Below are positions 1 to 64,000 of a stretch of 64,000 nucleotides of DNA, one piece after another (the first letter of the stretch is position 1; every line of letters starts with the position of its first letter). This DNA comes from Streptomyces liliiviolaceus (GTDB taxonomy: Bacteria > Actinomycetota > Actinomycetes > Streptomycetales > Streptomycetaceae): positions 8,122,001 to 8,186,000 of the forward strand of contig NZ_JAGPYQ010000001.1 of NCBI RefSeq assembly GCF_018070025.1, read 5' to 3'. A program made the translations under genes and the position numbers. The notes beneath the pieces were generated by a model. It had not been told where the DNA came from, did no database searches, and saw nothing but the letters and a program-made list of their open reading frames with translations.

Positions 1-289
1 GGCGGCTGTAGTACCGGGAGAAGTTCCACATGAAGCCGTAGTAACCGCGGGTGGTGTCCCACGAGTCGGCATCCTGGGCGCCCGCGAACTTGAGCGTGCC
101 GCCCTTCTTGGCGAGGGAGGCCTGGGCGACCTTGTTGTTCGCGGCGTCGAAGCCGGCCGCGCCGGTCTTCGAACCGCCCCCGTCGTCGTCGTTGCCGCCG
201 CCGCACGCCGCCGTGGACAGCAGTGCAGCGACCACGGCTGCGGCGGCCACGGCCTGCTTGCGCCGCCCTGTGGTGCGTTGGGTACTCAC
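1..289 (-). CDS. Oligopeptide ABC transporter solute-binding lipoprotein (partial)
   Basis: Only the N-terminal 96 codons lie in the window; the gene continues past base 1. It starts at GTG (287-289), with GGAGG six bases upstream. The product begins with a basic N-region (RRKQ), a hydrophobic Ala/Val stretch and the lipobox LLSTAAC followed by a Gly/Asp-rich linker, so it should be a lipoprotein on the outer face of the membrane. The mature start (KKGGTLKFAGAQDADSWDT) resembles family 5 extracellular solute-binding proteins (DppA/OppA type), which deliver peptides to a permease. The permease gene lies immediately upstream in the same direction. The peptide substrate cannot be deduced. Confidence 0.85.
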   Translation of the reverse strand, partial: MSTQRTTGRRKQAVAAAAVVAALLSTAACGGGNDDDGGGSKTGAAGFDAANNKVAQASLAKKGGTLKFAGAQDADSWDTTRGYYGFMWNFSRYYSR

Positions 290-310
290 TCGGATCCTCC
301 GATATGTAGC

Positions 311-333
311 GGCCCGTCGACAGATGACGGGCC
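311..333 (-). terminator. Intercistronic stem-loop between permease and binding-protein genes
   Basis: GGCCCGTC and GACGGGCC form a perfect 8-bp stem with a 7-base loop in the 61-base gap between the permease stop and the binding-protein start. There is no U-tract. Such hairpins often stabilise or attenuate mRNA so that the binding protein is made in excess; that role is inferred. Confidence 0.45.
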
Positions 334-350
334 CTTGGGGGTACGGCAGT

Positions 351-1364
351 TCAGCGGGAGCCCTTCGGGTCGAGCGCGTCACGCACGCCGTCACCGAAGA
401 GGTTGAAGGAGAGCACCGTGATGAAGATCGCCACACCCGGGATCACCATGTACATGGGATCCGACTCGTAGTAGTCGATCGCGGCGGAGAGCATCTGCCC
501 CCACGAGGCGGTCGGCGGCTTGACGCCGACGCCCAGGAAGCTGAGCGCCGCCTCGGTGAGGATGTTGGTCGGGATCATCATCGTCGTGTACACGATGATC
601 GGCGCGACCAGGTTGGGCAGCAGCTCCTTGAACAGGATGTAGAACCGTCCGGCTCCGAGGCTGCGCGCGGCTTCGACGTACTCGCGTTCGCGCAGGGAGA
701 GCGTCTGGCCGCGGACCACGCGGCCGACGTAGGGCCAGCCGAAGAAGCCGATGACCAGGATCATCACGAACAGGCGCACGCCCGTGCCGGTCAGACCCAG
801 CATCTGGTTCGGCATGACCGAGACCAGCGCGATGATGAAGAGCAGCTGCGGGAAGGCCAGCAGGCCGTCCATGACGCGGCTGACGGTCGCGTCGACCCAG
901 CCGCCGAAGTAGCCGGCGAGCACGCCGAGGATCGTGCCGAGCACCACGGCCACCAGGGCCGACAGGAAGCCGACCAGCAGAGAGATCCGGGCTCCGTAGA
1001 CGATCCGGGCGAAGATGTCGCGGCCGTTGACGGGTTCGACACCGAAGAGGTGGTCCCCGCTGATGCCGCCGTAGGCCCCCTTGGGGGTCGAGAAGAGCGG
1101 GTCGATCAGGTCCTCGTGGTGCGTTTCGGGGTCCTGGCCGACCAGGTTCGCGATCACGGGCGCGAGCAGGGCGATCAGGATCAGCAGAAGCACGACCATG
1201 CCGCCGGCGAGGGCCAGCTTGTCGCGCTTCAGGCGCTCCCAGGCGATGCGGCCGAGGGAACGTCCTTGTACCGCCTTCGCCTCGGCGGAGCCGGCAACGA
1301 GCGCCGCCTCTTCGGCCGCGCTCGGCGCGGCTTCGGCCGTCGGCTCGTGCAATGGTGCCGTCAT
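351..1364 (-). CDS. Oligopeptide ABC transporter permease, DppC/OppC family
   Basis: Predicted 337-residue inner-membrane permease of a peptide importer. After an Ala/Glu-rich cytoplasmic start, the first membrane helix (LALAGGMVVLLLILIALLAP) is followed by a long extracytoplasmic loop with the DppC-type segment GVEPVNGRDIFARIVYGARISL. Further helices and the cytoplasmic coupling region YVEAARSLGAGRFYILFKELLPNL (the EAA loop that contacts the ATPase) follow, then the family-typical end SFNLFGDGVRDALDPK. ATG 1364 gives the usual family length; the frame stays open further upstream without a good ribosome site. The partner DppB-type permease and the two ATPases are not here and probably lie beyond base 1. 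Confidence 0.9.
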   Translation of the reverse strand: MTAPLHEPTAEAAPSAAEEAALVAGSAEAKAVQGRSLGRIAWERLKRDKLALAGGMVVLLLILIALLAPVIANLVGQDPETHHEDLIDPLFSTPKGAYGGISGDHLFGVEPVNGRDIFARIVYGARISLLVGFLSALVAVVLGTILGVLAGYFGGWVDATVSRVMDGLLAFPQLLFIIALVSVMPNQMLGLTGTGVRLFVMILVIGFFGWPYVGRVVRGQTLSLREREYVEAARSLGAGRFYILFKELLPNLVAPIIVYTTMMIPTNILTEAALSFLGVGVKPPTASWGQMLSAAIDYYESDPMYMVIPGVAIFITVLSFNLFGDGVRDALDPKGSR

Positions 1365-1446
1365 CGTGGCAGGGACCCCTCTCAACCGGCGGTAGCCGGC
1401 CCACGCTTGCCGCTGTAGCGGCGTGATCAGTCCGTCGTACACATCT

Positions 1447-1462
1447 GGAGGTTTAAACCTCC
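1447..1462. promoter_or_regulatory. Perfect 16-bp palindrome upstream of the peptide transporter genes
   Basis: GGAGGTTTAAACCTCC is a perfect dyad with an AT-only centre, which is rare in this GC-rich DNA. It lies about 85 bases upstream of the permease start, where an operator for the peptide-transporter operon would be expected. No regulator gene is adjacent. The role is inferred from symmetry and position. Confidence 0.45.
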
Positions 1463-1641
1463 TGGACCGGGAGTCTTCAACGCCCCGGTGATCTGAAGCC
1501 AGACCTGAAGGCGAATGGATGCGCAACCGTGATGCCGTCAGGAGGGTTCCGTTATCCGAACGCCGGGTAACGGGGGTCGGACACATGACACTTGGGGCGA
1601 AACGGGCCTCGCAACCCATTTACCCGCGTAGATCGGGACAT

Positions 1642-1690
1642 TCCACCCAGCGGCGGTACAGGTGTGGGAGCAGATGCTCCACTGGGTGGA
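1642..1690 (-). terminator. Compound hairpin downstream of the SseB-family gene
   Basis: An outer 9-bp stem (TCCACCCAG with CTGGGTGGA) encloses an inner hairpin GGAGCA-GA-TGCTCC. It lies 58 bases beyond the stop of the gene ending at 1748 and is a plausible factor-independent or processing terminator. The rest of 1365-1747 holds the 16-bp palindrome, a weak dyad at 1551-1571 and no credible gene. Confidence 0.45.
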
Positions 1691-1747
1691 CTCCGCCTGA
1701 CGGATCACGACCATCCGGCTGGATGGACCGTGTCCCTCCAGATCATC

Positions 1748-2539
1748 TCAGTACGTGCCGGGGAATCCGTAACCGCCCGCCGCGGGCGCCTGGACGGGAG
1801 CCGCGTGCGCCTCCCGGTCGTAGAACGGCCGCGCGTTGGCGCGCAGCCACAGAGCCACCGGGTCGTACTCGTCCGACATCGCGACGGTCGACACCGGCAG
1901 CCCGTCCGGCACCGCGCCGATCGACTGCTGCATCATCGCCCGCACCGAGTCCACGGCCGGCGGGCTGGTGTCGTACACATCGAGCCCGATGGCCAGGTAC
2001 GGGGCGCCCAGCGCGGGCTGCACCCAGGCGCGGCGCAGCGAGCGGACGGCGGCCGTCCGGTGCGCGTTCTGGGTCAGCAGGGCGTAGAACTGCGGGATCT
2101 CGATGGCCGGTTCGGACAGCCGCAGCGGGCCCGCGGGCTGCCGCTCCAGACCGGTGGCGATGCGCCGCAGATCGAGCCAGGGGATGCCGACGCCGCCGCC
2201 CGGCGCGTGCGGGTTCAGCCAGAGCCCGTAGTGGTCGGGGTAGAGGGTGCGGGCCACGTCGAGCCCGTCGACCACCTCGTACGAACGGTTCCAGCCGCTG
2301 GCCGACAGCTCCTGGGCGGAGGTCACGCAGGGCGCGTAGCCGAAGCCGTCGACCTCCATGTTCCCGTACTGGGCGTCGGGCGAGCCCGCCTGGCCGTGCC
2401 AGAGCAGCATCCACACCTGGCCGGACGGCGGGGTCGCCAGTGCGCGCAGGAGCGCCTCGTAGGCGTCGTAACGCCCGGGCGTCACTTGGCGCAGCATGTG
2501 CTCGACCTGCCCGGCCGCGGCCGTGCCCGACGCGCTCAC
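1748..2539 (-). CDS. SseB-family protein (first of two)
   Basis: 263-residue soluble protein starting at GTG 2539; no signal peptide or membrane helix. The order LLRALATPPSGQVWMLLWHG, then DGFGYAPCVTSAQELSASGW, then a C-terminal half ending LWLRANARPFYDREA matches the SseB family (N-terminal SseB domain plus SseB C-terminal domain). The family is named for enhanced serine sensitivity in E. coli; its biochemical activity is not established. The second SseB protein of the window lies 265 bases upstream and shares the closing WLR..RPFY motif. The neighbouring glycine/serine catabolic genes make the family name suggestive, but that link is inference. Confidence 0.75.
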   Translation of the reverse strand: MSASGTAAAGQVEHMLRQVTPGRYDAYEALLRALATPPSGQVWMLLWHGQAGSPDAQYGNMEVDGFGYAPCVTSAQELSASGWNRSYEVVDGLDVARTLYPDHYGLWLNPHAPGGGVGIPWLDLRRIATGLERQPAGPLRLSEPAIEIPQFYALLTQNAHRTAAVRSLRRAWVQPALGAPYLAIGLDVYDTSPPAVDSVRAMMQQSIGAVPDGLPVSTVAMSDEYDPVALWLRANARPFYDREAHAAPVQAPAAGGYGFPGTY

Positions 2540-2718
2540 CTTCTACCGCCCCTTCGCGACATCACTGACATACCGGCCCCGTTCGATGAGGTGTCCCGTT
2601 CACTTGAACATCGCACCATCCCGACCGAGCCATGAAACCAGCTTAAGTGGCGATCCCGACAGCACCGTTGCGCTCCGCTGGGTTTGGTGTTTTGAGCTCG
2701 GGACTCTCTGTGCGCTGT

Positions 2719-2763
2719 CGGGTGCGGGCCGTACGTGGCTGGGCGCGCAGTTCCCCGCGCCCC
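2719..2763 (-). repeat. Dispersed 45-bp repeat, intergenic copy
   Basis: Read on the minus strand this is a copy of the repeat with core GGGGCGCGGGGAACTGCGC (core at 2745-2763), followed by a C-rich arm ending near CCCGCAC. It sits in the gap between the two SseB-family genes. Adjacent bases 2760-2775 form a short GC-rich dyad (GCGCCCC/GGGGCGC) with the core end. Confidence 0.75.
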
Positions 2764-2804
2764 TTTCGGGGCGCGCCCTGCGGGCGGCCCCGAAATAGCC
2801 CCGC

Positions 2805-3596
2805 CTAGAACGCTCGGGTGTAGAACGGGCGGACCTTCTCCCTCAGCCAGTCGCCCACCGGGTCCTGGGCCACGTCCAGGAAGACCAGGCTCACCGGGTG
2901 GGGCAACGGGACCCGGCCGAGGGCGCGGCCCAGGGCGTCCAGGGGGAGGGTGCGGGCGTTCTCGTCCCAGTGGGCCACCTCCACACCGACGAACATCACC
3001 GTGTCGCCGCCCTCGATGCTCGCCAGACAGCGCCGGGCGCTCACCACCGGGCCGGCCGCCTCGAACTCCGCCGAGGCCGCGGCCAGGAAGTCCACCGGGT
3101 CGTCCTGCCAGTCAGGCTGGAAGAGCCGGACCCGGCCGCCGCTCGCGGGCCCGTCCAGTTCGGTCCGCCCGGCCCGGCACAGCTCGGCGACGGCGGCCGG
3201 GGGCAGCGGTATCCCGACCGTGCCGTCCGGGTTCAGGACGATGCCGGCCTGGGGCGGCAGACCGCGCGCGAACTCCACGGCGGGTGCCACCGTGTACGCC
3301 ATGTGGTCGCCGACGACCTGGCGGAACTGCTGCTCCGAGGTGAAGACCGGCACGTACGCCTGCCCGGCCAGCTCCATCGTGGGCAGGTCGAGCGGGCCGC
3401 TGTGCGGGCCGCCCCCCTCCGGCAGCGGCACCCAGATGAAGCTGCGCCCGAGGGTCTCCACGATCCGGGCCCCCGTCGAGGGCGACGGAGGGAGCCCCAG
3501 GGAGGCGGCGAGCACCTCCTCCAACTCGTTGCCGGGCCATCCCATGTGGGGGTGTGCGTGTGCCGGGATGTCCCGTGCCTGGAAGTCCATCTCCAC
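2805..3596 (-). CDS. SseB-family protein (second of two)
   Basis: 263-residue soluble protein. GTG 3596 is chosen because TTGGAG lies six bases before it; an ATG two codons later (3590) is the alternative. Visible family features are the N-terminal segment PGNELEEVLAASLGLPPSPS, the mid-domain YVPVFTSEQQFRQVVGDH, VEFARGLPPQAGIVLNPDG typical of SseB, and the C-terminal motif WLREKVRPFYTRAF shared with the downstream paralogue. No catalytic motif is seen. It follows the P-loop gene by 44 bases and could be co-transcribed with it. Function unknown. Confidence 0.75.
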   Translation of the reverse strand: MEMDFQARDIPAHAHPHMGWPGNELEEVLAASLGLPPSPSTGARIVETLGRSFIWVPLPEGGGPHSGPLDLPTMELAGQAYVPVFTSEQQFRQVVGDHMAYTVAPAVEFARGLPPQAGIVLNPDGTVGIPLPPAAVAELCRAGRTELDGPASGGRVRLFQPDWQDDPVDFLAAASAEFEAAGPVVSARRCLASIEGGDTVMFVGVEVAHWDENARTLPLDALGRALGRVPLPHPVSLVFLDVAQDPVGDWLREKVRPFYTRAF

Positions 3597-3640
3597 CGCC
3601 TGCTCCAACCGCCGTGTGCGGTTGACGAGGTTAGTCGTCC

Positions 3641-4309
3641 TCAGTCGCCGAAATCGATGCGACGCAGTACGTCCACCGCGGCACGGTCGACGAGCACCGC
3701 GGAACCGCAGCCCTTGGGGAGGTCGCCCTTCTCCACCGAGCGCAGCAGCCGGGCGACCGCGCCGCGGTGGCGCGCGAACGCGTACCGCGAGACGCCCCGG
3801 CCGCGCTCGCGCTGGCCGTCCAGGGCCGTACCGGGGTCGACGTCGAGGAGCAGCAGGTGCAGGGTCCCGCCGCGGCGACGGGCGTCCCGGGCGAGCCAGT
3901 CGCGCACCCAGGCCTGCGTACCGCAGTCGTGCACGACGACGCCCTCCCCGGAGCGCAGGGCCCGGCGCAGGCCCGCGTAGTGCGCGGCGCGGACGAGGGG
4001 GCGGTAGACCGCGTACGGCAGGAAACGGGCCAGGCGCTCGTCCCAGCGGTCGCGGGTGTCCTGGGAGTCGATGCGGCGGCCGGTCACCGCCCGGCGCATC
4101 AGGGTCGATTTGCCGCTGCCCGGCAGCCCCGTGACCACCACCAGATCGGCCGCCCCGAAGCGCAGACCGTGCGGACTGTGGCCCGAGCGCGCCCGCAGGT
4201 CGCGGACGACGGGGGTCACCAGCGGGTCGCACGCCTCCCTGGCCGGAGCGGGTGGCTGCTTGGGCAGCGCGATGCCCGAACTGGTCGCGTACGCCGTGGT
4301 CCTGTTCAC
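3641..4309 (-). CDS. Small P-loop ATPase/kinase-like protein
   Basis: 222-residue protein with a clear Walker A motif, GLPGSGKST, about residue 70, preceded by the strand DLVVVTG. Further on, GEGVVVHDCGTQAWVRDWLARDARRRGG and LHLLLLDVDPGTALDGQRERGR look like the lid and base-binding parts of nucleotide or gluconate-kinase-like P-loop proteins. GTG 4309 is preferred over ATG 4327 because GGAGG lies nine bases upstream of the GTG and nothing suitable precedes the ATG. No membrane segments. The phosphoryl acceptor is unknown. It is divergent from the gcvT operon and upstream of an SseB gene. Confidence 0.7.
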   Translation of the reverse strand: MNRTTAYATSSGIALPKQPPAPAREACDPLVTPVVRDLRARSGHSPHGLRFGAADLVVVTGLPGSGKSTLMRRAVTGRRIDSQDTRDRWDERLARFLPYAVYRPLVRAAHYAGLRRALRSGEGVVVHDCGTQAWVRDWLARDARRRGGTLHLLLLDVDPGTALDGQRERGRGVSRYAFARHRGAVARLLRSVEKGDLPKGCGSAVLVDRAAVDVLRRIDFGD

Positions 4310-4414
4310 CCTGATCGTCCTCCCCATGGGGTCGGCAGACCCATCTCCGTCGAGTGTAAAGAGAAGGTAATGCGCTGGTCCCCCCGTTTCTGTTCTTGTC
4401 CTGCCACAGCCCCG

Positions 4415-4430
4415 TCACAGATCACTGTGA
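4415..4430. promoter_or_regulatory. Dyad TCACAG-N4-CTGTGA in the gcvT leader region
   Basis: A perfect 6+6 inverted repeat lies between the P-loop gene (minus) and the glycine riboswitch (plus), 113 bases before the riboswitch. It resembles a regulator-binding site; the regulator is unknown. No convincing -35/-10 pair could be fixed in this 491-base gap, which otherwise holds only the riboswitch. Confidence 0.35.
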
Positions 4431-4527
4431 ACACCCTGGCCACCCGTCCGGACACCGCGCGGCCCCCTGCCGGAGCCGGGGGCATGCAATGATGTGCCCG
4501 CCAACTGCATACCGGCCGCTTGAATCC

Positions 4528-4768
4528 GCGCGGGAGAGTTCCGGGAAACACGTACACGCAGGTGTACGAGTGCCCGGGCGCCGAAGGAGCAAGTCCCTCC
4601 CTTGAATCTCTCAGGCCCCCGATACCGCACGGACGAGGCACATCTGAAAAGCGGGCCGCCCCTGACCGTCAGGGCGTAGGCCCCACCCAAGGTGCAAGTC
4701 GGTGACCCCCGTGTTCGGCGGCGGGTCACGGCGAACCTCTCAGGTCCCGATGACAGATGGGGAGGAAC
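4528..4768 (+). promoter_or_regulatory. Tandem glycine riboswitch (gcvT leader)
   Basis: Two consecutive glycine-aptamer cores are recognisable. The first has GCGCGGGAGAG, GCCGAAGGAGCAAG, GAATCTCTCAGG and GATACCGCACGGAC. The second has ACCCAAGGTGCAAG, GCGAACCTCTCAGG and GATGACAGATGGGGAGG. These are the conserved purine-rich internal loops and 3' strands of the family. The element ends 32 bases before gcvT. Glycine riboswitches upstream of gcvT are known in Streptomyces and switch the glycine-cleavage genes on when glycine is abundant. No strong intrinsic terminator follows the second aptamer, so control may be translational or by early termination; this cannot be decided by eye. Confidence 0.92.
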
Positions 4769-4800
4769 GACCTCGCCGTCATGCCTTGGGAGCCCCGCCG

Positions 4801-5928
<1,128 letters not shown>

Positions 5929-5932
5929 CACT

Positions 5933-6010
5933 GGTCCGCAAGCACCGCACGTGACGCCCCTCCACAGGCGCCGCACGTGACGCCGGTCCGCAGGCGCCAC
6001 ACGTGATCCT
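5933..6010. repeat. Three 26-bp tandem repeats between gcvT and gcvH
   Basis: Copies are at 5933-5958, 5959-5984 and 5985-6010. Each contains CRC-ACGTGA with a CACGTG hexamer at or near the same position and the segment GCAGGCGCC or a close variant. They occupy most of the gcvT-gcvH spacer. Function unknown; they could be a binding array, an mRNA processing region or a neutral expansion. Confidence 0.85.
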
Positions 6011-6081
6011 GGGCACATCCGCCCAGCTCACCCGTACTCCCCCTGCATCAGCACTCACCCGCGTACAGGAGAATTCAGGCC

Positions 6082-6459
6082 ATGAGCAACCCCCAAGAGC
6101 TGCGCTACAGCAAGGAGCACGAGTGGCTGTCGGGCGCCGAGGACGGCGTCTCGACGGTCGGCATCACGGAGCACGCGGCCAACGCGCTCGGCGACGTGGT
6201 GTACGTCCAGCTCCCCGAGGTCGGTGCCGCGGTGACCGCGGGCGAGACCTGCGGCGAGCTGGAGTCGACCAAGTCGGTGAGCGACCTGTACTCACCCGTC
6301 ACCGGTGAGATCACCGAGATCAACCAGGATGTCGTGGACGACCCCGCGCTGGTGAACACCGCTCCCTTCGAGGGTGGCTGGCTCTTCAAGGTACGGGTGA
6401 CGGACGAGCCGAAGGACCTGCTCTCCGCCGCCGAGTACACCGAATTCTCCGGCTCCTGA
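6082..6459 (+). CDS. gcvH: Glycine cleavage system H protein
   Basis: 125-residue lipoyl carrier, the usual length. The lipoyl attachment lysine is Lys64 in the motif [12 protein letters not shown], inside the flattened beta-barrel domain; the N-terminal KEHEWL and [18 protein letters not shown] segments are family hallmarks. Lipoylated H protein shuttles the aminomethyl group from GcvP to GcvT and is then reoxidised by lipoamide dehydrogenase. ATG 6082 is preceded by AGGAG. glyA follows 30 bases downstream, which suggests one transcript. Confidence 0.97.
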
Positions 6460-6489
6460 TTCCGGCTCCTCGCTAAGGACCCCAGACCG

Positions 6490-7752
6490 ATGTCGCTTCT
6501 GAACACGCCCCTGCACGAACTCGACCCGGACGTCGCCGCCGCCCTCGACGCCGAGCTGAACCGTCAGCAGTCCACCCTTGAGATGATCGCCTCGGAGAAC
6601 TTCGCCCCGGTCGCGGTCATGGAGGCCCAGGGCTCGGTCCTCACCAACAAGTACGCCGAGGGCTACCCCGGCCGCCGCTACTACGGCGGCTGCGAGCACG
6701 TCGACGTCGCCGAGCAGATCGCGATCGACCGGGTCAAGGAGCTGTTCGGCGCCGAGTACGCCAACGTGCAGCCGCACTCGGGCGCCTCCGCCAACCAGGC
6801 CGCGCTCTTCGCGCTGGCCCAGCCCGGCGACACCATCCTCGGCCTGGACCTCGCCCACGGCGGTCACCTGACCCACGGGATGCGGCTGAACTTCTCCGGC
6901 AAGCAGTTCAACGTGGTCGCCTACCACGTGGACGACGCCGGCCTGGTCGACATGGCCGAGGTCGAGCGGCTCGCCAAGGAGCACCGCCCCAAGGTGATCA
7001 TCGCGGGCTGGTCGGCGTACCCCCGGCAGCTGGACTTCGCCGAGTTCCGCCGTATCGCGGACGAGGTCGAGGCCCACCTGTGGGTCGACATGGCGCACTT
7101 CGCGGGTCTCGTCGCGGCCGGCCTCCACCCGAACCCGGTGGAGTACGCGGACGTGGTCACCTCCACCACCCACAAGACGCTCGGCGGGCCCCGCGGCGGG
7201 ATCATCCTCGCCAAGAAGGCCTTCGCGAAGAAGCTCAACTCGTCCGTCTTCCCGGGCTTCCAGGGCGGCCCCCTGGAGCACGTGATCGCGGCCAAGGCGG
7301 TCTCCTTCAAGGTCGCCGCCACCGAGGAGTTCAAGGAGCGCCAGCAGCGCACGGTCGACGGCGCGCGCATCCTCGCCGAGCGGCTGACGGCGGCCGACGC
7401 CCGCGAGGCCGGGGTGAACGTCCTCTCCGGCGGCACGGACGTCCACCTGATCCTGGTCGACCTGCGCGAGTCCGAGCTGGACGGCCAGCAGGCCGAGGAC
7501 CGCCTCCACGAGGTCGGCATCACGGTCAACCGCAACGCCGTCCCGAACGACCCGCGGCCCCCGATGGTCACCTCGGGTCTGCGGATCGGTACGCCCGCGC
7601 TCGCCACCCGCGGCTTCACGGCCGAGGACTTCACCGAGGTCGCGGACGTCATCGCCGAGACCCTGAAGCCGGCCTTCGACGCGGCGGCGCTCAAGGCCCG
7701 GGTGACCGCCCTGGCCGACAAGCACCCGCTGTACCCCGGTCTGGGCAAGTAG
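6490..7752 (+). CDS. glyA: Serine hydroxymethyltransferase
   Basis: 420 residues, a complete PLP-dependent fold-type I enzyme. It interconverts serine and glycine using tetrahydrofolate/5,10-methylene-THF. The PLP-binding lysine lies in [16 protein letters not shown] (about residue 228). The N-terminal SENF motif ([10 protein letters not shown]), [17 protein letters not shown] and the active-site [10 protein letters not shown] are all intact. AAGGA precedes the ATG. With gcvT and gcvH upstream, it can condense a second glycine with the one-carbon unit released by the cleavage system, giving serine for the SdaA enzyme encoded downstream. Confidence 0.97.
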
Positions 7753-7763
7753 TTCCGTTTCGC

Positions 7764-7801
7764 GGGGTACCGCGCACACTGGAAGGTGCGCGCGGTACCC
7801 C
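7764..7801 (+). terminator. Hairpin downstream of glyA
   Basis: GGGGTACCGCGCAC (7764-7777) pairs with GTGCGCGCGGTACCCC (7786-7801) with a two-base bulge and an 8-base loop, 11 bases after the glyA stop. The following T-containing pyrimidine tract fits a terminator or attenuator that could lower sdaA expression relative to glyA. Confidence 0.65.
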
Positions 7802-7805
7802 GTTC

Positions 7806-7855
7806 CGTTCCACCCCGTTCCGCCCTGTTCCACCCCGCTTCACCCCGTTTTGAGG
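7806..7855 (+). repeat. Degenerate decamer tandem repeat before sdaA
   Basis: Consecutive 10-bp units CGTTCCACCC, CGTTCCGCCC, TGTTCCACCC, CGCTTCACCC and CGTTTTGAGG run up to the sdaA ribosome site. The last unit supplies the GAGG. The tract is pyrimidine-rich on the coding strand and would leave an unstructured leader. Copy number may vary between strains. Confidence 0.75.
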
Positions 7856-7862
7856 AGTTCCC

Positions 7863-9248
7863 GTGGCCATCTCGGTCTTCGACCTGTTCTCGATCGGCAT
7901 CGGCCCGTCCAGCTCCCACACGGTCGGCCCGATGCGCGCGGCACGCATGTTCGCGCACCGCCTGCGCAACGAGGACCTGCTGACCCCCGTGACCGCGGTC
8001 CGCGCCGAGCTGTACGGCTCACTGGGCGCGACCGGACACGGCCACGGCACCCCCAAGGCGGTCCTGCTCGGCCTGGAGGGCGCCTCGCCCCGCACGGTGG
8101 ACGTCGAGGGCGCCGACGACCGGGTCGAGAAGATCAAGTCGTCGGGCCGCCTCGATCTGCTCGGCGAGCACGAGATCGACTTCTCCTTCGACGACGACCT
8201 GGTGCTGCACCGCCGCAAGACACTGCCGTACCACGCGAACGGCATGACCCTGTGGGCGTACGACGCCTCGGGCGCCGAGGTGCTGTCGAAGACGTACTAC
8301 TCGGTGGGCGGCGGGTTCGTCGTCGACGAGGACGCGGTCGGCGCGGACCGCATCGTGCTGGACGACACGGTCCTGAAGTACCCCTTCCGCACGGGCGACG
8401 AGCTGCTGCGGCTCACCCGCGAGACCGGCCTGTCCATCTCCGCGCTGATGCTGGAGAACGAGCGGGCCTGGCGCACCGAGGAGGAGATCCGCGAAGGGCT
8501 CCTCGCCATCTGGCGCGTGATGCAGGCGTGCGTGACGCGCGGCATGTCCCGCGAGGGCATCCTCCCCGGCGGCCTGCGGGTGCGCCGCCGCGCGGCCATG
8601 TCGGCCCGCCAACTGCGCGCCGAGGGCGACCCGCTGGCCCACGCCATGGAGTGGATCACCCTGTACGCGATGGCGGTGAACGAGGAGAACGCGGCGGGCG
8701 GCCGGGTCGTGACCGCCCCCACCAACGGCGCCGCGGGCATCATCCCGTCGGTCCTGCACTACTACGTCAACTTCGTCGCCGGCACCTCCTCCTCGGAGGC
8801 CGAGAAGGACGACGGCGTCGTACGCTTCCTGCTCGCCGCGGGCGCCATCGGCATGCTCTTCAAGGAGAACGCCTCCATCTCCGGCGCCGAGGTCGGCTGC
8901 CAGGGCGAGGTCGGCTCGGCCTGCTCGATGGCGGCGGGCGCGCTGGCGGAGGTGCTCGGCGGATCTCCCGAACAGGTCGAGAACGCCGCCGAGATCGGCA
9001 TGGAGCACAACCTCGGTCTCACCTGCGACCCGGTCGGCGGCCTCGTCCAGATCCCCTGCATCGAGCGCAACGGCATGGCCGCGGTCAAGGCCGTCACGGC
9101 GGCGAAGATGGCCATGCGCGGCGACGGCTCCCACAAGGTGTCCCTCGACAAGGTCATCAAGACGATGAAGGAGACGGGCGCGGACATGTCCGTCAAGTAC
9201 AAGGAGACGGCCCGGGGCGGGCTCGCGGTGAACATCATCGAGTGCTGA
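7863..9248 (+). CDS. sdaA: L-serine ammonia-lyase (L-serine dehydratase), iron-sulfur type
   Basis: 461 residues starting at GTG with TGAGGAG upstream. It is the single-chain bacterial enzyme that deaminates serine to pyruvate using an oxygen-sensitive [4Fe-4S] cluster. The beta domain starts [22 protein letters not shown], the classic substrate loop. The alpha domain holds the cysteine motifs [15 protein letters not shown] and [16 protein letters not shown] expected to bind the cluster. Its position after glyA completes a glycine-serine-pyruvate route. A hairpin and decamer repeats separate it from glyA, so it may be partly uncoupled from the riboswitch transcript. Confidence 0.95.
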
Positions 9249-9330
9249 GCCCTCAGAGGCCGTCCCGAGGGGGCGCGTGCTCCGGCGCAACCTTCAGGGC
9301 GCTGACGGGCGTGAGGGTAGTACGGGCCAA

Positions 9331-9362
9331 GTGGGGGCACCACAAAGGGGATTGCCCCCCAC
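9331..9362 (+). terminator. Hairpin between sdaA and the GH25 gene
   Basis: GTGGGGGCA (9331-9339) and TGCCCCCCAC (9353-9362) form a GC-rich stem with one bulged base. It lies 82 bases beyond the sdaA stop and 56 bases before the muramidase start, so it may end the serine transcript. Confidence 0.5.
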
Positions 9363-9418
9363 AGGCCCCAGGAAGCACGATCCGTGTTTCCGGCCACCCC
9401 AGCACCAAGGAGTCACGC

Positions 9419-9976
9419 ATGTTGCGCGGCATCGACGTAAGTGCCTACCAGTCGTCCTCGTACAGCACCGAGGGCCTGTCCTTCGTCTTCGTCAAGGCCA
9501 CGGAAGGCCGGACGTACGTCAACCCGAAGCTGAGCGCGCAGACGAAGCGGGCCAGGGACGCCGGCTGCGTGGTGGGTTTCTACCACTTCCTGTGGCCCGG
9601 CAACCTCACGGCGCAGGCCGAGTACTTCGTCAGCAAGGCCCCGGAGAAGGCCGGCGACATCCTCGCCGTGGACTGGGAGACGACGGGCGAGGGAACCCAC
9701 GCCAGCAACGCGGAGAAGGACCGCTTCATCCGCAAGGTGAGGGAGTTGCGACCGAACAACAGGGTCATCCTCTATTGCAACCGGAGCTACTGGTTGAACG
9801 TCGACGACACGTCCTACGCCGGTGACGGCCTCTGGATCGCGGACTACGTGACGGCGGGCAAGCCCCGTATCCAGGCCAAGTGGCGCTTCCACCAGTACAC
9901 GGACGACCCGCTGGACAAGAACGTCGCGGATTTCTCCAGCAAGGCCGCCCTGCGCGAATGGGCCGAGGACGCCTGA
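9419..9976 (+). CDS. Glycoside hydrolase family 25 muramidase, no signal peptide
   Basis: 185-residue protein that is essentially one GH25 (Chalaropsis-type lysozyme) domain, which hydrolyses N-acetylmuramyl-beta-1,4-GlcNAc bonds of peptidoglycan. The N-terminal catalytic-site strand GIDVSAYQ, the substrate-groove motif FVFVKATEG, VGFYHFLWPG and the acid motif AVDWETTG (the family DxE) are present, as is the terminal WRFHQYTDDP. AAGGAG precedes the ATG at optimal spacing. The catalytic domain starts at residue 2 with no signal peptide, unlike most secreted streptomycete GH25 enzymes. It may act inside the cell, leave by a non-Sec route, or be released on lysis. Confidence 0.87.
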   Translation: MLRGIDVSAYQSSSYSTEGLSFVFVKATEGRTYVNPKLSAQTKRARDAGCVVGFYHFLWPGNLTAQAEYFVSKAPEKAGDILAVDWETTGEGTHASNAEKDRFIRKVRELRPNNRVILYCNRSYWLNVDDTSYAGDGLWIADYVTAGKPRIQAKWRFHQYTDDPLDKNVADFSSKAALREWAEDA

Positions 9977-10049
9977 CAGGTGGACTCCCCCCGTGAACGG
10001 CGAGACGCTCGACGGAGCCGGATGCCGAGTGCCGGATACGGGGGGCGCG

Positions 10050-10922
10050 ATGCGAAGGGCGAAAGGACGATGGCGGGCCGCCGCCGCTGTCGCCGCCGCC
10101 GTCACGGTACTGGTGACGCCGTCCGGCCCGTCGGTGGACCGGGCGCCGCGAGCGGCCCCCGTGGCGGCCGTTCCAGGACTGGTCAGAGTGCCTTCCGGAC
10201 CGACTCCGGACAACTCGGAGCCGCGCAAGAGCAGAAGGGCTCAGTGTCCCGCGGGTCACCGGGTGGTCGGCGGCGGCGGGTGGGCCTTCGACCACGGTCA
10301 CGGCGTCGTGGCGCTGACCGGGGCGGAACCCGGGCGCGACCTCCTGCTGCAGCGTGACTATTTCCGGGCCACGGCCAGTGAGCCGGGCACCGGGTTCACC
10401 GCGGGGTGGTGGCTGGAGGCGTACGCGCTCTGTGCGCCCGCCGCCTCCCTGCCCGGCTACCAGCAGGTCTCCGCGTTCGCCTCGGACATCGGTTTCGCGA
10501 CCGCGCGGGTCAGGTGCCCGGCGGGCAAGCGCGTGATCGGCACCGGGGCCGCCGCGTTCCCCGATCTCCACGCGGGCCTGCAACTGTTCCGGTCGACCGG
10601 AGCGCGCGATGCCGCGATGGCCACGGTCCGTGCCCGGGGGGACCATCCCGGGATGATCCGGGTGCGCGTTCTCGGCATCTGCACCACGAATCACGCCGTC
10701 GTCGTGGCCACGGTGCGGAACCTGGACGACGCCGCCGCCGCGTGTCCGTCCGGAACGCGGGTGCACGGCGTCGGCGGCGGGGGCAGTCCCGCCGACTCCG
10801 GGAACTCCTTCCTCCAAGAGGTGTATCCGCCCTCCCAGCTCGACCGGGCGAGCACCTCCATGACCGCGGCGCCCGACCGGGGGATGGTGTCGCAGGCGAT
10901 CTGCGTCGGCGGAACGAGCTGA
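10050..10922 (+). CDS. Secreted protein with three CPxG-type cysteine modules
   Basis: 290 residues from ATG 10050 (GGGGGG precedes it); a GTG at 9993 would add 19 residues before an otherwise normal signal sequence. The N terminus (RRAKGRWRAAAAVAAAVTVLV) is a signal peptide or anchor. The rest is an internal triplication. Each roughly 80-residue unit starts with a Cys motif (CPAGHRVVGGG, CPAGKRVIGTG, CPSGTRVHGVG) and ends with another cysteine (ALCAP, GICTT, AICVG), suggesting one disulfide per unit. The family was not recognised and no catalytic motif is seen. It lies 73 bases after the GH25 gene on the same strand. Confidence 0.7.
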   Translation: MRRAKGRWRAAAAVAAAVTVLVTPSGPSVDRAPRAAPVAAVPGLVRVPSGPTPDNSEPRKSRRAQCPAGHRVVGGGGWAFDHGHGVVALTGAEPGRDLLLQRDYFRATASEPGTGFTAGWWLEAYALCAPAASLPGYQQVSAFASDIGFATARVRCPAGKRVIGTGAAAFPDLHAGLQLFRSTGARDAAMATVRARGDHPGMIRVRVLGICTTNHAVVVATVRNLDDAAAACPSGTRVHGVGGGGSPADSGNSFLQEVYPPSQLDRASTSMTAAPDRGMVSQAICVGGTS

Positions 10923-11030
10923 GAGAGCCGGGAGGAGCCGGGTGAGCTGGGAGACGGGATGCTCGGGCCCGCCCGTAGGCTCTGTCCTGCGGTTCGACGG
11001 CAACCGTGAGGACGAGGGGAGCTGCACAGC

Positions 11031-11573
11031 ATGGGTGGGAGTGTCGCTGCGGTGAGCAGCAACGGTGTGTACTCGTTCACCAAGCCGAACCGCGCGAGCA
11101 TCATGCTGCTCGCGGGGCTCGGGGTCGAGGGTGATGTGCATGCGGGGGTGACCGTCAAGCACCGGTTCCGGATGCGGAAGGATCCCACGCAGCCGAATCT
11201 GCGGCAGGTGCACCTGATCCACGAGGAGCTGTTCGACGAGGTCCGGGGAGCCGGGTTCGAGGTCGCGGCCGGGGAGCTCGGGGAGAACGTCACCACCCGG
11301 GGCATCGATCTGCTGGGGCTGCCGGCCGGGACCCTGCTGCGGCTCGGGGACGAGGCCGTGGTGGAGGTCACCGGGCTGCGCAATCCGTGCGCGCAGATCG
11401 ACACCTTCCAGAAGGGGCTCATGAAGCAGGTCGTCGGGCGGGGCGAGGACGGCAGGGCCCGGTTCCGGTCCGGGATCATGAGTGTGGTCGTCGCGGGTGG
11501 CGTGGTGCGGCCCGGGGACCCCGTGGAGGTCGAACTGCCGGCCGGGCCGCACCTGCCGCTGGAGATCGTCTGA
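11031..11573 (+). CDS. MOSC domain protein
   Basis: 180-residue single-domain MOSC protein. The domain, named after the molybdenum cofactor sulfurase C terminus, is thought to carry sulfur on a conserved cysteine for metallo-sulfur chemistry. That residue is in TGLRNPCAQID. Other hallmarks are GLGVEGDVHAG, the strand motif LRQVHLIHEELFDEV and AGELGENVTTRGIDLLGLPAGTLLRLG. No signal peptide. GAGGGGAG precedes ATG 11031. The gene converges on the reductase gene with only 15 bases between stops. The partner enzyme is unknown. Confidence 0.88.
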   Translation: MGGSVAAVSSNGVYSFTKPNRASIMLLAGLGVEGDVHAGVTVKHRFRMRKDPTQPNLRQVHLIHEELFDEVRGAGFEVAAGELGENVTTRGIDLLGLPAGTLLRLGDEAVVEVTGLRNPCAQIDTFQKGLMKQVVGRGEDGRARFRSGIMSVVVAGGVVRPGDPVEVELPAGPHLPLEIV

Positions 11574-11588
11574 GCGGGGGCGGAGCAG

Positions 11589-12248
11589 TTACGCGGTGAA
11601 GTCCGGGGTGCGTTCCCTGGACGCCGCGGCCAGGGCCTTCGTCACCGCGTCCACGCCCTCCTGGAGGCCGTAGACGGGGGTGGCGGGCTGCTGGCGCCAG
11701 GAGTCGTCGAGGCCGCCCGCGTCCACGGTGTCGAAGCCGAGTTCGTCGATGAGGGCGCGTACGACCTGCTTGGCGGTCGCGTCGTCGGCCGCCACCGGGA
11801 GGGCGATGCGGTCGGGGGCGCCGGCCGGGCGGGGGCGGTCCAGGATGTCCTGCGCGTACGTGCCGTTGAAGGCCTTGACGACCGTGTGACCGAGGTGCTG
11901 TGCCGTCCAGCGGGATTCCGTCAGCCCCTCGTCCAGGATCGCGGCGATCCTGCCGTCCCGCTGCGGGTAGTAGTTGCCGGTGTCGATGACGGTCACCCCG
12001 TCGGCAGCCTGGTCCAGCAGTCCGGACGGCAGGTCGGGGATGGCCTTCAGGGGGATCGTGACGACGACGACCTCGGCGCCCCGGGGAGCCTCCTCGACGC
12101 TGACGGGGGTGGCTCCGGTCTCCTCCGCCAGCGCGGTGAGCGTCTGCGGGCCGCGGGAGTTGGCGACGTACACGTCGTGCCCGAGCGCGGTGAGGCGGCG
12201 GGTGAGGTTGCCGCCGATGTTCCCTGCTCCGATGATGCCGATCTTCAT
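11589..12248 (-). CDS. NADPH-dependent F420 reductase-like oxidoreductase
   Basis: 219-residue Rossmann protein from ATG 12248. The nucleotide-binding loop GIIGAGNIGGNLTRRL opens the protein, followed by YVANSRGPQTL (the NADP phosphate-binding Ser/Arg pair) and VVVTIPLKAIPDLP. This arrangement belongs to the F420-dependent NADP oxidoreductase family (PF03807). Many members in this genus have lost or never had F420 activity, so the substrate is uncertain. The frame is open upstream of this ATG, but GATG after an Rossmann-proximal purine run fits the usual family start. No operon partner. Confidence 0.82.
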   Translation of the reverse strand: MKIGIIGAGNIGGNLTRRLTALGHDVYVANSRGPQTLTALAEETGATPVSVEEAPRGAEVVVVTIPLKAIPDLPSGLLDQAADGVTVIDTGNYYPQRDGRIAAILDEGLTESRWTAQHLGHTVVKAFNGTYAQDILDRPRPAGAPDRIALPVAADDATAKQVVRALIDELGFDTVDAGGLDDSWRQQPATPVYGLQEGVDAVTKALAAASRERTPDFTA

Positions 12249-12352
12249 GGGGGCTCGCCCTTCGAGGGGGTGGGTGACTCCTGGCGCGATATACCAACCC
12301 GGGTTCATACCGGGCTATTCCGAGCCCCACTCGGATGGACGAACACGACAAA

Positions 12353-12383
12353 GGGGCGCCCACCCTGAACCGGTGGGCGCCCC
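12353..12383 (-). terminator. Perfect 12-bp terminator hairpin
   Basis: GGGGCGCCCACC (12353-12364) pairs perfectly with GGTGGGCGCCCC (12372-12383) across a 7-base loop; on the minus strand it is followed by TTTGTCGTG. It lies 11 bases beyond the stop of the EF-hand gene. Confidence 0.8.
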
Positions 12384-12394
12384 TGTCGCTCGGG

Positions 12395-12607
12395 TCACTT
12401 GTTGATGTGGGCCCAGAACTCGTCGAACGAGAGCAGCTTGTCGCCGTTGAGGTCCTGGGCGGCGATGACGGCCTCGGCCACCGACTCCGTGACGTTCCAG
12501 TCCCCGCCCTGGGCCAGGGCCTTCTTGAACTCGGCGGCGGTGATGTAGCCGTCCCCGTCCACGTCGATGCGCTCGAACGCCTTGCGTGCTTCCTCGATGT
12601 CCGCCAC
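12395..12607 (-). CDS. Two-EF-hand calcium-binding protein
   Basis: 70-residue acidic protein from GTG 12607 with AAGGGG upstream. Two canonical 12-residue calcium loops are complete: DVDGDGYITAAE (residues 15-26) and DLNGDKLLSFDE (residues 52-63). Positions 1, 3, 5, 9 and 12 carry oxygen ligands in both. The protein is just one EF-hand pair, like the small Cab calcium-binding proteins described in S. coelicolor, which buffer or sense calcium during development. No signal peptide is present, so it should be cytoplasmic. It ends in its own strong terminator and appears monocistronic. Confidence 0.92.
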   Translation of the reverse strand: MADIEEARKAFERIDVDGDGYITAAEFKKALAQGGDWNVTESVAEAVIAAQDLNGDKLLSFDEFWAHINK

Positions 12608-12696
12608 CGGACCCGCCCCTTCGTGGTGCTTCACTGACGAGGTCAGATTAACGTTCCGCTCCGGCGCGCGACGCGGCGACCACCCGGGCGCCGGAG

Positions 12697-13311
12697 TCAG
12701 TGCCAGGGCTCGTAGTGCGGGTTGCTCTCGCAGTCGCTCATGATCTCGGTCTTGGTCTTCTTGTCGACGGGGCAGACGCCGATGATGTACTGCCGCGCGA
12801 TACCGCCCGGGAAGGCGACCTCGACCTGGTCGGCCCACCTGTGGGTGTCGCCGATGGTCTTGTTGACGTCCACGCCGCCCGGGGCGTCGATGTAGTAGTT
12901 GTAGCCGCTCTTCCACCACGTCTTGTAGAGGTCGTGGTCGTAGCTCGTGGAGACGTACGGGGAGGGCTGGTTGACCAGGACGTACTGCTCGATGTCGTAC
13001 TGGCCGTCGATGACGTCCTTCGGCAGGAAGCCCTGCTCGAAGACGACGGCCGGGCCGCGGCCGTCACTGCGGTAGAGCGTGCCGCAGCTGGTGCGCCAGG
13101 CGGGGTCCGGGGTGATGCGGTCGACGTCCACGCGGTGGTCGGCTGCGGCGTGGACGGGGTCCGCGAACTGGGGGCAGGCGGGGGCGGCTGCCGCCTTCGC
13201 CGTGGGCTTGGTGGGGGTCTGTGCGGGGGGTGTCGCGGCGGATGTCGTGAGGACTGCGGTCAGGGTGAAGGCGAGGGTGGCTGCGTGGCGCTTCCAGCGG
13301 GGTGTGATCAT
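12697..13311 (-). CDS. Secreted guanine-specific mono-ADP-ribosyltransferase (ScARP/Scabin-like)
   Basis: 204 residues: signal peptide (KRHAATLAFTLTAVLTTSAATPPA), a Thr/Pro/Ala linker and an ADP-ribosyltransferase domain of the pierisin-like DNA-targeting group. All R-S-E class residues are visible: NAD-binding Arg81 in GTLYRSDGRGP, the STS motif at 121-123 in SPYVSTSYDHD, and the ARTT-loop Q162-x-E164 in WADQVEVAFPGG. These lie at a constant offset of about four from the residues I recall for Scabin. ScARP (SCO5461) transfers ADP-ribose from NAD to guanine bases or nucleosides, and disrupting its gene reportedly alters development and antibiotic production. No antitoxin-like partner is adjacent. 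ATG 13311 lacks a strong ribosome site, but the start fits the signal peptide. Confidence 0.9.
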   Translation of the reverse strand: MITPRWKRHAATLAFTLTAVLTTSAATPPAQTPTKPTAKAAAAPACPQFADPVHAAADHRVDVDRITPDPAWRTSCGTLYRSDGRGPAVVFEQGFLPKDVIDGQYDIEQYVLVNQPSPYVSTSYDHDLYKTWWKSGYNYYIDAPGGVDVNKTIGDTHRWADQVEVAFPGGIARQYIIGVCPVDKKTKTEIMSDCESNPHYEPWH

Positions 13312-13481
13312 GGGAGCACGATCTCGGTGGGGTCTGCGGCGGGGGTGGACCCTCACTCGTATGGCGGCGTGTCCCTGGGCGGGGTTGCCGCGGGGACCTT
13401 TTTCGCCCCCGCCGCCCCTACCCGTTCCCGTCCACGCATGGGGGCTGCGCCCCCTCGCCCCCCTTGTCGCGCTTCGCGCTC

Positions 13482-13539
13482 GTCCTCAAACGCCGGACGG
13501 GCTGAAAGATGTCTTTCAGCCCGTCCGGCGTTTGAGGAC
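13482..13539. repeat. Perfect 28-bp inverted repeat (cruciform/terminator)
   Basis: Arms 13482-13509 and 13512-13539 are perfect complements with only TG between them. The arm begins GTCCTCAAACGCCGGACGGG. Weaker outer symmetry extends into flanking G/C-rich sequence (GGGCTGCGCCCCC against GGGGGCAGCGCCCCC). This hairpin type is a common intergenic element in Streptomyces and is usually taken as a terminator. It lies between two minus-strand genes, downstream of the ATPase gene (stop 13608). Confidence 0.85.
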
Positions 13540-13607
13540 CGGGGGTTCGGGGGCAGCGCCCCCGAGTCAGTGACGGGAAGGGTAGGGGCGGCGGGGGCGA
13601 GAAACCC

Positions 13608-14111
13608 CTAGCGGTCCGCCACCCTCATCTCGAACCATGTCGTCTTGCCGCGTGGGAGGAGGTCGACTCCCCAGCGGTCGGACAGTTTGTCCACGAGGAA
13701 CAGGCCCCGGCCGCTGACGTCCGTGTCCTGGACCGGCATCAGACAGGGCAGCCCCCGCGAGGGATCGCGGACCTCGACGCGGATCCATCCGCGCCGGCGC
13801 CGCATGCGAAGCCCGAAGACCCGCGCCCCCGTGTGCCGCACGGCATTGCCCACGAGTTCCGACACCAGTAACACGGCGTCCTCGGTCATCTTCGGCGAGA
13901 GCCCCCACTGGCGGAGCACCACGACCTGGGTGAGCCGGCGCGCCGTGGCGGCGGACTCCGGCCGGGACGGCAGCGGCACCTCCGCCTCGGTGGGGTTGCC
14001 GAACAGTTCCAGCGCCTTCAGCGCGTGTTCGTCCTCGACAGCAGGCGACCAGCGCGCCGCGGTCGCGCTCCCGTGCCGCCGCGGCTGTTCGATGCCCTCC
14101 AGCCCCGCCAT
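13608..14111 (-). CDS. GHKL ATP-binding protein (RsbW-like anti-sigma/serine kinase type)
   Basis: 167-residue soluble protein with an HATPase_c_2 fold. The N box ELVGNAVRHTG, a G1-like segment EVRDPSRGLP and the G2 box SGRGLFLVDKLSDRWGV are intact, which predicts ATP binding. Streptomyces encode many such stand-alone RsbW/SpoIIAB-like proteins that may bind sigma factors or phosphorylate anti-anti-sigma partners. No sigma factor or antagonist gene is adjacent, so the partner is unknown. ATG 14111 follows a GGGGG run. A 15-bp dyad (GGAAC-N5-GTTCC) at 14172-14186 lies upstream. Confidence 0.85.
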   Translation of the reverse strand: MAGLEGIEQPRRHGSATAARWSPAVEDEHALKALELFGNPTEAEVPLPSRPESAATARRLTQVVVLRQWGLSPKMTEDAVLLVSELVGNAVRHTGARVFGLRMRRRRGWIRVEVRDPSRGLPCLMPVQDTDVSGRGLFLVDKLSDRWGVDLLPRGKTTWFEMRVADR

Positions 14112-14414
14112 GCCCCCATCATGACCCCCGAAGGGGCTTCTGCGGGGGTGTTCCGGAGGAATACGCCCCCCGGAACCCATTGTTCCGCATCATCCGATTG
14201 ACATATGCCATCGGCATCACAGTGGCCTATGGACCCCATCTGGCCTGCGCGGACAGGGGCGTTCGGGGCAATCGCCCGCGCTCCCCCGCAAGGAAGCCTT
14301 AAGCCTGCCTTAAGGGTCCGATAAGCCGTCCGCCGAGCCGAATCTCCACGCGCACGGGTGATACATCGCGTCAACAGCAAGTGGACCGGCGGCAGTTTTC
14401 CAACTTCTTTCGCG
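14112..14414. other. Intergenic region between ATPase and enoyl-CoA hydratase genes
   Basis: No gene is credible here. It holds the dyad GGAAC-N5-GTTCC (14172-14186), a candidate operator for the ATPase gene, and two close CTTAAG hexamers at about 14296-14312 that may form a weak terminator for the hydratase gene. A TTGACA at 14198 lies on the plus strand with no matching -10 and no downstream gene. Confidence 0.4.
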
Positions 14415-15182
14415 TCAGCGGAACTTCGCCTTGCCCGGGCCCTCCTCGACGAAGCTCCGCATCCCCGACTCCCGGTCCTCCGTCGCGAACAGGCCCGCGA
14501 ACCAGGTGCGTTCGACCGCGAGTCCGGTCTCGATGTCCGTCTCCAGGCCGACGTCGACGGACTCCTTGGCCGCGCGCAGCGCGAGCGCCGGTCCCTGGGC
14601 GAGTTTCGCGGCCCAGGCGTGCGCCTCGGTGTACACGTCGGCGGCCGGTACGACCTTGTCCACCAGGCCGAGCGTCAGGGCCTCGTCGGCCTTGACCATG
14701 CGGCCGGTGAAGATGAGGTCCTTCGCGCGGGAGGGGCCGATCAGCCGGGACAGGCGCTGGGTGCCGCCGGCGCCCGGGATCAGACCGAGGAGGATCTCGG
14801 GCTGGCCCAGCTTGGCGTTGTCCCCGGCGATCCTGTAGTCGGCGCACAGCGCCAGTTCGCAGCCGCCGCCCAGCGCGTAGCCGGTGACCGCGGCGACGAC
14901 CGGCTTGGGGATGCGGGTCACGGCGGTGAAGGAGTCCTGGAGGGCCCGGGAGCGTACGACCATGGCCGCGTGGTCCATGGCCTGCATCTCCTTGATGTCC
15001 GCGCCCGCCGCGAACACCTTCTCGCCGCCGTAGAGGATGACGGCCCGTACGTCCTCGCGGCGGGTGGCCTCCTCGGCGAGTTCCTTGAGCCGGTCCTGTG
15101 TGGCGACGTCCAGCGCGTTCATGGGCGGACGGTCGAGGCGGATCGTGCCGACACCTTCGGCGACTTCGAGATGCACAGTCAT
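14415..15182 (-). CDS. Enoyl-CoA hydratase/isomerase family protein
   Basis: 255 residues, the normal crotonase length, from ATG 15182. It should hydrate trans-2-enoyl-CoA thioesters during fatty-acid or amino-acid catabolism. Seen in order: the CoA-binding/oxyanion segment FAAGADIKEM, the second oxyanion segment TGYALGGGCELALCADYRIA and the catalytic loop LGQPEILLGLIPGAGGTQRLSRLIG, where both hydratase-type Glu/Gly positions are kept. The C-terminal AKESVDVGLETDIETGLAVERTWFAGLF helix and final GPGKAKF are typical. It stands alone, so its physiological substrate cannot be assigned. Confidence 0.92.
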   Translation of the reverse strand: MTVHLEVAEGVGTIRLDRPPMNALDVATQDRLKELAEEATRREDVRAVILYGGEKVFAAGADIKEMQAMDHAAMVVRSRALQDSFTAVTRIPKPVVAAVTGYALGGGCELALCADYRIAGDNAKLGQPEILLGLIPGAGGTQRLSRLIGPSRAKDLIFTGRMVKADEALTLGLVDKVVPAADVYTEAHAWAAKLAQGPALALRAAKESVDVGLETDIETGLAVERTWFAGLFATEDRESGMRSFVEEGPGKAKFR

Positions 15183-15251
15183 GAGGGCACCGTATCGGGG
15201 GGTCCGGGGGGTCGTCCCCCGGGGAGGACGCAGCACGAAGGCCAACGGCAA

Positions 15252-15293
15252 CGGCCCCGGTGTGCTCCGTCACAGCGGAGCGCACCGGGGCCG
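15252..15293 (-). terminator. Terminator hairpin downstream of the L,D-transpeptidase gene
   Basis: An 18-bp stem (15252-15269 with 15276-15293, one G-U pair, core GGCCCCGGTG) and a 6-base loop lie 27 bases beyond the transpeptidase stop on the minus strand. It probably separates that transcript from the hydratase gene. Confidence 0.75.
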
Positions 15294-15320
15294 TACGGCG
15301 TCAGCGAGCGGGGCGGCGGG

Positions 15321-16568
15321 TCAGGCCGTCCACTTCTCCCACGACATGTTCCAGCCGTTGAGGCCGTTGTCCGGGTCGATGATCCGGTCGTTGGAGTTCT
15401 TCACGATCACGACGTCGCCGACGATCGAGCGGTCGAAGAACCACGCGGCCGGGGCTCCCCGGTCACCGCCGCCGCGCTGGTCGCGCAGGCCTATGCAGCC
15501 GTGGCTGGCGTTGTAGTTGCCGAAGGCGTCGCCGCCCCAGTAGTTGCCGTGGATGAACGTGCCCGAGTTGGACAGGCGCATCGCGTCCGGCACGTCCTTG
15601 ATGTCGTACTCGCCGCCGTAGCCGACCGTCTCGCCGTTCATACGGGTCACCCGGAGGCGCTCGCTGATGACCATCTGGCCGTTCCAGGTCTCGTAACCCG
15701 CCTTGCCGGTCGTGACCGGGATGGTCTTGATGACCTTGCCGTCGCGCTTGACGGTCATCTTCTTGGTCTTGACGTCGACGGTGGAGACCTGGCTGCGGCC
15801 GATCGTGAACTTCACGGTCTTGGCCTGCTCGCCGTAGACACCGGGCCGGCCCTCGACACCGTCGAGGTTCAGGGTGACGGTGACCTTCGTACCGGACTTC
15901 CAGTACTCCTCGGGGCGGAAGTCGAGGCGGTCGTTGCCGAACCAGTGGCCCTCGACGTCGACCGCGGGCTCGGTCTTGATCTTGATGGCCTTCTCGATGT
16001 CCTCGGGGTGCGTGATGCCCCGGGTGAAGCGCACCGAGAAGGGCATCCCGACGCCGACCTTGGAACCGTCCTCGGGCGTGAAGATGCCGACGAACGTGTT
16101 CTTCGGGGTCAGCGTGGTGAACGCGGACTCCTCGGCGGCCTCACGGCCCTCGGAGTCCTTCGCCACCGCGTGGACCTTGTACTTGGTCGAGGCCGCGAGG
16201 TGGGCGGCGGGCGTCCAGCTGGCGCCCCCGCCGGTGATCTTCCCCTCGACCGGGTTGCCCTTGGTGTCCTCGACCTTCACCTCGGTCAGTTTGCCCTTGG
16301 CCGCCGTCACCTTGAGCGCGCCGCTGGTCTTGACGGCGTCGGCGCCGTCCTTCGGCGCGATGGTCACGACCGCCTGCGAGACCTTGGTGTCCGCCTGGCT
16401 GGAATCCTTGCCCTTGTCCTTGTCCCCGCCGGACCCGGAGTCCGAGTCCCCTCCTCCGCCGCACGCGGTCACGAGAAGCAGCAGCACCCCCAGCACAAGT
16501 GCCAGGGCTCCCTTGCCGTTCCGTGTCCGCGCGCCAACCGACGCCCCCGATATCGGTCGCCCGTTCAA
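15321..16568 (-). CDS. L,D-transpeptidase lipoprotein (Ig-like plus YkuD domains), first copy
   Basis: 415 residues starting at TTG 16568, supported by GAGGGGAG nine bases upstream. The signal ends in a lipobox (LLLLVTAC) and a Gly/Ser/Asp/Lys linker, so it should be tethered outside the membrane. Two Ig-like domains (about 60-250) precede a YkuD catalytic domain with IHGNYWGGDAFGNYN and ASHGCIGLRD (catalytic Cys near 357). The C-terminal DPDNGLNGWNMSWEKW tail is typical of actinobacterial Ldt enzymes of the LdtMt2 type. These make 3-3 crosslinks in peptidoglycan and resist most penicillins. A paralogue lies just upstream. Confidence 0.93.
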   Translation of the reverse strand: MNGRPISGASVGARTRNGKGALALVLGVLLLLVTACGGGGDSDSGSGGDKDKGKDSSQADTKVSQAVVTIAPKDGADAVKTSGALKVTAAKGKLTEVKVEDTKGNPVEGKITGGGASWTPAAHLAASTKYKVHAVAKDSEGREAAEESAFTTLTPKNTFVGIFTPEDGSKVGVGMPFSVRFTRGITHPEDIEKAIKIKTEPAVDVEGHWFGNDRLDFRPEEYWKSGTKVTVTLNLDGVEGRPGVYGEQAKTVKFTIGRSQVSTVDVKTKKMTVKRDGKVIKTIPVTTGKAGYETWNGQMVISERLRVTRMNGETVGYGGEYDIKDVPDAMRLSNSGTFIHGNYWGGDAFGNYNASHGCIGLRDQRGGGDRGAPAAWFFDRSIVGDVVIVKNSNDRIIDPDNGLNGWNMSWEKWTA

Positions 16569-16748
16569 GTTCGTTCTCCCCTCGCACGGCCTGTTCAGGC
16601 CCGTACTACGGCGCGTTCACGCGCACGCATCGCGCTAATTAATCACACTGCCAGGAGAGATGACCTCCCGGGAATGTCACCGTTCAGTCCCAACTGCTGG
16701 AGCCGGGAGCGCGATGGGGGCCTTTCCTGTGCGTACCCCTATGTCGGT

Positions 16749-17978
16749 CTACTTCACCGCGGAGCCCGCTTTCCAGGCTTTCCAGCCCATGTTCCACCCA
16801 CCGAGGCCGTTGTCGGGAGCGACCTTCTTGTCATTGCTGCGGACGACCTCGACGACGTCACCGATGAGGCTGCGGTCGAAGAACCAGCCCGCCGGGGTCG
16901 CGGAGCTGCCGCCCTTCACATCGCGCAGTCCCACGCACCCGTGGCTGACATTGGCGGTGCCGAACACGCCCTTGGCCCAGTAGTTGCCGTGCAGGAAGGT
17001 GCCGGAGGAGGTGAGGCGCACGGCGTGCGGGACGTCCGGGATGTCGTACTCGCCCTTGCCGTCGGCCCGTTTGAAACCGACGGTGGCCCCGTTCATCCGG
17101 GTCACCTCCAGCATCTCGGTGATCACCATCTTCCCGTTGTACGTGGTGTTGCCGGGGGCTCCCGCGGTGATCGGCACCGTGGACAGGAGTTCACCGTCGC
17201 GGGTCACCCGCATGGTGTGGGCGGCGGCGTCGACGACGCTGGTCTGGCTGCGGCCGACCGTGAAGGAGAAGGTCTTGTACTGCAGCCCGTACACGCCGGT
17301 GGCCGCCTCGACGTCCCGCAGCCGCAGGTCGACGGTGACCTTGGTGCCGGGCTTCCAGTAGGTCTCGGGCCGGAAGTCGAGGCGGTCCTCGCCGAACCAG
17401 TGCGGGGCGATCTCCGTCCTCGGCACGGAGGTCACACGGATGGCGCGCTCGACGGCGGCCCGGTTCTCGATCTCGCGGTTGAACTCCAGGGACACGATCA
17501 TGCCGGTGCCGACGGTAGAGCGGTTCTCCGGCATGACGTAGCCGATGAACCGCTCGTCGGGGACGTACGTCGTGAACGTGACGTGCCGGGCCACCCGCCG
17601 GCCGTGGGCGTCGAGCGCGACCGCGTCCACCGTGTACTTGGCGGCGAGCGCGAGCTTCGGGTCGTCGGGCCGCCAGGTCGCGCCGTCCGGGCCGATCGAG
17701 CCGGGCACCGGGAACTCCTGCGCGTCCTGGGACTTCACGACCTTCACGGACTCCAGGCGCCCGGCCGGCACCCGTACCTTCAGGCCCTCCTCGGGCCGAA
17801 CGGCCTTGCTGCCGTCGTCCGGCGAGACCCGGATCGCCTCCTCGGGCGAGCGGGGCTTGCCCAGCATCTCGTCCACCCCGTGCGAGGTGCATCCCGCGGC
17901 CGCGGCCAGCAGGGCCGCCCATGTCAGTACGGCGGCCAGCGCGGCCCCTGAGCGCCCCGGGCGCGTCTGTGCGTGCAT
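16749..17978 (-). CDS. L,D-transpeptidase lipoprotein (Ig-like plus YkuD domains), second copy
   Basis: 409 residues from ATG 17978 (a GTG one codon upstream is possible). The signal has a lipobox (LLAAAAGC). The domain order is the same as in its neighbour: linker, two Ig-like domains, then YkuD with LHGNYWAKGVFGTAN and VSHGCVGLRD (catalytic Cys near 347), and the tail APDNGLGGWNMGWKAW. The pair lie head-to-tail 180 bases apart and probably arose by duplication. The loop between the two motif histidines and the N-terminal Ig regions differ most. The 244-base gap to glgX on the other strand contains no gene. Confidence 0.93.
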   Translation of the reverse strand: MHAQTRPGRSGAALAAVLTWAALLAAAAGCTSHGVDEMLGKPRSPEEAIRVSPDDGSKAVRPEEGLKVRVPAGRLESVKVVKSQDAQEFPVPGSIGPDGATWRPDDPKLALAAKYTVDAVALDAHGRRVARHVTFTTYVPDERFIGYVMPENRSTVGTGMIVSLEFNREIENRAAVERAIRVTSVPRTEIAPHWFGEDRLDFRPETYWKPGTKVTVDLRLRDVEAATGVYGLQYKTFSFTVGRSQTSVVDAAAHTMRVTRDGELLSTVPITAGAPGNTTYNGKMVITEMLEVTRMNGATVGFKRADGKGEYDIPDVPHAVRLTSSGTFLHGNYWAKGVFGTANVSHGCVGLRDVKGGSSATPAGWFFDRSLIGDVVEVVRSNDKKVAPDNGLGGWNMGWKAWKAGSAVK

Positions 17979-18222
17979 CACGTGGGACCCAACGACGGAG
18001 CGGGCCCCGGGGAAGTGGGTCCGTTCGGCGGGTACCGGACCGCGCCGGGCGGCGCCGGGCGCACCTCGCATTCCGTGCCTCTGTTCGGCCTCCGCCTCAG
18101 GAAACGTGAGTGCGAGCCCGGCTCTGGGCAGAACAGTGGGGAGGACGACGCGACAGAGGACCGCGGCCGGGACACCGCGGTCCTCCTCGTGCCGCTCCGA
18201 CCGAGTCGCGGGAGGGCCCAGG

Positions 18223-20538
18223 GTGTCGAGCGCAGCCGAGCAGGAGGCAGTGCGGGAACCGGTGCGGGAGGGGCGCGCCCTCGGCGGAGGGCTGCCCGCG
18301 CAGGCCGCCCCCGCGGTGAACGGCACGGCCCTCACGGCGCCGGGCGTCTCCGTGTGGCCGGGTGCGCCGACCCCGCTCGGGGCACGCTTCAGGACCGGGC
18401 CCGACGGGGTCTCGGGCACCAACTTCGCGCTGTGGGCGGGCGGGGCCGAGTCGGTCGAGCTCTGTCTCTTCGGCTCGCCCGGCGAAGGGGACGGGGGCGG
18501 CGGGGGCTACGAGGTCCGGGTTCCCCTCACCGAGCTGACCCATGAGATCTGGCACGGCTTCGTGCCCGGCGTGCGGCCCGGTCAGCGGTACGGCTTCCGG
18601 GTGCACGGCCGCTGGGACCCGTGGACCGGCGCCCGCTGGAACCCCGCGAAGCTGCTCCTGGACCCGTACGCCCGTGCCGTGGACGGCGCCGGACGCGACG
18701 AGTTCGGGAGTCTGCCGCCGGAGGTGTACGGGCATGTGCGCGACTGGCCGCAGCAGCACGTGGCGGACACCGTGCGCGACGACCGGGACTCGGCGCCGTT
18801 CGTCCCCAAGGGGGTGGTCGTCCACGACGACACACCCGGTGACGAGTGGGCGGACGACCGGCGCCCGAAGACGCCCTGGGCGGACTCCGTCATCTACGAG
18901 CTGCACGTCAAGGGCTTCACCAAGCTGCACCCCGGGATTCCGGAGGAACTGCAGGGCACGTACGCGGGGCTGGCGCACCCGGCCGCGATCGAGCACCTGA
19001 CGTCGCTCGGTGTGACGGCCGTGGAACTGCTGCCGGTGCACCAGTTCGCGCACGAGGACCATCTGCTGCGCCGGGGCATGAAGAACTACTGGGGCTACAA
19101 CTCGATCGGCTACTTCGCCCCGCACGCGGGATACGCGGCCTCCGGGACCAACGGCCAGCAGGTCGGCGAGTTCAAGCGCATGGTGCGCGCGCTGCACGCC
19201 GCGGGCATCGAGGTCATCCTCGACGTGGTCTACAACCACACGGCGGAGGCGAGCGAGCTGGGCCCGACCCTGTCGCTGCGCGGGATCGACAACCGCGGCT
19301 ACTACCGGCTGCAGGACGACGCCCGGCGGTACGCGGACTACACGGGCTGCGGCAACACCCTGCACGTCGTGCAGCCGCACGTGCTGCGGCTGATCACGGA
19401 CTCGCTGCGCTACTGGGTGACGGAGATGGGCGTCGACGGCTTCCGCTTCGACCTCGCGGCGGCGCTCGCCCGGTCCATGCACGACGTCGACATGCTCTCC
19501 CCGTTCCTCGCCGTCATCGCGCAGGACCCGGTGCTGCGCCGCGTGAAGCTGATCGCCGAGCCGTGGGACGTCGGCTCCGGCGGCTACCAGGTGGGCGCCT
19601 TCCCACCCCTGTGGACGGAGTGGAACGACCGCTACCGCAACGCCGTACGGGACTTCTGGCGGGGCGCGCTGCCGGACGTACGGGACCTCGGGTACCGGCT
19701 CTCGGGGTCGAGCGACCTGTACGCGTGGGGCGGGCGGCGGCCGTACGCCTCGGTGAACTTCGTGACCGCCCACGACGGTTTCACCCTGCGGGACATGGTG
19801 TCGTACGAGCGCAAGCACAACGAGGCGAACGGCGAGGGGAACCGGGACGGCACCGACGACAACCGGGCGTGGAACTGCGGCACCGAGGGAGAGACCGAGG
19901 ACGCCCGGACACGCGCTCTGCGGCGCCGCCAGCTCCGTAACCTGCTGACCACGCTGCTGCTCTCCACGGGCGTCCCGATGCTGGTCGCGGGCGACGAACT
20001 GGGGCGCACGCAGGGCGGCAACAACAACGCGTACTGCCAGGACAACGAGATCAGCTGGCTCGACTGGAGCCTGCTGGACGACCCCGGCTGGCGGGCCCTG
20101 TCCGACCTGACGTCCCGGCTGATCGCCCTGCGCCACGCGCATCCGGTGCTGCGGCGGCGCGCCTTCTTCTCCGGGCGGGCGCACTCGGCCGACGGGCTGC
20201 GGGACCTGGCGTGGTTCACCGCGCACGGCACGGAGATGACGGAACGGGACTGGTACGCGCCCGCCGGCACGCTGGGCATGTTCCTGTCCGGCCGGGACAT
20301 CCCGGGGCGGGACGCGCGGGGCGTGCCCGTGACGGACGACAGCTTCCTCGCGGTGCTGCACGCGGGCGACAGACCGGCGGCCTTCGTCCTGCCGGGGCCG
20401 CCGTGGGCCCGGTCCTACGAGGTCGTCGTCGACACCTCGCGGGAGGAGCAGTCGGCCGCGCCGGGCGTGGTGCACCGGGCGGGCGCGACGATCACCGTGC
20501 CGGCTCGGGCGGTGCTGCTGCTGCGGGTGGTGGACTGA
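18223..20538 (+). CDS. glgX: Glycogen debranching enzyme GlgX
   Basis: 771 residues; GTG 18223 with GGGAGG seven bases upstream, chosen over a frame open to 17545. It is a GH13 isoamylase-type enzyme that cleaves alpha-1,6 branches of phosphorylase-limit glycogen. The N-terminal CBM48 domain (TNFALWAGGAESVELCLF) is followed by the TIM-barrel motifs DVVYNHT, the nucleophile in DGFRFDLAAALA (about residue 407), the acid in KLIAEPWDVG and VTAHDGFTLRD. NGEGNRDGTDDNRAWNCG is diagnostic of GlgX/TreX. It precedes the ABC exporter genes by 99 bases and belongs functionally with glgP, glgE and glgB further on. Confidence 0.95.
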   Translation: MSSAAEQEAVREPVREGRALGGGLPAQAAPAVNGTALTAPGVSVWPGAPTPLGARFRTGPDGVSGTNFALWAGGAESVELCLFGSPGEGDGGGGGYEVRVPLTELTHEIWHGFVPGVRPGQRYGFRVHGRWDPWTGARWNPAKLLLDPYARAVDGAGRDEFGSLPPEVYGHVRDWPQQHVADTVRDDRDSAPFVPKGVVVHDDTPGDEWADDRRPKTPWADSVIYELHVKGFTKLHPGIPEELQGTYAGLAHPAAIEHLTSLGVTAVELLPVHQFAHEDHLLRRGMKNYWGYNSIGYFAPHAGYAASGTNGQQVGEFKRMVRALHAAGIEVILDVVYNHTAEASELGPTLSLRGIDNRGYYRLQDDARRYADYTGCGNTLHVVQPHVLRLITDSLRYWVTEMGVDGFRFDLAAALARSMHDVDMLSPFLAVIAQDPVLRRVKLIAEPWDVGSGGYQVGAFPPLWTEWNDRYRNAVRDFWRGALPDVRDLGYRLSGSSDLYAWGGRRPYASVNFVTAHDGFTLRDMVSYERKHNEANGEGNRDGTDDNRAWNCGTEGETEDARTRALRRRQLRNLLTTLLLSTGVPMLVAGDELGRTQGGNNNAYCQDNEISWLDWSLLDDPGWRALSDLTSRLIALRHAHPVLRRRAFFSGRAHSADGLRDLAWFTAHGTEMTERDWYAPAGTLGMFLSGRDIPGRDARGVPVTDDSFLAVLHAGDRPAAFVLPGPPWARSYEVVVDTSREEQSAAPGVVHRAGATITVPARAVLLLRVVD

Positions 20539-20637
20539 GGGGGCGCGGTACCCGGCGCGCCCCTGGCCTGCGGTGAGCCCCTGGACCGGCCAAAACTCGC
20601 TGGGTGTTGTCAGTGCCGAAACGTAGGCTCGCTGCTG

Positions 20638-22461
20638 ATGCCCACCACACCTGCGCCCGCCGAGGGAACCGACGAGACCCGACCCGCCGAGAGCCGTTCC
20701 GCGGTACGCAGCCTGCTGCGGCTGTGGCCCTATGTGAGGCCCGTGCGCGGACGGCTGGCCGTCGCGGCCGTCGTCGCGGTCGCCGCCTCCTGTACGGGTC
20801 TGGTGATCCCGCTCGTCCTGAAGTGGATCGTGGACGGTCCGGTGGCCGACCGGAGCACGGGCGGGGTGTGGCTCGGCGCGCTGTACCTGCTGCTGCTCGG
20901 GGTCGCGGAGGCGGTGCTCTTCGGGCTGCGGCGGTGGCTGGTCGCCCGGCCGCTCGCCGGGGTCGAGGCGGCGATGCGGGCCGATCTGTACCGGCATCTG
21001 CAGCGGCTGCCCATCGCCTTCCACGACCGGTGGGCGTCGGGGCAGCTGCTGTCGCGGGGGACGACGGATCTGATGCTGCTGCGGCTGTTCCTCGCGTTCC
21101 CGCTGACGTTCCTGCTGGTCAACTCGGTGACGATCCTCGTGGGTGTCCTGATCATGCTGGCCCAGGACTGGACGCTGGGACTGGTCCTGCTGGCCCCGGC
21201 CGTACCGGTGATGATCGTCTGCTGGCTGTTCGAGAAGCGGTACTCGCGGGTGGCGCGGCAGGCGCAGGACCAGGTCGGCGATCTGACGACGCTCGTCGAG
21301 GAGAGCGTGCTCGGTATCCGGATCATCAAGGGGTTCGGCCGTCACCGCAGCCAGGCGCTCGCCTTCCGGGACCTGTCCCGGACGCTGCGCGGCACGGAGC
21401 TGGTGAAGGCGCGGCTGCTGGCCGGTATCTTCGCCGCGATCACGACGCTGCCCGAACTGGCCATCGGCGCGGCCCTGGTGCTCGGCACGGTCCAGGTGGC
21501 CGACGGCTCCCTGTCGGCCGGCACGCTGGTCGCGTTCCTCTCCACGGCCCTCGCCCTGCGCTGGCCCGTCGAGTCGATCGGCTTCCTGCTGGCCATGAGC
21601 CAGGAGGCGGCGACGGCCACGGAACGCTACTTCGAGGTCATGGACGCGCCCCCGGAGTCGGACACCGCGCCGGCGTCCGGGGCGGCACGGGCCTCCGGAG
21701 TCGGGGCCGGGCTCCGGTTCGACGGGGTGCGGTTCCGGTATCCCGATGCCGAGGGCGACAGCGTTCCCGTCCTCGACGGGATCGATCTGCACATACGGCC
21801 CGGCGAGACCATGGCCCTCGTGGGCGCGACCGGGTCCGGGAAGACCACGCTCACCGCGCTCGTGCCCCGGCTGCACGAGGTCACCTCGGGCCGGATCACG
21901 CTAGACGGCGTGGACATCACCGCGATGCCCAGGGAGGAACTGCGCGCCCTCGTCGCCGTCGCCTTCGAGGAGCCCACCCTCTTCTCCGCGGGGGTCGGCG
22001 AGAACGTGCTCATGGGGGCGCCGGACACCGCGGGCGAGGCCGATCTCACCCGCGCCCTGGCCGTCGCGCAGGCCGACTTCGTCCACGCGCTGCCGGACGG
22101 CACGGACACCCAGGTCGGCGAGCAGGGCCTCAGTCTCTCCGGCGGGCAGCGCCAGCGCCTGGCCCTGGCGAGAGCCGTCGTCGGCAGCCCCCGCTTCCTC
22201 GTCCTGGACGATCCGCTCTCCGCCCTGGACGTCCACACGGAGGCCCTGGTCGAGGCGGCCCTGCGGCGCGTCCTCGCCGGGACGACCGCCCTGGTCGTGG
22301 CCCACCGCCCCTCCACGGTCCTGCTCGCCGACCGGGTGGCCCTGCTCTCCGGCGGCCGTGTCACCGCCGTGGGCACCCATCACGAACTGCTGCGTACGAG
22401 CGCGGAGTACGCCTGGCTGATGTCGGGAAGGACAGAGACGACCGAGAGGGAGAACCGATGA
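20638..22461 (+). CDS. ABC exporter half-transporter 1 (degenerate-site subunit)
   Basis: 607 residues: six-helix exporter domain (about 30-330), then an ATPase domain. Walker A GATGSGKTT (about 394), signature LSGGQRQR (about 498) and the H-loop AHRPSTV are intact. Walker B reads FLVLDDPLSALD, so the catalytic Glu is Asp, and the Q-loop Gln appears as Glu in AFEEPTLF. This is the pattern of the subunit carrying the degenerate ATP site in heterodimeric exporters such as TM287/288 or BmrC/D. The stop overlaps the next start as ATGA, so the partner is translationally coupled. The exported substrate is unknown; a drug, lipid or peptide is possible. Confidence 0.9.
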   Translation: MPTTPAPAEGTDETRPAESRSAVRSLLRLWPYVRPVRGRLAVAAVVAVAASCTGLVIPLVLKWIVDGPVADRSTGGVWLGALYLLLLGVAEAVLFGLRRWLVARPLAGVEAAMRADLYRHLQRLPIAFHDRWASGQLLSRGTTDLMLLRLFLAFPLTFLLVNSVTILVGVLIMLAQDWTLGLVLLAPAVPVMIVCWLFEKRYSRVARQAQDQVGDLTTLVEESVLGIRIIKGFGRHRSQALAFRDLSRTLRGTELVKARLLAGIFAAITTLPELAIGAALVLGTVQVADGSLSAGTLVAFLSTALALRWPVESIGFLLAMSQEAATATERYFEVMDAPPESDTAPASGAARASGVGAGLRFDGVRFRYPDAEGDSVPVLDGIDLHIRPGETMALVGATGSGKTTLTALVPRLHEVTSGRITLDGVDITAMPREELRALVAVAFEEPTLFSAGVGENVLMGAPDTAGEADLTRALAVAQADFVHALPDGTDTQVGEQGLSLSGGQRQRLALARAVVGSPRFLVLDDPLSALDVHTEALVEAALRRVLAGTTALVVAHRPSTVLLADRVALLSGGRVTAVGTHHELLRTSAEYAWLMSGRTETTERENR

Positions 22462-24335
22462 CGGCGCCCACGACCACCGCGCCGACAGACGACAGCACGG
22501 ACCGTCCGGCAGACCCGCCGCCCAAGGACGGCGACCCCTTCGACCGGGACGCCCTGCCCGCTCCCCCGCGTGCCACGGCCACCCTCCTGTGCTCCCTGCT
22601 CGCCCCCATGAAGGCCCGCGTCGTCCTCGCGGCGGTCCTCCTGCTGCTCCAGCAGGCGGCGGTGCAGGCGGGCCCGATGCTCGTGGCGTACGCGATCGAC
22701 CGTGCCGTACCGGCGTTCCGCGCCGACGACCACGGCCCGCTGATCGCGGTGGCGACCGCGTACGCGCTGTGCTCGGTGGCGGCCGGCGCCCTCCAGTACG
22801 GCTTCGTCCGCGTCTCGGCCCGCGTCAACCAGGACGTCCTGCTGGATCTGCGCGGCAGGATCTTCCGGCACGCGCAGGCGCTCAGCGTCGACTTCCACGA
22901 GCGCTACACCTCGGGCCGGCTCATCTCGCGCTCCACGACGGACGTCGAGTCGCTGCGCGAACTGCTCAGCGAGGGCCTCCAGGAACTCATCACCGTCATC
23001 CTGTCGTTCGTCTACATCTCCACGATGCTGCTCTGGCTGGACCTGGGGCTCGGCGCGGTCGCGGTCGCGTCGTTCGTGCCGCTGTACCTCCTCATCCGGC
23101 TCTACCGGCGCCGCGCCGGGCGGATCTTCGCCGTCCGGTCGACGGCCATCGCAGCGGTCATCGTGAAGTTCGCGGAGACGATGAACGGCATCAGGCCGGT
23201 GCGCGCCTTCCGCCGCGAGGCCGTCAACGACGCGGACTTCCACACGCTCAACAGCCACCACGAGCGCGTCAACGGCGACGCCATCCTGGAGATGGCCCGC
23301 TATGTCGTCGGCTCCCGCCTGGTCGCCAACACGGCGGTCGCGGGCATCGTGCTGTGGGGCGCGTACCGGGTGGCGTCGGGGTCGCTCGCGCTGGGTGTGC
23401 TGGCCGCCGCGGTGCTCTACCTGCGACGGCTGTACGACCCGATCGACCGGCTCGGCATGTTCCTGAACTCGTACCAGTCGGCGGCGGCCTCGATGGAGAA
23501 GATCGCGGGTCTGCTGGCCCAGGTCCCCTCGGTGCCGGAGCCGTCGCAGCCGCGTGAGCTGCCCGCGCCCGCCTCCGAACTGCCGGGCCGGGAGGTCGTG
23601 TTCGACGACGTGCGGTTCGCGTACCGGACGGGCGGCGAGGTGCTGCCGGCCTTCTCGCTGACGCTCCCGGCGGGCCAGACCGTCGCCGTGGTCGGCTCCA
23701 CGGGCGCGGGCAAGTCGACGCTCGCCAAGCTCCTGGCGCGCTTCTACGACCCCACGACCGGCCGCGTCCTGCTCGACGGCGTGGATCTGCGCGAGCTGTC
23801 CGTGCCCGAACTGCGGCGCGGTGTGGTGATGGTGACGCAGGAGGCGTTCCTGTTCTCCGGCACGGTCGCGGAGAACATCGCCATCGGCCGCCCCGACGCG
23901 TCCCGCGAGGACATCGAGCGGGCCGCGAAGGCCATCGGCGCCCACGACTTCATCAGCTCCCTGCCGGACGGCTACGACACGGACGTACGCAAGAGGGGCG
24001 GGCGCATCTCGGCAGGACAGCGCCAACTGGTGGCGTTCGCGCGGGCGTTGCTGGCCGACCCGGCGGTCCTGATCCTCGACGAGGCGACCAGTTCGCTGGA
24101 CGTGCCGGGCGAACGGGCCGTCCAGCGGGCCATGCACACGGTCCTGCGCGGCCGTACGGCGGTGGTCATCGCCCACCGGCTCTCCACGGTCGAGATCGCC
24201 GACCGGGTCCTCGTCATGGAGCACGGCCGTATCGTCGAGGACGGCAGCCCCGACCGGCTCGTCACGGACACCGGCCGGTTCGCGGACCTGCACCGGGCCT
24301 GGCGCGACAGCCTGGTGCAGGGACACGCCGAGTGA
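22458..24335 (+). CDS. ABC exporter half-transporter 2 (catalytic subunit)
   Basis: 625 residues with an Asp/Pro-rich cytoplasmic start, a six-helix exporter domain and an ATPase domain. Walker A GSTGAGKST (about 412), Walker B LILDEA with the catalytic Glu, Q-loop TQEAFLF and H-loop AHRLSTV are all normal. The signature is ISAGQRQ (about 516) instead of LSGGQ. This complements subunit 1: the good ATP site would use Walker motifs from this protein and LSGGQ from subunit 1. The two are therefore best read as one heterodimer. The coding ends overlap both neighbours by four bases (ATGA at the start, GTGA at the end). Confidence 0.92.
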   Translation: MTAPTTTAPTDDSTDRPADPPPKDGDPFDRDALPAPPRATATLLCSLLAPMKARVVLAAVLLLLQQAAVQAGPMLVAYAIDRAVPAFRADDHGPLIAVATAYALCSVAAGALQYGFVRVSARVNQDVLLDLRGRIFRHAQALSVDFHERYTSGRLISRSTTDVESLRELLSEGLQELITVILSFVYISTMLLWLDLGLGAVAVASFVPLYLLIRLYRRRAGRIFAVRSTAIAAVIVKFAETMNGIRPVRAFRREAVNDADFHTLNSHHERVNGDAILEMARYVVGSRLVANTAVAGIVLWGAYRVASGSLALGVLAAAVLYLRRLYDPIDRLGMFLNSYQSAAASMEKIAGLLAQVPSVPEPSQPRELPAPASELPGREVVFDDVRFAYRTGGEVLPAFSLTLPAGQTVAVVGSTGAGKSTLAKLLARFYDPTTGRVLLDGVDLRELSVPELRRGVVMVTQEAFLFSGTVAENIAIGRPDASREDIERAAKAIGAHDFISSLPDGYDTDVRKRGGRISAGQRQLVAFARALLADPAVLILDEATSSLDVPGERAVQRAMHTVLRGRTAVVIAHRLSTVEIADRVLVMEHGRIVEDGSPDRLVTDTGRFADLHRAWRDSLVQGHAE

Positions 24336-26230
24336 CCCCGGAGCGGGCGGCCCCGGGGCGGAAGGGCCGCCTGGAGCGCTTCGCGTACGAGGATCCGGGC
24401 GTCCCCGATCTGCGCGGGGGCGGCCGGTACCTGTGGTGGCTGGTCACCCGGCAGCCGGGGCGGTCGGCGGCGGGCGCGGTGCTGGCCACCGTCTGGCTGG
24501 TGCTCGTCGCGCTGACGCCGTATCTGCTGGCCCGGGCGATCGACGACGGGCTGGAGCCGGGCGACCGGGCGGCGCTGGCCTGCTGGTGCGCCGCGCTGCT
24601 GGGCCTCGGGGTGTTCAACGCCGTGGTGGGCGTCCTGCGCCACCGCACGATGACCAAGGTCCGGATGGACGCCAACTTCCGTACGGTGAAGCTCGTCGTG
24701 GGGCAGGCGACCCGGCTGGGCGCCGGGCTGTCCCGGCAGACGGGGACCGGAGAGGTCGTCACGATCGGCGTCGGCGACGTGCTGACGATCAGCTCGGCGC
24801 TGACCGTCGTGGGGCCCGGCGTGGGCTCGGCCGCCGCCTATGTCGTCGTGGCCGGGCTGCTGCTGTCGGTGTCGCCGCCGCTGGCCGCGGTGGTCCTGAT
24901 CGGCATCCCGGTGATCGTCGTCCTCGTCGGCCCCCTGATGGGACGGCTGCGGGGCGTGGAGACGGAGTACCGCGAGCTGCAGGGCACGCTGACGGCGCGG
25001 ATCGGGGACCTCGCGGGCGGACTGCGGGTCCTCAACGGCCTCGGCGGCAAGGGGCTGTTCGCCGACGCCTTCCGCCGGGACTCGCGCCTGCTGCGGGAAC
25101 AGGGGTACCGGGTCGGGGCCGTGACCAGCTGGCTGCAGGCGCTCGGGGTGGGGCTGCCGACGATGTTCCTGGCCGTGGTGACCTGGCTGGCGGCCCGGCT
25201 CGCCGCCCAGGGCTCGCTGACCGTCGGCGAGCTGGTGTCCGTGTACGGCTATGCGGCGGTCCTCGTGGGTCCGGTGGCGTTCTTCGTCGAGTGCGGCTAC
25301 CAGATCAGCCGGGGCGTGGTGGCCGCCCGCCGCGTCGTACGCTTCCTGGCCCTGGAGCCGCTGATGGCGGACGGCTCTCCCGCGGACCCGGGCAAGGACC
25401 CCGCCGCGCGCCTCCCTCCGGACGCCCCCGCGGAGCCCTCGGTGCTGCACGATCCGCGGTCCGGTGTCCGGGTGGTCCCGGGCGCGCTGACCGCGCTGGC
25501 CTGTGCCCGGCCCGCGGACTCCGCCGCCGTGGTCGACCGGCTGGGCCGGTACACCGGGTCGGCGGCCACCTGGGGCGGCGTACGGCTCGACGCGATCGCC
25601 CTGCCGCGGATACGGGAGCGGATCCTGGTCGCCGACAACGAGGCCGACCTGTTCGCGGGCACCCTGCGCGACCTGCTCGCCGGCCGCCTGGACCGGCACG
25701 GCGGGGACGGCACGCACGGCACGGACGGCACGGCGGCTCTCGACGCGGCCGTCGGCAGGGCCGTGCACGCGGCCGTCGCGGACGACATCGTGCTCGGGCT
25801 GCCCGACGGGCTCGACTCGGCCGTGGACGCGCAGGGCCGCAGCCTCTCCGGGGGCCAGCGGCAGCGCGTCCGCCTCGCGCGGGCCCTGCTCGCCGACCCC
25901 GAGGTGCTGCTCGCGGTCGAGCCGACCTCGGCGCTCGACGCGCACACCGAGGCCGCGGTCGCCGCCCGGCTGCGCGTGGCGCGCACGGGCCGCACGACCC
26001 TCGTCACCAGCACCTCGCCGCTGGTGCTCGACCAGATGGACACCGTGTACTACCTGGTCGACGGCGAGGTCGCGGCCGTCGGCGGACACCGCGAACTCCT
26101 CGCCGGGGAGCCGGGATACCGGGCGCTGGTGGCCCGCGACGCGGACCCCGGCGGCGCGGACGCCAGCGGCGCGGACGCCGGGACCACCGGCGAGCGGGAC
26201 GCGCAAGAACCGGAAGGGGCCGTGCGATGA
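24332..26230 (+). CDS. ABC exporter half-transporter 3 (ATPase domain without Walker A)
   Basis: 632 residues from a GTG overlapping the previous stop. The membrane domain (about 30-330) is normal. The ATPase domain keeps a perfect LSGGQRQRVRLARALL signature (about 504) and D-loop region, but Walker A is absent: the expected position (about 387) reads ALACARPADSAAV. Walker B is LLAVEPTSALD with the Asp lost, and the H-loop His is replaced in TLVTSTSPL. It cannot hydrolyse ATP on its own Walker side and should only lend its signature motif to a partner, evidently the next protein, which has the opposite defect. Stop and next start overlap as ATGA. Confidence 0.88.
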   Translation: MTPERAAPGRKGRLERFAYEDPGVPDLRGGGRYLWWLVTRQPGRSAAGAVLATVWLVLVALTPYLLARAIDDGLEPGDRAALACWCAALLGLGVFNAVVGVLRHRTMTKVRMDANFRTVKLVVGQATRLGAGLSRQTGTGEVVTIGVGDVLTISSALTVVGPGVGSAAAYVVVAGLLLSVSPPLAAVVLIGIPVIVVLVGPLMGRLRGVETEYRELQGTLTARIGDLAGGLRVLNGLGGKGLFADAFRRDSRLLREQGYRVGAVTSWLQALGVGLPTMFLAVVTWLAARLAAQGSLTVGELVSVYGYAAVLVGPVAFFVECGYQISRGVVAARRVVRFLALEPLMADGSPADPGKDPAARLPPDAPAEPSVLHDPRSGVRVVPGALTALACARPADSAAVVDRLGRYTGSAATWGGVRLDAIALPRIRERILVADNEADLFAGTLRDLLAGRLDRHGGDGTHGTDGTAALDAAVGRAVHAAVADDIVLGLPDGLDSAVDAQGRSLSGGQRQRVRLARALLADPEVLLAVEPTSALDAHTEAAVAARLRVARTGRTTLVTSTSPLVLDQMDTVYYLVDGEVAAVGGHRELLAGEPGYRALVARDADPGGADASGADAGTTGERDAQEPEGAVR

Positions 26231-28059
26231 GCACGCAGTTGCCGGTCGCCCCGCCTGCCGACGTGCGCGCCGCCGCGGCCCGGCTGATCCGCGCGGACGG
26301 CCGCGCCTTCGCCGCCGTGCTCGCCCTGAACGCGCTGGCCGCCGCTGCCGGGCTGGCCGGCCCGTGGCTGCTCGGCCGCATCGTCGACGAGGTGAGGGCC
26401 GGTGCCGGGGTCGCCGCCGTGGACCGGCTGGCGCTCGTCATCCTGGTGTGCGCGCCCGCCCAGTTGCTGTTGGCGCGGGCCGCCCGGTTCGTGGGGCACC
26501 GGTTCGGGGAGCGGACGCTGGCGCGGGTGCGCGAGGAGTTCGTCGACCGGACGCTGGCACTGCCCGCGTCCGTGGTGGAGCGGGCGGGCACCGGCGATCT
26601 GACGGCCCGCGGCACCGCGGACGTCGCCGCGGTGGGCACGACCCTGCGCGACGCGGGGCCCGAGCTGCTGATCTCCTCGGTGCAGGCGCTGTTCCTCATC
26701 GGCGCGGTCTTCCTGCTCGATCCGCTGCTGGGCGTCTGCGCGGTGCTCGCCCAGGCCGGTATCTGGTTCGCCCTGCGGTGGTATCTGCGCCGGGCCCGCC
26801 CCGCCTACCTCGCCGAGGGCGCCGCCACCTCGGAGGTCGCCGAGATCGTCTCGGCCACCACGTCCGGGGCACGCACGGTCGAGGCGTTCGGGCTGCAGCG
26901 GCGGCGCGTCACCGCGAGCCGGGACGCCCTCGACCTGTCCCGCCGTACCCGCATGCACACCCTGGACCTGCGGTCCGTGTTCTTCCTGTCCGTGGAGATC
27001 TCCAACGTCCTGCCGGTGGCCGTCGTCCTGATGGTGGGCGGCGCCCTGCACGCGCGGGGCGCGCTGAGCGTGGGCGCGGTGGTCGCGGCGGCCCTGTATC
27101 TGCGCCAGCTGGAGTCGCCGCTCGACACGATCCTGATGCGGGTGGAGCAACTGCAGAGCAGCGGCGCCTCGTTCGCACGGGTGGAGGGCCTGGGCCGAGC
27201 CCCGCTGACCGCCCCCGCGGGCCCGGCGTCGGCGCCGGGTCCGCCGTCGGAGTCCCCCGCCCGGGTCCCGGTGGACGACCGGATCGACGTACGGGGGGTG
27301 CGGTACGCGTACGACCGGGGCGGCGAGGTGCTGCGCGGGGTCGACCTGACCGTGCGGCCCGGGGAGCGGCTGGCCGTGGTCGGGCCCTCCGGCGCCGGAA
27401 AGACGACCCTGAGCCGGCTGCTCGCGGGCATCGACGTGCCGGGCTCCGGCACGGTGACGGTCGGCGGGGTGCCGATCGCCGGGCTGGACCCGGAGCAGCT
27501 GCGGCGGCAGGTCGTGCTCGTCACCCAGGAGCACCACGTGTTCCTGGGCACGGTCCGCGACAACCTGCTGATCGCCGATCCGGCCGCCGACGACGCCGCG
27601 CTGTGGGCGGCGCTCGCGGCGGTCGGCGCCGACGACTGGGTCCGGGCACTGCCGGACGGGCTCGACGCGGAGCTGGGCCCCGGCGGCCGTCCCCCGGCCG
27701 CCGGCCACGCCGGGCCGCCGGGCGGGGCTCCGGTCGCGGACGGCTCGCGGGCCCAGCAACTGGCGCTGGCCCGGGTGGTGCTGGCCGACCCGCACACGCT
27801 GATCCTCGACGAGGCCACGGCGCTGCTCGACCCCGCCACCGCACGCCACACGGAGCGCGCGCTGGCCGCCGTGCTCGAAGGGCGCACCGTCATCGCCATC
27901 GCGCACCGGCTGCACACCGCGCACGACGCGGACCGGGTGGCGGTGATGGAGGAGGGCCGGCTGACCGAACTCGGCACGCACGAGGAGCTCGTGGCGGCGG
28001 GCGGCGCCTACGCGGCACTGTGGCACTCGTGGCACGGCGAGCGCCCGCCCTCCGGCTGA
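26227..28059 (+). CDS. ABC exporter half-transporter 4 (signature motif lost)
   Basis: 610 residues: six-helix exporter domain then an ATPase domain with intact Walker A GPSGAGKTT (about 386), Q-loop TQEHHVF, Walker B LILDEATALLD and H-loop AHRLHTA. The signature region is destroyed: between DAELGPGG and QQLALARVVL the sequence is a Pro/Gly/Ala-rich stretch ending VADGSRAQQ, in place of LSGGQRQR. With subunit 3 it would form one complete site (Walker side from here, LSGGQ from subunit 3) and one fully dead site. It is last in the coupled four-gene set; 363 bases without a gene follow. Confidence 0.9.
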   Translation: MSTQLPVAPPADVRAAAARLIRADGRAFAAVLALNALAAAAGLAGPWLLGRIVDEVRAGAGVAAVDRLALVILVCAPAQLLLARAARFVGHRFGERTLARVREEFVDRTLALPASVVERAGTGDLTARGTADVAAVGTTLRDAGPELLISSVQALFLIGAVFLLDPLLGVCAVLAQAGIWFALRWYLRRARPAYLAEGAATSEVAEIVSATTSGARTVEAFGLQRRRVTASRDALDLSRRTRMHTLDLRSVFFLSVEISNVLPVAVVLMVGGALHARGALSVGAVVAAALYLRQLESPLDTILMRVEQLQSSGASFARVEGLGRAPLTAPAGPASAPGPPSESPARVPVDDRIDVRGVRYAYDRGGEVLRGVDLTVRPGERLAVVGPSGAGKTTLSRLLAGIDVPGSGTVTVGGVPIAGLDPEQLRRQVVLVTQEHHVFLGTVRDNLLIADPAADDAALWAALAAVGADDWVRALPDGLDAELGPGGRPPAAGHAGPPGGAPVADGSRAQQLALARVVLADPHTLILDEATALLDPATARHTERALAAVLEGRTVIAIAHRLHTAHDADRVAVMEEGRLTELGTHEELVAAGGAYAALWHSWHGERPPSG

Positions 28060-28285
28060 ACCCCCGTCTCCCCTACAGCGGTCCGGTGGTGCGGCAACTG
28101 GTCCGTATACCGAACATGACCAACCGGACAACGGAGCCTTTCGGCCAACTTCCTGATGCGCACCTGACAGAACGGCCGATCTCCTGCCACTCTTCCCACG
28201 ACCACTTCACAGCAACCTCACAGAAACCGCCGTGAAGGGGTGAACGGCTCTGCCGGCAAGCGGCGCCCCACGGGCCCGAACGCCG

Positions 28286-28333
28286 GCACGAGCACGCGTA
28301 CAAGCACACGCACACGCACACGTACAAGCACGT
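28286..28333 (+). repeat. CA-rich simple repeat upstream of the first M4 protease gene
   Basis: A run of GCACGCGTACAAGCAC followed by repeated CACACG units and a second CGTACAAGCACG copy. The 11-mer CGTACAAGCAC occurs at 28297 and 28321. It is unusual microsatellite-like DNA for this genome. The rest of 28060-28422 has no gene; ACTTCACAGCAACC at 28204-28217 recurs with one change upstream of the second M4 gene (30721-30734). Confidence 0.65.
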
Positions 28334-28422
28334 GGTTCTGCGTTCCGTCTTGTTCTGCCCGGACGGCTCCCGGCCGTCCGGTCCCCCCTGGCCGCGCCTT
28401 CGTGGCCACGCAGAAGGAGTCC

Positions 28423-30462
28423 GTGTTGAAGCGCACCTCCCACAGACCCACAGCCCGTTCCGTCTCCCGCAAGGCGACGGCCGGCGCGCTCGTCGCCGTG
28501 GCCGCCCTGCTCGCCGCGGCCGTCCAGACCGGCGCCGCGACCGCCGACGCCCCACCCGCCCCGGGCAAGCTCGACAAGGGCTCCCTGGCGGTCAAGCTCT
28601 CTCCCGCCCAGCGCGCCGCGCTGATCCGCGACGCCGACTCCGCGAAGACGGACACCGCGGCGGAACTCGGCCTGGGCGCCAAGGAGAAGCTCGTCGTCCG
28701 TGACGTCGTCAAGGACGCGGACGGCACCGTCCACACGCGCTACGAGCGCACCTGGGCCGGACTCCCGGTCCTCGGCGGCGACCTGGTCGTCGACACCGCG
28801 AAGTCGGGGAGGACCGAGGGCGTCACGCGGGCCGTGCGGGCCTCGCTCACGGGACTCACCACCAGCGCCGCCGTGAAGCCGGCGGTCGCCGAGAAGCAGG
28901 CGCTCAAGGCGGCCTCGGCGGAGGGTTCGAAGCGGACCGAGGCCGACGGCGCGCGCAAGGTGATCTGGGCGGCGAGCGGCAAGCCGACCCTCGCCTACGA
29001 GACGGTCGTCGGGGGCCTCCAGCACGACGGCACCCCGAACGAGCTGCACGTCATCACGGACGCGGCCACCGGCGAGAAGCTCTTCGAGTACCAGGGCGTC
29101 GAGAACGGCACCGGCAACACCCAGTACAGCGGCACGGTGACGCTCGGCAGCGCGCAGTCCGGGTCGACGTACAACCTCACGGACACCGCGCGCGGGAACC
29201 ACAAGACGAACAATCTGAACCGCGGTACGTCGGGCACCGGCACGCTCTTCTCGGGCCCGGACGACGTATGGGGCAACGGCGCCGCCTCGAACACCGAGAC
29301 GGCCGCCGCGGACGCCCACTACGGGGCCGCGCTGACCTGGGACTACTACAAGAACGTCCAGGGCCGCACGGGCATCCGCGGCGACGGCGTCGGCGCATAC
29401 TCCCGCGTCCACTACAGCAGCAACTACGTCAACGCCTTCTGGCAGGACTCCTGCTTCTGCATGACGTACGGCGACGGGTCGGGCAACGCCAAGCCGCTCA
29501 CGTCGATCGACGTGGCCGCGCACGAGATGACGCACGGCGTGACCGCGAACACCGCGGGGCTCGTCTACAGCGGTGAGTCGGGCGGTCTGAACGAGGCGAC
29601 CTCCGACATCTTCGCGGCGGCCGTCGAGTTCTACGCCGGCAACAGCTCCGACGTGGGCGACTACCTGGTCGGCGAGAAGATCGACATCAACGGCAACGGC
29701 ACCCCGCTGCGCTACATGGACAAGCCGAGCAAGGACGGCGCGTCCAAGGACAGCTGGTACTCGGGCATCGGCTCGGTGGACGTGCACTACTCCTCCGGTC
29801 CGGCGAACCACTTCTTCTACCTGCTCAGCGAGGGCAGCGGCGCCAAGACCGTGAACGGCGTCGCGTACGACTCGCCGACCTCCGACGGACTGCCGGTCAC
29901 CGGTATCGGCCGCGACAAGGCCGCGCTGATCTGGTTCAAGGCGCTCACCACGAAGTTCACCTCCACGACCAACTACGCGGCGGCGCGCACCGGCACGCTC
30001 GCGGTCGCGGGTGAGCTGTACGGCACCACGAGCGCCGAGTACACGGCCGTGCAGAACGCCTGGGCCGGCATCAACGTCGGCACCCGGCCGGGCGGCGGGG
30101 GCGGCGGCACGTCCTTCGAGAACACGACCGCGGTATCGATTCCGGACAACGGGGCCGCCGTCACCTCCTCGATAACTGTTTCCGGCCAGGCCGGAAACGC
30201 CCCGTCCAACTTGATCGTGACGCCGAACATCACCCACACCTGGCGCGGTGACCTGGTCATCGACCTGGTGGCGCCCGACGGCTCGACGTACCGCCTCAAG
30301 TCCTTCAGCTCCTCGGACTCCGCGGACAACGTCACCGAGCCCTACACGGTCAACGCTTCAACCGAAGTCGCCAACGGGACCTGGCAGTTGAAGGTTCAAG
30401 ACCAGGCGGCGCAGGACGTCGGCAGGATCAACAGCTGGAAGATCACCTTCCCGACGAGCTAG
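28423..30462 (+). CDS. Secreted M4 (thermolysin-family) metalloprotease with C-terminal P domain
   Basis: 679 residues from GTG 28423; AAGGAG lies only three bases before it, so the adjacent TTG (28426, spacing six) may be the true start. Order: signal peptide (KATAGALVAVAALLAAAVQTGAATA), FTP/PepSY-type inhibitory propeptide (about 45-215), and an M4 catalytic domain with zinc motif HEMTH (about 366-370) and third ligand Glu in GGLNEATSD. A Gly linker and a proprotein-convertase P domain (about 565-679, with TWRGDLVIDLVAPDG and NGTWQLKVQDQAAQD) follow. It should be exported as a zymogen and degrade extracellular protein. The P domain separates it from the paralogue just downstream. Confidence 0.93.
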   Translation: MLKRTSHRPTARSVSRKATAGALVAVAALLAAAVQTGAATADAPPAPGKLDKGSLAVKLSPAQRAALIRDADSAKTDTAAELGLGAKEKLVVRDVVKDADGTVHTRYERTWAGLPVLGGDLVVDTAKSGRTEGVTRAVRASLTGLTTSAAVKPAVAEKQALKAASAEGSKRTEADGARKVIWAASGKPTLAYETVVGGLQHDGTPNELHVITDAATGEKLFEYQGVENGTGNTQYSGTVTLGSAQSGSTYNLTDTARGNHKTNNLNRGTSGTGTLFSGPDDVWGNGAASNTETAAADAHYGAALTWDYYKNVQGRTGIRGDGVGAYSRVHYSSNYVNAFWQDSCFCMTYGDGSGNAKPLTSIDVAAHEMTHGVTANTAGLVYSGESGGLNEATSDIFAAAVEFYAGNSSDVGDYLVGEKIDINGNGTPLRYMDKPSKDGASKDSWYSGIGSVDVHYSSGPANHFFYLLSEGSGAKTVNGVAYDSPTSDGLPVTGIGRDKAALIWFKALTTKFTSTTNYAAARTGTLAVAGELYGTTSAEYTAVQNAWAGINVGTRPGGGGGGTSFENTTAVSIPDNGAAVTSSITVSGQAGNAPSNLIVTPNITHTWRGDLVIDLVAPDGSTYRLKSFSSSDSADNVTEPYTVNASTEVANGTWQLKVQDQAAQDVGRINSWKITFPTS

Positions 30463-30481
30463 CCGCGCGGACCCGGCACAC

Positions 30482-30525
30482 AGGGGGTGCCGTCCCGGGA
30501 AGCGACTCCCGGGGCGGCACCCCCT
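30482..30525 (+). terminator. Strong terminator between the two M4 protease genes
   Basis: A 19-bp stem (30482-30500 with 30507-30525, one G-U pair) whose outer part is GGGGGTGCC/GGCACCCCC, with a 6-base loop and trailing TT. It lies 20 bases after the first protease stop, so the two proteases probably have separate transcripts. The remaining bases to 30781 hold the second promoter region but no gene. Confidence 0.8.
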
Positions 30526-30781
30526 TTGCCTGCGCTTTGCCGCTGCCTTGCCCCCCACTTCCGGTTCCATTGCCCGGTCTTTGCGGGCGATCAAGTCCGC
30601 ATTGCGTACGCCGATCTTCGGGCAGCGGACGATTTCCGGCCAACCTCCATTTGCCCCGCTGACATGTACGCGACCCACCTGGCACTGTTCACCTGGCACG
30701 GCAGGCACACCCGCACCGCAACTTCACAGCAGCCCGACCGCTTCCCCATACCGGTCGGACACCCCCCACGAAGGAGCTTGT

Positions 30782-32428
30782 GTGACCCCCCTCTACGCGC
30801 GTCGCAACCGCACCACTCTGGCCATCGCCACCGCTGTCGCGGCCGGTGCTCTCCTCACCACCGGTCTGACCACCGGTGCCTCCGCCCAGACCCCGGCGGA
30901 GAGCTCCGACGCGTCCCTCGCCGCGTCCGCGGTCCAGCTGTCCCCGGCAGCCCGTACGAGCCTCATCCAGAAGGCCGAGGCAGCCGCTCCGGAGACCGCC
31001 GACGAGATAGGCCTCGGCGCCGACGAGAAGCTGGTCGTCAGAGACGTCGTCAAGAACGCCGACGGCACGACCCACACCCGCTACGAGCGCACGTACGCGG
31101 GACTCCCGGTCCTCGGCGGCGACCTGGTCGTCCACGAGACCAAGGCCGGCGCGACGCAGGGCGTGACCAAGGCGACCAAGGCGACCATCAAGGTCGCCGA
31201 CACCACCCCGTCCATCGCCAGGTCGGCGGCCGAGAAGCAGGCCGTGACCGCCGCGAAGGCCGAGGGCAGCACCAAGTCGGCCGCCGACAAGGCGCCCCGC
31301 AAGGTCGTCTGGGCGGCCGACGGCAAGCCCGTCCTGGCCTACGAGACGGTCGTCGGCGGCTTCCAGCACGACGGCACCCCGCAGGAGCTGCACGTCGTCA
31401 CCGACGCCGAGTCGGGCAAGAAGCTGTACGAGTGGGAGGCGGTCAAGACCGGTATCGGCAACAGCCAGTACTCCGGCACCGTCACCATCGGCACCTCGCT
31501 CTCCGGCTCGACGTACCAGCTCAACGACACGTCCCGGGGCTCGCACAAGACGTACAACCTGAACAAGGGCACCTCCGGCACCGGCACCCTGTTCACCGAC
31601 GCGGACGACACCTGGGGCACGGGCGCGGCGTCCAACACCCAGACCGCCGCGGTGGACGCGCACTACGGCGCCCAGGTCACCTGGGACTTCTACAAGAACG
31701 TGCTCGGCCGCACCGGCATCAAGAACAACGGCGTCGCGGCCTACTCCCGCGTCCACTACAGCACGGCGTACGTCAACGCCTTCTGGCAGGACTCCTGCTT
31801 CTGCATGACGTACGGCGACGGCGCGGGCAGCGTCAAGCCGCTCACCTCGCTGGACGTCGCGGGCCACGAGATGAGCCACGGCGTGACCGCGAACACCGCG
31901 GGCCTCAACTACAGCGGTGAGTCCGGCGGTCTGAACGAGGCCACCTCCGACATCTTCGGCACGGCGGTCGAGTTCTACGCGGCCAGCTCGTCCGACGTCG
32001 GCGACTACCTCATCGGCGAGAAGATCGACATCAACGGCAACGGCACCCCGCTGCGCTACATGGACAAGCCGAGCAAGGACGGCGCGTCCAAGGACAGCTG
32101 GTCGTCCAGCCTCGGCTCGGTGGACGTCCACTACTCCTCCGGCCCGGCGAACCACTTCTTCTACCTCCTGTCGGAGGGCAGCGGCGCCAAGACGATCAAC
32201 GGAGTCAGCTACAACTCCACGACGTCCAACGGCACGACGCTCACCGGCATCGGCCGCGACAAGGCCATCAAGATCTGGTACAAGGCGCTCACCGAGTACA
32301 TGACGTCCACGACGAAGTACGCGGGCGCCCGTACGGCCACGCTGAGCGCGGCGTCGGCGCTGTACGGCTCGACGAGCACCGAGTACAAGGCGGTGGCGGC
32401 GGCCTGGTCCGGCGTGAACGTCGCCTAG
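30782..32428 (+). CDS. Secreted M4 metalloprotease, minimal form
   Basis: 548 residues from GTG 30782 with GAAGGAG at good spacing. Signal peptide (TLAIATAVAAGALLTTGLTTGASA), propeptide containing the ETADEIGLGADEKLVVRDVVK and YAGLPVLGGDLVVHE segments shared with both paralogues, then an M4 domain with HEMSH (about 361-365) and GGLNEATSD. It stops right after the catalytic domain, with no accessory module. It is strikingly similar to the upstream protease through the core (for example the TGTLF, DSCFCMTYGDG and NGNGTPLRYMDKPSKDG segments), so the pair look like a tandem duplication followed by gain or loss of the tail. Confidence 0.93.
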   Translation: MTPLYARRNRTTLAIATAVAAGALLTTGLTTGASAQTPAESSDASLAASAVQLSPAARTSLIQKAEAAAPETADEIGLGADEKLVVRDVVKNADGTTHTRYERTYAGLPVLGGDLVVHETKAGATQGVTKATKATIKVADTTPSIARSAAEKQAVTAAKAEGSTKSAADKAPRKVVWAADGKPVLAYETVVGGFQHDGTPQELHVVTDAESGKKLYEWEAVKTGIGNSQYSGTVTIGTSLSGSTYQLNDTSRGSHKTYNLNKGTSGTGTLFTDADDTWGTGAASNTQTAAVDAHYGAQVTWDFYKNVLGRTGIKNNGVAAYSRVHYSTAYVNAFWQDSCFCMTYGDGAGSVKPLTSLDVAGHEMSHGVTANTAGLNYSGESGGLNEATSDIFGTAVEFYAASSSDVGDYLIGEKIDINGNGTPLRYMDKPSKDGASKDSWSSSLGSVDVHYSSGPANHFFYLLSEGSGAKTINGVSYNSTTSNGTTLTGIGRDKAIKIWYKALTEYMTSTTKYAGARTATLSAASALYGSTSTEYKAVAAAWSGVNVA

Positions 32429-32469
32429 TACGGCGTGAACGTCGCATAGTGCCCGAATAGTTGTGCGCG

Positions 32470-32508
32470 GGGCGGTACCCGGGACGAGATCGGTCCCGGG
32501 TACCGCCC
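32470..32508 (+). terminator. Perfect 15-bp terminator hairpin after the second M4 gene
   Basis: GGGCGGTACCCGGGA (32470-32484) and its exact complement (32494-32508) enclose a 9-base loop, followed by TACTCTTGGTT. It ends 14 bases before the DUF1990 start codon, so it could also act on that gene's leader. Confidence 0.8.
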
Positions 32509-32522
32509 TACTCTTGGTTCCC

Positions 32523-33029
32523 ATGCCCTTCACGTACGAGGACGTGGGCGCGACCCGCGACGGCCGGTGCCCACCCGGCTTCCACCCGCTGCACGTCCGC
32601 ACCCGCATAGGCGAGGGCCACGAGGTCTTCAAGACGGCCTCGCAGGCGGTCATGACCTGGGAGGTCCACAGGGCGGCCGGTGTCACGATCACGACGGACG
32701 CCGCCGAGGCCGCCCCGGGCGTGGACGTGACGGTCGGCCTGGGCCCCCTCATCAAGGCGCCCTGCCGTGTGGTGTGGACCCTCGACGAACCGCGGCGCGT
32801 CGGCTGGGCCTACGGCACCCTTCCCGGCCACCCGGAGTCCGGCGAGGAGTCCTTCGTGGTCGACCGCACGGGCGACGGCACGGTCTGGCTGACCGTGACC
32901 GCCTTCAGCCGCCCGGCGAAGTGGTACACCCGCGCGGGCGGCCCGGCGACCCGCGGCCTGCAGCACGCGTACGCGCGCCGGTGCGGGGCGGTGCTGCGGC
33001 GGATGTGCGCGGAGTTCGACGAGGCGTAG
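32523..33029 (+). CDS. DUF1990 family protein
   Basis: 168-residue soluble protein matching the DUF1990 family: the opening FTYEDVGATRDGRCPPGFH, the central GHEVFKTASQAVMTWEVHRAAGV, the strand GVDVTVGLGPLIKAPCRVVWTLDEPRRVGWAYGTLPGHPESGEESF and the terminal helix ATRGLQHAYARRCGAVLRRMC. The fold is probably related to START/SRPBCC ligand-binding proteins; no biochemical role is established. No signal peptide. It converges on glgP, with only 38 bases between stops. Confidence 0.85.
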   Translation: MPFTYEDVGATRDGRCPPGFHPLHVRTRIGEGHEVFKTASQAVMTWEVHRAAGVTITTDAAEAAPGVDVTVGLGPLIKAPCRVVWTLDEPRRVGWAYGTLPGHPESGEESFVVDRTGDGTVWLTVTAFSRPAKWYTRAGGPATRGLQHAYARRCGAVLRRMCAEFDEA

Positions 33030-33067
33030 CACCCGGCGACCCCGCCGCACACCGGCGCCGCGTCACC

Positions 33068-35686
33068 TCACCGCATGAGCACTCCCGCGCCCTCCGTCAG
33101 CTCCTCCGCCGGTACCGCCACCAGGCCCAGTTCCGCGGTGGAGGCGAGGAGCCGGTGGGCCGGGAGGATGCGGACCGTGTAGCCGAAGGGGCCCGTGCGG
33201 TCGAGGGAGAGCGGGCCCTCGTAGAGCCAGCGGCCCTCCGCGTCCGGGCCGCCCGCGGGCTTCAGCGGGAACGTCGTGCCGTCCGTGATCCGGTCCTCGG
33301 AGTCGACGCGCCCCGAGACCGCCTGCACCTCGACGTCGTCCGGGGCCAGCTCGCCGAGGCCGACGAGGACCCGCAGGGCCAGCGTCGAGCCCAGTTCGGC
33401 CGTGGCGGTCACGGCCGTCGTCTCGACATGGTCGACCGTGATGTGCGGCCAGGCCGCCCGCACCCGGGACTTCCACACCGCCAGCTCCCTCGCGGCCGGG
33501 TGGTCCATGGAGCGGTGGGCCAGCGCCGCCGGGGTGTAGAGGCGTTCCACGTACTCGCGGACCATGCGGCCCGCCAGGAGCTTGGGGCCCAGGTGGGAGA
33601 GGGTCTGGCGGACCATCTCGATCCAGCGGTCGGGCAGGCCCGCCTGGCCCAGTTCGTAGAAGCGCGGGGCCACCCGCTGCTCCAGCAGGTCGTAGAGGGC
33701 GGAAGCCTCCAGCTCGTCGCGGCGGTCGTCGTCGACCGCGGTGCCGTCCGCCGTGGGGATCGCCCAGCCGAAGTCCGGCCGGAACCATTCGTCCCACCAG
33801 CCGTCCAGCACCGACAGGTTGAGGCAGCCGTTCAGCGCCGCCTTCATGCCGGAGGTGCCGCACGCCTCCAGGGGGCGCAGCGGGTTGTTGAGCCAGATGT
33901 CGCAGCCGGGGTACAGCTTCTGCGCCATCGCCATGCCGTAGTCGGGGAGGAACACGATCCGGTGGCGTACGCGCGGGTCGTCGGCGAAGCGCACCAGTTC
34001 CTGTACGAGGCGCTTGCCGCCGTCGTCGGCCGGGTGGGCCTTGCCCGCCACCACGATCTGGACGGGCCGCTCGGAGTGCAGCAGCAGGTCCATGAGCCGG
34101 TCGCGGTCCCGCAGCATCAGCGTGAGGCGTTTGTAGGACGGGACGCGGCGGGCGAAGCCGATCGTGAGGACGTCCGGGTCCAGTACGCCGTCGATCCAGC
34201 CCAGTTCGGCCGTCCCCGCGCCGCGCTGCCGCCAGGACGCGTACAGCCGCTCCCGTACCTCCGCCACCAGTTGCTCGCGCAGGGAGCGGCGCAGTTCCCA
34301 GATGTCCTGGTCGGGGATGTCGGCGACGGCGTCCCAGGTCTCGGAGCCGCCGACGGTGAGGGCGTCCTCGGTGCGCTGGGCGCCGATCTGCCGGGCGCCG
34401 AGCCGGAACACCTCGGGGGCCACCCAGGTGGGGGCGTGGACGCCGTTCGTCACGGAGGTGATGGGGACCTCGGCCGGGTCGAAGCCCGGCCAGAGCCCGG
34501 AGAACATCTCGCGGCTGACCTGGCCGTGCAGGAGGGAGACGCCGTTCGCGCGCTGGCCGAGCCGCAGTCCCATCACGGCCATGTTGAAGAGGTTCGGCTC
34601 ACCGCCCGGGTAGGTCTCCATGCCCAGGCGCAGGATGTGTTCGACGTCGATGCGCGGGAGTTCCGCGTCGGGGCCGAAGTGGCGGGCCACCAGTTCCCGG
34701 TCGAAGCGGTCGATGCCGGCGGGCACGGGGGTGTGGGTCGTGAAGACGGTCCCGGCCCTGACGGCTTCGAGGGCGGCCTCGAAGTCCAGGTCCTCGAAGG
34801 ACAGTTCGTGGATGCGCTCCAGACCGAGGAAGCCGGCGTGGCCCTCGTTCGTGTGGAACACCTCGGGCCGCGCGTGGCCGGTGAGCCGGCAGTACGTCCG
34901 CACGGCCCGTACCCCGCCGATGCCGAGCAGCATCTCCTGGAGCAGCCGGTGCTCGCTGCCGCCGCCGTAGAGCCGGTCGGTGACCCCGCGTTCGCCGAGG
35001 TCGTTCTCCTCGACGTCGGAGTCGAGCAGCAGCAGCGGGACCCGGCCGACCTGGGCCAGCCAGATCCGCGCGTGCAGGGCCGTACCGCCGGGGAGGGCCA
35101 GGGAGACCTGGGAGGGGGTGCCGTCGGCCTCGCGCAGCAGGGAGACGGGCAGTTCGTTGGGGTCCAGGACCGGATAGTGCTCCTGCTGCCAGCCATCCCG
35201 GGACAGGGACTGCCGGAAGTAGCCGTGCCGGTACAGCAGCCCGACACCGATCAGGGGTACGCCGAGGTCGCTGGCCGCCTTGAGATGGTCCCCGGCGAGG
35301 ATGCCGAGGCCTCCGGAGTACTGGGGCAGCGCGGCGGTGATGCCGAACTCGGGTGAGAAGTAGGCGATGGCGGCGGGCAGTTCGGACGGCTGGGACTGGT
35401 ACCAGCGGTCCCCCGTCACATAGTCGTGGAGATCGTCGGCGGCGGCGGACAGCCGCCTCAGGAACCTTCTGTCGTCGGACAGCTGGGCCAGCCGTCCGGA
35501 CGACACGCTTCCGAGGAGCCGCACGGGATCGCAGCCCGAGGCGGTCCAGCGTTCGGGGTCGACGGACTGGAAGAGGTCACGGGTCTCGGCATGCCAGGAC
35601 CAGCGCAGGTTGCGCGCCAGATCGCTGAGGGGGTGGAGGGCTTCCGGGAGTACGGGACGCACGGTGAACCTGCGGATGGCCTTCAC
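33068..35686 (-). CDS. glgP: Alpha-glucan (glycogen) phosphorylase
   Basis: 872 residues from GTG 35686. It releases glucose-1-phosphate from alpha-1,4-glucan ends. An N-terminal DUF3417 domain (about 1-115, PLSDLARNLRWSWHAETRDLFQ) precedes the phosphorylase domains. The PLP-binding lysine lies in EACGTSGMKAALNGCLNLSVLDGWWDE (about residue 613) and the glucan site includes HTNEGHAGFLGLERI. This DUF3417-containing, shorter-core type is the actinobacterial and archaeal form rather than the E. coli type. Its product chains are branched, so GlgX, encoded upstream, would debranch them. It is divergent from the S8 protease gene. Confidence 0.95.
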   Translation of the reverse strand: MKAIRRFTVRPVLPEALHPLSDLARNLRWSWHAETRDLFQSVDPERWTASGCDPVRLLGSVSSGRLAQLSDDRRFLRRLSAAADDLHDYVTGDRWYQSQPSELPAAIAYFSPEFGITAALPQYSGGLGILAGDHLKAASDLGVPLIGVGLLYRHGYFRQSLSRDGWQQEHYPVLDPNELPVSLLREADGTPSQVSLALPGGTALHARIWLAQVGRVPLLLLDSDVEENDLGERGVTDRLYGGGSEHRLLQEMLLGIGGVRAVRTYCRLTGHARPEVFHTNEGHAGFLGLERIHELSFEDLDFEAALEAVRAGTVFTTHTPVPAGIDRFDRELVARHFGPDAELPRIDVEHILRLGMETYPGGEPNLFNMAVMGLRLGQRANGVSLLHGQVSREMFSGLWPGFDPAEVPITSVTNGVHAPTWVAPEVFRLGARQIGAQRTEDALTVGGSETWDAVADIPDQDIWELRRSLREQLVAEVRERLYASWRQRGAGTAELGWIDGVLDPDVLTIGFARRVPSYKRLTLMLRDRDRLMDLLLHSERPVQIVVAGKAHPADDGGKRLVQELVRFADDPRVRHRIVFLPDYGMAMAQKLYPGCDIWLNNPLRPLEACGTSGMKAALNGCLNLSVLDGWWDEWFRPDFGWAIPTADGTAVDDDRRDELEASALYDLLEQRVAPRFYELGQAGLPDRWIEMVRQTLSHLGPKLLAGRMVREYVERLYTPAALAHRSMDHPAARELAVWKSRVRAAWPHITVDHVETTAVTATAELGSTLALRVLVGLGELAPDDVEVQAVSGRVDSEDRITDGTTFPLKPAGGPDAEGRWLYEGPLSLDRTGPFGYTVRILPAHRLLASTAELGLVAVPAEELTEGAGVLMR

Positions 35687-35991
35687 GAGCTTCCACCTTC
35701 ACAAAGGGCGTATCGCTGTCGCCAAGGACGTACGGACGTCATCCACGACGGTAGCGGCGTGGGTGCTCCACAACCACGGCGCGATCTGCTCCGCGGGGAG
35801 CTCGGGATGAGTCTGCGGGCTCGGTGGGGGCCGGCCGCGCAGTTCCCCGCGCCCCTTACGGGGCGCCCTTGTCGGGGCGCGGGCTCTCCGGGGCGCGTGG
35901 GCGGTATGGCCGATTCCGCACCGGCGTGCGGGCTTGTGGGGGTTCGCGGCGCACGAGAGGCTGCCGCATGTCGACGAGGGGAGCGCACACC
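35687..35991. other. Divergent intergenic region with a dispersed-repeat copy
   Basis: Between glgP (minus) and the S8 protease (plus). Bases 35813-35855 are an inverted copy of the 45-bp repeat (core 35837-35855), directly followed by further GGGGCGC units. GACGT-N4-ACGTC at 35727-35740 is a small dyad near the glgP start and could be an operator. No gene was found. Confidence 0.6.
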
Positions 35992-37191
35992 ATGACAGTG
36001 AGGCGCACACGGCGGCTGCACTGGGCGGGAGGCCTGACCGCGGTCCTGACGGCAGCGGCCGTCTCGGCTCCCGCTCCGCCCGCGCACGCCGCGCCCGAGG
36101 GGCGCATATCCGGCAGCGCGAGAACGGGCGCCGTCAGTGGCAGTTACATCGTGACGCTCAAAGGGGCGACGAAAGCCCCGTCGAAGGCGGGCAGGGCGGT
36201 CGCCACCGAGTACGGAGCGAGAATAAGCCACACCTACAGCACGGCGCTCAACGGCTACGCGGTGCGGGCCGGTGAGCGGCAGGCGCGGCGGCTGGCCGCG
36301 GACTCCCGGGTGGCCTCGGTGGCACGGGACGCCACGGTGAGCGTCGAGCACCAGCAGTCGGACCCGCCGTGGGGCCTCGACCGCCTCGACCAGCGGGAGC
36401 TGCCGCTGAACCGCAGTTACACCTGGCCGGAGTCGGCGGGGCAGGGCGTGACGGCGTACGTCATCGACACCGGCGTACGCGTCACCCACCAGGACTTCGG
36501 CGGGCGGGCCTCCTCCGGCTGGGACTTCGTCGACGGCGACGCCGTCGCGCAGGACGGCCTGGGCCACGGCACCCATGTGGCGGGCACGATCGCGGGCACG
36601 ACGTACGGGGTCGCGAAGCTGGCGCGGGTCGTCGCCGTCCGTGTGCTCGACGACACCGGGGCCGGCACGCTGTCGCAGGTCATCGCCGGTATCGACTGGG
36701 TGACGACCCATGCGGTGAAGCCGGCCGTCGCCAATATGAGCCTGGGCGGTGTCGCGAACGCGCAGCTGGACGCCGCCGTACGCACCTCCATCGCGTCCGG
36801 CGTGACCTACACGATCGCGGCCGGCAACGACGACCGCCCGGCGAGCCTCGACTCACCGGCCCGGGTCGAGGAGGCGATCACGGTCGGGGCGAGCGACCGG
36901 AACGACGCCAGGGCGTACTTCTCCAACTGGGGTGCCCGGCTCGATCTGTTCGCGCCGGGCGTGGATGTCACCTCCGCCTCGCACACGGGCGACACCGGCA
37001 CGGCCACCTTCTCGGGTACCTCGATGGCGGCGCCCCATGCCGCGGGCGCGGCCGCGCTGTATCTCGCCGACCACTCCTCGGCGGCTCCCGCCGAGGTCGC
37101 CGGGGCCCTGGTCGACCGGGCCGCCGACGGGGAGCTGTCGGACGTGGGGGCGGGCTCCCCCGACAAACTCCTGCAGGTCGACAACCCTTGA
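35992..37191 (+). CDS. Secreted subtilisin-like serine protease (S8)
   Basis: 399 residues from ATG 35992 with GAGGGGAG upstream. Signal peptide (RLHWAGGLTAVLTAAAVSAPAPPAHA), an inhibitor-I9 propeptide (about 45-120, GSYIVTLKGATKAPSKAGR) and a complete S8A catalytic domain. The triad is visible: Asp in AYVIDTGVRVTH (about 157), His in GHGTHVAGTIAG (about 192) and Ser in SGTSMAAPHAAG (about 342), with the oxyanion Asn in TIAAGNDD. It is the proteinase K/aqualysin type and should be an extracellular endopeptidase activated by propeptide removal. No C-terminal domain. It stands between glgP and glgE but is probably unrelated to glucan metabolism. Confidence 0.94.
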   Translation: MTVRRTRRLHWAGGLTAVLTAAAVSAPAPPAHAAPEGRISGSARTGAVSGSYIVTLKGATKAPSKAGRAVATEYGARISHTYSTALNGYAVRAGERQARRLAADSRVASVARDATVSVEHQQSDPPWGLDRLDQRELPLNRSYTWPESAGQGVTAYVIDTGVRVTHQDFGGRASSGWDFVDGDAVAQDGLGHGTHVAGTIAGTTYGVAKLARVVAVRVLDDTGAGTLSQVIAGIDWVTTHAVKPAVANMSLGGVANAQLDAAVRTSIASGVTYTIAAGNDDRPASLDSPARVEEAITVGASDRNDARAYFSNWGARLDLFAPGVDVTSASHTGDTGTATFSGTSMAAPHAAGAAALYLADHSSAAPAEVAGALVDRAADGELSDVGAGSPDKLLQVDNP

Positions 37192-37302
37192 CCAAGAACA
37201 CGTTCGCAGACCGGTCTTGTCCCGCGAATCCCGGGTAGATGCTTCACGGATCAGTTGACGCTTTGCAGATCAGTGGCGGATTCCCAGCGGGCGAGGCCGG
37301 TC

Positions 37303-37331
37303 TTGTGTGTGGACATACGCGCGAGTAGTTA
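37303..37331 (+). promoter_or_regulatory. Candidate promoter for the glgE operon
   Basis: TTGTGT (37303-37308), a 17-base spacer and TAGTTA (37326-37331) form a fair vegetative-type promoter 119 bases before the glgE start. The -35 match is partial. No other convincing promoter is seen in 37192-37449. Confidence 0.35.
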
Positions 37332-37449
37332 ACAAAGTGCCGGATTGCCCACCCGAAAGGGGAGGGAAGGCTCCCTCGGTAACGCACCGCAGGAACCGCC
37401 TTCCCACACTCTCATCCGCCCACCCACGTTGACGCGGACAGGAGCGGTC

Positions 37450-39719
37450 ATGCCCGCCATGCACCACCAGCCGTCACCACCCCCGACGCCCGGCACCACA
37501 CCACCCCCGGATCCGGGGGAGAAAGCGGACCGCCCACCGGCATCGAAGACCCGGACCGCCGAGCAGGCGACACCGGTGGAACCGACCGGCCCGACCCGTC
37601 CCACCGATACGACCCGTCCCACCGCTGCGACCGGGCCGAAGAACCAGGCCGGACCCACGGCGCCCGCCTCCGGGCGGACCGCCCCCTCCCCCGAAAGTGC
37701 CTTCGTGAGTGCCCCCGTGATCGGCCGTATCCCCGTCCTGGACGTACGTCCCTTCGTCGCGGGTGGCCGCCGCCCGGCGAAGGCCGTGGTGGGAGAGGCC
37801 TTCGAGATCTCCGCGACGGTCTTCCGGGAGGGGCACGACGCGGTCGCCGCGAACGTCGTGCTGCGCGGCCCCGAGGGCCGCACGGGCCCCTGGACACCCC
37901 TGCGCGAACTCGCTCCCGGCACGGACCGCTGGGGCGCCACCGTCTCCGTACCGGCGCCCGGCCGCTGGACGTACACGGTGGAGGCCTGGGGCGATCCGAT
38001 CACCACCTGGCGCCACCATGCCCGGATCAAGATCCCGGCGGGCATGGACACCGAGCTGGTCCTGGAGGAGGGCGCGCTGCTGTACGAGCGTGCCTCGGCC
38101 GGGGTGCCGAAGAGCAAGGGCCGGCGGGAGGCGATCCTCGCGGCCGTGGAGGCCCTGCGCGACACCGCCCGGCCCGCGGCGGCCCGGCTGGCCGCCGCGC
38201 TCACCCCCGACGTGGACCATGTCCTCGCCCGCCACCCCTTGCGCGAACTGGTCACCGCCGCCGATCCGCTGGACCTCCAGGTCGAGCGGGAGCGGGCGCT
38301 GTTCGGGTCCTGGTACGAGTTCTTCCCGCGCTCGGAGGGCGCGGTGGTCGAGCCCGGGAAACCGCCGGTCAGCGGTACGTTCAAGACGGCGGCCCGGCGG
38401 CTGCCCGCGATCGCCGGCATGGGCTTCGACGTGGTGTACCTGCCACCGATCCACCCCATCGGCGCGACCTTCCGCAAGGGCCCCAACAACACCCTGGACC
38501 CCGGCCCGTACGACGTCGGGGTGCCGTGGGCGATCGGCTCGCCGGAGGGCGGGCACGACGCGATCCACCCGGATCTCGGCACGATCGACGACTTCGACGA
38601 CTTCGTGCGCCGGGCCGCGGAACTGGACCTGGAGATCGCGCTCGACTTCGCGCTCCAGTGCTCACCCGACCATCCGTGGGTGGAGAAGCATCCGGAATGG
38701 TTCCACCACCGCTCCGACGGCACGATCGCCTATGCGGAGAACCCGCCGAAGAAGTACCAGGACATCTATCCGATCGCCTTCGACAAGGACATGCCGGGCC
38801 TGGTGCGGGAGACGCTCAGGGTGCTGCGGTTCTGGATGAGCCATGGCGTACGGATCTTCCGTGTCGACAATCCGCATACGAAACCGGTCATCTTCTGGGA
38901 AGAGGTGATCGGGGAGATCAATCGCACCGACCCTGATGTGATCTTCCTGGCCGAGGCGTTCACCCGCCCGGCGATGATGCACACGCTCGGCGCGATCGGT
39001 TTCCAGCAGTCGTACACGTATTTCACCTGGCGCAACAGCAAAGAGGAACTGACCGAATACCTCACCGAACTCTCCGGTGACGCGGCCGCGTATATGCGGC
39101 CCAACTTCTTCGTCAACACCCCGGACATCCTGCACGAGTTCCTTCAGCGCGGTGGTCGGGGCGCCTTCGAACTGCGCGCGGTACTGGCCGCGACGCTCTC
39201 CCCGACCTGGGGTGTCTACAGCGGATTCGAGCTGTGCGAAGGCGTGCCGGTGCGCGACGGCAGCGAAGAATACCTGAACTCCGAAAAGTACCAACTACGT
39301 CCGCGAGACTGGGAGTCGGCGGAACGCGAAGGTCGTAGCATCGCGCCCCTGATCGCCGAACTCAATGCGATCAGGCGCCGCAGCCCCGCCCTTCGACAAC
39401 TGCGTGACCTGCATTTCCATCACACGGACAAGGAGGCGGTGCTCGCGTACTCCAAGTCGGTCACGGACACACGCGGATCGAACACGGTTCTGGTGGTCGT
39501 GAACCTCGACCCCCACCACACCCAGGAAGCCACCATCTCGTTGGACATGCCACGACTCGGCCTCGACTGGCACGCGTCGCTGCCGGTACGCGACGAGCTC
39601 TCCGGCGAGGTCTACCCCTGGGGCAGGACCAACTACGTACGCCTCACCCCCGGTCACCGGGCCGCGCACGTACTGACCGTCCTGCGACCGTCCTCACCGC
39701 CCACCGGAGGGTCACCCAC

Positions 39720-39723
<4 letters not shown>
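37450..39723 (+). CDS. glgE: Alpha-1,4-glucan:maltose-1-phosphate maltosyltransferase
   Basis: 757 residues from ATG 37450 (GGAG at five bases). It extends alpha-1,4-glucans with maltosyl units from alpha-maltose-1-phosphate, the committed step of the GlgE pathway. It is GH13_3: the nucleophile Asp is in [14 protein letters not shown] (about 471), the acid in [10 protein letters not shown], and the maltose-phosphate site includes [13 protein letters not shown] and NSEKYQ. The first ~95 residues are a Pro/Thr-rich low-complexity extension ([16 protein letters not shown]) before the conserved [19 protein letters not shown]. The known S. coelicolor enzyme is about 675 residues, so this copy is longer. 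The stop overlaps treS by ATGA. Confidence 0.96.
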
Positions 39724-41416
<1,693 letters not shown>

Positions 41417-41420
<4 letters not shown>

Positions 41421-41597
41421 GCCCTGTCGTCAAATTCCCGCCTGCCGGGCGACGCCTGGCACGCACTCTCGCTGCACCGGGCGAAAGCCCAAGTACGTCC
41501 AGTACGCGGACTTCCGCCCGGCACACCGAGAGCACGCACCAGACGCCGCCCGGCCCGCCCTCCGGGCGGACGCCGGGAATTTGACGACAGGACCTAG
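41417..41597. mobile_element. MITE-like 181-bp hairpin element at the end of treS
   Basis: The ends are inverted repeats starting CTAGGYCCTGTCGTCA and matching at 23 of 24 positions; weaker symmetry runs through the whole unit (internal AAGTACGTCCAGTAC centre, GGGCGAAAGCCC/GGGCGGAAGTCCG arms). Both ends carry CTAG, the target type used by several IS5-family elements. It has no reading frame, so any movement would need a transposase supplied elsewhere. The left end provides the TAG stop of treS. It occupies most of the 282-base gap before pep2, without breaking the operon order. Its mobility is inferred from structure only. Confidence 0.7.
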
Positions 41598-41702
41598 GAC
41601 CGGCCCCGACGGGCGGGTACAACGGACGGCGGGGCGGTTTCCCCCGCCCCGCCCTGGGCACGCAGTAGTAACACCCCGACTCCGGGGAAAGGACGCGACG
41701 CC

Positions 41703-43157
41703 ATGTCCGAAGCCGTCACCCATTCCGTGCACTCCGCTTCGACAAGCCCCGGTCTTCTCGCGTCCCTCGATCCACTGCTTCGCGAGTGGCTTCCACGGCA
41801 GCGGTGGTTCGCGGGAAAAGGCCGTCCCGTCACCGGGTTCTCCCTGGTCTCGGCGACCGAGGTGCTGCCCCTGAACTCCAGACTGGGCCTGCTCAATCTG
41901 CTCGTACGGGCCCATCAGCCGCTCGTGCCCACGCAGAGCGCGCCCGCGCATCCGGCCGACTGCTACCAACTGCTGCTCGGCGTGCGCGAGACACTGCCAC
42001 CGCGGCTGGCGCCCGCGCTGATCGGCCATCCGGCACAGGGCCCCCTGGCCGGACTGACCGTGTACGAGGCGCTGCACGACCCGCGGCCCGCCGATGTCCT
42101 TCTGGAGGCCCTGCGGGAGCGGGCGCACATCGGAGAGCTGCGCTTCGAGCGGGACATGACGCAGGAGATCCGGGGCGATCTGGTGCCGCGCCTGGTGACC
42201 GCCGAGCAGTCGAACTCGTCTCTCGTCTATGGAGATACGTTCATCCTGAAGCTCCTGCGCAGGATCGTGCCGGGCATCAACCCCGATCTTGAGCTGCCGC
42301 TGGCGCTGGCCCGCGAGGGCTGCGCACGGGTTCCGGCACCGGCCGGCTGGATCCTCGCGGACCTGGCCGCCGACTCCCTCGACCCCGGCCCGCACGTTCC
42401 CGGCGACCCGTACGTCCTAGGTGTCCTGCAGCCCTTTCTCCAGGGCGCCTCCGACGGCTGGGACCTGGCCCTGCGCGAGCTCGCCAAGGGTGAGGACTTC
42501 AACGGTGCGGCGCGGGCGCTCGGCCGGGCCACGGCCGAGGTGCACACCGCGCTGGCCCGTGCGCTGCCCGAGGTGACCATGGGCCGCGCGCAGATGGAGC
42601 TGCTGGTGGAGGGGATGACCGAGCGGCTGACGGCGGCCGTCCAGACGGTGCCCTCGCTGCTGCCGTACGCGCCCGGTCTGCGGTCCGCGTTCGACGCGCT
42701 CGCCGATCTGGCGGGCGAGGGGCGGACGTGGACGGCCCAGCGGATCCACGGGGACCTGCATCTGGGCCAGTGTCTGCGGTCGCCGTCCGGCAGCTGGTCG
42801 CTGATCGACTTCGAGGGCGAACCCTCCAAGCCGCTCGCCGAGCGGCGCCTGCCCCAGCCGACCGCGCGGGACGTGGCCGGCATGCTCCGCTCCTTCGACT
42901 ACGCCGCGCACTCGCTCCGGGCCGAGGGCACCCAGGTGTCCGCCGTACCCGGCTGGGCGGACGCGTGCCGGGCCGCGTACTGCTCCGGTTACGCCGAGGC
43001 CGGCGGGCGCGATCCGCGGACGGACCCGGTGCTGCTGCGCGCGTACGAGACCGACAAGGCGATCTACGAAGTCGTGTACGAGGCACGGCACCGGCCCGAC
43101 TGGCTGCCCGTGCCGATGGCGGCAGTGCGCCGGCTGGCCCTTCCCGAACCGTCCTGA
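41703..43157 (+). CDS. pep2: Maltokinase
   Basis: 484 residues from ATG 41703 (GGGAAAGGA upstream). It phosphorylates maltose to alpha-maltose-1-phosphate using ATP, making the donor for GlgE. The N-terminal cap ([18 protein letters not shown]) and the aminoglycoside-phosphotransferase-like kinase core are evident: nucleotide-lobe lysine in [14 protein letters not shown], catalytic loop [13 protein letters not shown] and metal-binding [17 protein letters not shown]. The end, [24 protein letters not shown], is family-typical. It lies between treS and glgB, the conserved order, although the hairpin element separates it from treS. Confidence 0.95.
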
Positions 43158-43209
43158 CCGCCCCGACCCGCCCCGCTCCACCTCTCACCGTGCCGAGGAG
43201 GCTCCACCC

Positions 43210-45698
<2,489 letters not shown>

Positions 45699-45702
<4 letters not shown>

Positions 45703-47978
45703 GGCTTGTCGGACAGGCCCGTCCTCCTTCTCCGGGGGGCCTCGACCGCCGCCCGTCGCAGCGGACTCGTCGACGAGGAGGTGTTCAGGTGCCGGCGACG
45801 GCGCCTGAGGAGGAGGAAGGCCGCGGGGAGCAGCAGGAGCGGGAGGAGACGCAGCGCCCATGTGCCCGCGCCGGCCGAGGTGTCGGGCGGACCGAGACCT
45901 GACGCCTCGCGGGGGGTCGGGGCGCCGAGCCACACGGTGTCGGCGTCCATGGACGGCGTACGCAGCGAACGGTCCACCCCTTTGGGGAGCTTCGCGAAGT
46001 CCGCCTCGAAGCGGGTGTCCGGGACCTGGCGGAGGGAGACCCGGGAGAAGTCGACCCCGCCGAAGACGTAGTTCTTGGCACCGCCGTCCGCGAGCTTCTC
46101 CGTGACGTCGAACTCGCCCCGGCGGTACGAGTCGACGTACCGGTCGAACGTGTCCCTCGGCTTCCAGCGCGCAGTGGTGCGCCAGTGCGCGATGTCGCCC
46201 GAGTCGATCAGGTCGCCGTACGTCGTGTCCTGCGTCCTGGCGCGTTCGCGGTACCACTGCGCCGCCACCCGGGCGAGGTGGACGCGGCGCAGGTCGGCGT
46301 ACTCCGGTGCGGTGTTCACCGCCTTCGTCAGCTCGGGCAGGACCAGGGTGCGGTACAGGTCCTCGTTGTGCTCCTCGGAGGCACGGTCCGGCCGGGGGCA
46401 GGAGGGAGGGGCGTCGCCGGTTCCGCCGGCTTCCGACAGGTACTGCGACTCCATCTGCACGTCGAGCGGCGCGTCGAGGATGTACAGCTCGTCGCCGTCC
46501 TCGTGGACCGACGCCGGCGCGGACGTGATCCAGTTGCGGGTCGACGCGCACTCGCCCCGGAGGCCGTCCCAGTACCGCCGGCCGAGCGCGGTGTGCGGGT
46601 GGATGAGTTCGCCGACGGTCTTCTTCATCCGCAGGTCCGCCTCCAGCATGATCCGCCCGACGTCCGTACGGCCCAGCTCGTCGTCGACCACGCGTTCCGG
46701 TTCGGTCGGGTTGAGGTTGACCCAGAAGGCCGAGGGGTCCAGGGAGAGCCAGACGAAGAAGGCGTCGGAGGTGCGGGCGGCGGCCGAGACACCGGTGGAG
46801 GTGCGGTTGTCGCCCTTGAGGGGGTCGCGGTCCGCGCCGAAGGAGTACCGCAGGCCGCTGCCGTCCCCCGGGTCGGCCAGGTAGCGCAGTTCCATGGTGG
46901 AGAAGTCGATGCCGCCGTTGTTCCCCCCGGGGACGGCCAGGGTGGCGCCCAGACCGGTGGCGGCGTCGGCGTCCGCCGCTCCCCCGCCCCGGCCCTCGTC
47001 GCACGTGCCGTCCGCCTTCGCCGCCGCGAGCACGAGCGCGGACGGTACGGGGCGGCGCTGCGACCGGGTGTCCGGGAGCGCGCACGAGGGACCCGAGGGG
47101 AGGGCGAAGGGGGGCTTGAACGCGCTCTCCTCCCAGTTCTCCTTCTTCGCCGTCTCCATCACCCCGTCGAGATCCACACCCAGTTGTTCCTGCGCGACAC
47201 CGTTTCGGTACTGCCTCTCCTTGCCGTACGCCTTCTCCACCTTGAGCTTGGCTTTCCTGTCGGCGTCGGACTTCCCCTCGGCGGCCCAGTCCTTGGCGAG
47301 TTTCGCCATGTCCTCGGCCTTCTGGGCGGTCTCCTTGACCGTGAGGTCGTACGGGTACGCGAAGAGGGTCCGCGTCTGCCGGAGGTAGAAGCGGGAGCAC
47401 TTGGCGCACTGCTGCCGTTCGGAAGCCGAGGCGATCTTCGCCTCCGGGGCGATTCCGGCTTCGTCCTCCAGCTTCTGGAGCCAGCCCTCCGAATGCAGGC
47501 GCTCACCGCTCAGCGCGGCGATGCCGGGGATCTCGTTGTATCCCTTTTCCTCCAGTTGCTCGACGAGCCGCGGGTCCAGGAATCTCTTCATCGGTTTGAG
47601 GTCGATCATCGACGCCCGCCAGGCCCGGCGGGATTCGAAGGAGGCATAACGGGGGTTGCCCAGAAGGTCGTTCAATTGTTTTTCGGTCAGCAGCAGCGGG
47701 TTGAGGAAGTCGACCGCACCGTTGCGGGACTGGTTGAAGGCCTGTTGCTTCTGGTGGTCGGGAAGCAGGCGCCGGAGGAGGAAACGCAGCTGCTCGACCG
47801 GCATGAGCGGTGGGCTGAGCAGGGGATTGTCGAACGCCTCGTCCTTCGAGAGGTTCGTCCCGTCCGCCGCTCCCGGCGGCCGGGTGCCGTCGTCCGCCGC
47901 GGCGGGCCGGGGCCCGGCGACTCCCACGAGAAGCACCAGCAGCAGCGCCGTGAGCGCGCGGGCCCCCTGCCGCCTCAC
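45699..47978 (-). CDS. Large secreted protein with C-terminal membrane anchor, function unknown
   Basis: 759 residues from GTG 47978. The N terminus is a signal peptide ([22 protein letters not shown]). A long extracytoplasmic region follows, with a CxxC pair (QQCAKCSRF, about 188), a charged helical stretch ([36 protein letters not shown]) and a beta-rich second half. Near the end are one membrane helix ([17 protein letters not shown]) and an Arg-rich tail, giving a type I topology. No domain was recognised. It is the last of four genes joined by 4-base overlaps around a PrsW-like protease, so it may be a substrate or effector of that module. Its stop overlaps the convergent glgB stop. Confidence 0.75.
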
Positions 47979-48304
47979 GTCTCTTCCCCGTCCCCGCTCC
48001 GCTCCTCCCCGCCGAACACCTCGTCGATCAGGGCGAGATCGGAGTCACCGGACGACCGCGACCGCGTCACCGCACGAGCCAGCCAGACCCCTGCCCCCGT
48101 CACGGCCACCGCCCACACCACCCCCGACGCTCCCCGGGCCACCCCCTCCGGACAGCTCCCGGCCCGGATCGGCAACCCGCCGTGGTACGTGGGCGCCGCG
48201 CACTGGGCGGAGGCGGACGGGGGCGAACCCAGTAGGAGAAAAGCGACCGCCGCGGACAGCGCGGCCATCCGTACGGCGAGAGCGGTGATCGCGGCCTTCC
48301 TCAT
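47975..48304 (-). CDS. Small membrane protein in the PrsW operon
   Basis: 109 residues: signal peptide (ALAVRMAALSAAVAFLLLGSPPSASA), a short exported segment with two cysteines (QCAAPTYHGGLPIRAGSCPEG) that could form one disulfide, a membrane helix (VVWAVAVTGAGVWLARAV) and an acidic cytoplasmic tail (LALIDEVFGGEERSGDGEE). Both ends overlap neighbouring genes by four bases (ATGA with the protease gene, GTGA with the large secreted protein). No known family. Its size and topology fit a regulator, anti-sigma-like bridge or assembly factor, but nothing in the sequence decides this. Confidence 0.75.
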   Translation of the reverse strand: MRKAAITALAVRMAALSAAVAFLLLGSPPSASAQCAAPTYHGGLPIRAGSCPEGVARGASGVVWAVAVTGAGVWLARAVTRSRSSGDSDLALIDEVFGGEERSGDGEET

Positions 48305-49749
48305 GACAGCTCCTCCGCTCCCGCCGGAGTCCCTTTCAGCTCCAGCACCCGCTCCCGCAGCCGGAACTCGGACGGGATGAACTCGTCGGCCTCCGCCCGC
48401 CCCCGGTGCCATCCCTGCGTCGCCAGGTCCAGCTGTGCCTGCTGGAACCGCATCAGGTGCCGCACTCCCGCCGTACCGTCCCGCCGCCACACCCGCAGCT
48501 CCAGCGCCAGCCTCCGGCGCGGGGAGAGCAGCAGCCCGATCTCCGGCTCCGTCACCGCACCGCGCCCGGACGCGGCCTCCGCGGCCAGCGCACGGCCCAC
48601 CCCCGCGGCCTGCTCGCGCAGCCCGCGACGCAGGACGAGCACGCCCAGCGCCACGAACACTCCCGACGTGATCAGCGTCAGCAACGGCACGCCCAGCAGC
48701 AGACTCAGCGTGTCGTCGTCCCCGAACCAGCCCGACCTGTACCGGTCGAGCCGCATCAGCACCATGTCCGTCCAGAAGTGCCCGCCCACCGCCGCCGTCA
48801 GCCCGCCCCCGACCACCAGCAGCCGGTCCCGGCGTCCGGTCAGCCATCTGCTCGCGCCGATCCCGGCCCCGGCGAGCGCCGTGAACGCCACGTGCGCCGC
48901 CATGAGACCGACGACCTGCCGGTCCCAGAACTGGGTCGGATGGTGGGCGACGTCGATCAGGCTCATGAAGTGGACCGTCTCGACGAGGTTGTACCCGAGG
49001 CCGACCGCCGCACCGATCACCACTCCGGACACCACACCGTCGAAGTGACGCCGGAAGAGGAGGAACAGGACCGCCACCCCGGCCGCCTTGCCCAGTTCGG
49101 CCATCACGGCCGCGTTCAGCGCCATCAGCGTGACGTACCTGCGCACCTCGGCCTGCGGGTGCTCGAATTCGAGGAGGAACCCCGGCGCGTACCGCTGGTA
49201 CCAGGTCATCATCACGATCCCGAACCCACCGCCGATCAGCGCACCCCACCCGAAGCCGCTCAGCAGCAGCCACCCGGGCATCCGCCGCAGCGACTGCGTC
49301 CGGTGCACGAACAGCAGCGCCGCCCCGCTGACGAGCAGACACAGCAGCAGCTGCCGCGGAGCGTTCCCGAACGCCGCCGACGGCATCGCGGCGAACGGCA
49401 GCAACAGCGCGGCGAGGATCCCGAACCGGCAGGCACGGACGTTCCGTACGGACAGCCCGCCGCCCCCGGCGCGCCGGTCGGCGAGCAGCCGCAGACCGAG
49501 TACGAGGGCGACCGCCCATCCGCCGAGCAGCAGTACCCGCGTCACCTTGAACGGCGTCGGCTCGGGCGGCAGGAAGCGGATGAAGACGCTGGACCACTGG
49601 TGCAGGTCGGGCGCCGCCCGGAAGAGGAGCTGGCCGGCGACGTAGGCCACCGACAGTCCGACCGCGATCACGATCGCCAGGGTCGTCCCGCGCCGGGCCG
49701 CCGGCGGGTGCGCGGGCTTCGGCGGCACCACCGCGCTTCCGGCGGTCAT
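48301..49749 (-). CDS. PrsW-family intramembrane protease-like protein
   Basis: 482 residues with about eight to ten membrane helices and a long cytoplasmic C-terminal tail. The PrsW/CAAX-like core is visible: MAELGKAAGVAVLFLLFRRHFDGVVSG holds the first motif (family EExxK, here AExxK), GLGYNLVETVHF holds the second Glu, AAHVAFTALAGAGIG the first His, and GGHFWTDMVL a second His with Asp. The first Glu of the usual pair is Ala, so activity is likely but not certain. PrsW of Bacillus subtilis cuts an anti-sigma factor in stress signalling. Overlaps of four bases with the genes on both sides suggest a dedicated membrane module. Confidence 0.78.
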   Translation of the reverse strand: MTAGSAVVPPKPAHPPAARRGTTLAIVIAVGLSVAYVAGQLLFRAAPDLHQWSSVFIRFLPPEPTPFKVTRVLLLGGWAVALVLGLRLLADRRAGGGGLSVRNVRACRFGILAALLLPFAAMPSAAFGNAPRQLLLCLLVSGAALLFVHRTQSLRRMPGWLLLSGFGWGALIGGGFGIVMMTWYQRYAPGFLLEFEHPQAEVRRYVTLMALNAAVMAELGKAAGVAVLFLLFRRHFDGVVSGVVIGAAVGLGYNLVETVHFMSLIDVAHHPTQFWDRQVVGLMAAHVAFTALAGAGIGASRWLTGRRDRLLVVGGGLTAAVGGHFWTDMVLMRLDRYRSGWFGDDDTLSLLLGVPLLTLITSGVFVALGVLVLRRGLREQAAGVGRALAAEAASGRGAVTEPEIGLLLSPRRRLALELRVWRRDGTAGVRHLMRFQQAQLDLATQGWHRGRAEADEFIPSEFRLRERVLELKGTPAGAEELS

Positions 49750-50162
49750 GAGCCGCCGTCCAGTGGGGGGATCGAGAGTTCGGGCAGGCTGGGAATGTAG
49801 GTGGGGAAGCTCGGGATGCCCTCGGTCGGAAGGTTCGTCGGCAGGTCGTCCGGCAGTTCGGTGGGACGGTCGGTCCAGTAGTCCGTGGGCAGGTCGGTGG
49901 GCAGTTCGGTCGGGAATCCGCTCGGCAGGGCGGTCGATCCCGTACCGGTCGGATAGGACTCCGGCAGCGGATACGCGGGATCGGTGGAGACGCCGAGCAC
50001 GACGGCGACGAGAGCGCACACGGCCCCGATCCCGCCGGCGACCGCCAGGAGCAGCACATGGGGCCGGGGTCCCGGCTCTGGCCCGCCGTCGGGTAATTCC
50101 GGTAAGGGTGCGATGGCTGCCTCCCCCGAGGTGTGCCGACCACGGCTGCGTCCGATGCACAC
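49746..50162 (-). CDS. Pro/Thr-rich single-pass membrane protein with two TTA codons
   Basis: 138 residues if it starts at GTG 50162; GTG 50204 (AGGA upstream) would give 152, but the added codons look non-coding. After a short polar start comes one membrane helix (HVLLLAVAGGIGAVCALVAVVLGV), then a wholly Pro/Thr/Leu/Asp-rich outside stalk of repeated PTELPTDLPT-type units. Two Leu codons before the helix are TTA (50103-50105 and 50094-50096), the bldA-dependent codon of Streptomyces, so translation of this first gene of the operon may be tied to development. It overlaps the PrsW-like gene by ATGA. No known family. Confidence 0.65.
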   Translation of the reverse strand: MCIGRSRGRHTSGEAAIAPLPELPDGGPEPGPRPHVLLLAVAGGIGAVCALVAVVLGVSTDPAYPLPESYPTGTGSTALPSGFPTELPTDLPTDYWTDRPTELPDDLPTNLPTEGIPSFPTYIPSLPELSIPPLDGGS

Positions 50163-50420
50163 GTCCGCACCGCGTGGAAGGCCTGCTGAGCCTACTTGCC
50201 CCACATCATGCCCATTCCTGCGCCCGAGTTGAACCCGTATACGCGGATCGTCATCGACGTACGAGCGGAGGGAACCATTCGCGGCCGTCTCCTCGTGGTC
50301 GTCACAGGAGGCCGGCGGGAGGAGGCACATGGACCGTACGACGGAGGTCGCGCAGGACGGGAATCGGTCCTGCGCCTCCTCACCTGGAGAGCGCCCCTTC
50401 CCACCCACCCGACGTGCGGG

Positions 50421-52751
50421 TCAGACCGACCCCGCCAGCGCCTCGGCCAGCGCCTCCGGCAGCGGAGCCGCGTGCACGATGCCCAGTGACTGCGTGGCCC
50501 GGGTCAGGGCCACGTACAGGTCGCTCGTGCCGAAACGGCCCGGCTCGACCACCACCACCGCGTCGAACTCCAGCCCCTTCGCCTGCCGGGGATCGAGCAG
50601 CGCCACCGGTCGGGTCAGATCCGGATCCTCCCCCGCCACCACCCCGTCCAGCCGGGCCGCCAGCTCCCCGTGCAGGTCGCGCGGCGCGATCACCGCCAGC
50701 CGCCCCTCGGCCGGGGCGAGTTCGGCGACGGTCTTCTCCACCGCGCCGGGCAGGTCGGCGCCCAAGCGCACGAGGGGCCGCACGCCCGTGGACCGCACGG
50801 AGCTCGGCGGCTCGAAGTCCGCGTGCTCCGCACGGGGAACCGCCGCGGCGACCTCCATGATCTCGGACGGCGTGCGGTAGTTGACCGCGAGACGGGTGTG
50901 CTCCCAGCGGTCCTCGACATAGGGGCGGAGGATGTCCGACCAGGAACCGACACCCGCCGCCTCGGCCGTCTGCGCCGGGTCCCCGACGAGCGTCATCGAC
51001 CGCGTCGGACTGCGCCGCATCAGCAGCCGCCAGGCCATCGGCGACAACTCCTGCGCCTCGTCGACGATGATGTGCCCGAACGCCCAGGTCCGGTCGGCCG
51101 CGGCCCGTTCGGCGGCACTGCGGTGGTCGTCCTCCTCGTGGCGCTCGGCCATCCGTTCGGCGTCGATGATGTCGTGCGCCGACAGGACCTCCGCGTCCTC
51201 GGCGTCCATGTCCTCGAATTCGTACGTCCTGGACGCGTAGGAGACGTCGAGGACGCCCTGCGCGTAGGCGACCTGCCGGTCCCGTTCCTGCTCGGCGGCG
51301 GCGCGGGTCATCCGGTCGTCCTCGCCGAGGAGTTCGGCGGCCTCGTCGAGGAGGGGCACGTCGGAGGTCGTCCAGGCCCGGGTCACCGGACGGCGTACCG
51401 CCTCCGCGTCCGCCACGGTGAGGTACGCGTCGGGCTCGGCGAGGAAGTCCGCGACGAGGCGCCGCGGGGTGACGCGCGGCCACAACTGGTCGATGGCGGA
51501 CCAGACCTCGGGGTTCTCGGCGAGATCGTCGCGGATCTGCGTGATGTCGCTGGGGTCGAGCAGATTCGTGCCGTCGAAGGGGTCCGTGCCGATCCGCTCG
51601 GCGAGCATGTCGGTGAGGGTGTTGAAGATGTGGCCCTCGAAGTGCTCACGGGCCACGTTGTGCGGCAGCCGCGCCTCACGGGTGCGGTCGCGGGCGACGC
51701 CCACGAGACCGGCGTCGAGCATCAGGATGTCCCGGTCGTGCTCGATGGCGATCACCGGGTCGGGCAGCGCCTGCCGGTCGCGTACGACGGCGGCGAGGAC
51801 GTCGGCCATGTCGGCGCGGCCCTTCACCGCGGCGGCCTCGGGCGTGTCGGAGGCGGTCGCCCGCACCCCGGGGAACAGTTCGCCGACGGTGGCCAGCAGG
51901 ACGCCCGTCTCGCCGAGCGAGGGCAGCACCTCGCCGATGTAGCCGAGGAAGGCGGGGTTCGGGCCGACGATGAGGACGGCCCGCTTGGCGAGCAGCTCCC
52001 GGTGTTCGTAGAGGAGGTACGCCGCCCGGTGCAGCGCGACGGCCGTCTTGCCGGTGCCGGGCCCGCCCTCCACGACCAGGATGCCGCGGTGCGGGGCGCG
52101 GATGATGCGGTCCTGCTCGGCCTGGATGGTCTGCACGATGTCGCTCATGCGGCCGGTGCGCGCGGAGTTGAGCGCGGAGAGCAGTACGGCGTCGCCGGTC
52201 GGGTCCTCGTGGCCGGTGCGCCGCCGGTCCCCCAGGTCGAGGATCTCGTCGTGCAGGGCGGTGACGGTACGCCCCTCGGTGGTGATGTGCCGACGGCGGC
52301 GCAGGCCCATGGGGGTGTGGCCGGTGGCGAGGTAGAAGGGGCGGGCGACCGGGGCCCGCCAGTCGATCAGGATCGGGGTGTGCTCGGTGTCGTCGGCGCG
52401 GATGCCGATACGGCCGATGTGGTGGGTGGGACCGGAGGAGTCGGCAGAGGACGAGGCATCGGAGGGGTCGGCGAGGTCGATCCGGCCGAAGCAGAGTGAG
52501 CCGTCGACCGCGTTCAGCGCGGCGAGCAGGCCGGAGCGTTCGGCGACGAGGACGTCACGTTCGAGGCGGGCCTGCATGGGGGTGTTGCCCTGCGCGAGCG
52601 CGTCCGCCACCGAGGCCTCGGTACCGCCGCGCAGGGCGTCGACGCGCGCGTACAGGCCGTCGACGAATTCCTGCTCGCGGCGCAATTCATCGTCCGGCAA
52701 TCCATTGGTCGAGTTTGTGACTGCGTCTGTGTTGGAGGACCTGTTTGACAA
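50421..52751 (-). CDS. helD: HelD-like RNA polymerase-associated ATPase/helicase
   Basis: 776 residues from TTG 52751, chosen because GGGAG lies five bases upstream; the frame is open further but without another good start. A charged N-terminal coiled coil (DDELRREQEFVDGLYARVDAL) reaches into RNA polymerase in known HelD proteins. The UvrD-like ATPase is split: Walker A GGPGTGKTAVALHRAAYLLYEH (about 228), an inserted HelD-specific domain (about 330-530), Walker B HIIVDEAQELSPM (about 562), GDPAQT, and the C-terminal motif KGLEFDAVVVVEPG then LYVALTRATQSL. HelD proteins pry polymerase off DNA; the HelR relatives in Streptomyces confer rifamycin tolerance. No rifamycin-associated inverted repeat was seen upstream. 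Confidence 0.88.
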   Translation of the reverse strand: MSNRSSNTDAVTNSTNGLPDDELRREQEFVDGLYARVDALRGGTEASVADALAQGNTPMQARLERDVLVAERSGLLAALNAVDGSLCFGRIDLADPSDASSSADSSGPTHHIGRIGIRADDTEHTPILIDWRAPVARPFYLATGHTPMGLRRRRHITTEGRTVTALHDEILDLGDRRRTGHEDPTGDAVLLSALNSARTGRMSDIVQTIQAEQDRIIRAPHRGILVVEGGPGTGKTAVALHRAAYLLYEHRELLAKRAVLIVGPNPAFLGYIGEVLPSLGETGVLLATVGELFPGVRATASDTPEAAAVKGRADMADVLAAVVRDRQALPDPVIAIEHDRDILMLDAGLVGVARDRTREARLPHNVAREHFEGHIFNTLTDMLAERIGTDPFDGTNLLDPSDITQIRDDLAENPEVWSAIDQLWPRVTPRRLVADFLAEPDAYLTVADAEAVRRPVTRAWTTSDVPLLDEAAELLGEDDRMTRAAAEQERDRQVAYAQGVLDVSYASRTYEFEDMDAEDAEVLSAHDIIDAERMAERHEEDDHRSAAERAAADRTWAFGHIIVDEAQELSPMAWRLLMRRSPTRSMTLVGDPAQTAEAAGVGSWSDILRPYVEDRWEHTRLAVNYRTPSEIMEVAAAVPRAEHADFEPPSSVRSTGVRPLVRLGADLPGAVEKTVAELAPAEGRLAVIAPRDLHGELAARLDGVVAGEDPDLTRPVALLDPRQAKGLEFDAVVVVEPGRFGTSDLYVALTRATQSLGIVHAAPLPEALAEALAGSV

Positions 52752-52771
52752 TTCCGCTCCCGGCCGGATAT

Positions 52772-52783
52772 ACTGTGCACAGT
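52772..52783. promoter_or_regulatory. Perfect 12-bp palindrome at the helD promoter
   Basis: ACTGTGCACAGT lies 20 bases upstream of the TTG start. On the minus strand it runs directly into TATATC, a plausible -10 box, so a protein bound here could block or activate helD transcription. No convincing -35 hexamer was found at the right distance. Confidence 0.4.
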
Positions 52784-52834
52784 GAACTTCTCCGTGACTT
52801 CTTTTAAGTAAGTCGCGAACCATTCAATATACGC

Positions 52835-52876
52835 AAAGAAATCCCCCGCAGGCAATTGCCCGCGGGGGATTTCTTT
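52835..52876. terminator. Strong bidirectional terminator between trxA and helD
   Basis: Arms 52835-52849 (AAAGAAATCCCCCGC) and 52862-52876 are perfect complements flanking a palindromic GGCAATTGCC loop, with A- and T-tracts on the two outer sides. This is the most classical intrinsic terminator of the window. It ends the merR-trxA transcript 11 bases past the trxA stop. Confidence 0.92.
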
Positions 52877-52886
52877 ATTCCCTCGC

Positions 52887-53219
52887 TCAGAGCACGTCCG
52901 CGAGTTCCTCCAGGAGCCGCCGCTTGGGACGGGCGCCCACCATGGACTTCACCGGCTGCCCGGCGCGGAACACGATGAGCGTGGGCATCGACAGCACCCC
53001 GTACGCGTTGGTGGTCTCCGGGTTCGTGTCCACGTCCAGCTGCACCACCTTGAGCCGGTCGCCCTCCTCCGCGGCGACGGCGCTCAGCACCGGCGCGATC
53101 TGCCGGCACGGCGGGCACCAGTCCGCGGTGAACTCCACCAGCACGGGCAGCTCCGCGCCGATCACCTCCGCCTCGAAGCTGTCGTCCGTCACCTCGGCCA
53201 CACCCACTGCCTTGATCAC
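52887..53219 (-). CDS. trxA: Thioredoxin
   Basis: 110-residue thioredoxin from GTG 53219. The active site is WCPPC (Cys35 and Cys38) in VLVEFTADWCPPCRQIAPVL; most thioredoxins have WCGPC, so the Pro-Pro pair may raise or shift the redox potential. The cis-Pro loop SMPTLIVF and the end GARPKRRLLEELAD are conserved. It reduces protein disulfides in the cytoplasm with electrons from thioredoxin reductase, which is not encoded here. The start overlaps the MerR gene stop as GTGA, so the two are co-translated. A strong terminator follows. Confidence 0.93.
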   Translation of the reverse strand: MIKAVGVAEVTDDSFEAEVIGAELPVLVEFTADWCPPCRQIAPVLSAVAAEEGDRLKVVQLDVDTNPETTNAYGVLSMPTLIVFRAGQPVKSMVGARPKRRLLEELADVL

Positions 53220-53644
53220 TCCGTCCGCCCTCCCAGTTCGCACACGGGTTCCGGACCGCCCGGAACCGCCGCCTCGGACGCCAGCTCGTCCATCGCCCGC
53301 TCGGCGCGCGCCAGCTGACCGCCTACCTGTTCCCGTACCGACCGCAGCTCGTCGATCAGCGCGTCGAGCTCGCCCAGCTTGCGCCGGTACACGGCGAGCG
53401 AGGCGGGACAGGAGTCGCCCTGCGGGTGACCGGCCCGCAGACACTCCACGAAGGGCCGCGTCTCCTCCAGGTCGAACCCGAAGTCCTGCAGCGTCCTGAT
53501 CTGCCGCAGCAGCTTCAGATCGTCCTCGTCGTACGCGCGGTAGCCGTTGCTCCCGCGCCGCGCGGGCAGCAGGCCCCGCGACTCGTAGTACCTGAGCGTG
53601 CGCGTGGTGGTCCCGGCCCGCTCCGCCAGCTCGCCGATTCGCAT
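53216..53644 (-). CDS. MerR-family regulator with cysteines, coupled to thioredoxin
   Basis: 142 residues: winged-helix DNA-binding domain (MRIGELAERAGTTTRTLRYYESRGLLPARRGSNGYRAYDEDDL), dimerisation coiled coil (AVYRRKLGELDALIDELRSVREQV) and cysteines at 68 and 79 (FVECLRAGHPQGDSCPAS) plus one near the C terminus, PVCELGG. Cysteines at this region serve as metal, thiol or electrophile sensors in MerR, ZntR and related proteins. Its promoter (53651-53681) is the MerR type: a 19-base spacer with a dyad inside. The mRNA may be nearly leaderless since the ATG lies six bases after the -10. With trxA as partner, a thiol-stress sensing role is likely but inferred. Confidence 0.9.
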   Translation of the reverse strand: MRIGELAERAGTTTRTLRYYESRGLLPARRGSNGYRAYDEDDLKLLRQIRTLQDFGFDLEETRPFVECLRAGHPQGDSCPASLAVYRRKLGELDALIDELRSVREQVGGQLARAERAMDELASEAAVPGGPEPVCELGGRTE

Positions 53645-53650
53645 GCCGCG

Positions 53651-53681
53651 ACGTTAATCCTTGACGCCCACGTCAAGGCAA
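53651..53681 (-). promoter_or_regulatory. MerR-type promoter with operator dyad
   Basis: Reading the minus strand: -35 TTGCCT (53676-53681), a 19-base spacer and -10 TAACGT (53651-53656). The spacer and the edge of the -35 contain the dyad CCTTGACG-N4-CGTCAAGG (53659-53678). A 19-base spacer, too long for normal sigma-70 contact, with an operator inside it is the hallmark of promoters that MerR proteins distort into an active form. The start codon follows the -10 by six bases. Confidence 0.7.
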
Positions 53682-53701
53682 GCGCGGTGACCGTCGCGTG
53701 C

Positions 53702-53902
53702 GTCGTGCGGGTGCAGTGGGGGTTGCCCGCGCAGTTCCCCGCGCCCCTGGGGTGCCTCGGGCCGTATCCATCGTGCGGGCGCGTGGGGGTTGCCCGCGCA
53801 GTTCCCCGCGCCCCTGACGGGGCGCAGCCCCGCTTTCAGGGGCGCGGGGAACTGCGCAATCTTTTAGGGGCGCGGGGAACTGCGCGGCGAGCCCCCACCG
53901 GA
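53702..53902. repeat. Cluster of four dispersed-repeat copies
   Basis: Four copies of the core occur in the merR-dctA gap: two in one orientation (cores 53729-53747 and 53796-53814) and two inverted (53839-53857 and 53867-53885). The first carries the full 45-bp unit. The opposed pairs could fold into large hairpins. No gene lies in 53645-54011 apart from this cluster, the merR promoter and the dctA terminator. Confidence 0.85.
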
Positions 53903-53930
53903 CCCGCACCCGTCCATGCCACCGCAAAAG

Positions 53931-53977
53931 CCGCCGGCGGCCGGCCAGGTCGGGGGAACCTGGTCGGCCGCCGGCGG
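53931..53977 (-). terminator. Terminator hairpin downstream of dctA
   Basis: A 20-bp stem (53931-53950 with 53958-53977, one mismatch, inner ends CCAGGT/ACCTGG) with a 7-base loop, 34 bases after the dctA stop on the minus strand. It should end the dctA transcript. Confidence 0.8.
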
Positions 53978-54011
53978 CCGGGGAAGGGGCTTGGGTGCGG
54001 GCAGCGGAGCG

Positions 54012-55406
54012 CTACGCCTTCGCCAGCTCCTTGTCACCGGCCTCAGGCTGATCCGGCACATCGGCCGAGCCGTCCGCAGGACCCCCGTGCCCGTCGTCCA
54101 GCAGCGTCGTCTCGTCGAACGGAATCCGCCCCGCGAGCACCTCGTCCACCCGGGGCCGGTCGATCTCCTTGGTCCACGTACCGATGAGGACCGTCGCCAC
54201 CGCGTTGCCCGCGAAGTTCGTCAGGGCGCGCGCCTCGCTCATGAAGCGGTCGATGCCGACGATCAGACCGATGCCGTCCACCAGCGCCGGCTTGTGGGAC
54301 TGCAGACCGCCCGCCAGGGTGGCCAGACCCGCGCCGGTGACACCCGCCGCGCCCTTGGAGGCGACCAGCAGGAAGAGGAGCAGCGGGATCTGCTCACCGA
54401 TGGCCATCGGCGTACCCATGGCGTCGGCGATGAACAGCGAGGCCATGGTCATGTAGATCATGGTGCCGTCGAGGTTGAAGGAGTAGCCGGTCGGAACGGT
54501 GATGCCGACCACCGGCTTGCTGACACCCAGGTGCTCCATCTTCGCGATGAGCCGCGGCAGCGCGGACTCGGAGGAGGAGGTGGACAGGATGAGCAGGAAC
54601 TCCCGGCCCAGGTACTTGAGCAGCAGGAAGATGTTCAGGCCCGCGACGATCCGCAGCAGCGCGCCGAGCACGATGAAGACGAAGAGGAAACAGGTGACGT
54701 AGAAGCCGAGCATCAGGACGGCGAGGCTCTTGAGGGCGTCCACACCCGCCGAGCCGGTCACCGCCGCGATCGCGCCGAACGCACCGATGGGCGCCGCCCA
54801 CATCACCATGGCGAGGATGCGGAAGACCAGGCGCTGGATGTGCTCGATGCCGCGCAGGATCGGCGTGCCGGAGGAGCCCATGGCCTGCAGCGCGAAGCCG
54901 GTGAGCAGCGCGACGAGCAGGGTCTGCAGGACCTCGCCGCCGGTGAAGGCGGAGACGATCGTCGTGGGAATGATCCCGAGCAGGAACTCCTCGGTGTTCT
55001 TGGCCTCGACGACCTGTCCCTGGCCGGCGTCCTTGATCGCGTCGGTCACCGCGAGGCCCGTCCCGGGCTCCAGGATGTTGCCGACGACCAGGCCGATGGC
55101 GAGCGCGACGAACGACATGACCACGAAGTAGCCGAGCGCGATGCCGCCCACCGCGCCGACCTTGGCGGCCTTGCGTACCGAGCCGATGCCCAGGACGATC
55201 GTGCAGAAGATGATCGGCGAGATCATCATCTTGATCAGGTTCACGAAGCCGGTACCGATCGGCTTCAGCTTCACCGCGAAATCGGGGGCGATCAGACCCA
55301 CCGCGATACCGGCGGCCACGGCGATGATCACCGCGATGTACAGATAGTGCGTGCGGTCCCGCTTGGCTGCGGGAGCGGCAGGTGCCGTATCGGGTGTGCT
55401 GGTCAC
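54012..55406 (-). CDS. dctA: C4-dicarboxylate transporter (DAACS family)
   Basis: 464 residues; GTG 55406 with AAGGAGG seven bases upstream. It is a sodium- or proton-coupled symporter of the DctA/GltP family that imports succinate, fumarate or malate. About eight membrane helices and two re-entrant loops are expected. The first loop has STSSSESALPRLIAKME (the serine-rich motif) and the transport core has GYSFNLDGTMIYMTMA and DRFMSEARALTNFAGNAVATVLIG. The C-terminal tail is Asp/Gly/Pro-rich. It is divergent from the DctS/DctR-type two-component genes, the usual arrangement for a transporter controlled by that pair. Confidence 0.94.
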   Translation of the reverse strand: MTSTPDTAPAAPAAKRDRTHYLYIAVIIAVAAGIAVGLIAPDFAVKLKPIGTGFVNLIKMMISPIIFCTIVLGIGSVRKAAKVGAVGGIALGYFVVMSFVALAIGLVVGNILEPGTGLAVTDAIKDAGQGQVVEAKNTEEFLLGIIPTTIVSAFTGGEVLQTLLVALLTGFALQAMGSSGTPILRGIEHIQRLVFRILAMVMWAAPIGAFGAIAAVTGSAGVDALKSLAVLMLGFYVTCFLFVFIVLGALLRIVAGLNIFLLLKYLGREFLLILSTSSSESALPRLIAKMEHLGVSKPVVGITVPTGYSFNLDGTMIYMTMASLFIADAMGTPMAIGEQIPLLLFLLVASKGAAGVTGAGLATLAGGLQSHKPALVDGIGLIVGIDRFMSEARALTNFAGNAVATVLIGTWTKEIDRPRVDEVLAGRIPFDETTLLDDGHGGPADGSADVPDQPEAGDKELAKA

Positions 55407-55550
55407 GGCTGCCCTCCTTGACGACGTCGTCGGCATCATCCGGCGTGCGGCTCACGTCCGGGGGTTGTCGGTGACTATCTCCCGGCGTGTGAGGGCGGTC
55501 ACCCTTCCGTTCATTTCGTTCACACATTTCCTGGCGGGCACACTGTTGCC
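55407..55550. promoter_or_regulatory. dctA / sensor-kinase divergent control region
   Basis: The 144-base gap holds the palindrome GACGACGTCGTC (55420-55431) next to the dctA ribosome site and two near-direct repeats CCGTTCATTT / TCGTTCACAC before the kinase gene. Such direct repeats are typical of binding sites for CitB-family response regulators. No clear -35/-10 pair could be fixed by eye. Confidence 0.45.
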
Positions 55551-57458
55551 ATGCGCCTCCCCAGAGCCCCACGTCCCCGCAGCCTGGCCGGCCAGCTCTT
55601 CGCCATGCAGGCCGTGCTGGTCGCCGTCGTGGTCGCGGGCTGCGCGCTCTTCACGTACATCAGCGACCGCAGCCAGGCCGAGGCCGCGGCGGGCCGCCAG
55701 GCCATGGGGGTGGCGCGCTCGGTCGCGGACTCCCCTTCGGTACGGGAGGCCATCCGCACCGCGGACCCGACGAGGACGCTCCAGCCGTACGCGCTGGCGG
55801 TGCAGCGCGGTGCGCAGGTCGACTTCGTGACGATCATGGACCCCGAGGGCATCCGCTGGACCCACCCGAACGAGGAGCTGATCGGCAAGCACTTCCTGGG
55901 GCACACGGACCGTGCGCTGCTGGGCCAGTCGTTCACCGAGACGTACACCGGGACGCTCGGCGAGTCCGTGCGGGCGGTCACGCCGATCCATGACGGCGGC
56001 CGGATCGTCGGTCTCGTCAGTGCGGGGATCAAGGTCGACGAGATCAGCGCGCGGGTCGAGGAGCAGGTCAAGGCCCTGTTCGGGGTGGCCGCGGCGGCGC
56101 TGGCGCTGGGCGCCATCGGCACGTACGTCATAAACGCCCGGCTGCGCCGCTCCACCCACGGGATGAACGCGTCCGAGCTGAGCCGGATGCACGACTACCA
56201 CGAGGCCGCGCTGCACGCGGTGCGCGAGGGGCTGCTGATGCTGGACGGGCAGTTCCGGGTGGCGCTGATCAACGACGGCGGGCGCGAGCTGCTGGGGGTG
56301 GGCGGTGACGTGGTGGGCCACTCGGTGGCGGAGCTGGAACTGCCCGCTCCGCTGACGGGGGCGCTGCTGTCGGGCGAGCCACGGGTGGACGAGGTGTATC
56401 TCACCGAGTCGCGGGTGCTCGTCATGAACACCTCGCCGGTGTCGGGCGGTGAGCGCCGGGGCACGGTCGTGACCCTGCGCGATGTCACCGAGCTGCAGTC
56501 CCTGATGGGCGAGCTGGACTCCGAGCGGGGCTTCACGACGGCGTTGCGCTCCCAGGCGCACGAGGCCGCGAACCGGCTCCACACGGTCGTCTCGCTGATC
56601 GAGCTGGGGCGGGCCGAGGAGGCGGTCGACTTCGCCACGGCCGAGCTTGAGCTGGCGCAGGCCCTGACCGACCAGGTCGTGGCGGCGGTCAGCGAGCCGG
56701 TGCTCGCCGCGCTGCTGCTGGGCAAGACGGCCCAGGCGAACGAGCGCGGTGTGGAACTGGTGGTCTCCGAGGACAGCAGCATCGACGACGGCCTGCTCCC
56801 GGTCTCCCTCACCGCCCGTGACCTGGTGACGGTCCTGGGCAATCTGATCGACAACGCCGTGGACGCGGCGCAGGGCTCGGTGGGTGCCCGGGTCACCGTC
56901 ACCGCGCTCGCGGACACGGAGGGCCTCGTCCTGCGGGTCACGGACACCGGGGCGGGGGTGGACCCGGCCCACACGGAGGAGGTCTTCCAGCGCGGCTGGT
57001 CGACGAAGCCGTCGGGCCCCGGCGGACGCGGCCTGGGCCTCGCCCTGGTCCGCCAGGCCGTATCCCGCCACAACGGCACCCTGACGATGACGGAGGCCCC
57101 CGAAGGCGGCGCATCCTTCGAGGTACGCCTCCCCCTACCCCCCACCCCCCAGCGCCCTGAAGGAGCGCGGGGAACGGCGCGACCGGCCCCCACCGACCGG
57201 CACTCCGAAAAGGACCCCGCACCCCCTCGCCCTGAAGGGGCGCGGGGAACGGCGCGGCCAACCCCCACCGACCCGCACCTCAAAACCAACCCCGAGCCCC
57301 TCCCCCCTGAAGGGGCGCGGGGAACTGCGCGACCAGCCCCCACCGACCCGCACCCGCAAACCGAACCCGAGGCCGGGTCGGGGCCAGGGCCAGGGGCCGG
57401 GTCAGGGGCAGGGGCCAAAACCCAAGCCGCGCCCACGCCCCACGGAGGCACCCCATGA
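55551..57458 (+). CDS. Sensor histidine kinase (DctS/CitA/DcuS family) with repeat-derived tail
   Basis: 635 residues. Two membrane helices (about 12-38 and 172-195) bracket an extracytoplasmic PAS/Cache sensor domain (about 40-170, with RVDFVTIMDPEGIRWTHPNEELIGK-type motif and GESVRAVTPI). A cytoplasmic PAS domain, a SpoOB-type phosphoacceptor helix with His in RSQAHEAANRLHTVVSLIELG (about 337) and an HATPase domain (N box NLIDNAVDAA, G2 GGRGLGLALVRQA) follow. The last ~100 residues are odd: three 25-residue repeats (residues 535-609) of the type RPEGARGTARPAPTD, then a Gly/Pro/Ala run, all encoded by a dispersed DNA repeat. The stop overlaps the regulator start by ATGA. Confidence 0.92.
   Translation: MRLPRAPRPRSLAGQLFAMQAVLVAVVVAGCALFTYISDRSQAEAAAGRQAMGVARSVADSPSVREAIRTADPTRTLQPYALAVQRGAQVDFVTIMDPEGIRWTHPNEELIGKHFLGHTDRALLGQSFTETYTGTLGESVRAVTPIHDGGRIVGLVSAGIKVDEISARVEEQVKALFGVAAAALALGAIGTYVINARLRRSTHGMNASELSRMHDYHEAALHAVREGLLMLDGQFRVALINDGGRELLGVGGDVVGHSVAELELPAPLTGALLSGEPRVDEVYLTESRVLVMNTSPVSGGERRGTVVTLRDVTELQSLMGELDSERGFTTALRSQAHEAANRLHTVVSLIELGRAEEAVDFATAELELAQALTDQVVAAVSEPVLAALLLGKTAQANERGVELVVSEDSSIDDGLLPVSLTARDLVTVLGNLIDNAVDAAQGSVGARVTVTALADTEGLVLRVTDTGAGVDPAHTEEVFQRGWSTKPSGPGGRGLGLALVRQAVSRHNGTLTMTEAPEGGASFEVRLPLPPTPQRPEGARGTARPAPTDRHSEKDPAPPRPEGARGTARPTPTDPHLKTNPEPLPPEGARGTARPAPTDPHPQTEPEAGSGPGPGAGSGAGAKTQAAPTPHGGTP
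57153..57377 (+). repeat. Three in-frame copies of the dispersed repeat inside the kinase gene
   Basis: Units at 57153-57227, 57228-57302 and 57303-57377 repeat exactly every 75 bases, a multiple of three. Each contains the core (57162-57180, 57237-57255, 57312-57330; GGGGCGCGGGGAACTGCGC or close) and the CCCCCACCGACCCGCAC-type arm found in intergenic copies. They are read in frame as a 25-residue protein repeat. Confidence 0.92.
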
Positions 57459-58147
57459 CCACGCCCTCCCCCGGCCAGGACATCCGCGTCCTGATCGTCG
57501 AGGACGACCCCGTCGCGGCGGACGCGCACGTCCTCTACGTGGGCCGCGTGCCAGGATTCGTCGCGGTCGGCAAGGCCCACACCGGCGCCGAGGCCAGACG
57601 CGCCCTGGACCGCACCCCCGTGGACCTCCTCCTCCTCGACCTGCACCTCCCCGACGTGCACGGCCTGCAGCTCGCCCGTTCGCTGCGCGCCGCCGGCTAC
57701 CACGCGGACGTGATCGCGGTGACGTCCGCGCGCGACCTCACGGTCGTACGGGAGGGCGTGTCGCTCGGAGTCGTGCAGTACGTACTGAAGCCGTTCACCT
57801 TCGCCACACTCCGCGACCGGCTCATCCGCTACGCCGAGTTCCACGCGGCCGCCGGCGAGGCCAGTGGTCAGGACGAGGTCGACCGGGCCCTCGCCACGCT
57901 CCGGGCGCCGGGCCCGGCCGCCCTGCCGAAGGGGCTGAGCGCGCCCACCCTGGAGAAGGTCACGCACGCGCTGCGCGACCACACGGAGGGGCTGACGGCG
58001 ACCGGCGTCGCGGAGGCCGTCGGCATCTCGCGGATCACGGCCCGGCGGTATCTGGAGCATCTGGTGGACGCGGGACGCGCGGGCCGCAGCCCGCAGTACG
58101 GACAGGTGGGCCGGCCCGAGCTGCAGTACCGGTGGGTGAAGGGTTGA
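57455..58147 (+). CDS. Response regulator, CitB/DctR family
   Basis: 230 residues: receiver domain with acidic pair EDD (16-18), phosphoacceptor Asp62 in LLLLDLHLPDVHG, Thr/Lys switch residues in AVTSARD and VLKPFTF, a linker, and a C-terminal helix-turn-helix (LTATGVAEAVGISRITARRYLEHLVDAGRAGRSPQYGQVGRPELQYRW) of the CitB/DcuR type. The cognate kinase gene precedes it with a 4-base overlap. By analogy with DcuS/DcuR and DctS/DctR it should activate dctA in response to external C4-dicarboxylates or related acids. Confidence 0.92.
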   Translation: MTTPSPGQDIRVLIVEDDPVAADAHVLYVGRVPGFVAVGKAHTGAEARRALDRTPVDLLLLDLHLPDVHGLQLARSLRAAGYHADVIAVTSARDLTVVREGVSLGVVQYVLKPFTFATLRDRLIRYAEFHAAAGEASGQDEVDRALATLRAPGPAALPKGLSAPTLEKVTHALRDHTEGLTATGVAEAVGISRITARRYLEHLVDAGRAGRSPQYGQVGRPELQYRWVKG

Positions 58148-58270
58148 CCAGGTCGGGGGCCGAACAATCGGGCCATATGAGGGACTACACGGAGCTACGG
58201 GACACCTACGGGCCGCGACCGGGCGCGATCGGCCACGATGAGACACGACCGTAACGGAGCAGTCGCGCAA

Positions 58271-58305
58271 GGTCATTGACCTGACGCGACCACTCCTCTT
58301 ACGTT
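58271..58305 (+). promoter_or_regulatory. Promoter and operator-like dyad for the sugar ABC operon
   Basis: TTGACC (58276-58281), an 18-base spacer and TACGTT (58300-58305) give a good vegetative-type promoter 52 bases before the binding-protein gene. The -35 is embedded in the dyad GGTCA-T-TGACC (58271-58281), which suggests a repressor site. No regulator gene of the LacI or GntR type is adjacent. Confidence 0.6.
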
Positions 58306-58357
58306 CGGGCCATCGAACAACGGCCACAAAGACGTCGGCCGGCAGGAGGTCGTACCC

Positions 58358-59725
58358 GTGCGTCCCACCCCCGCTCCGTTCCTTCTCGCGACCCTGCTCG
58401 CCGCCTCCGCGCTCACCGCCTGCGGCAGCGGTTCCGGCAGTGATCCGGACACCGTGGAGATCTCCTACAAACAGTCGATGGACAACTCCGTGCGTGTCAT
58501 GGACACGTACCTCGCGGACATCAAGACGGAGTTCGAGAAGGCCAACCCGGGCAAGGAGGTCAAGCTCGTCCCGATCAAGGCCCCGGACTCGGAGTACTAC
58601 ACGAAGCTCCAGCAGATGCTCCGCTCCCCCAAGACCGCGCCGGACCTGGTCTACGAGGACACCTTCCTCATCAACTCGGACATCACGAGCGGCTACCTCA
58701 AGCCCCTGGACCCGTACCTCGACAAGTGGGACGACTGGGGCCAGTTCATCGACACGGCGAAGTCGGCGGCGCAGGCGGAGGACGGGAAGACGTACGGCGT
58801 CCCGGACGGCACGGACACCCGGGGCCTCTGGTTCGACAAGGACATCTTCGCGAAGGCGGGCCTGCCCGCGAACTGGCAGCCGAAGACCTGGGACGACATC
58901 CTCGACGCGGCCCGCACGATCAAGGAGAAGGTCCCGGACGTCACGCCCATGAACGTGTACACGGGCAAGCCCGCGGGCGAGGCGGCCACCATGCAGGGCT
59001 TCGAGATGCTCCTGTACGGGACGGCCACCGGCGCCACCGAGAGCCCGCTGTACGACACGGCGTCCAAGAAGTGGATCACCGGCAGCCAGGGGTTCAAGGA
59101 CTCGCTCCAGTTCGTCGAGACGGTCTTCAAGGAGAAGCTCGGCCCGGACGTCTCGGACGCCCTCGACCCGAACTTCGCGACCAGCGTCCGCGGTGAGCTC
59201 CTCCCCGAGGGCAAGCTCGGCATCAACCTCGACGGCTCCTGGCTCCCGCAGGACTGGCTGAAGGGCAGCGGCCACGAGTGGCCGGAGTGGTCCAAGAAGC
59301 TGGGCCTCGCGTACATGCCCACGCAGGCCGGTCAGTCCCCCGGCAAGGTGAGCATGTCGGGCGGCTGGACCTGGGCCGTCCCGAGCAAGGCGGCCAACCC
59401 CGACCTGGCCTTCGAGTTCATCAAGACGATGCAGACGAAGGCGAACGCCCAGAAGTGGTACATCGCCAACTCCGGTATCGCGGTGCGCACGGACGTGGCC
59501 GAGGACCCGGCGTACGCGAAGGCGCAGCCCGGCATCGAGTTCTTCACCGGCCTGGTGGCGAACACGCACTACCGCCCGGCCTACCCCGCGTACCCGAAGG
59601 TCTCCACGGCCATCCAGGAGGCGATGGAGAGCGTGACGACGGGCGACAGCTCGGTCGCGGAGGCGGCCAAGGGCTACGACGAGGAACTGAAGTCGGTCAC
59701 GGACAACCAGGTCATCAAGAAGTGA
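58358..59725 (+). CDS. Sugar ABC transporter solute-binding lipoprotein (family 1)
   Basis: 455 residues from GTG 58358 with GGAGG upstream. Lipobox LTAC after a short signal (PFLLATLLAASALTAC) anchors it on the outer membrane face. The family 1 binding-protein fold shows TEFEKANPGKEVKLVPI, the ligand-lobe segments APDLVYEDTFLINSDI and TRGLWFDKDIFAKAGLPANWQPKTWDDILDAARTIK, and the end DLAFEFIKTMQTKANAQKWY. These bind oligosaccharides such as maltose, cellobiose or similar. It is followed by two permease genes but no ATPase gene; in Streptomyces the shared ATPase MsiK usually serves such systems. Confidence 0.92.
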   Translation: MRPTPAPFLLATLLAASALTACGSGSGSDPDTVEISYKQSMDNSVRVMDTYLADIKTEFEKANPGKEVKLVPIKAPDSEYYTKLQQMLRSPKTAPDLVYEDTFLINSDITSGYLKPLDPYLDKWDDWGQFIDTAKSAAQAEDGKTYGVPDGTDTRGLWFDKDIFAKAGLPANWQPKTWDDILDAARTIKEKVPDVTPMNVYTGKPAGEAATMQGFEMLLYGTATGATESPLYDTASKKWITGSQGFKDSLQFVETVFKEKLGPDVSDALDPNFATSVRGELLPEGKLGINLDGSWLPQDWLKGSGHEWPEWSKKLGLAYMPTQAGQSPGKVSMSGGWTWAVPSKAANPDLAFEFIKTMQTKANAQKWYIANSGIAVRTDVAEDPAYAKAQPGIEFFTGLVANTHYRPAYPAYPKVSTAIQEAMESVTTGDSSVAEAAKGYDEELKSVTDNQVIKK

Positions 59726-59753
59726 GCGCAGCACGGCGAGAAGTGAGCACAGT

Positions 59754-60689
59754 GTGGTCGTAAGTCAGCGGGGAGCCGGTCCCGGTGAGCGCACGGTGGT
59801 CGTCAAGGAGAGCGGGAACACCCGCGCTCCGCGGCTGCGCACCCTCACCCGGGCCCTCCCCGTCACCCCCGCCCTCGTCATCCTCGTCCTCTTCCTGGCC
59901 GGCCCGATCGCGTACTGCGCCTACATCGCCTTCACCGATCTGCAGCTCACCGGCCAGGCCGAGTCGTCGTTCACCGGTTTCGACAACTTCCGTACGGCCT
60001 TCGAGGACGACGCGTTCCTCAACGCCGTATGGCTGACGCTCGTCTTCACGTTCCTCAGCTCGATCGTCGGCCAGAACACACTGGGCCTGGCCCTGGCCGC
60101 GCTGATGCAGCGCGCGTCGAAGCCGGTCCGTACGCTCACCGGCGGGATCGTCGTCACGGCCTGGGTGCTCCCCGAGGTCGTGGCCGGCTTCCTCCTGTAC
60201 GCCTTCTTCCGCCGCGAGGGCACGCTGAACGCGATCCTCGACTGGCTGCATCTGCCGTCCCAGAACTGGCTGTTCACGCTGCCGATCCTGGCGGTGTCGT
60301 TCGCGAACGTGTGGCGCGGCACGGCCTTCTCGATGCTGGTGTACTCGGCCGCCCTGAACGAGATCCCGAAGGAGATCACCGAGGCGGCGGAGGTGGACGG
60401 CGCGGGCGGCTGGCGCCGGATGTGGCACATCACGCTGCCGATGATCCGCCGGTCCATCGGCACGAACCTGATGCTCAACACCCTCCAGACGCTGTCGGTG
60501 TTCGGGCTGATCTGGGTGATGACGAGGGGCGGCCCGGGAAACCGCAGCCAGACCCTGCCCCTGTTCATGTACGAGCAGGCCTTCCAGAAGAGCATGATCG
60601 GCTACGGGACCGCCGTCGCCCTCCTCCTGCTGGTGGTCGGCTCGCTGTTCTCCCTGGTCTATATGCGCCTGCTGCGGACGGAGGTCTGA
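59754..60689 (+). CDS. Sugar ABC transporter permease (MalF-like)
   Basis: 311 residues. GTG 59754 is taken as the start; GTG 59796 would shorten the cytoplasmic lead by 14 residues. Six membrane helices start with LPVTPALVILVLFLAGPIAYCAYIAF; the coupling EAA loop is EIPKEITEAAEVDGAGGWRRMWHITLPMI. YEQAFQKSMIGYGTAVALLLLVVGSL is the family-typical end. It pairs with the next permease to form the membrane channel fed by the preceding binding protein. The next start is one base after this stop, so the permeases are co-translated. Confidence 0.92.
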   Translation: MVVSQRGAGPGERTVVVKESGNTRAPRLRTLTRALPVTPALVILVLFLAGPIAYCAYIAFTDLQLTGQAESSFTGFDNFRTAFEDDAFLNAVWLTLVFTFLSSIVGQNTLGLALAALMQRASKPVRTLTGGIVVTAWVLPEVVAGFLLYAFFRREGTLNAILDWLHLPSQNWLFTLPILAVSFANVWRGTAFSMLVYSAALNEIPKEITEAAEVDGAGGWRRMWHITLPMIRRSIGTNLMLNTLQTLSVFGLIWVMTRGGPGNRSQTLPLFMYEQAFQKSMIGYGTAVALLLLVVGSLFSLVYMRLLRTEV

Positions 60690-60690
60690 G

Positions 60691-61536
60691 ATGGCCGCGC
60701 GTACGACCCTCAACGCCCGCCGCGCCAACCGCCGTCACGCGGCCGACGCGAGCCTCCTGCTCGTGGCGGCGGCGTTCGTGCTGCCGCTGGCCTGGGTGAT
60801 CCTGTCCGCCCTGGACCCGCAGGCCGGACTGAAGGTGAAGCTGCCCGACGGGGTCACGTTCGACAACTTCGACGCGGTCCTGAAGCCGGACGTCACCTAC
60901 ACACCGATGCTCAACAGCCTGATCCTGTGCGGCTTCGCGACGCTGCTGACGGTGGTCTGCGCGGCGCTGGCCGCGTATCCGCTGTCGCGGTTCCGGTCCC
61001 GGCTGAACCGCCCGTTCCTCCTCACGATCATCTTCGCGACGAGTCTGCCGATCACGGCGATCATGGTGCCGGTGTACGCGCTGTTCGTGCAGGTGAACCT
61101 GATCGACACCATGCAGGGCACGATCTTCTTCTTCACCGCGTCCCAACTGCCGTTCGCGATCTGGCTGATGAAGAACTTCATGGACGGTGTGCCGAAGGAG
61201 CTGGAGGAGGCGGCCTGGACGGACGGGGCGTCGTCGTTCCAGTCGCTGCTGCGGGTCGTGCTGCCGCTGATGGGCCCGGGGATCGCGGTGGTGACCGTCT
61301 TCTCGTTCGTGGCGATGTGGGGGAACTTCTTCGTCCCCTTCATGCTGCTGCTCTCGCCGGAGCAGATGCCGGCGTCGGTCAGCATCAACGACTTCTTCGG
61401 CAACCGCGGGACGGTGGTCTACGGGCAGCTGGCCGCGTTCTCGATCATCTACTCGACGCCGGTGATCCTGCTGTACGTGCTGGTGGCGCGGAAGCTGGGC
61501 GGGGGGTTCGCGCTGGGCGGGGCGGTCAAGGGCTGA
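60691..61536 (+). CDS. Sugar ABC transporter permease (MalG-like)
   Basis: 281 residues from ATG 60691. Six helices begin with ASLLLVAAAFVLPLAWVILSAL; the periplasmic loop FDNFDAVLKPDVTYTPMLNSLIL and the EAA loop GVPKELEEAAWTDGASSFQSLLRVVLPLMGPG are MalG-like. The final helix and short GGGFALGGAVKG tail match the family. The last codons form one arm of a terminator hairpin that includes the stop codon. It completes a binding protein plus two permease set without its own ATPase. Confidence 0.93.
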   Translation: MAARTTLNARRANRRHAADASLLLVAAAFVLPLAWVILSALDPQAGLKVKLPDGVTFDNFDAVLKPDVTYTPMLNSLILCGFATLLTVVCAALAAYPLSRFRSRLNRPFLLTIIFATSLPITAIMVPVYALFVQVNLIDTMQGTIFFFTASQLPFAIWLMKNFMDGVPKELEEAAWTDGASSFQSLLRVVLPLMGPGIAVVTVFSFVAMWGNFFVPFMLLLSPEQMPASVSINDFFGNRGTVVYGQLAAFSIIYSTPVILLYVLVARKLGGGFALGGAVKG

Positions 61537-61547
61537 CCGCCCCGCCC
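61515..61547. terminator. Terminator hairpin overlapping a stop codon
   Basis: GGGCGGGGCGGTCA (61515-61528) pairs perfectly with TGACCGCCCCGCCC (61534-61547) across a 5-base loop. The permease stop TGA is bases 61534-61536, inside the right arm. The symmetric stem can serve the convergent metalloprotease gene as well, which ends at 61569. Confidence 0.85.
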
Positions 61548-61568
61548 GGGACACGGACTCCTGCGGGA

Positions 61569-63959
61569 TCAGCTGGTCGTGACGGCCGTGTCGTCGACGA
61601 CGAAGCTGGTCTGCAGCGAAGTGTCCTCCACGCCGCTGAACTTCAGGGCGACGGTGGAGCCGGCGTACGAGGACAGGTCGAAGGTCTTCTGGACGTACCC
61701 CGTGGCCTTGTTGAGGTTGGAGTAGGTGGCCAGGGTGGTCGAGCCCGCGGTGACGGTGAGCTTGTCGTAGGCGGTGCTCGTGGACGTCTCCGCGGTGTCG
61801 ATGTGCAGCCAGAAGGTGAAGCTGGCCTTGCAGCCGGCGGGGATGGTCACCGACTGGGACAGCGTGTCGGTGTGCGTGGACCCGTACCCGTCGAGCCACG
61901 CCTTGTACGAACCTCCGTGGGCCGCCTGGTCGGTGTCGCTGGTGATGACACCGCTGGTCGCGGTCCAGGTGGTGTTGCCGGACTCGAAGCCGGCGTTGCC
62001 GAGCAGCTGCGCCGAGGTGCAGGTGCCGCCGCCGGTGGAGCTGACGGTCCAGGTGAAGGACGCCGTGCCGGTGGCACCGGTGCTGTCGGTGACGGTGACC
62101 GTGGTGCTGTAGGTCCCGGCGGCGGTCGGGGTCCCGGTGATGGCGCCGGAGCCGCTGATCGACAGGCCGGTGGGCAGGCCGGTGGCGGCGTAGGACAGTG
62201 AGCCGCTGTTGGTGCTGCTGGCCGAGATCTGCAGGCTGACCGCAGTGCCGACGACGGAGGACTGGCTGCCCGGGTTGGTGACGGTGACGCCACCGGTCGG
62301 CGGGGTGACGTGGCTGCCCACGTTGATCCCGGCGAAGGCGTTCGCGACACCCGCGTACTGCGTGGAGCTCGCCCCGTACAGGGAGGTCGCCGCGTTCAGG
62401 GCGGCGGTGCGGGCGCCCGCGTAGTTCGTCGTCGACGTCATGTACGTCGTCAGCGCCTTGTACCAGATCTGCAGGGCGGCGGCGCGGCCGATGCCCGCGA
62501 CGGCGACACCGTCGGAGGTCGGGCTGTTGTACGAGACACCGTTGATGACCTTGCTGCCGCTGCCCTCGGAGAGCAGGTAGAACATGTGGTTCGCGGGGCC
62601 CGAGGAGTAGTGGACGTCCAGGTTGCCGATACCGGAGTACCAGCTGTCGGAGGAGCCGCCGTCCTTGTCGGGCTCGTCCATGTAACGCAGCGGGGAGCCG
62701 TCGCCGTTGATGTCGATCTCTTCGCCGATGAGGTAGTCGCCGACGTCGTTGGAGTTGGCGGCGTAGAACTCGACGCCGGTGCCGAAGATGTCGGAGGTCG
62801 CCTCGTTCAACCCGCCGGACTCACCGGTGTAGTTGAGGTTCGCGGTGTTGGAGGTGACACCGTGGCTCATCTCGTGCCCGGCCACGTCGAGCGAGGTCAG
62901 CGCGTGGGTGCCGCCCGAGCCGTCGCCGTACGTCATGCAGAAGCAGTCGTCGTCCCAGAAGGCGTTGACGTACGCCGAGCTGTAGTGGACGCGCGAGTAG
63001 GCGGCGACGCCGTCGTTCTTGATGCCGCTGCGCCCGAACGTGTTCTTGTAGAAGTCCCAGGTCGTCTGGGCGCCGTAGGCGGCGTCCACGCCGGCGGTCT
63101 GGGTGTTGGAGCCGGACCCGGTGCCCCACACGTCGTCCGCGTCGGTCATCAGGGTGCCGGTGCCCGAGGTGCCGTTGTTGAGCGAGTACGTCTTGTGGCC
63201 GCCGCGCGTGGTGTCGTACAGCTGGTACGTCGAACCGGACAGCGTGGTGTTCAGCGTGACCGTGCCGCTGTACTGGCTGTTTCCGGTGCCGGTCTTGACG
63301 TCCTGGAACTCGTGGAGCTTGGCCCCGGTGCTCGCGTCGGTGATGACGTGCAGCCTGCTGGGGGTGCCGTCGTCCTGGAGGCCGCCGACGACCGTCTCCC
63401 AGGCGAGCTCGGGGGTGCCGTCGCCCGCCCAGATCACCTTGCGGGCGCTGTCGGCGGTGGGCTTCTGGGCGTCGAGCGCCCTGGCCGCCTTGAGGGCCTT
63501 GGTCTCGGCCGCCGCCTTGGTGTAGGTCGCGGTGGTGGAGGAGACCTTGAGGGTCCGCTTCCCGGCGAAGGTGGTGCTCACCGTTCCCTTGGCCACGGAG
63601 GCGGGCGGGGTGTGCACGACCAGGTCGCCGCCGAGGACCGGGAGCCCGGCGTAGGTGCGCTCGTAGCGGGTGTGGAGCGTGCCGTCGTTGTCCTTGACGA
63701 CGTCCTTGACCAGCAGCTTCTCCTTGGCGCCGAGGCCCAGGGAGTCGGCGGTCGTACCGGTCTTCTTCGCCGCGCTCCTGATCAGCGCGGTGTGCTGGGC
63801 CGGGGTCAGCTCGGCCGTGAGGCCCCCGCTGCGCACGGGGCTGGGGTGGGGGGCGGCGGGCTCGGCGGCTGCGGGAACCGTCTGTACACCGACGGCGAGG
63901 AGGGCTGCGGTGGCCACCAGGGCTCCGGCTGCGGCCGCCTGGCGGGGGATTCGTCTCAC
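61569..63959 (-). CDS. Secreted M4 metalloprotease with putative-Ig and jelly-roll tail
   Basis: 796 residues from GTG 63959 with TAGGAG upstream. Signal peptide (AAAAGALVATAALLAVGVQTVPAAA), FTP/PepSY-type propeptide, M4 catalytic domain with HEMSH (about 360-364) and GGLNEATSD. The tail then departs from its two paralogues: a He_PIG/cadherin-like Ig module (about 565-650, VTNPGSQSSVVGTAVSLQIS and YAATGLPTGLSISGSGAITGTPTAAGTYS) and a carbohydrate-binding-like jelly-roll (about 660-796, QLLGNAGFESGNTTWTA, TLSQSVTIPAGCKASFTFWLHIDT). The modules may anchor the enzyme to polymer or cell wall. It is the third M4 protease in the window, 29 kb from the other two. Confidence 0.94.
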   Translation of the reverse strand: MRRIPRQAAAAGALVATAALLAVGVQTVPAAAEPAAPHPSPVRSGGLTAELTPAQHTALIRSAAKKTGTTADSLGLGAKEKLLVKDVVKDNDGTLHTRYERTYAGLPVLGGDLVVHTPPASVAKGTVSTTFAGKRTLKVSSTTATYTKAAAETKALKAARALDAQKPTADSARKVIWAGDGTPELAWETVVGGLQDDGTPSRLHVITDASTGAKLHEFQDVKTGTGNSQYSGTVTLNTTLSGSTYQLYDTTRGGHKTYSLNNGTSGTGTLMTDADDVWGTGSGSNTQTAGVDAAYGAQTTWDFYKNTFGRSGIKNDGVAAYSRVHYSSAYVNAFWDDDCFCMTYGDGSGGTHALTSLDVAGHEMSHGVTSNTANLNYTGESGGLNEATSDIFGTGVEFYAANSNDVGDYLIGEEIDINGDGSPLRYMDEPDKDGGSSDSWYSGIGNLDVHYSSGPANHMFYLLSEGSGSKVINGVSYNSPTSDGVAVAGIGRAAALQIWYKALTTYMTSTTNYAGARTAALNAATSLYGASSTQYAGVANAFAGINVGSHVTPPTGGVTVTNPGSQSSVVGTAVSLQISASSTNSGSLSYAATGLPTGLSISGSGAITGTPTAAGTYSTTVTVTDSTGATGTASFTWTVSSTGGGTCTSAQLLGNAGFESGNTTWTATSGVITSDTDQAAHGGSYKAWLDGYGSTHTDTLSQSVTIPAGCKASFTFWLHIDTAETSTSTAYDKLTVTAGSTTLATYSNLNKATGYVQKTFDLSSYAGSTVALKFSGVEDTSLQTSFVVDDTAVTTS

Positions 63960-64000
63960 TCGTACTCCTACTGCGACGGCCGCGGATCGGCGGCCGGTGA

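Follow-up and report, generated by a model that had tools for sequence, protein, structure and literature searches.

A Short Streptomyces Repeat with a Nearly Invariant Core, Found between Genes and in the Tail of a DcuS-like Histidine Kinase

Kinase gene and its orthologs

In the window, by which we mean the whole 64,000-nucleotide stretch of Streptomyces liliiviolaceus DNA that was analyzed, positions 55551..57458 of the + strand encode a DcuS/CitA-like sensor histidine kinase of 635 amino acids, identified by profile matches. A profile search places its domains at residues 40-173 (sCache_3_2), 222-315 (PAS_4), and 423-530 (HATPase_c, 56817..57140, + strand). The top NCBIfam model, NF008298 (DcuS/MalK family), scores 351.8 bits against a curated cut-off of 520, and the protein is for this reason named DcuS-like rather than a member of the family. 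The HATPase_c domain is complete 5' of the repeats and is the last one, ending at residue 530 (base 57140). The 105 residues from there to the stop form the C-terminal part that holds the repeats, namely three + strand units of 75 bp, or 25 codons: unit 1, RPEGARGTARPAPTDRHSEKDPAPP, at 57153..57227 (core 57162-57180, with one mismatch); unit 2, RPEGARGTARPTPTDPHLKTNPEPL, at 57228..57302 (core 57237-57255); and unit 3, PPEGARGTARPAPTDPHPQTEPEAG, at 57303..57377 (core 57312-57330). The core starts, 57162, 57237, and 57312, are spaced by exactly 75, and the reading frame stays open across all units, so that the in-frame 25-residue repeat behind the ATPase domain is present as the original prediction described it. 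Tandem Repeats Finder reports the array at 57155-57371 with a period of 75, 2.9 copies, 84% matches, and 4% indels. At 57455..57458 (+) the kinase stop overlaps, within an ATGA, the start of a DcuR/DpiA-like response regulator (57455..58147, +, profile matches).

A total of 80 orthologs of the kinase were found; the domain end is reached in 78 of them and the tail is complete in 76. The complete tails span 8-148 amino acids, with a median of 27.5, and none of the 76 contains the core at up to two mismatches, which makes the insertion specific to the present lineage. A three-mismatch match in one ortholog tail (L089) was counted as chance. The kinases of S. beigongshangae, sp. BV286, and S. phaeochromogenes, 90-94% identical to the present one, have complete tails of different low-complexity sequence and share with it the terminus P(H/Y)GGT. 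The tail of the S. aurantiacus kinase (93% identical) is cut by a contig end, and the alignment with the S. apricus kinase (95% identical) reaches residue 491 only. In S. apricus (L057, ~4473-4578) the alignment skips from window position 57023 to 59829, so that the end of the kinase gene is absent together with the regulator and the gene after it; this jump is either a real deletion or an assembly effect.

The three kinase units differ from one another outside the core evenly over codon positions 1, 2, and 3 (4:5:5, 4:5:6, and 5:3:4) and show no sign of selection on the peptide. A functional, selected kinase tail made of the 25-residue peptide repeat, for which the in-frame position and the preserved 25-residue periodicity speak, is hardly credible to us in view of these even differences, the lack of the repeat in all complete ortholog tails, and a second protein (PRTase/TRSP, see below) that conserves the DNA across a change of reading frame. 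The earlier view of the tail as a tolerated extension holds, and the kinase tails examined offer no case of a tail of this composition conserved in distant species that lack the intergenic repeat.

The overlap at the kinase stop is general: the tetranucleotide is ATGA in 70 and GTGA in 6 of the complete orthologs, and a regulator-like ORF begins there in 72 of the 76. In three of the exceptions (L074, L081, and L083) a short ORF alone starts at the overlap, while in the fourth (L125) a longer ORF starts there, with no regulator motif found within its first 45 residues. With the kinase stop overlapping the start of the regulator, DNA added in the tail region must remain open and in frame, which is why the repeat is translated here. 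In our reading, the stop-start coupling makes the spacer between the last domain and the regulator obligatorily translated, and the insertion in the kinase came about by accident in this lineage, at an operon junction whose translation allowed it. Elsewhere in the genome, the kinase array has its best match at 79% identity over 223 of 231 bases (the search gave 97 matches, from 40 scored among 799 candidate regions). At 19 array-like loci of this genome, some of which overlap stretches already sampled for the survey below, none of the 82 copies lies inside a predicted gene.

Copies, core, and genomic position of the repeat

The window contains nine matches to the core at up to three mismatches, for 0.00 expected by chance (0 in 100 shuffles). 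Three are those of the kinase and the other six all fall between predicted genes, at 2741..2763 (-), at 35833..35855 (-), and as four cores in one gap (53725-, 53792-, 53839+, and 53867+; 53725..53889), back to back around GGGGCGCAGCCCC. The same repeat type is thus found both between and inside genes, as had been proposed, and the 75-base units do carry the core of the six intergenic copies. The gap at 53.6-54.0 kb holds one copy in S. beigongshangae, three in sp. BV286, and two in S. apricus. With up to two mismatches allowed, the whole 11.13-Mb genome has 731 + 766 = 1,497 matches, compared to 4 for the reversed pattern. Chance or base composition as the origin is ruled out by the shuffles, the reversed-pattern control, and the mismatch spectrum given below.

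Genomes of the genus have between 0 and 1,497 copies, the maximum being that of S. liliiviolaceus. Among 295 Streptomyces genomes, 76 have no copy, 63 have 1-3, 12 have 4-9, and 144 have at least 10. In 224 genomes of the same class sampled outside the genus, matches are at chance level: the core gives one or two in 12 genomes, the reversed control also matches in 12, and each of the ten out-of-genus sites listed has one or two mismatches. The short form of the element, to which this core belongs, accordingly occurs beyond chance in Streptomyces only in this survey. No core match was found in 50,697 phage records, and the 12 plasmid records with a match, of 72,556, are all from Streptomyces. 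The density of copies along the genome is very uneven: eight 20-kb samples between 4.4 and 5.8 Mb (G000 C1) hold 0-1 copies each, and one 20-kb sample at 3.3 Mb holds 16.

The short form is ~45 bp long and consists of an almost invariant core of ~20 bp (A GGGGCGCGGGGAACKGCGC) and a looser 3' half. Its consensus, built from 101 copies of this genome and 45 copies of 11 other genomes, reads CCCCTNA, followed by GGGGCGCGGGGAACKGCGC and then by GACCAGCC(C/A)C.AC..CCCGCA. In 1.264 Mb of sampled sequence the 19-nt core has 225 exact matches and 29 with one mismatch, while the reversed control has 0 and 1. At two, three, and four mismatches the core gives 5, 19, and 113 matches and the control 8, 54, and 186; at five and six the two are about equal (809 versus 737 and 3,890 versus 3,552). 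Neutral decay would fill the classes of two to four mismatches, which are empty beyond background. In 173 of 258 copies, the 23 nt adjoining the core agree with the consensus at 15-21 positions when compared without gaps. A homogenizing process such as gene conversion could also yield a frozen core; only the sharp edges of the core argue against it.

Two structural features of the element were considered and discarded. On inspection, a CTGCG/CGCAG stem linking the core to the 3' half does not hold, since about one-third of the copies have C as the terminal partner, while the corresponding base of the core hardly varies. The idea that the whole element is open in all six frames was ruled out, as this is true of 57 of 259 copies only; five frames are open in 98, four in 77, and fewer in 27. 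Some short forms have CGCAATCTTTT, CGCAGTCTTTT, or similar behind the core and stand in tandem at 28-35 bp (L033 11430-11522, L051 6663-6760, and window 53839-53889).

The position of the copies relative to genes was analyzed in 61 stretches, 8 of them picked around known matches and the other 53 contributing 189 copies in 1.104 Mb. Genes were called by our own codon-usage script, not taken from the annotation (357 training ORFs, 1,044 genes, 85% coding). Coding sequence makes up 85% of the sample, yet 253 of the 259 copies lie outside predicted genes, six of these at the ends of stretches, where they are not flanked by two genes. The six overlaps comprise the three kinase copies, two matches with two mismatches in ordinary genes (L043 and L143), and one overlap of a single base with a stop codon. 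The two-mismatch matches were treated as chance, because in this sample the reversed control gives 8 such matches and the core 5. Copies in genes are hence rare, 3 of the 259 sampled plus three spurious overlaps. In an additional 200 kb next to the window, all 38 copies fall outside predicted genes.

Copies are most frequent between convergent genes, with 3.93 per kb of gap; the density is 1.23 for tandem and 0.42 for divergent gaps. Convergent gaps make up 38 of the 98 gaps with copies and 90 of the 605 without (at least 40 bp; p = 1.6e-7). In tandem gaps the copies lean toward the upstream stop, the last quarter of the gap holding 8 of 130, and their orientation relative to the upstream gene is the same in 58 cases and opposite in 72. 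Adjacent pairs less than 300 bp apart are oriented ++ in 61 cases, -- in 52, -+ in 34, and +- in 7. Some -+ pairs flank palindromes of 9-10 bp such as TAGGTACCTA, and a GGGGC..GCCCC hairpin lies between the partners in 11 of the 34. The spacing of same-strand pairs has its main peak at 72-75 (45 pairs) and a minor one at 34-35 (13 pairs), while other genomes show different, locally regular periods, e.g., 68-68-68 and 127-127-126. Such locus-specific periods fit local tandem duplication.

Other translated copies and the long isoform

A second protein that carries the element is a PRTase_2/TRSP/StiP/PELOTA fusion protein, present in all 41 genomes of the genus that were searched. The element lies in its linker in 8 of 24 genomes examined (L234-L241), and in 4 of these 8 as a back-to-back pair that is read VAQFPAP...GARGTARPAPT or nearly so. 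The S. liliiviolaceus linker (L254) is without the element, and a three-mismatch match in another linker (L256) was taken as chance. In six orthologs the codon columns of the linker core are synonymously invariant in 7 of 7 cases, compared to 12 of 60 flanking columns that encode the same residue, which gives ~1.3e-5 when the columns are treated as independent and the shared ancestry of the six species is ignored. For the second linker core (four orthologs) the values are 6 of 6 versus 29 of 67, weaker taken alone. Rare codons are found in or right behind this second core: measured on the usage of the S. liliiviolaceus genome, ACT, CCA, and CGA account for 1.6%, 1.9%, and 2.8% of the codons for their amino acid. 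In one linker (L240) the same DNA is read in a different frame, as GRAVPRAP. The synonymously frozen codons together with this frame change place the constraint on the nucleic acid and not on the peptide, and the codon comparison in this second gene suggests that it is the DNA sequence that is preserved.

Further translated copies were found at gene ends and starts. In S. apricus three copies make up the end of a predicted ORF of 266 amino acids. In an ABC transporter gene (G067) and in a gene for an AMP-binding protein on a Streptomyces plasmid, a copy at an overlapping gene junction provides the first codons, the start being predicted or annotated in both.

One further fusion-protein linker (L242) has ~30 bases in place of the center of both short cores, in frame and mutually alike by eye. 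These replacement centers, in the same two places of one protein, look like the center of a long isoform of the element. The long center, TGCGGCTCCGCCGCGTGGGCGCGA, was searched within the genus and occurs in 150 of the 295 genomes, with 2 reversed-control matches counted. Nineteen copies of this center, each from a different genome, have versions of the short form's AGGGGCGCGGGG and GCGCGACC on their two sides, and all but one of them are outside predicted genes. The two forms are distributed together (Spearman 0.81), the long form being present in 133 of the 144 genomes with at least 10 short copies and in 9 of the 139 with three or fewer. The S. liliiviolaceus genome has 15 long-form copies, and in four kinase relatives (L060, L085, L087, and L117) the long form is located upstream of the kinase, near the place that the short form occupies in others.

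We have also considered whether the core is kept as RNA, as a hairpin or processing site at 3' ends, for example, a termination or mRNA-stability element. The copies lie on the 3' side of genes and are seldom found in divergent (promoter) gaps, one orientation of the long isoform gives a strong hairpin (-38.2 kcal/mol, z -2.42; z -0.90 in the other), and some short forms have the T-rich stretch CGCAATCTTTT. We also count in its favor a passage of PMC8780764 according to which transcript ends of S. avermitilis have GC-rich palindromes without a poly-U tail. On the other hand, the element may point either way with respect to the upstream gene, the short form folds as RNA at most slightly better than its shuffles (z -1.44 and 0.06), DNA folding of four stretches of the window yields z values of -0.19 to -2.17, and in 101 copies the loop bases are as invariant as the stem bases. 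We thus regard an RNA function as unlikely, although it is a possibility to be kept in mind.

Site history, mobility, and interpretation

The history of the sites was followed by comparison with S. apricus over ~200 kb, in which 98 adjacent gene pairs are syntenic with a median protein identity of 93%. Of the syntenic gaps, 13 have a match here, and 11 of these are matched in S. apricus too, in several cases with a lower copy number; one gap, in which a two-mismatch match stands alone and the rest of the element is missing in both species, was dropped, leaving 10 common gaps of 12 with real copies. The copy numbers at these sites differ, and at one of the 10 the copy of S. apricus has the opposite orientation. 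Some S. apricus gaps read N within the repeat, so its copy counts may be low. In most common copies the core and much of the element are identical in the syntenic alignments while the flanks drift. For this species pair, most sites are thus old and it is mostly the copy number that changes in place, and sites are also gained or lost, as in 2 of the 12 gaps and in the kinase.

These data bear on the possibility of a MITE-like, non-autonomous element that has undergone a burst too recent for decay. Such a burst would account for copy numbers from 0 to 1,497 within one genus. It is rendered improbable by the 10 of 12 sites in common at this degree of protein divergence, by cores that are exact in most of the common copies while the flanks have diverged, and by an adjoining half that has diverged in copies with an intact core. 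Neither terminal inverted repeats nor target-site duplications were recognized by eye in the 13 gaps, which include two filled/empty pairs only.

The original prediction had proposed an active spread mechanism, REP-like or based on slippage, and recommended a search for a RAYT. A Y1 transposase that spreads the repeat and placed three copies in the kinase gene would agree with a high-copy, intergenic repeat that forms inverted pairs like REPINs. The genome has a single match to the Y1 model (PF01797), an IS200-like gene that scores 22.6 bits with the RAYT model (NF047646) against a cut-off of 80. We take this gene to be an IS200-like TnpA beside a TnpB-like gene, and its 3.4-kb locus is free of the repeat. 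No cognate RAYT was found in the S. liliiviolaceus genome by this profile search. A Y1 match is present in 12 of 22 high-copy genomes and in 2 of 18 zero-copy genomes, but absent in the other 10 high-copy ones, including those with 925 and 874 copies; Y1 and the repeat are loosely associated, with no requirement of one for the other. Spread by a RAYT is therefore very improbable in our assessment. The part of the proposal that holds is local multiplication by slippage or unequal exchange, as seen in the locus-specific tandem periods and in the copy-number differences at common sites, while brisk dispersal does not agree with gaps that are mostly filled in S. apricus too. A divergent TnpB-like ORF and Y1 TnpA, forming an IS200/IS605-like pair, were seen at L031 200-1881.

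We consider it probable that the repeat is a REP/BIME-like Streptomyces element without a RAYT, whose core is under selection and whose presence in the kinase tail is a tolerated by-product. According to this proposal, a putative cellular factor would recognize the core in DNA (or RNA), and selection would keep the core intact. The copies would multiply in place by tandem duplication and reach new sites only occasionally. Within the operon of the kinase, the DNA from the ATPase domain to the regulator gene would act as a hypervariable spacer that is translated; at least one unit may have landed or grown there, and with a period divisible by three it would have given rise to the 25-residue repeat, a tolerated by-product rather than an adapted domain. 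No protein that recognizes the core was identified in our screen, which covered Y1 and RAYT.

A broader version, which we put forward tentatively, is that of a genus-wide nucleic-acid site with two interchangeable isoforms, a maximum of ~1,500 copies, a putative trans-acting factor, and no RAYT. The proteins in which it is translated would then be passive carriers at translated junctions and linkers, their codons frozen by a requirement of the DNA. The nucleic-acid constraint, the rarity in genes, the second isoform, and the stop-start overlap are points that the original prediction missed, and the repeat element itself is a more interesting object than the kinase insertion.

REP and BIME sequences are short, partly palindromic, and extragenic, with hundreds to more than 1,000 copies. 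They are found behind genes and in convergent gaps, combined in tandem or in inverted orientation, and BIMEs are bound by gyrase, IHF, or DNA polymerase I. The Streptomyces repeat resembles REP/BIME (PU) and REPIN sequences in being short, many-copy, and extragenic, with palindromic parts (the hairpin being weak in the short form and strong in one orientation of the long one), in lying 3' of genes and between convergent ones, and in forming tandem arrays and inverted pairs with a short spacer. It differs from REP/RAYT systems in that no RAYT was found in the S. liliiviolaceus genome and 10 of the 22 high-copy genomes are without a Y1 match, and from REP/BIME in its sequence, in its two isoforms with both flanks in common, and in a short form that exceeds chance in Streptomyces only in our survey. 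The REP stem-loops of E. coli are mentioned in a passage of PMC4681348.

A passage of PMC10969869 describes Rickettsia palindromic elements (RPE), palindromic repeats that lie in frame within protein genes and add a peptide. The Streptomyces repeat is similar in this respect, since it resides in frame within the kinase, the PRTase/TRSP linker, and the S. apricus ORF, but an RPE has ~150 bp and is often in genes, whereas the present repeat is in genes in 3 of 259 sampled copies and has its constraint on the nucleic acid. The same source describes MITEs, ERIC, BOX, RUP, and CIR as small, dispersed elements able to fuse in frame. The Streptomyces repeat shares the small size, the dispersal, and the in-frame fusion to a gene. 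It differs in combining a hyperconserved core with freely varying flanks, and no terminal inverted repeats or target duplications were recognized by eye.

The present analysis points to a repeat family of very high abundance in the main antibiotic-producing genus; no description of the core, the long center, or the family was found in the open-access literature. The core behaves like a putative binding site, and its partner factor can be sought by genome comparison, since 144 of the 295 genomes have at least 10 copies and 139 have three or fewer. The kinase suggests a route from non-coding repeat to protein, as translationally coupled junctions must stay open, so that DNA landing there is translated. 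Annotators should infer no function from stretches of the GARGTARP, VAQFPAP, and RAVPRAP types.

At the Rfam gathering thresholds, the repeats in the window have no match. Five weak matches far below the gathering scores in another stretch (L048), four of them to microRNA families, were taken as chance. The window also contains a glycine riboswitch aptamer at 4521-4637 (+), with a score of 59.7 bits.
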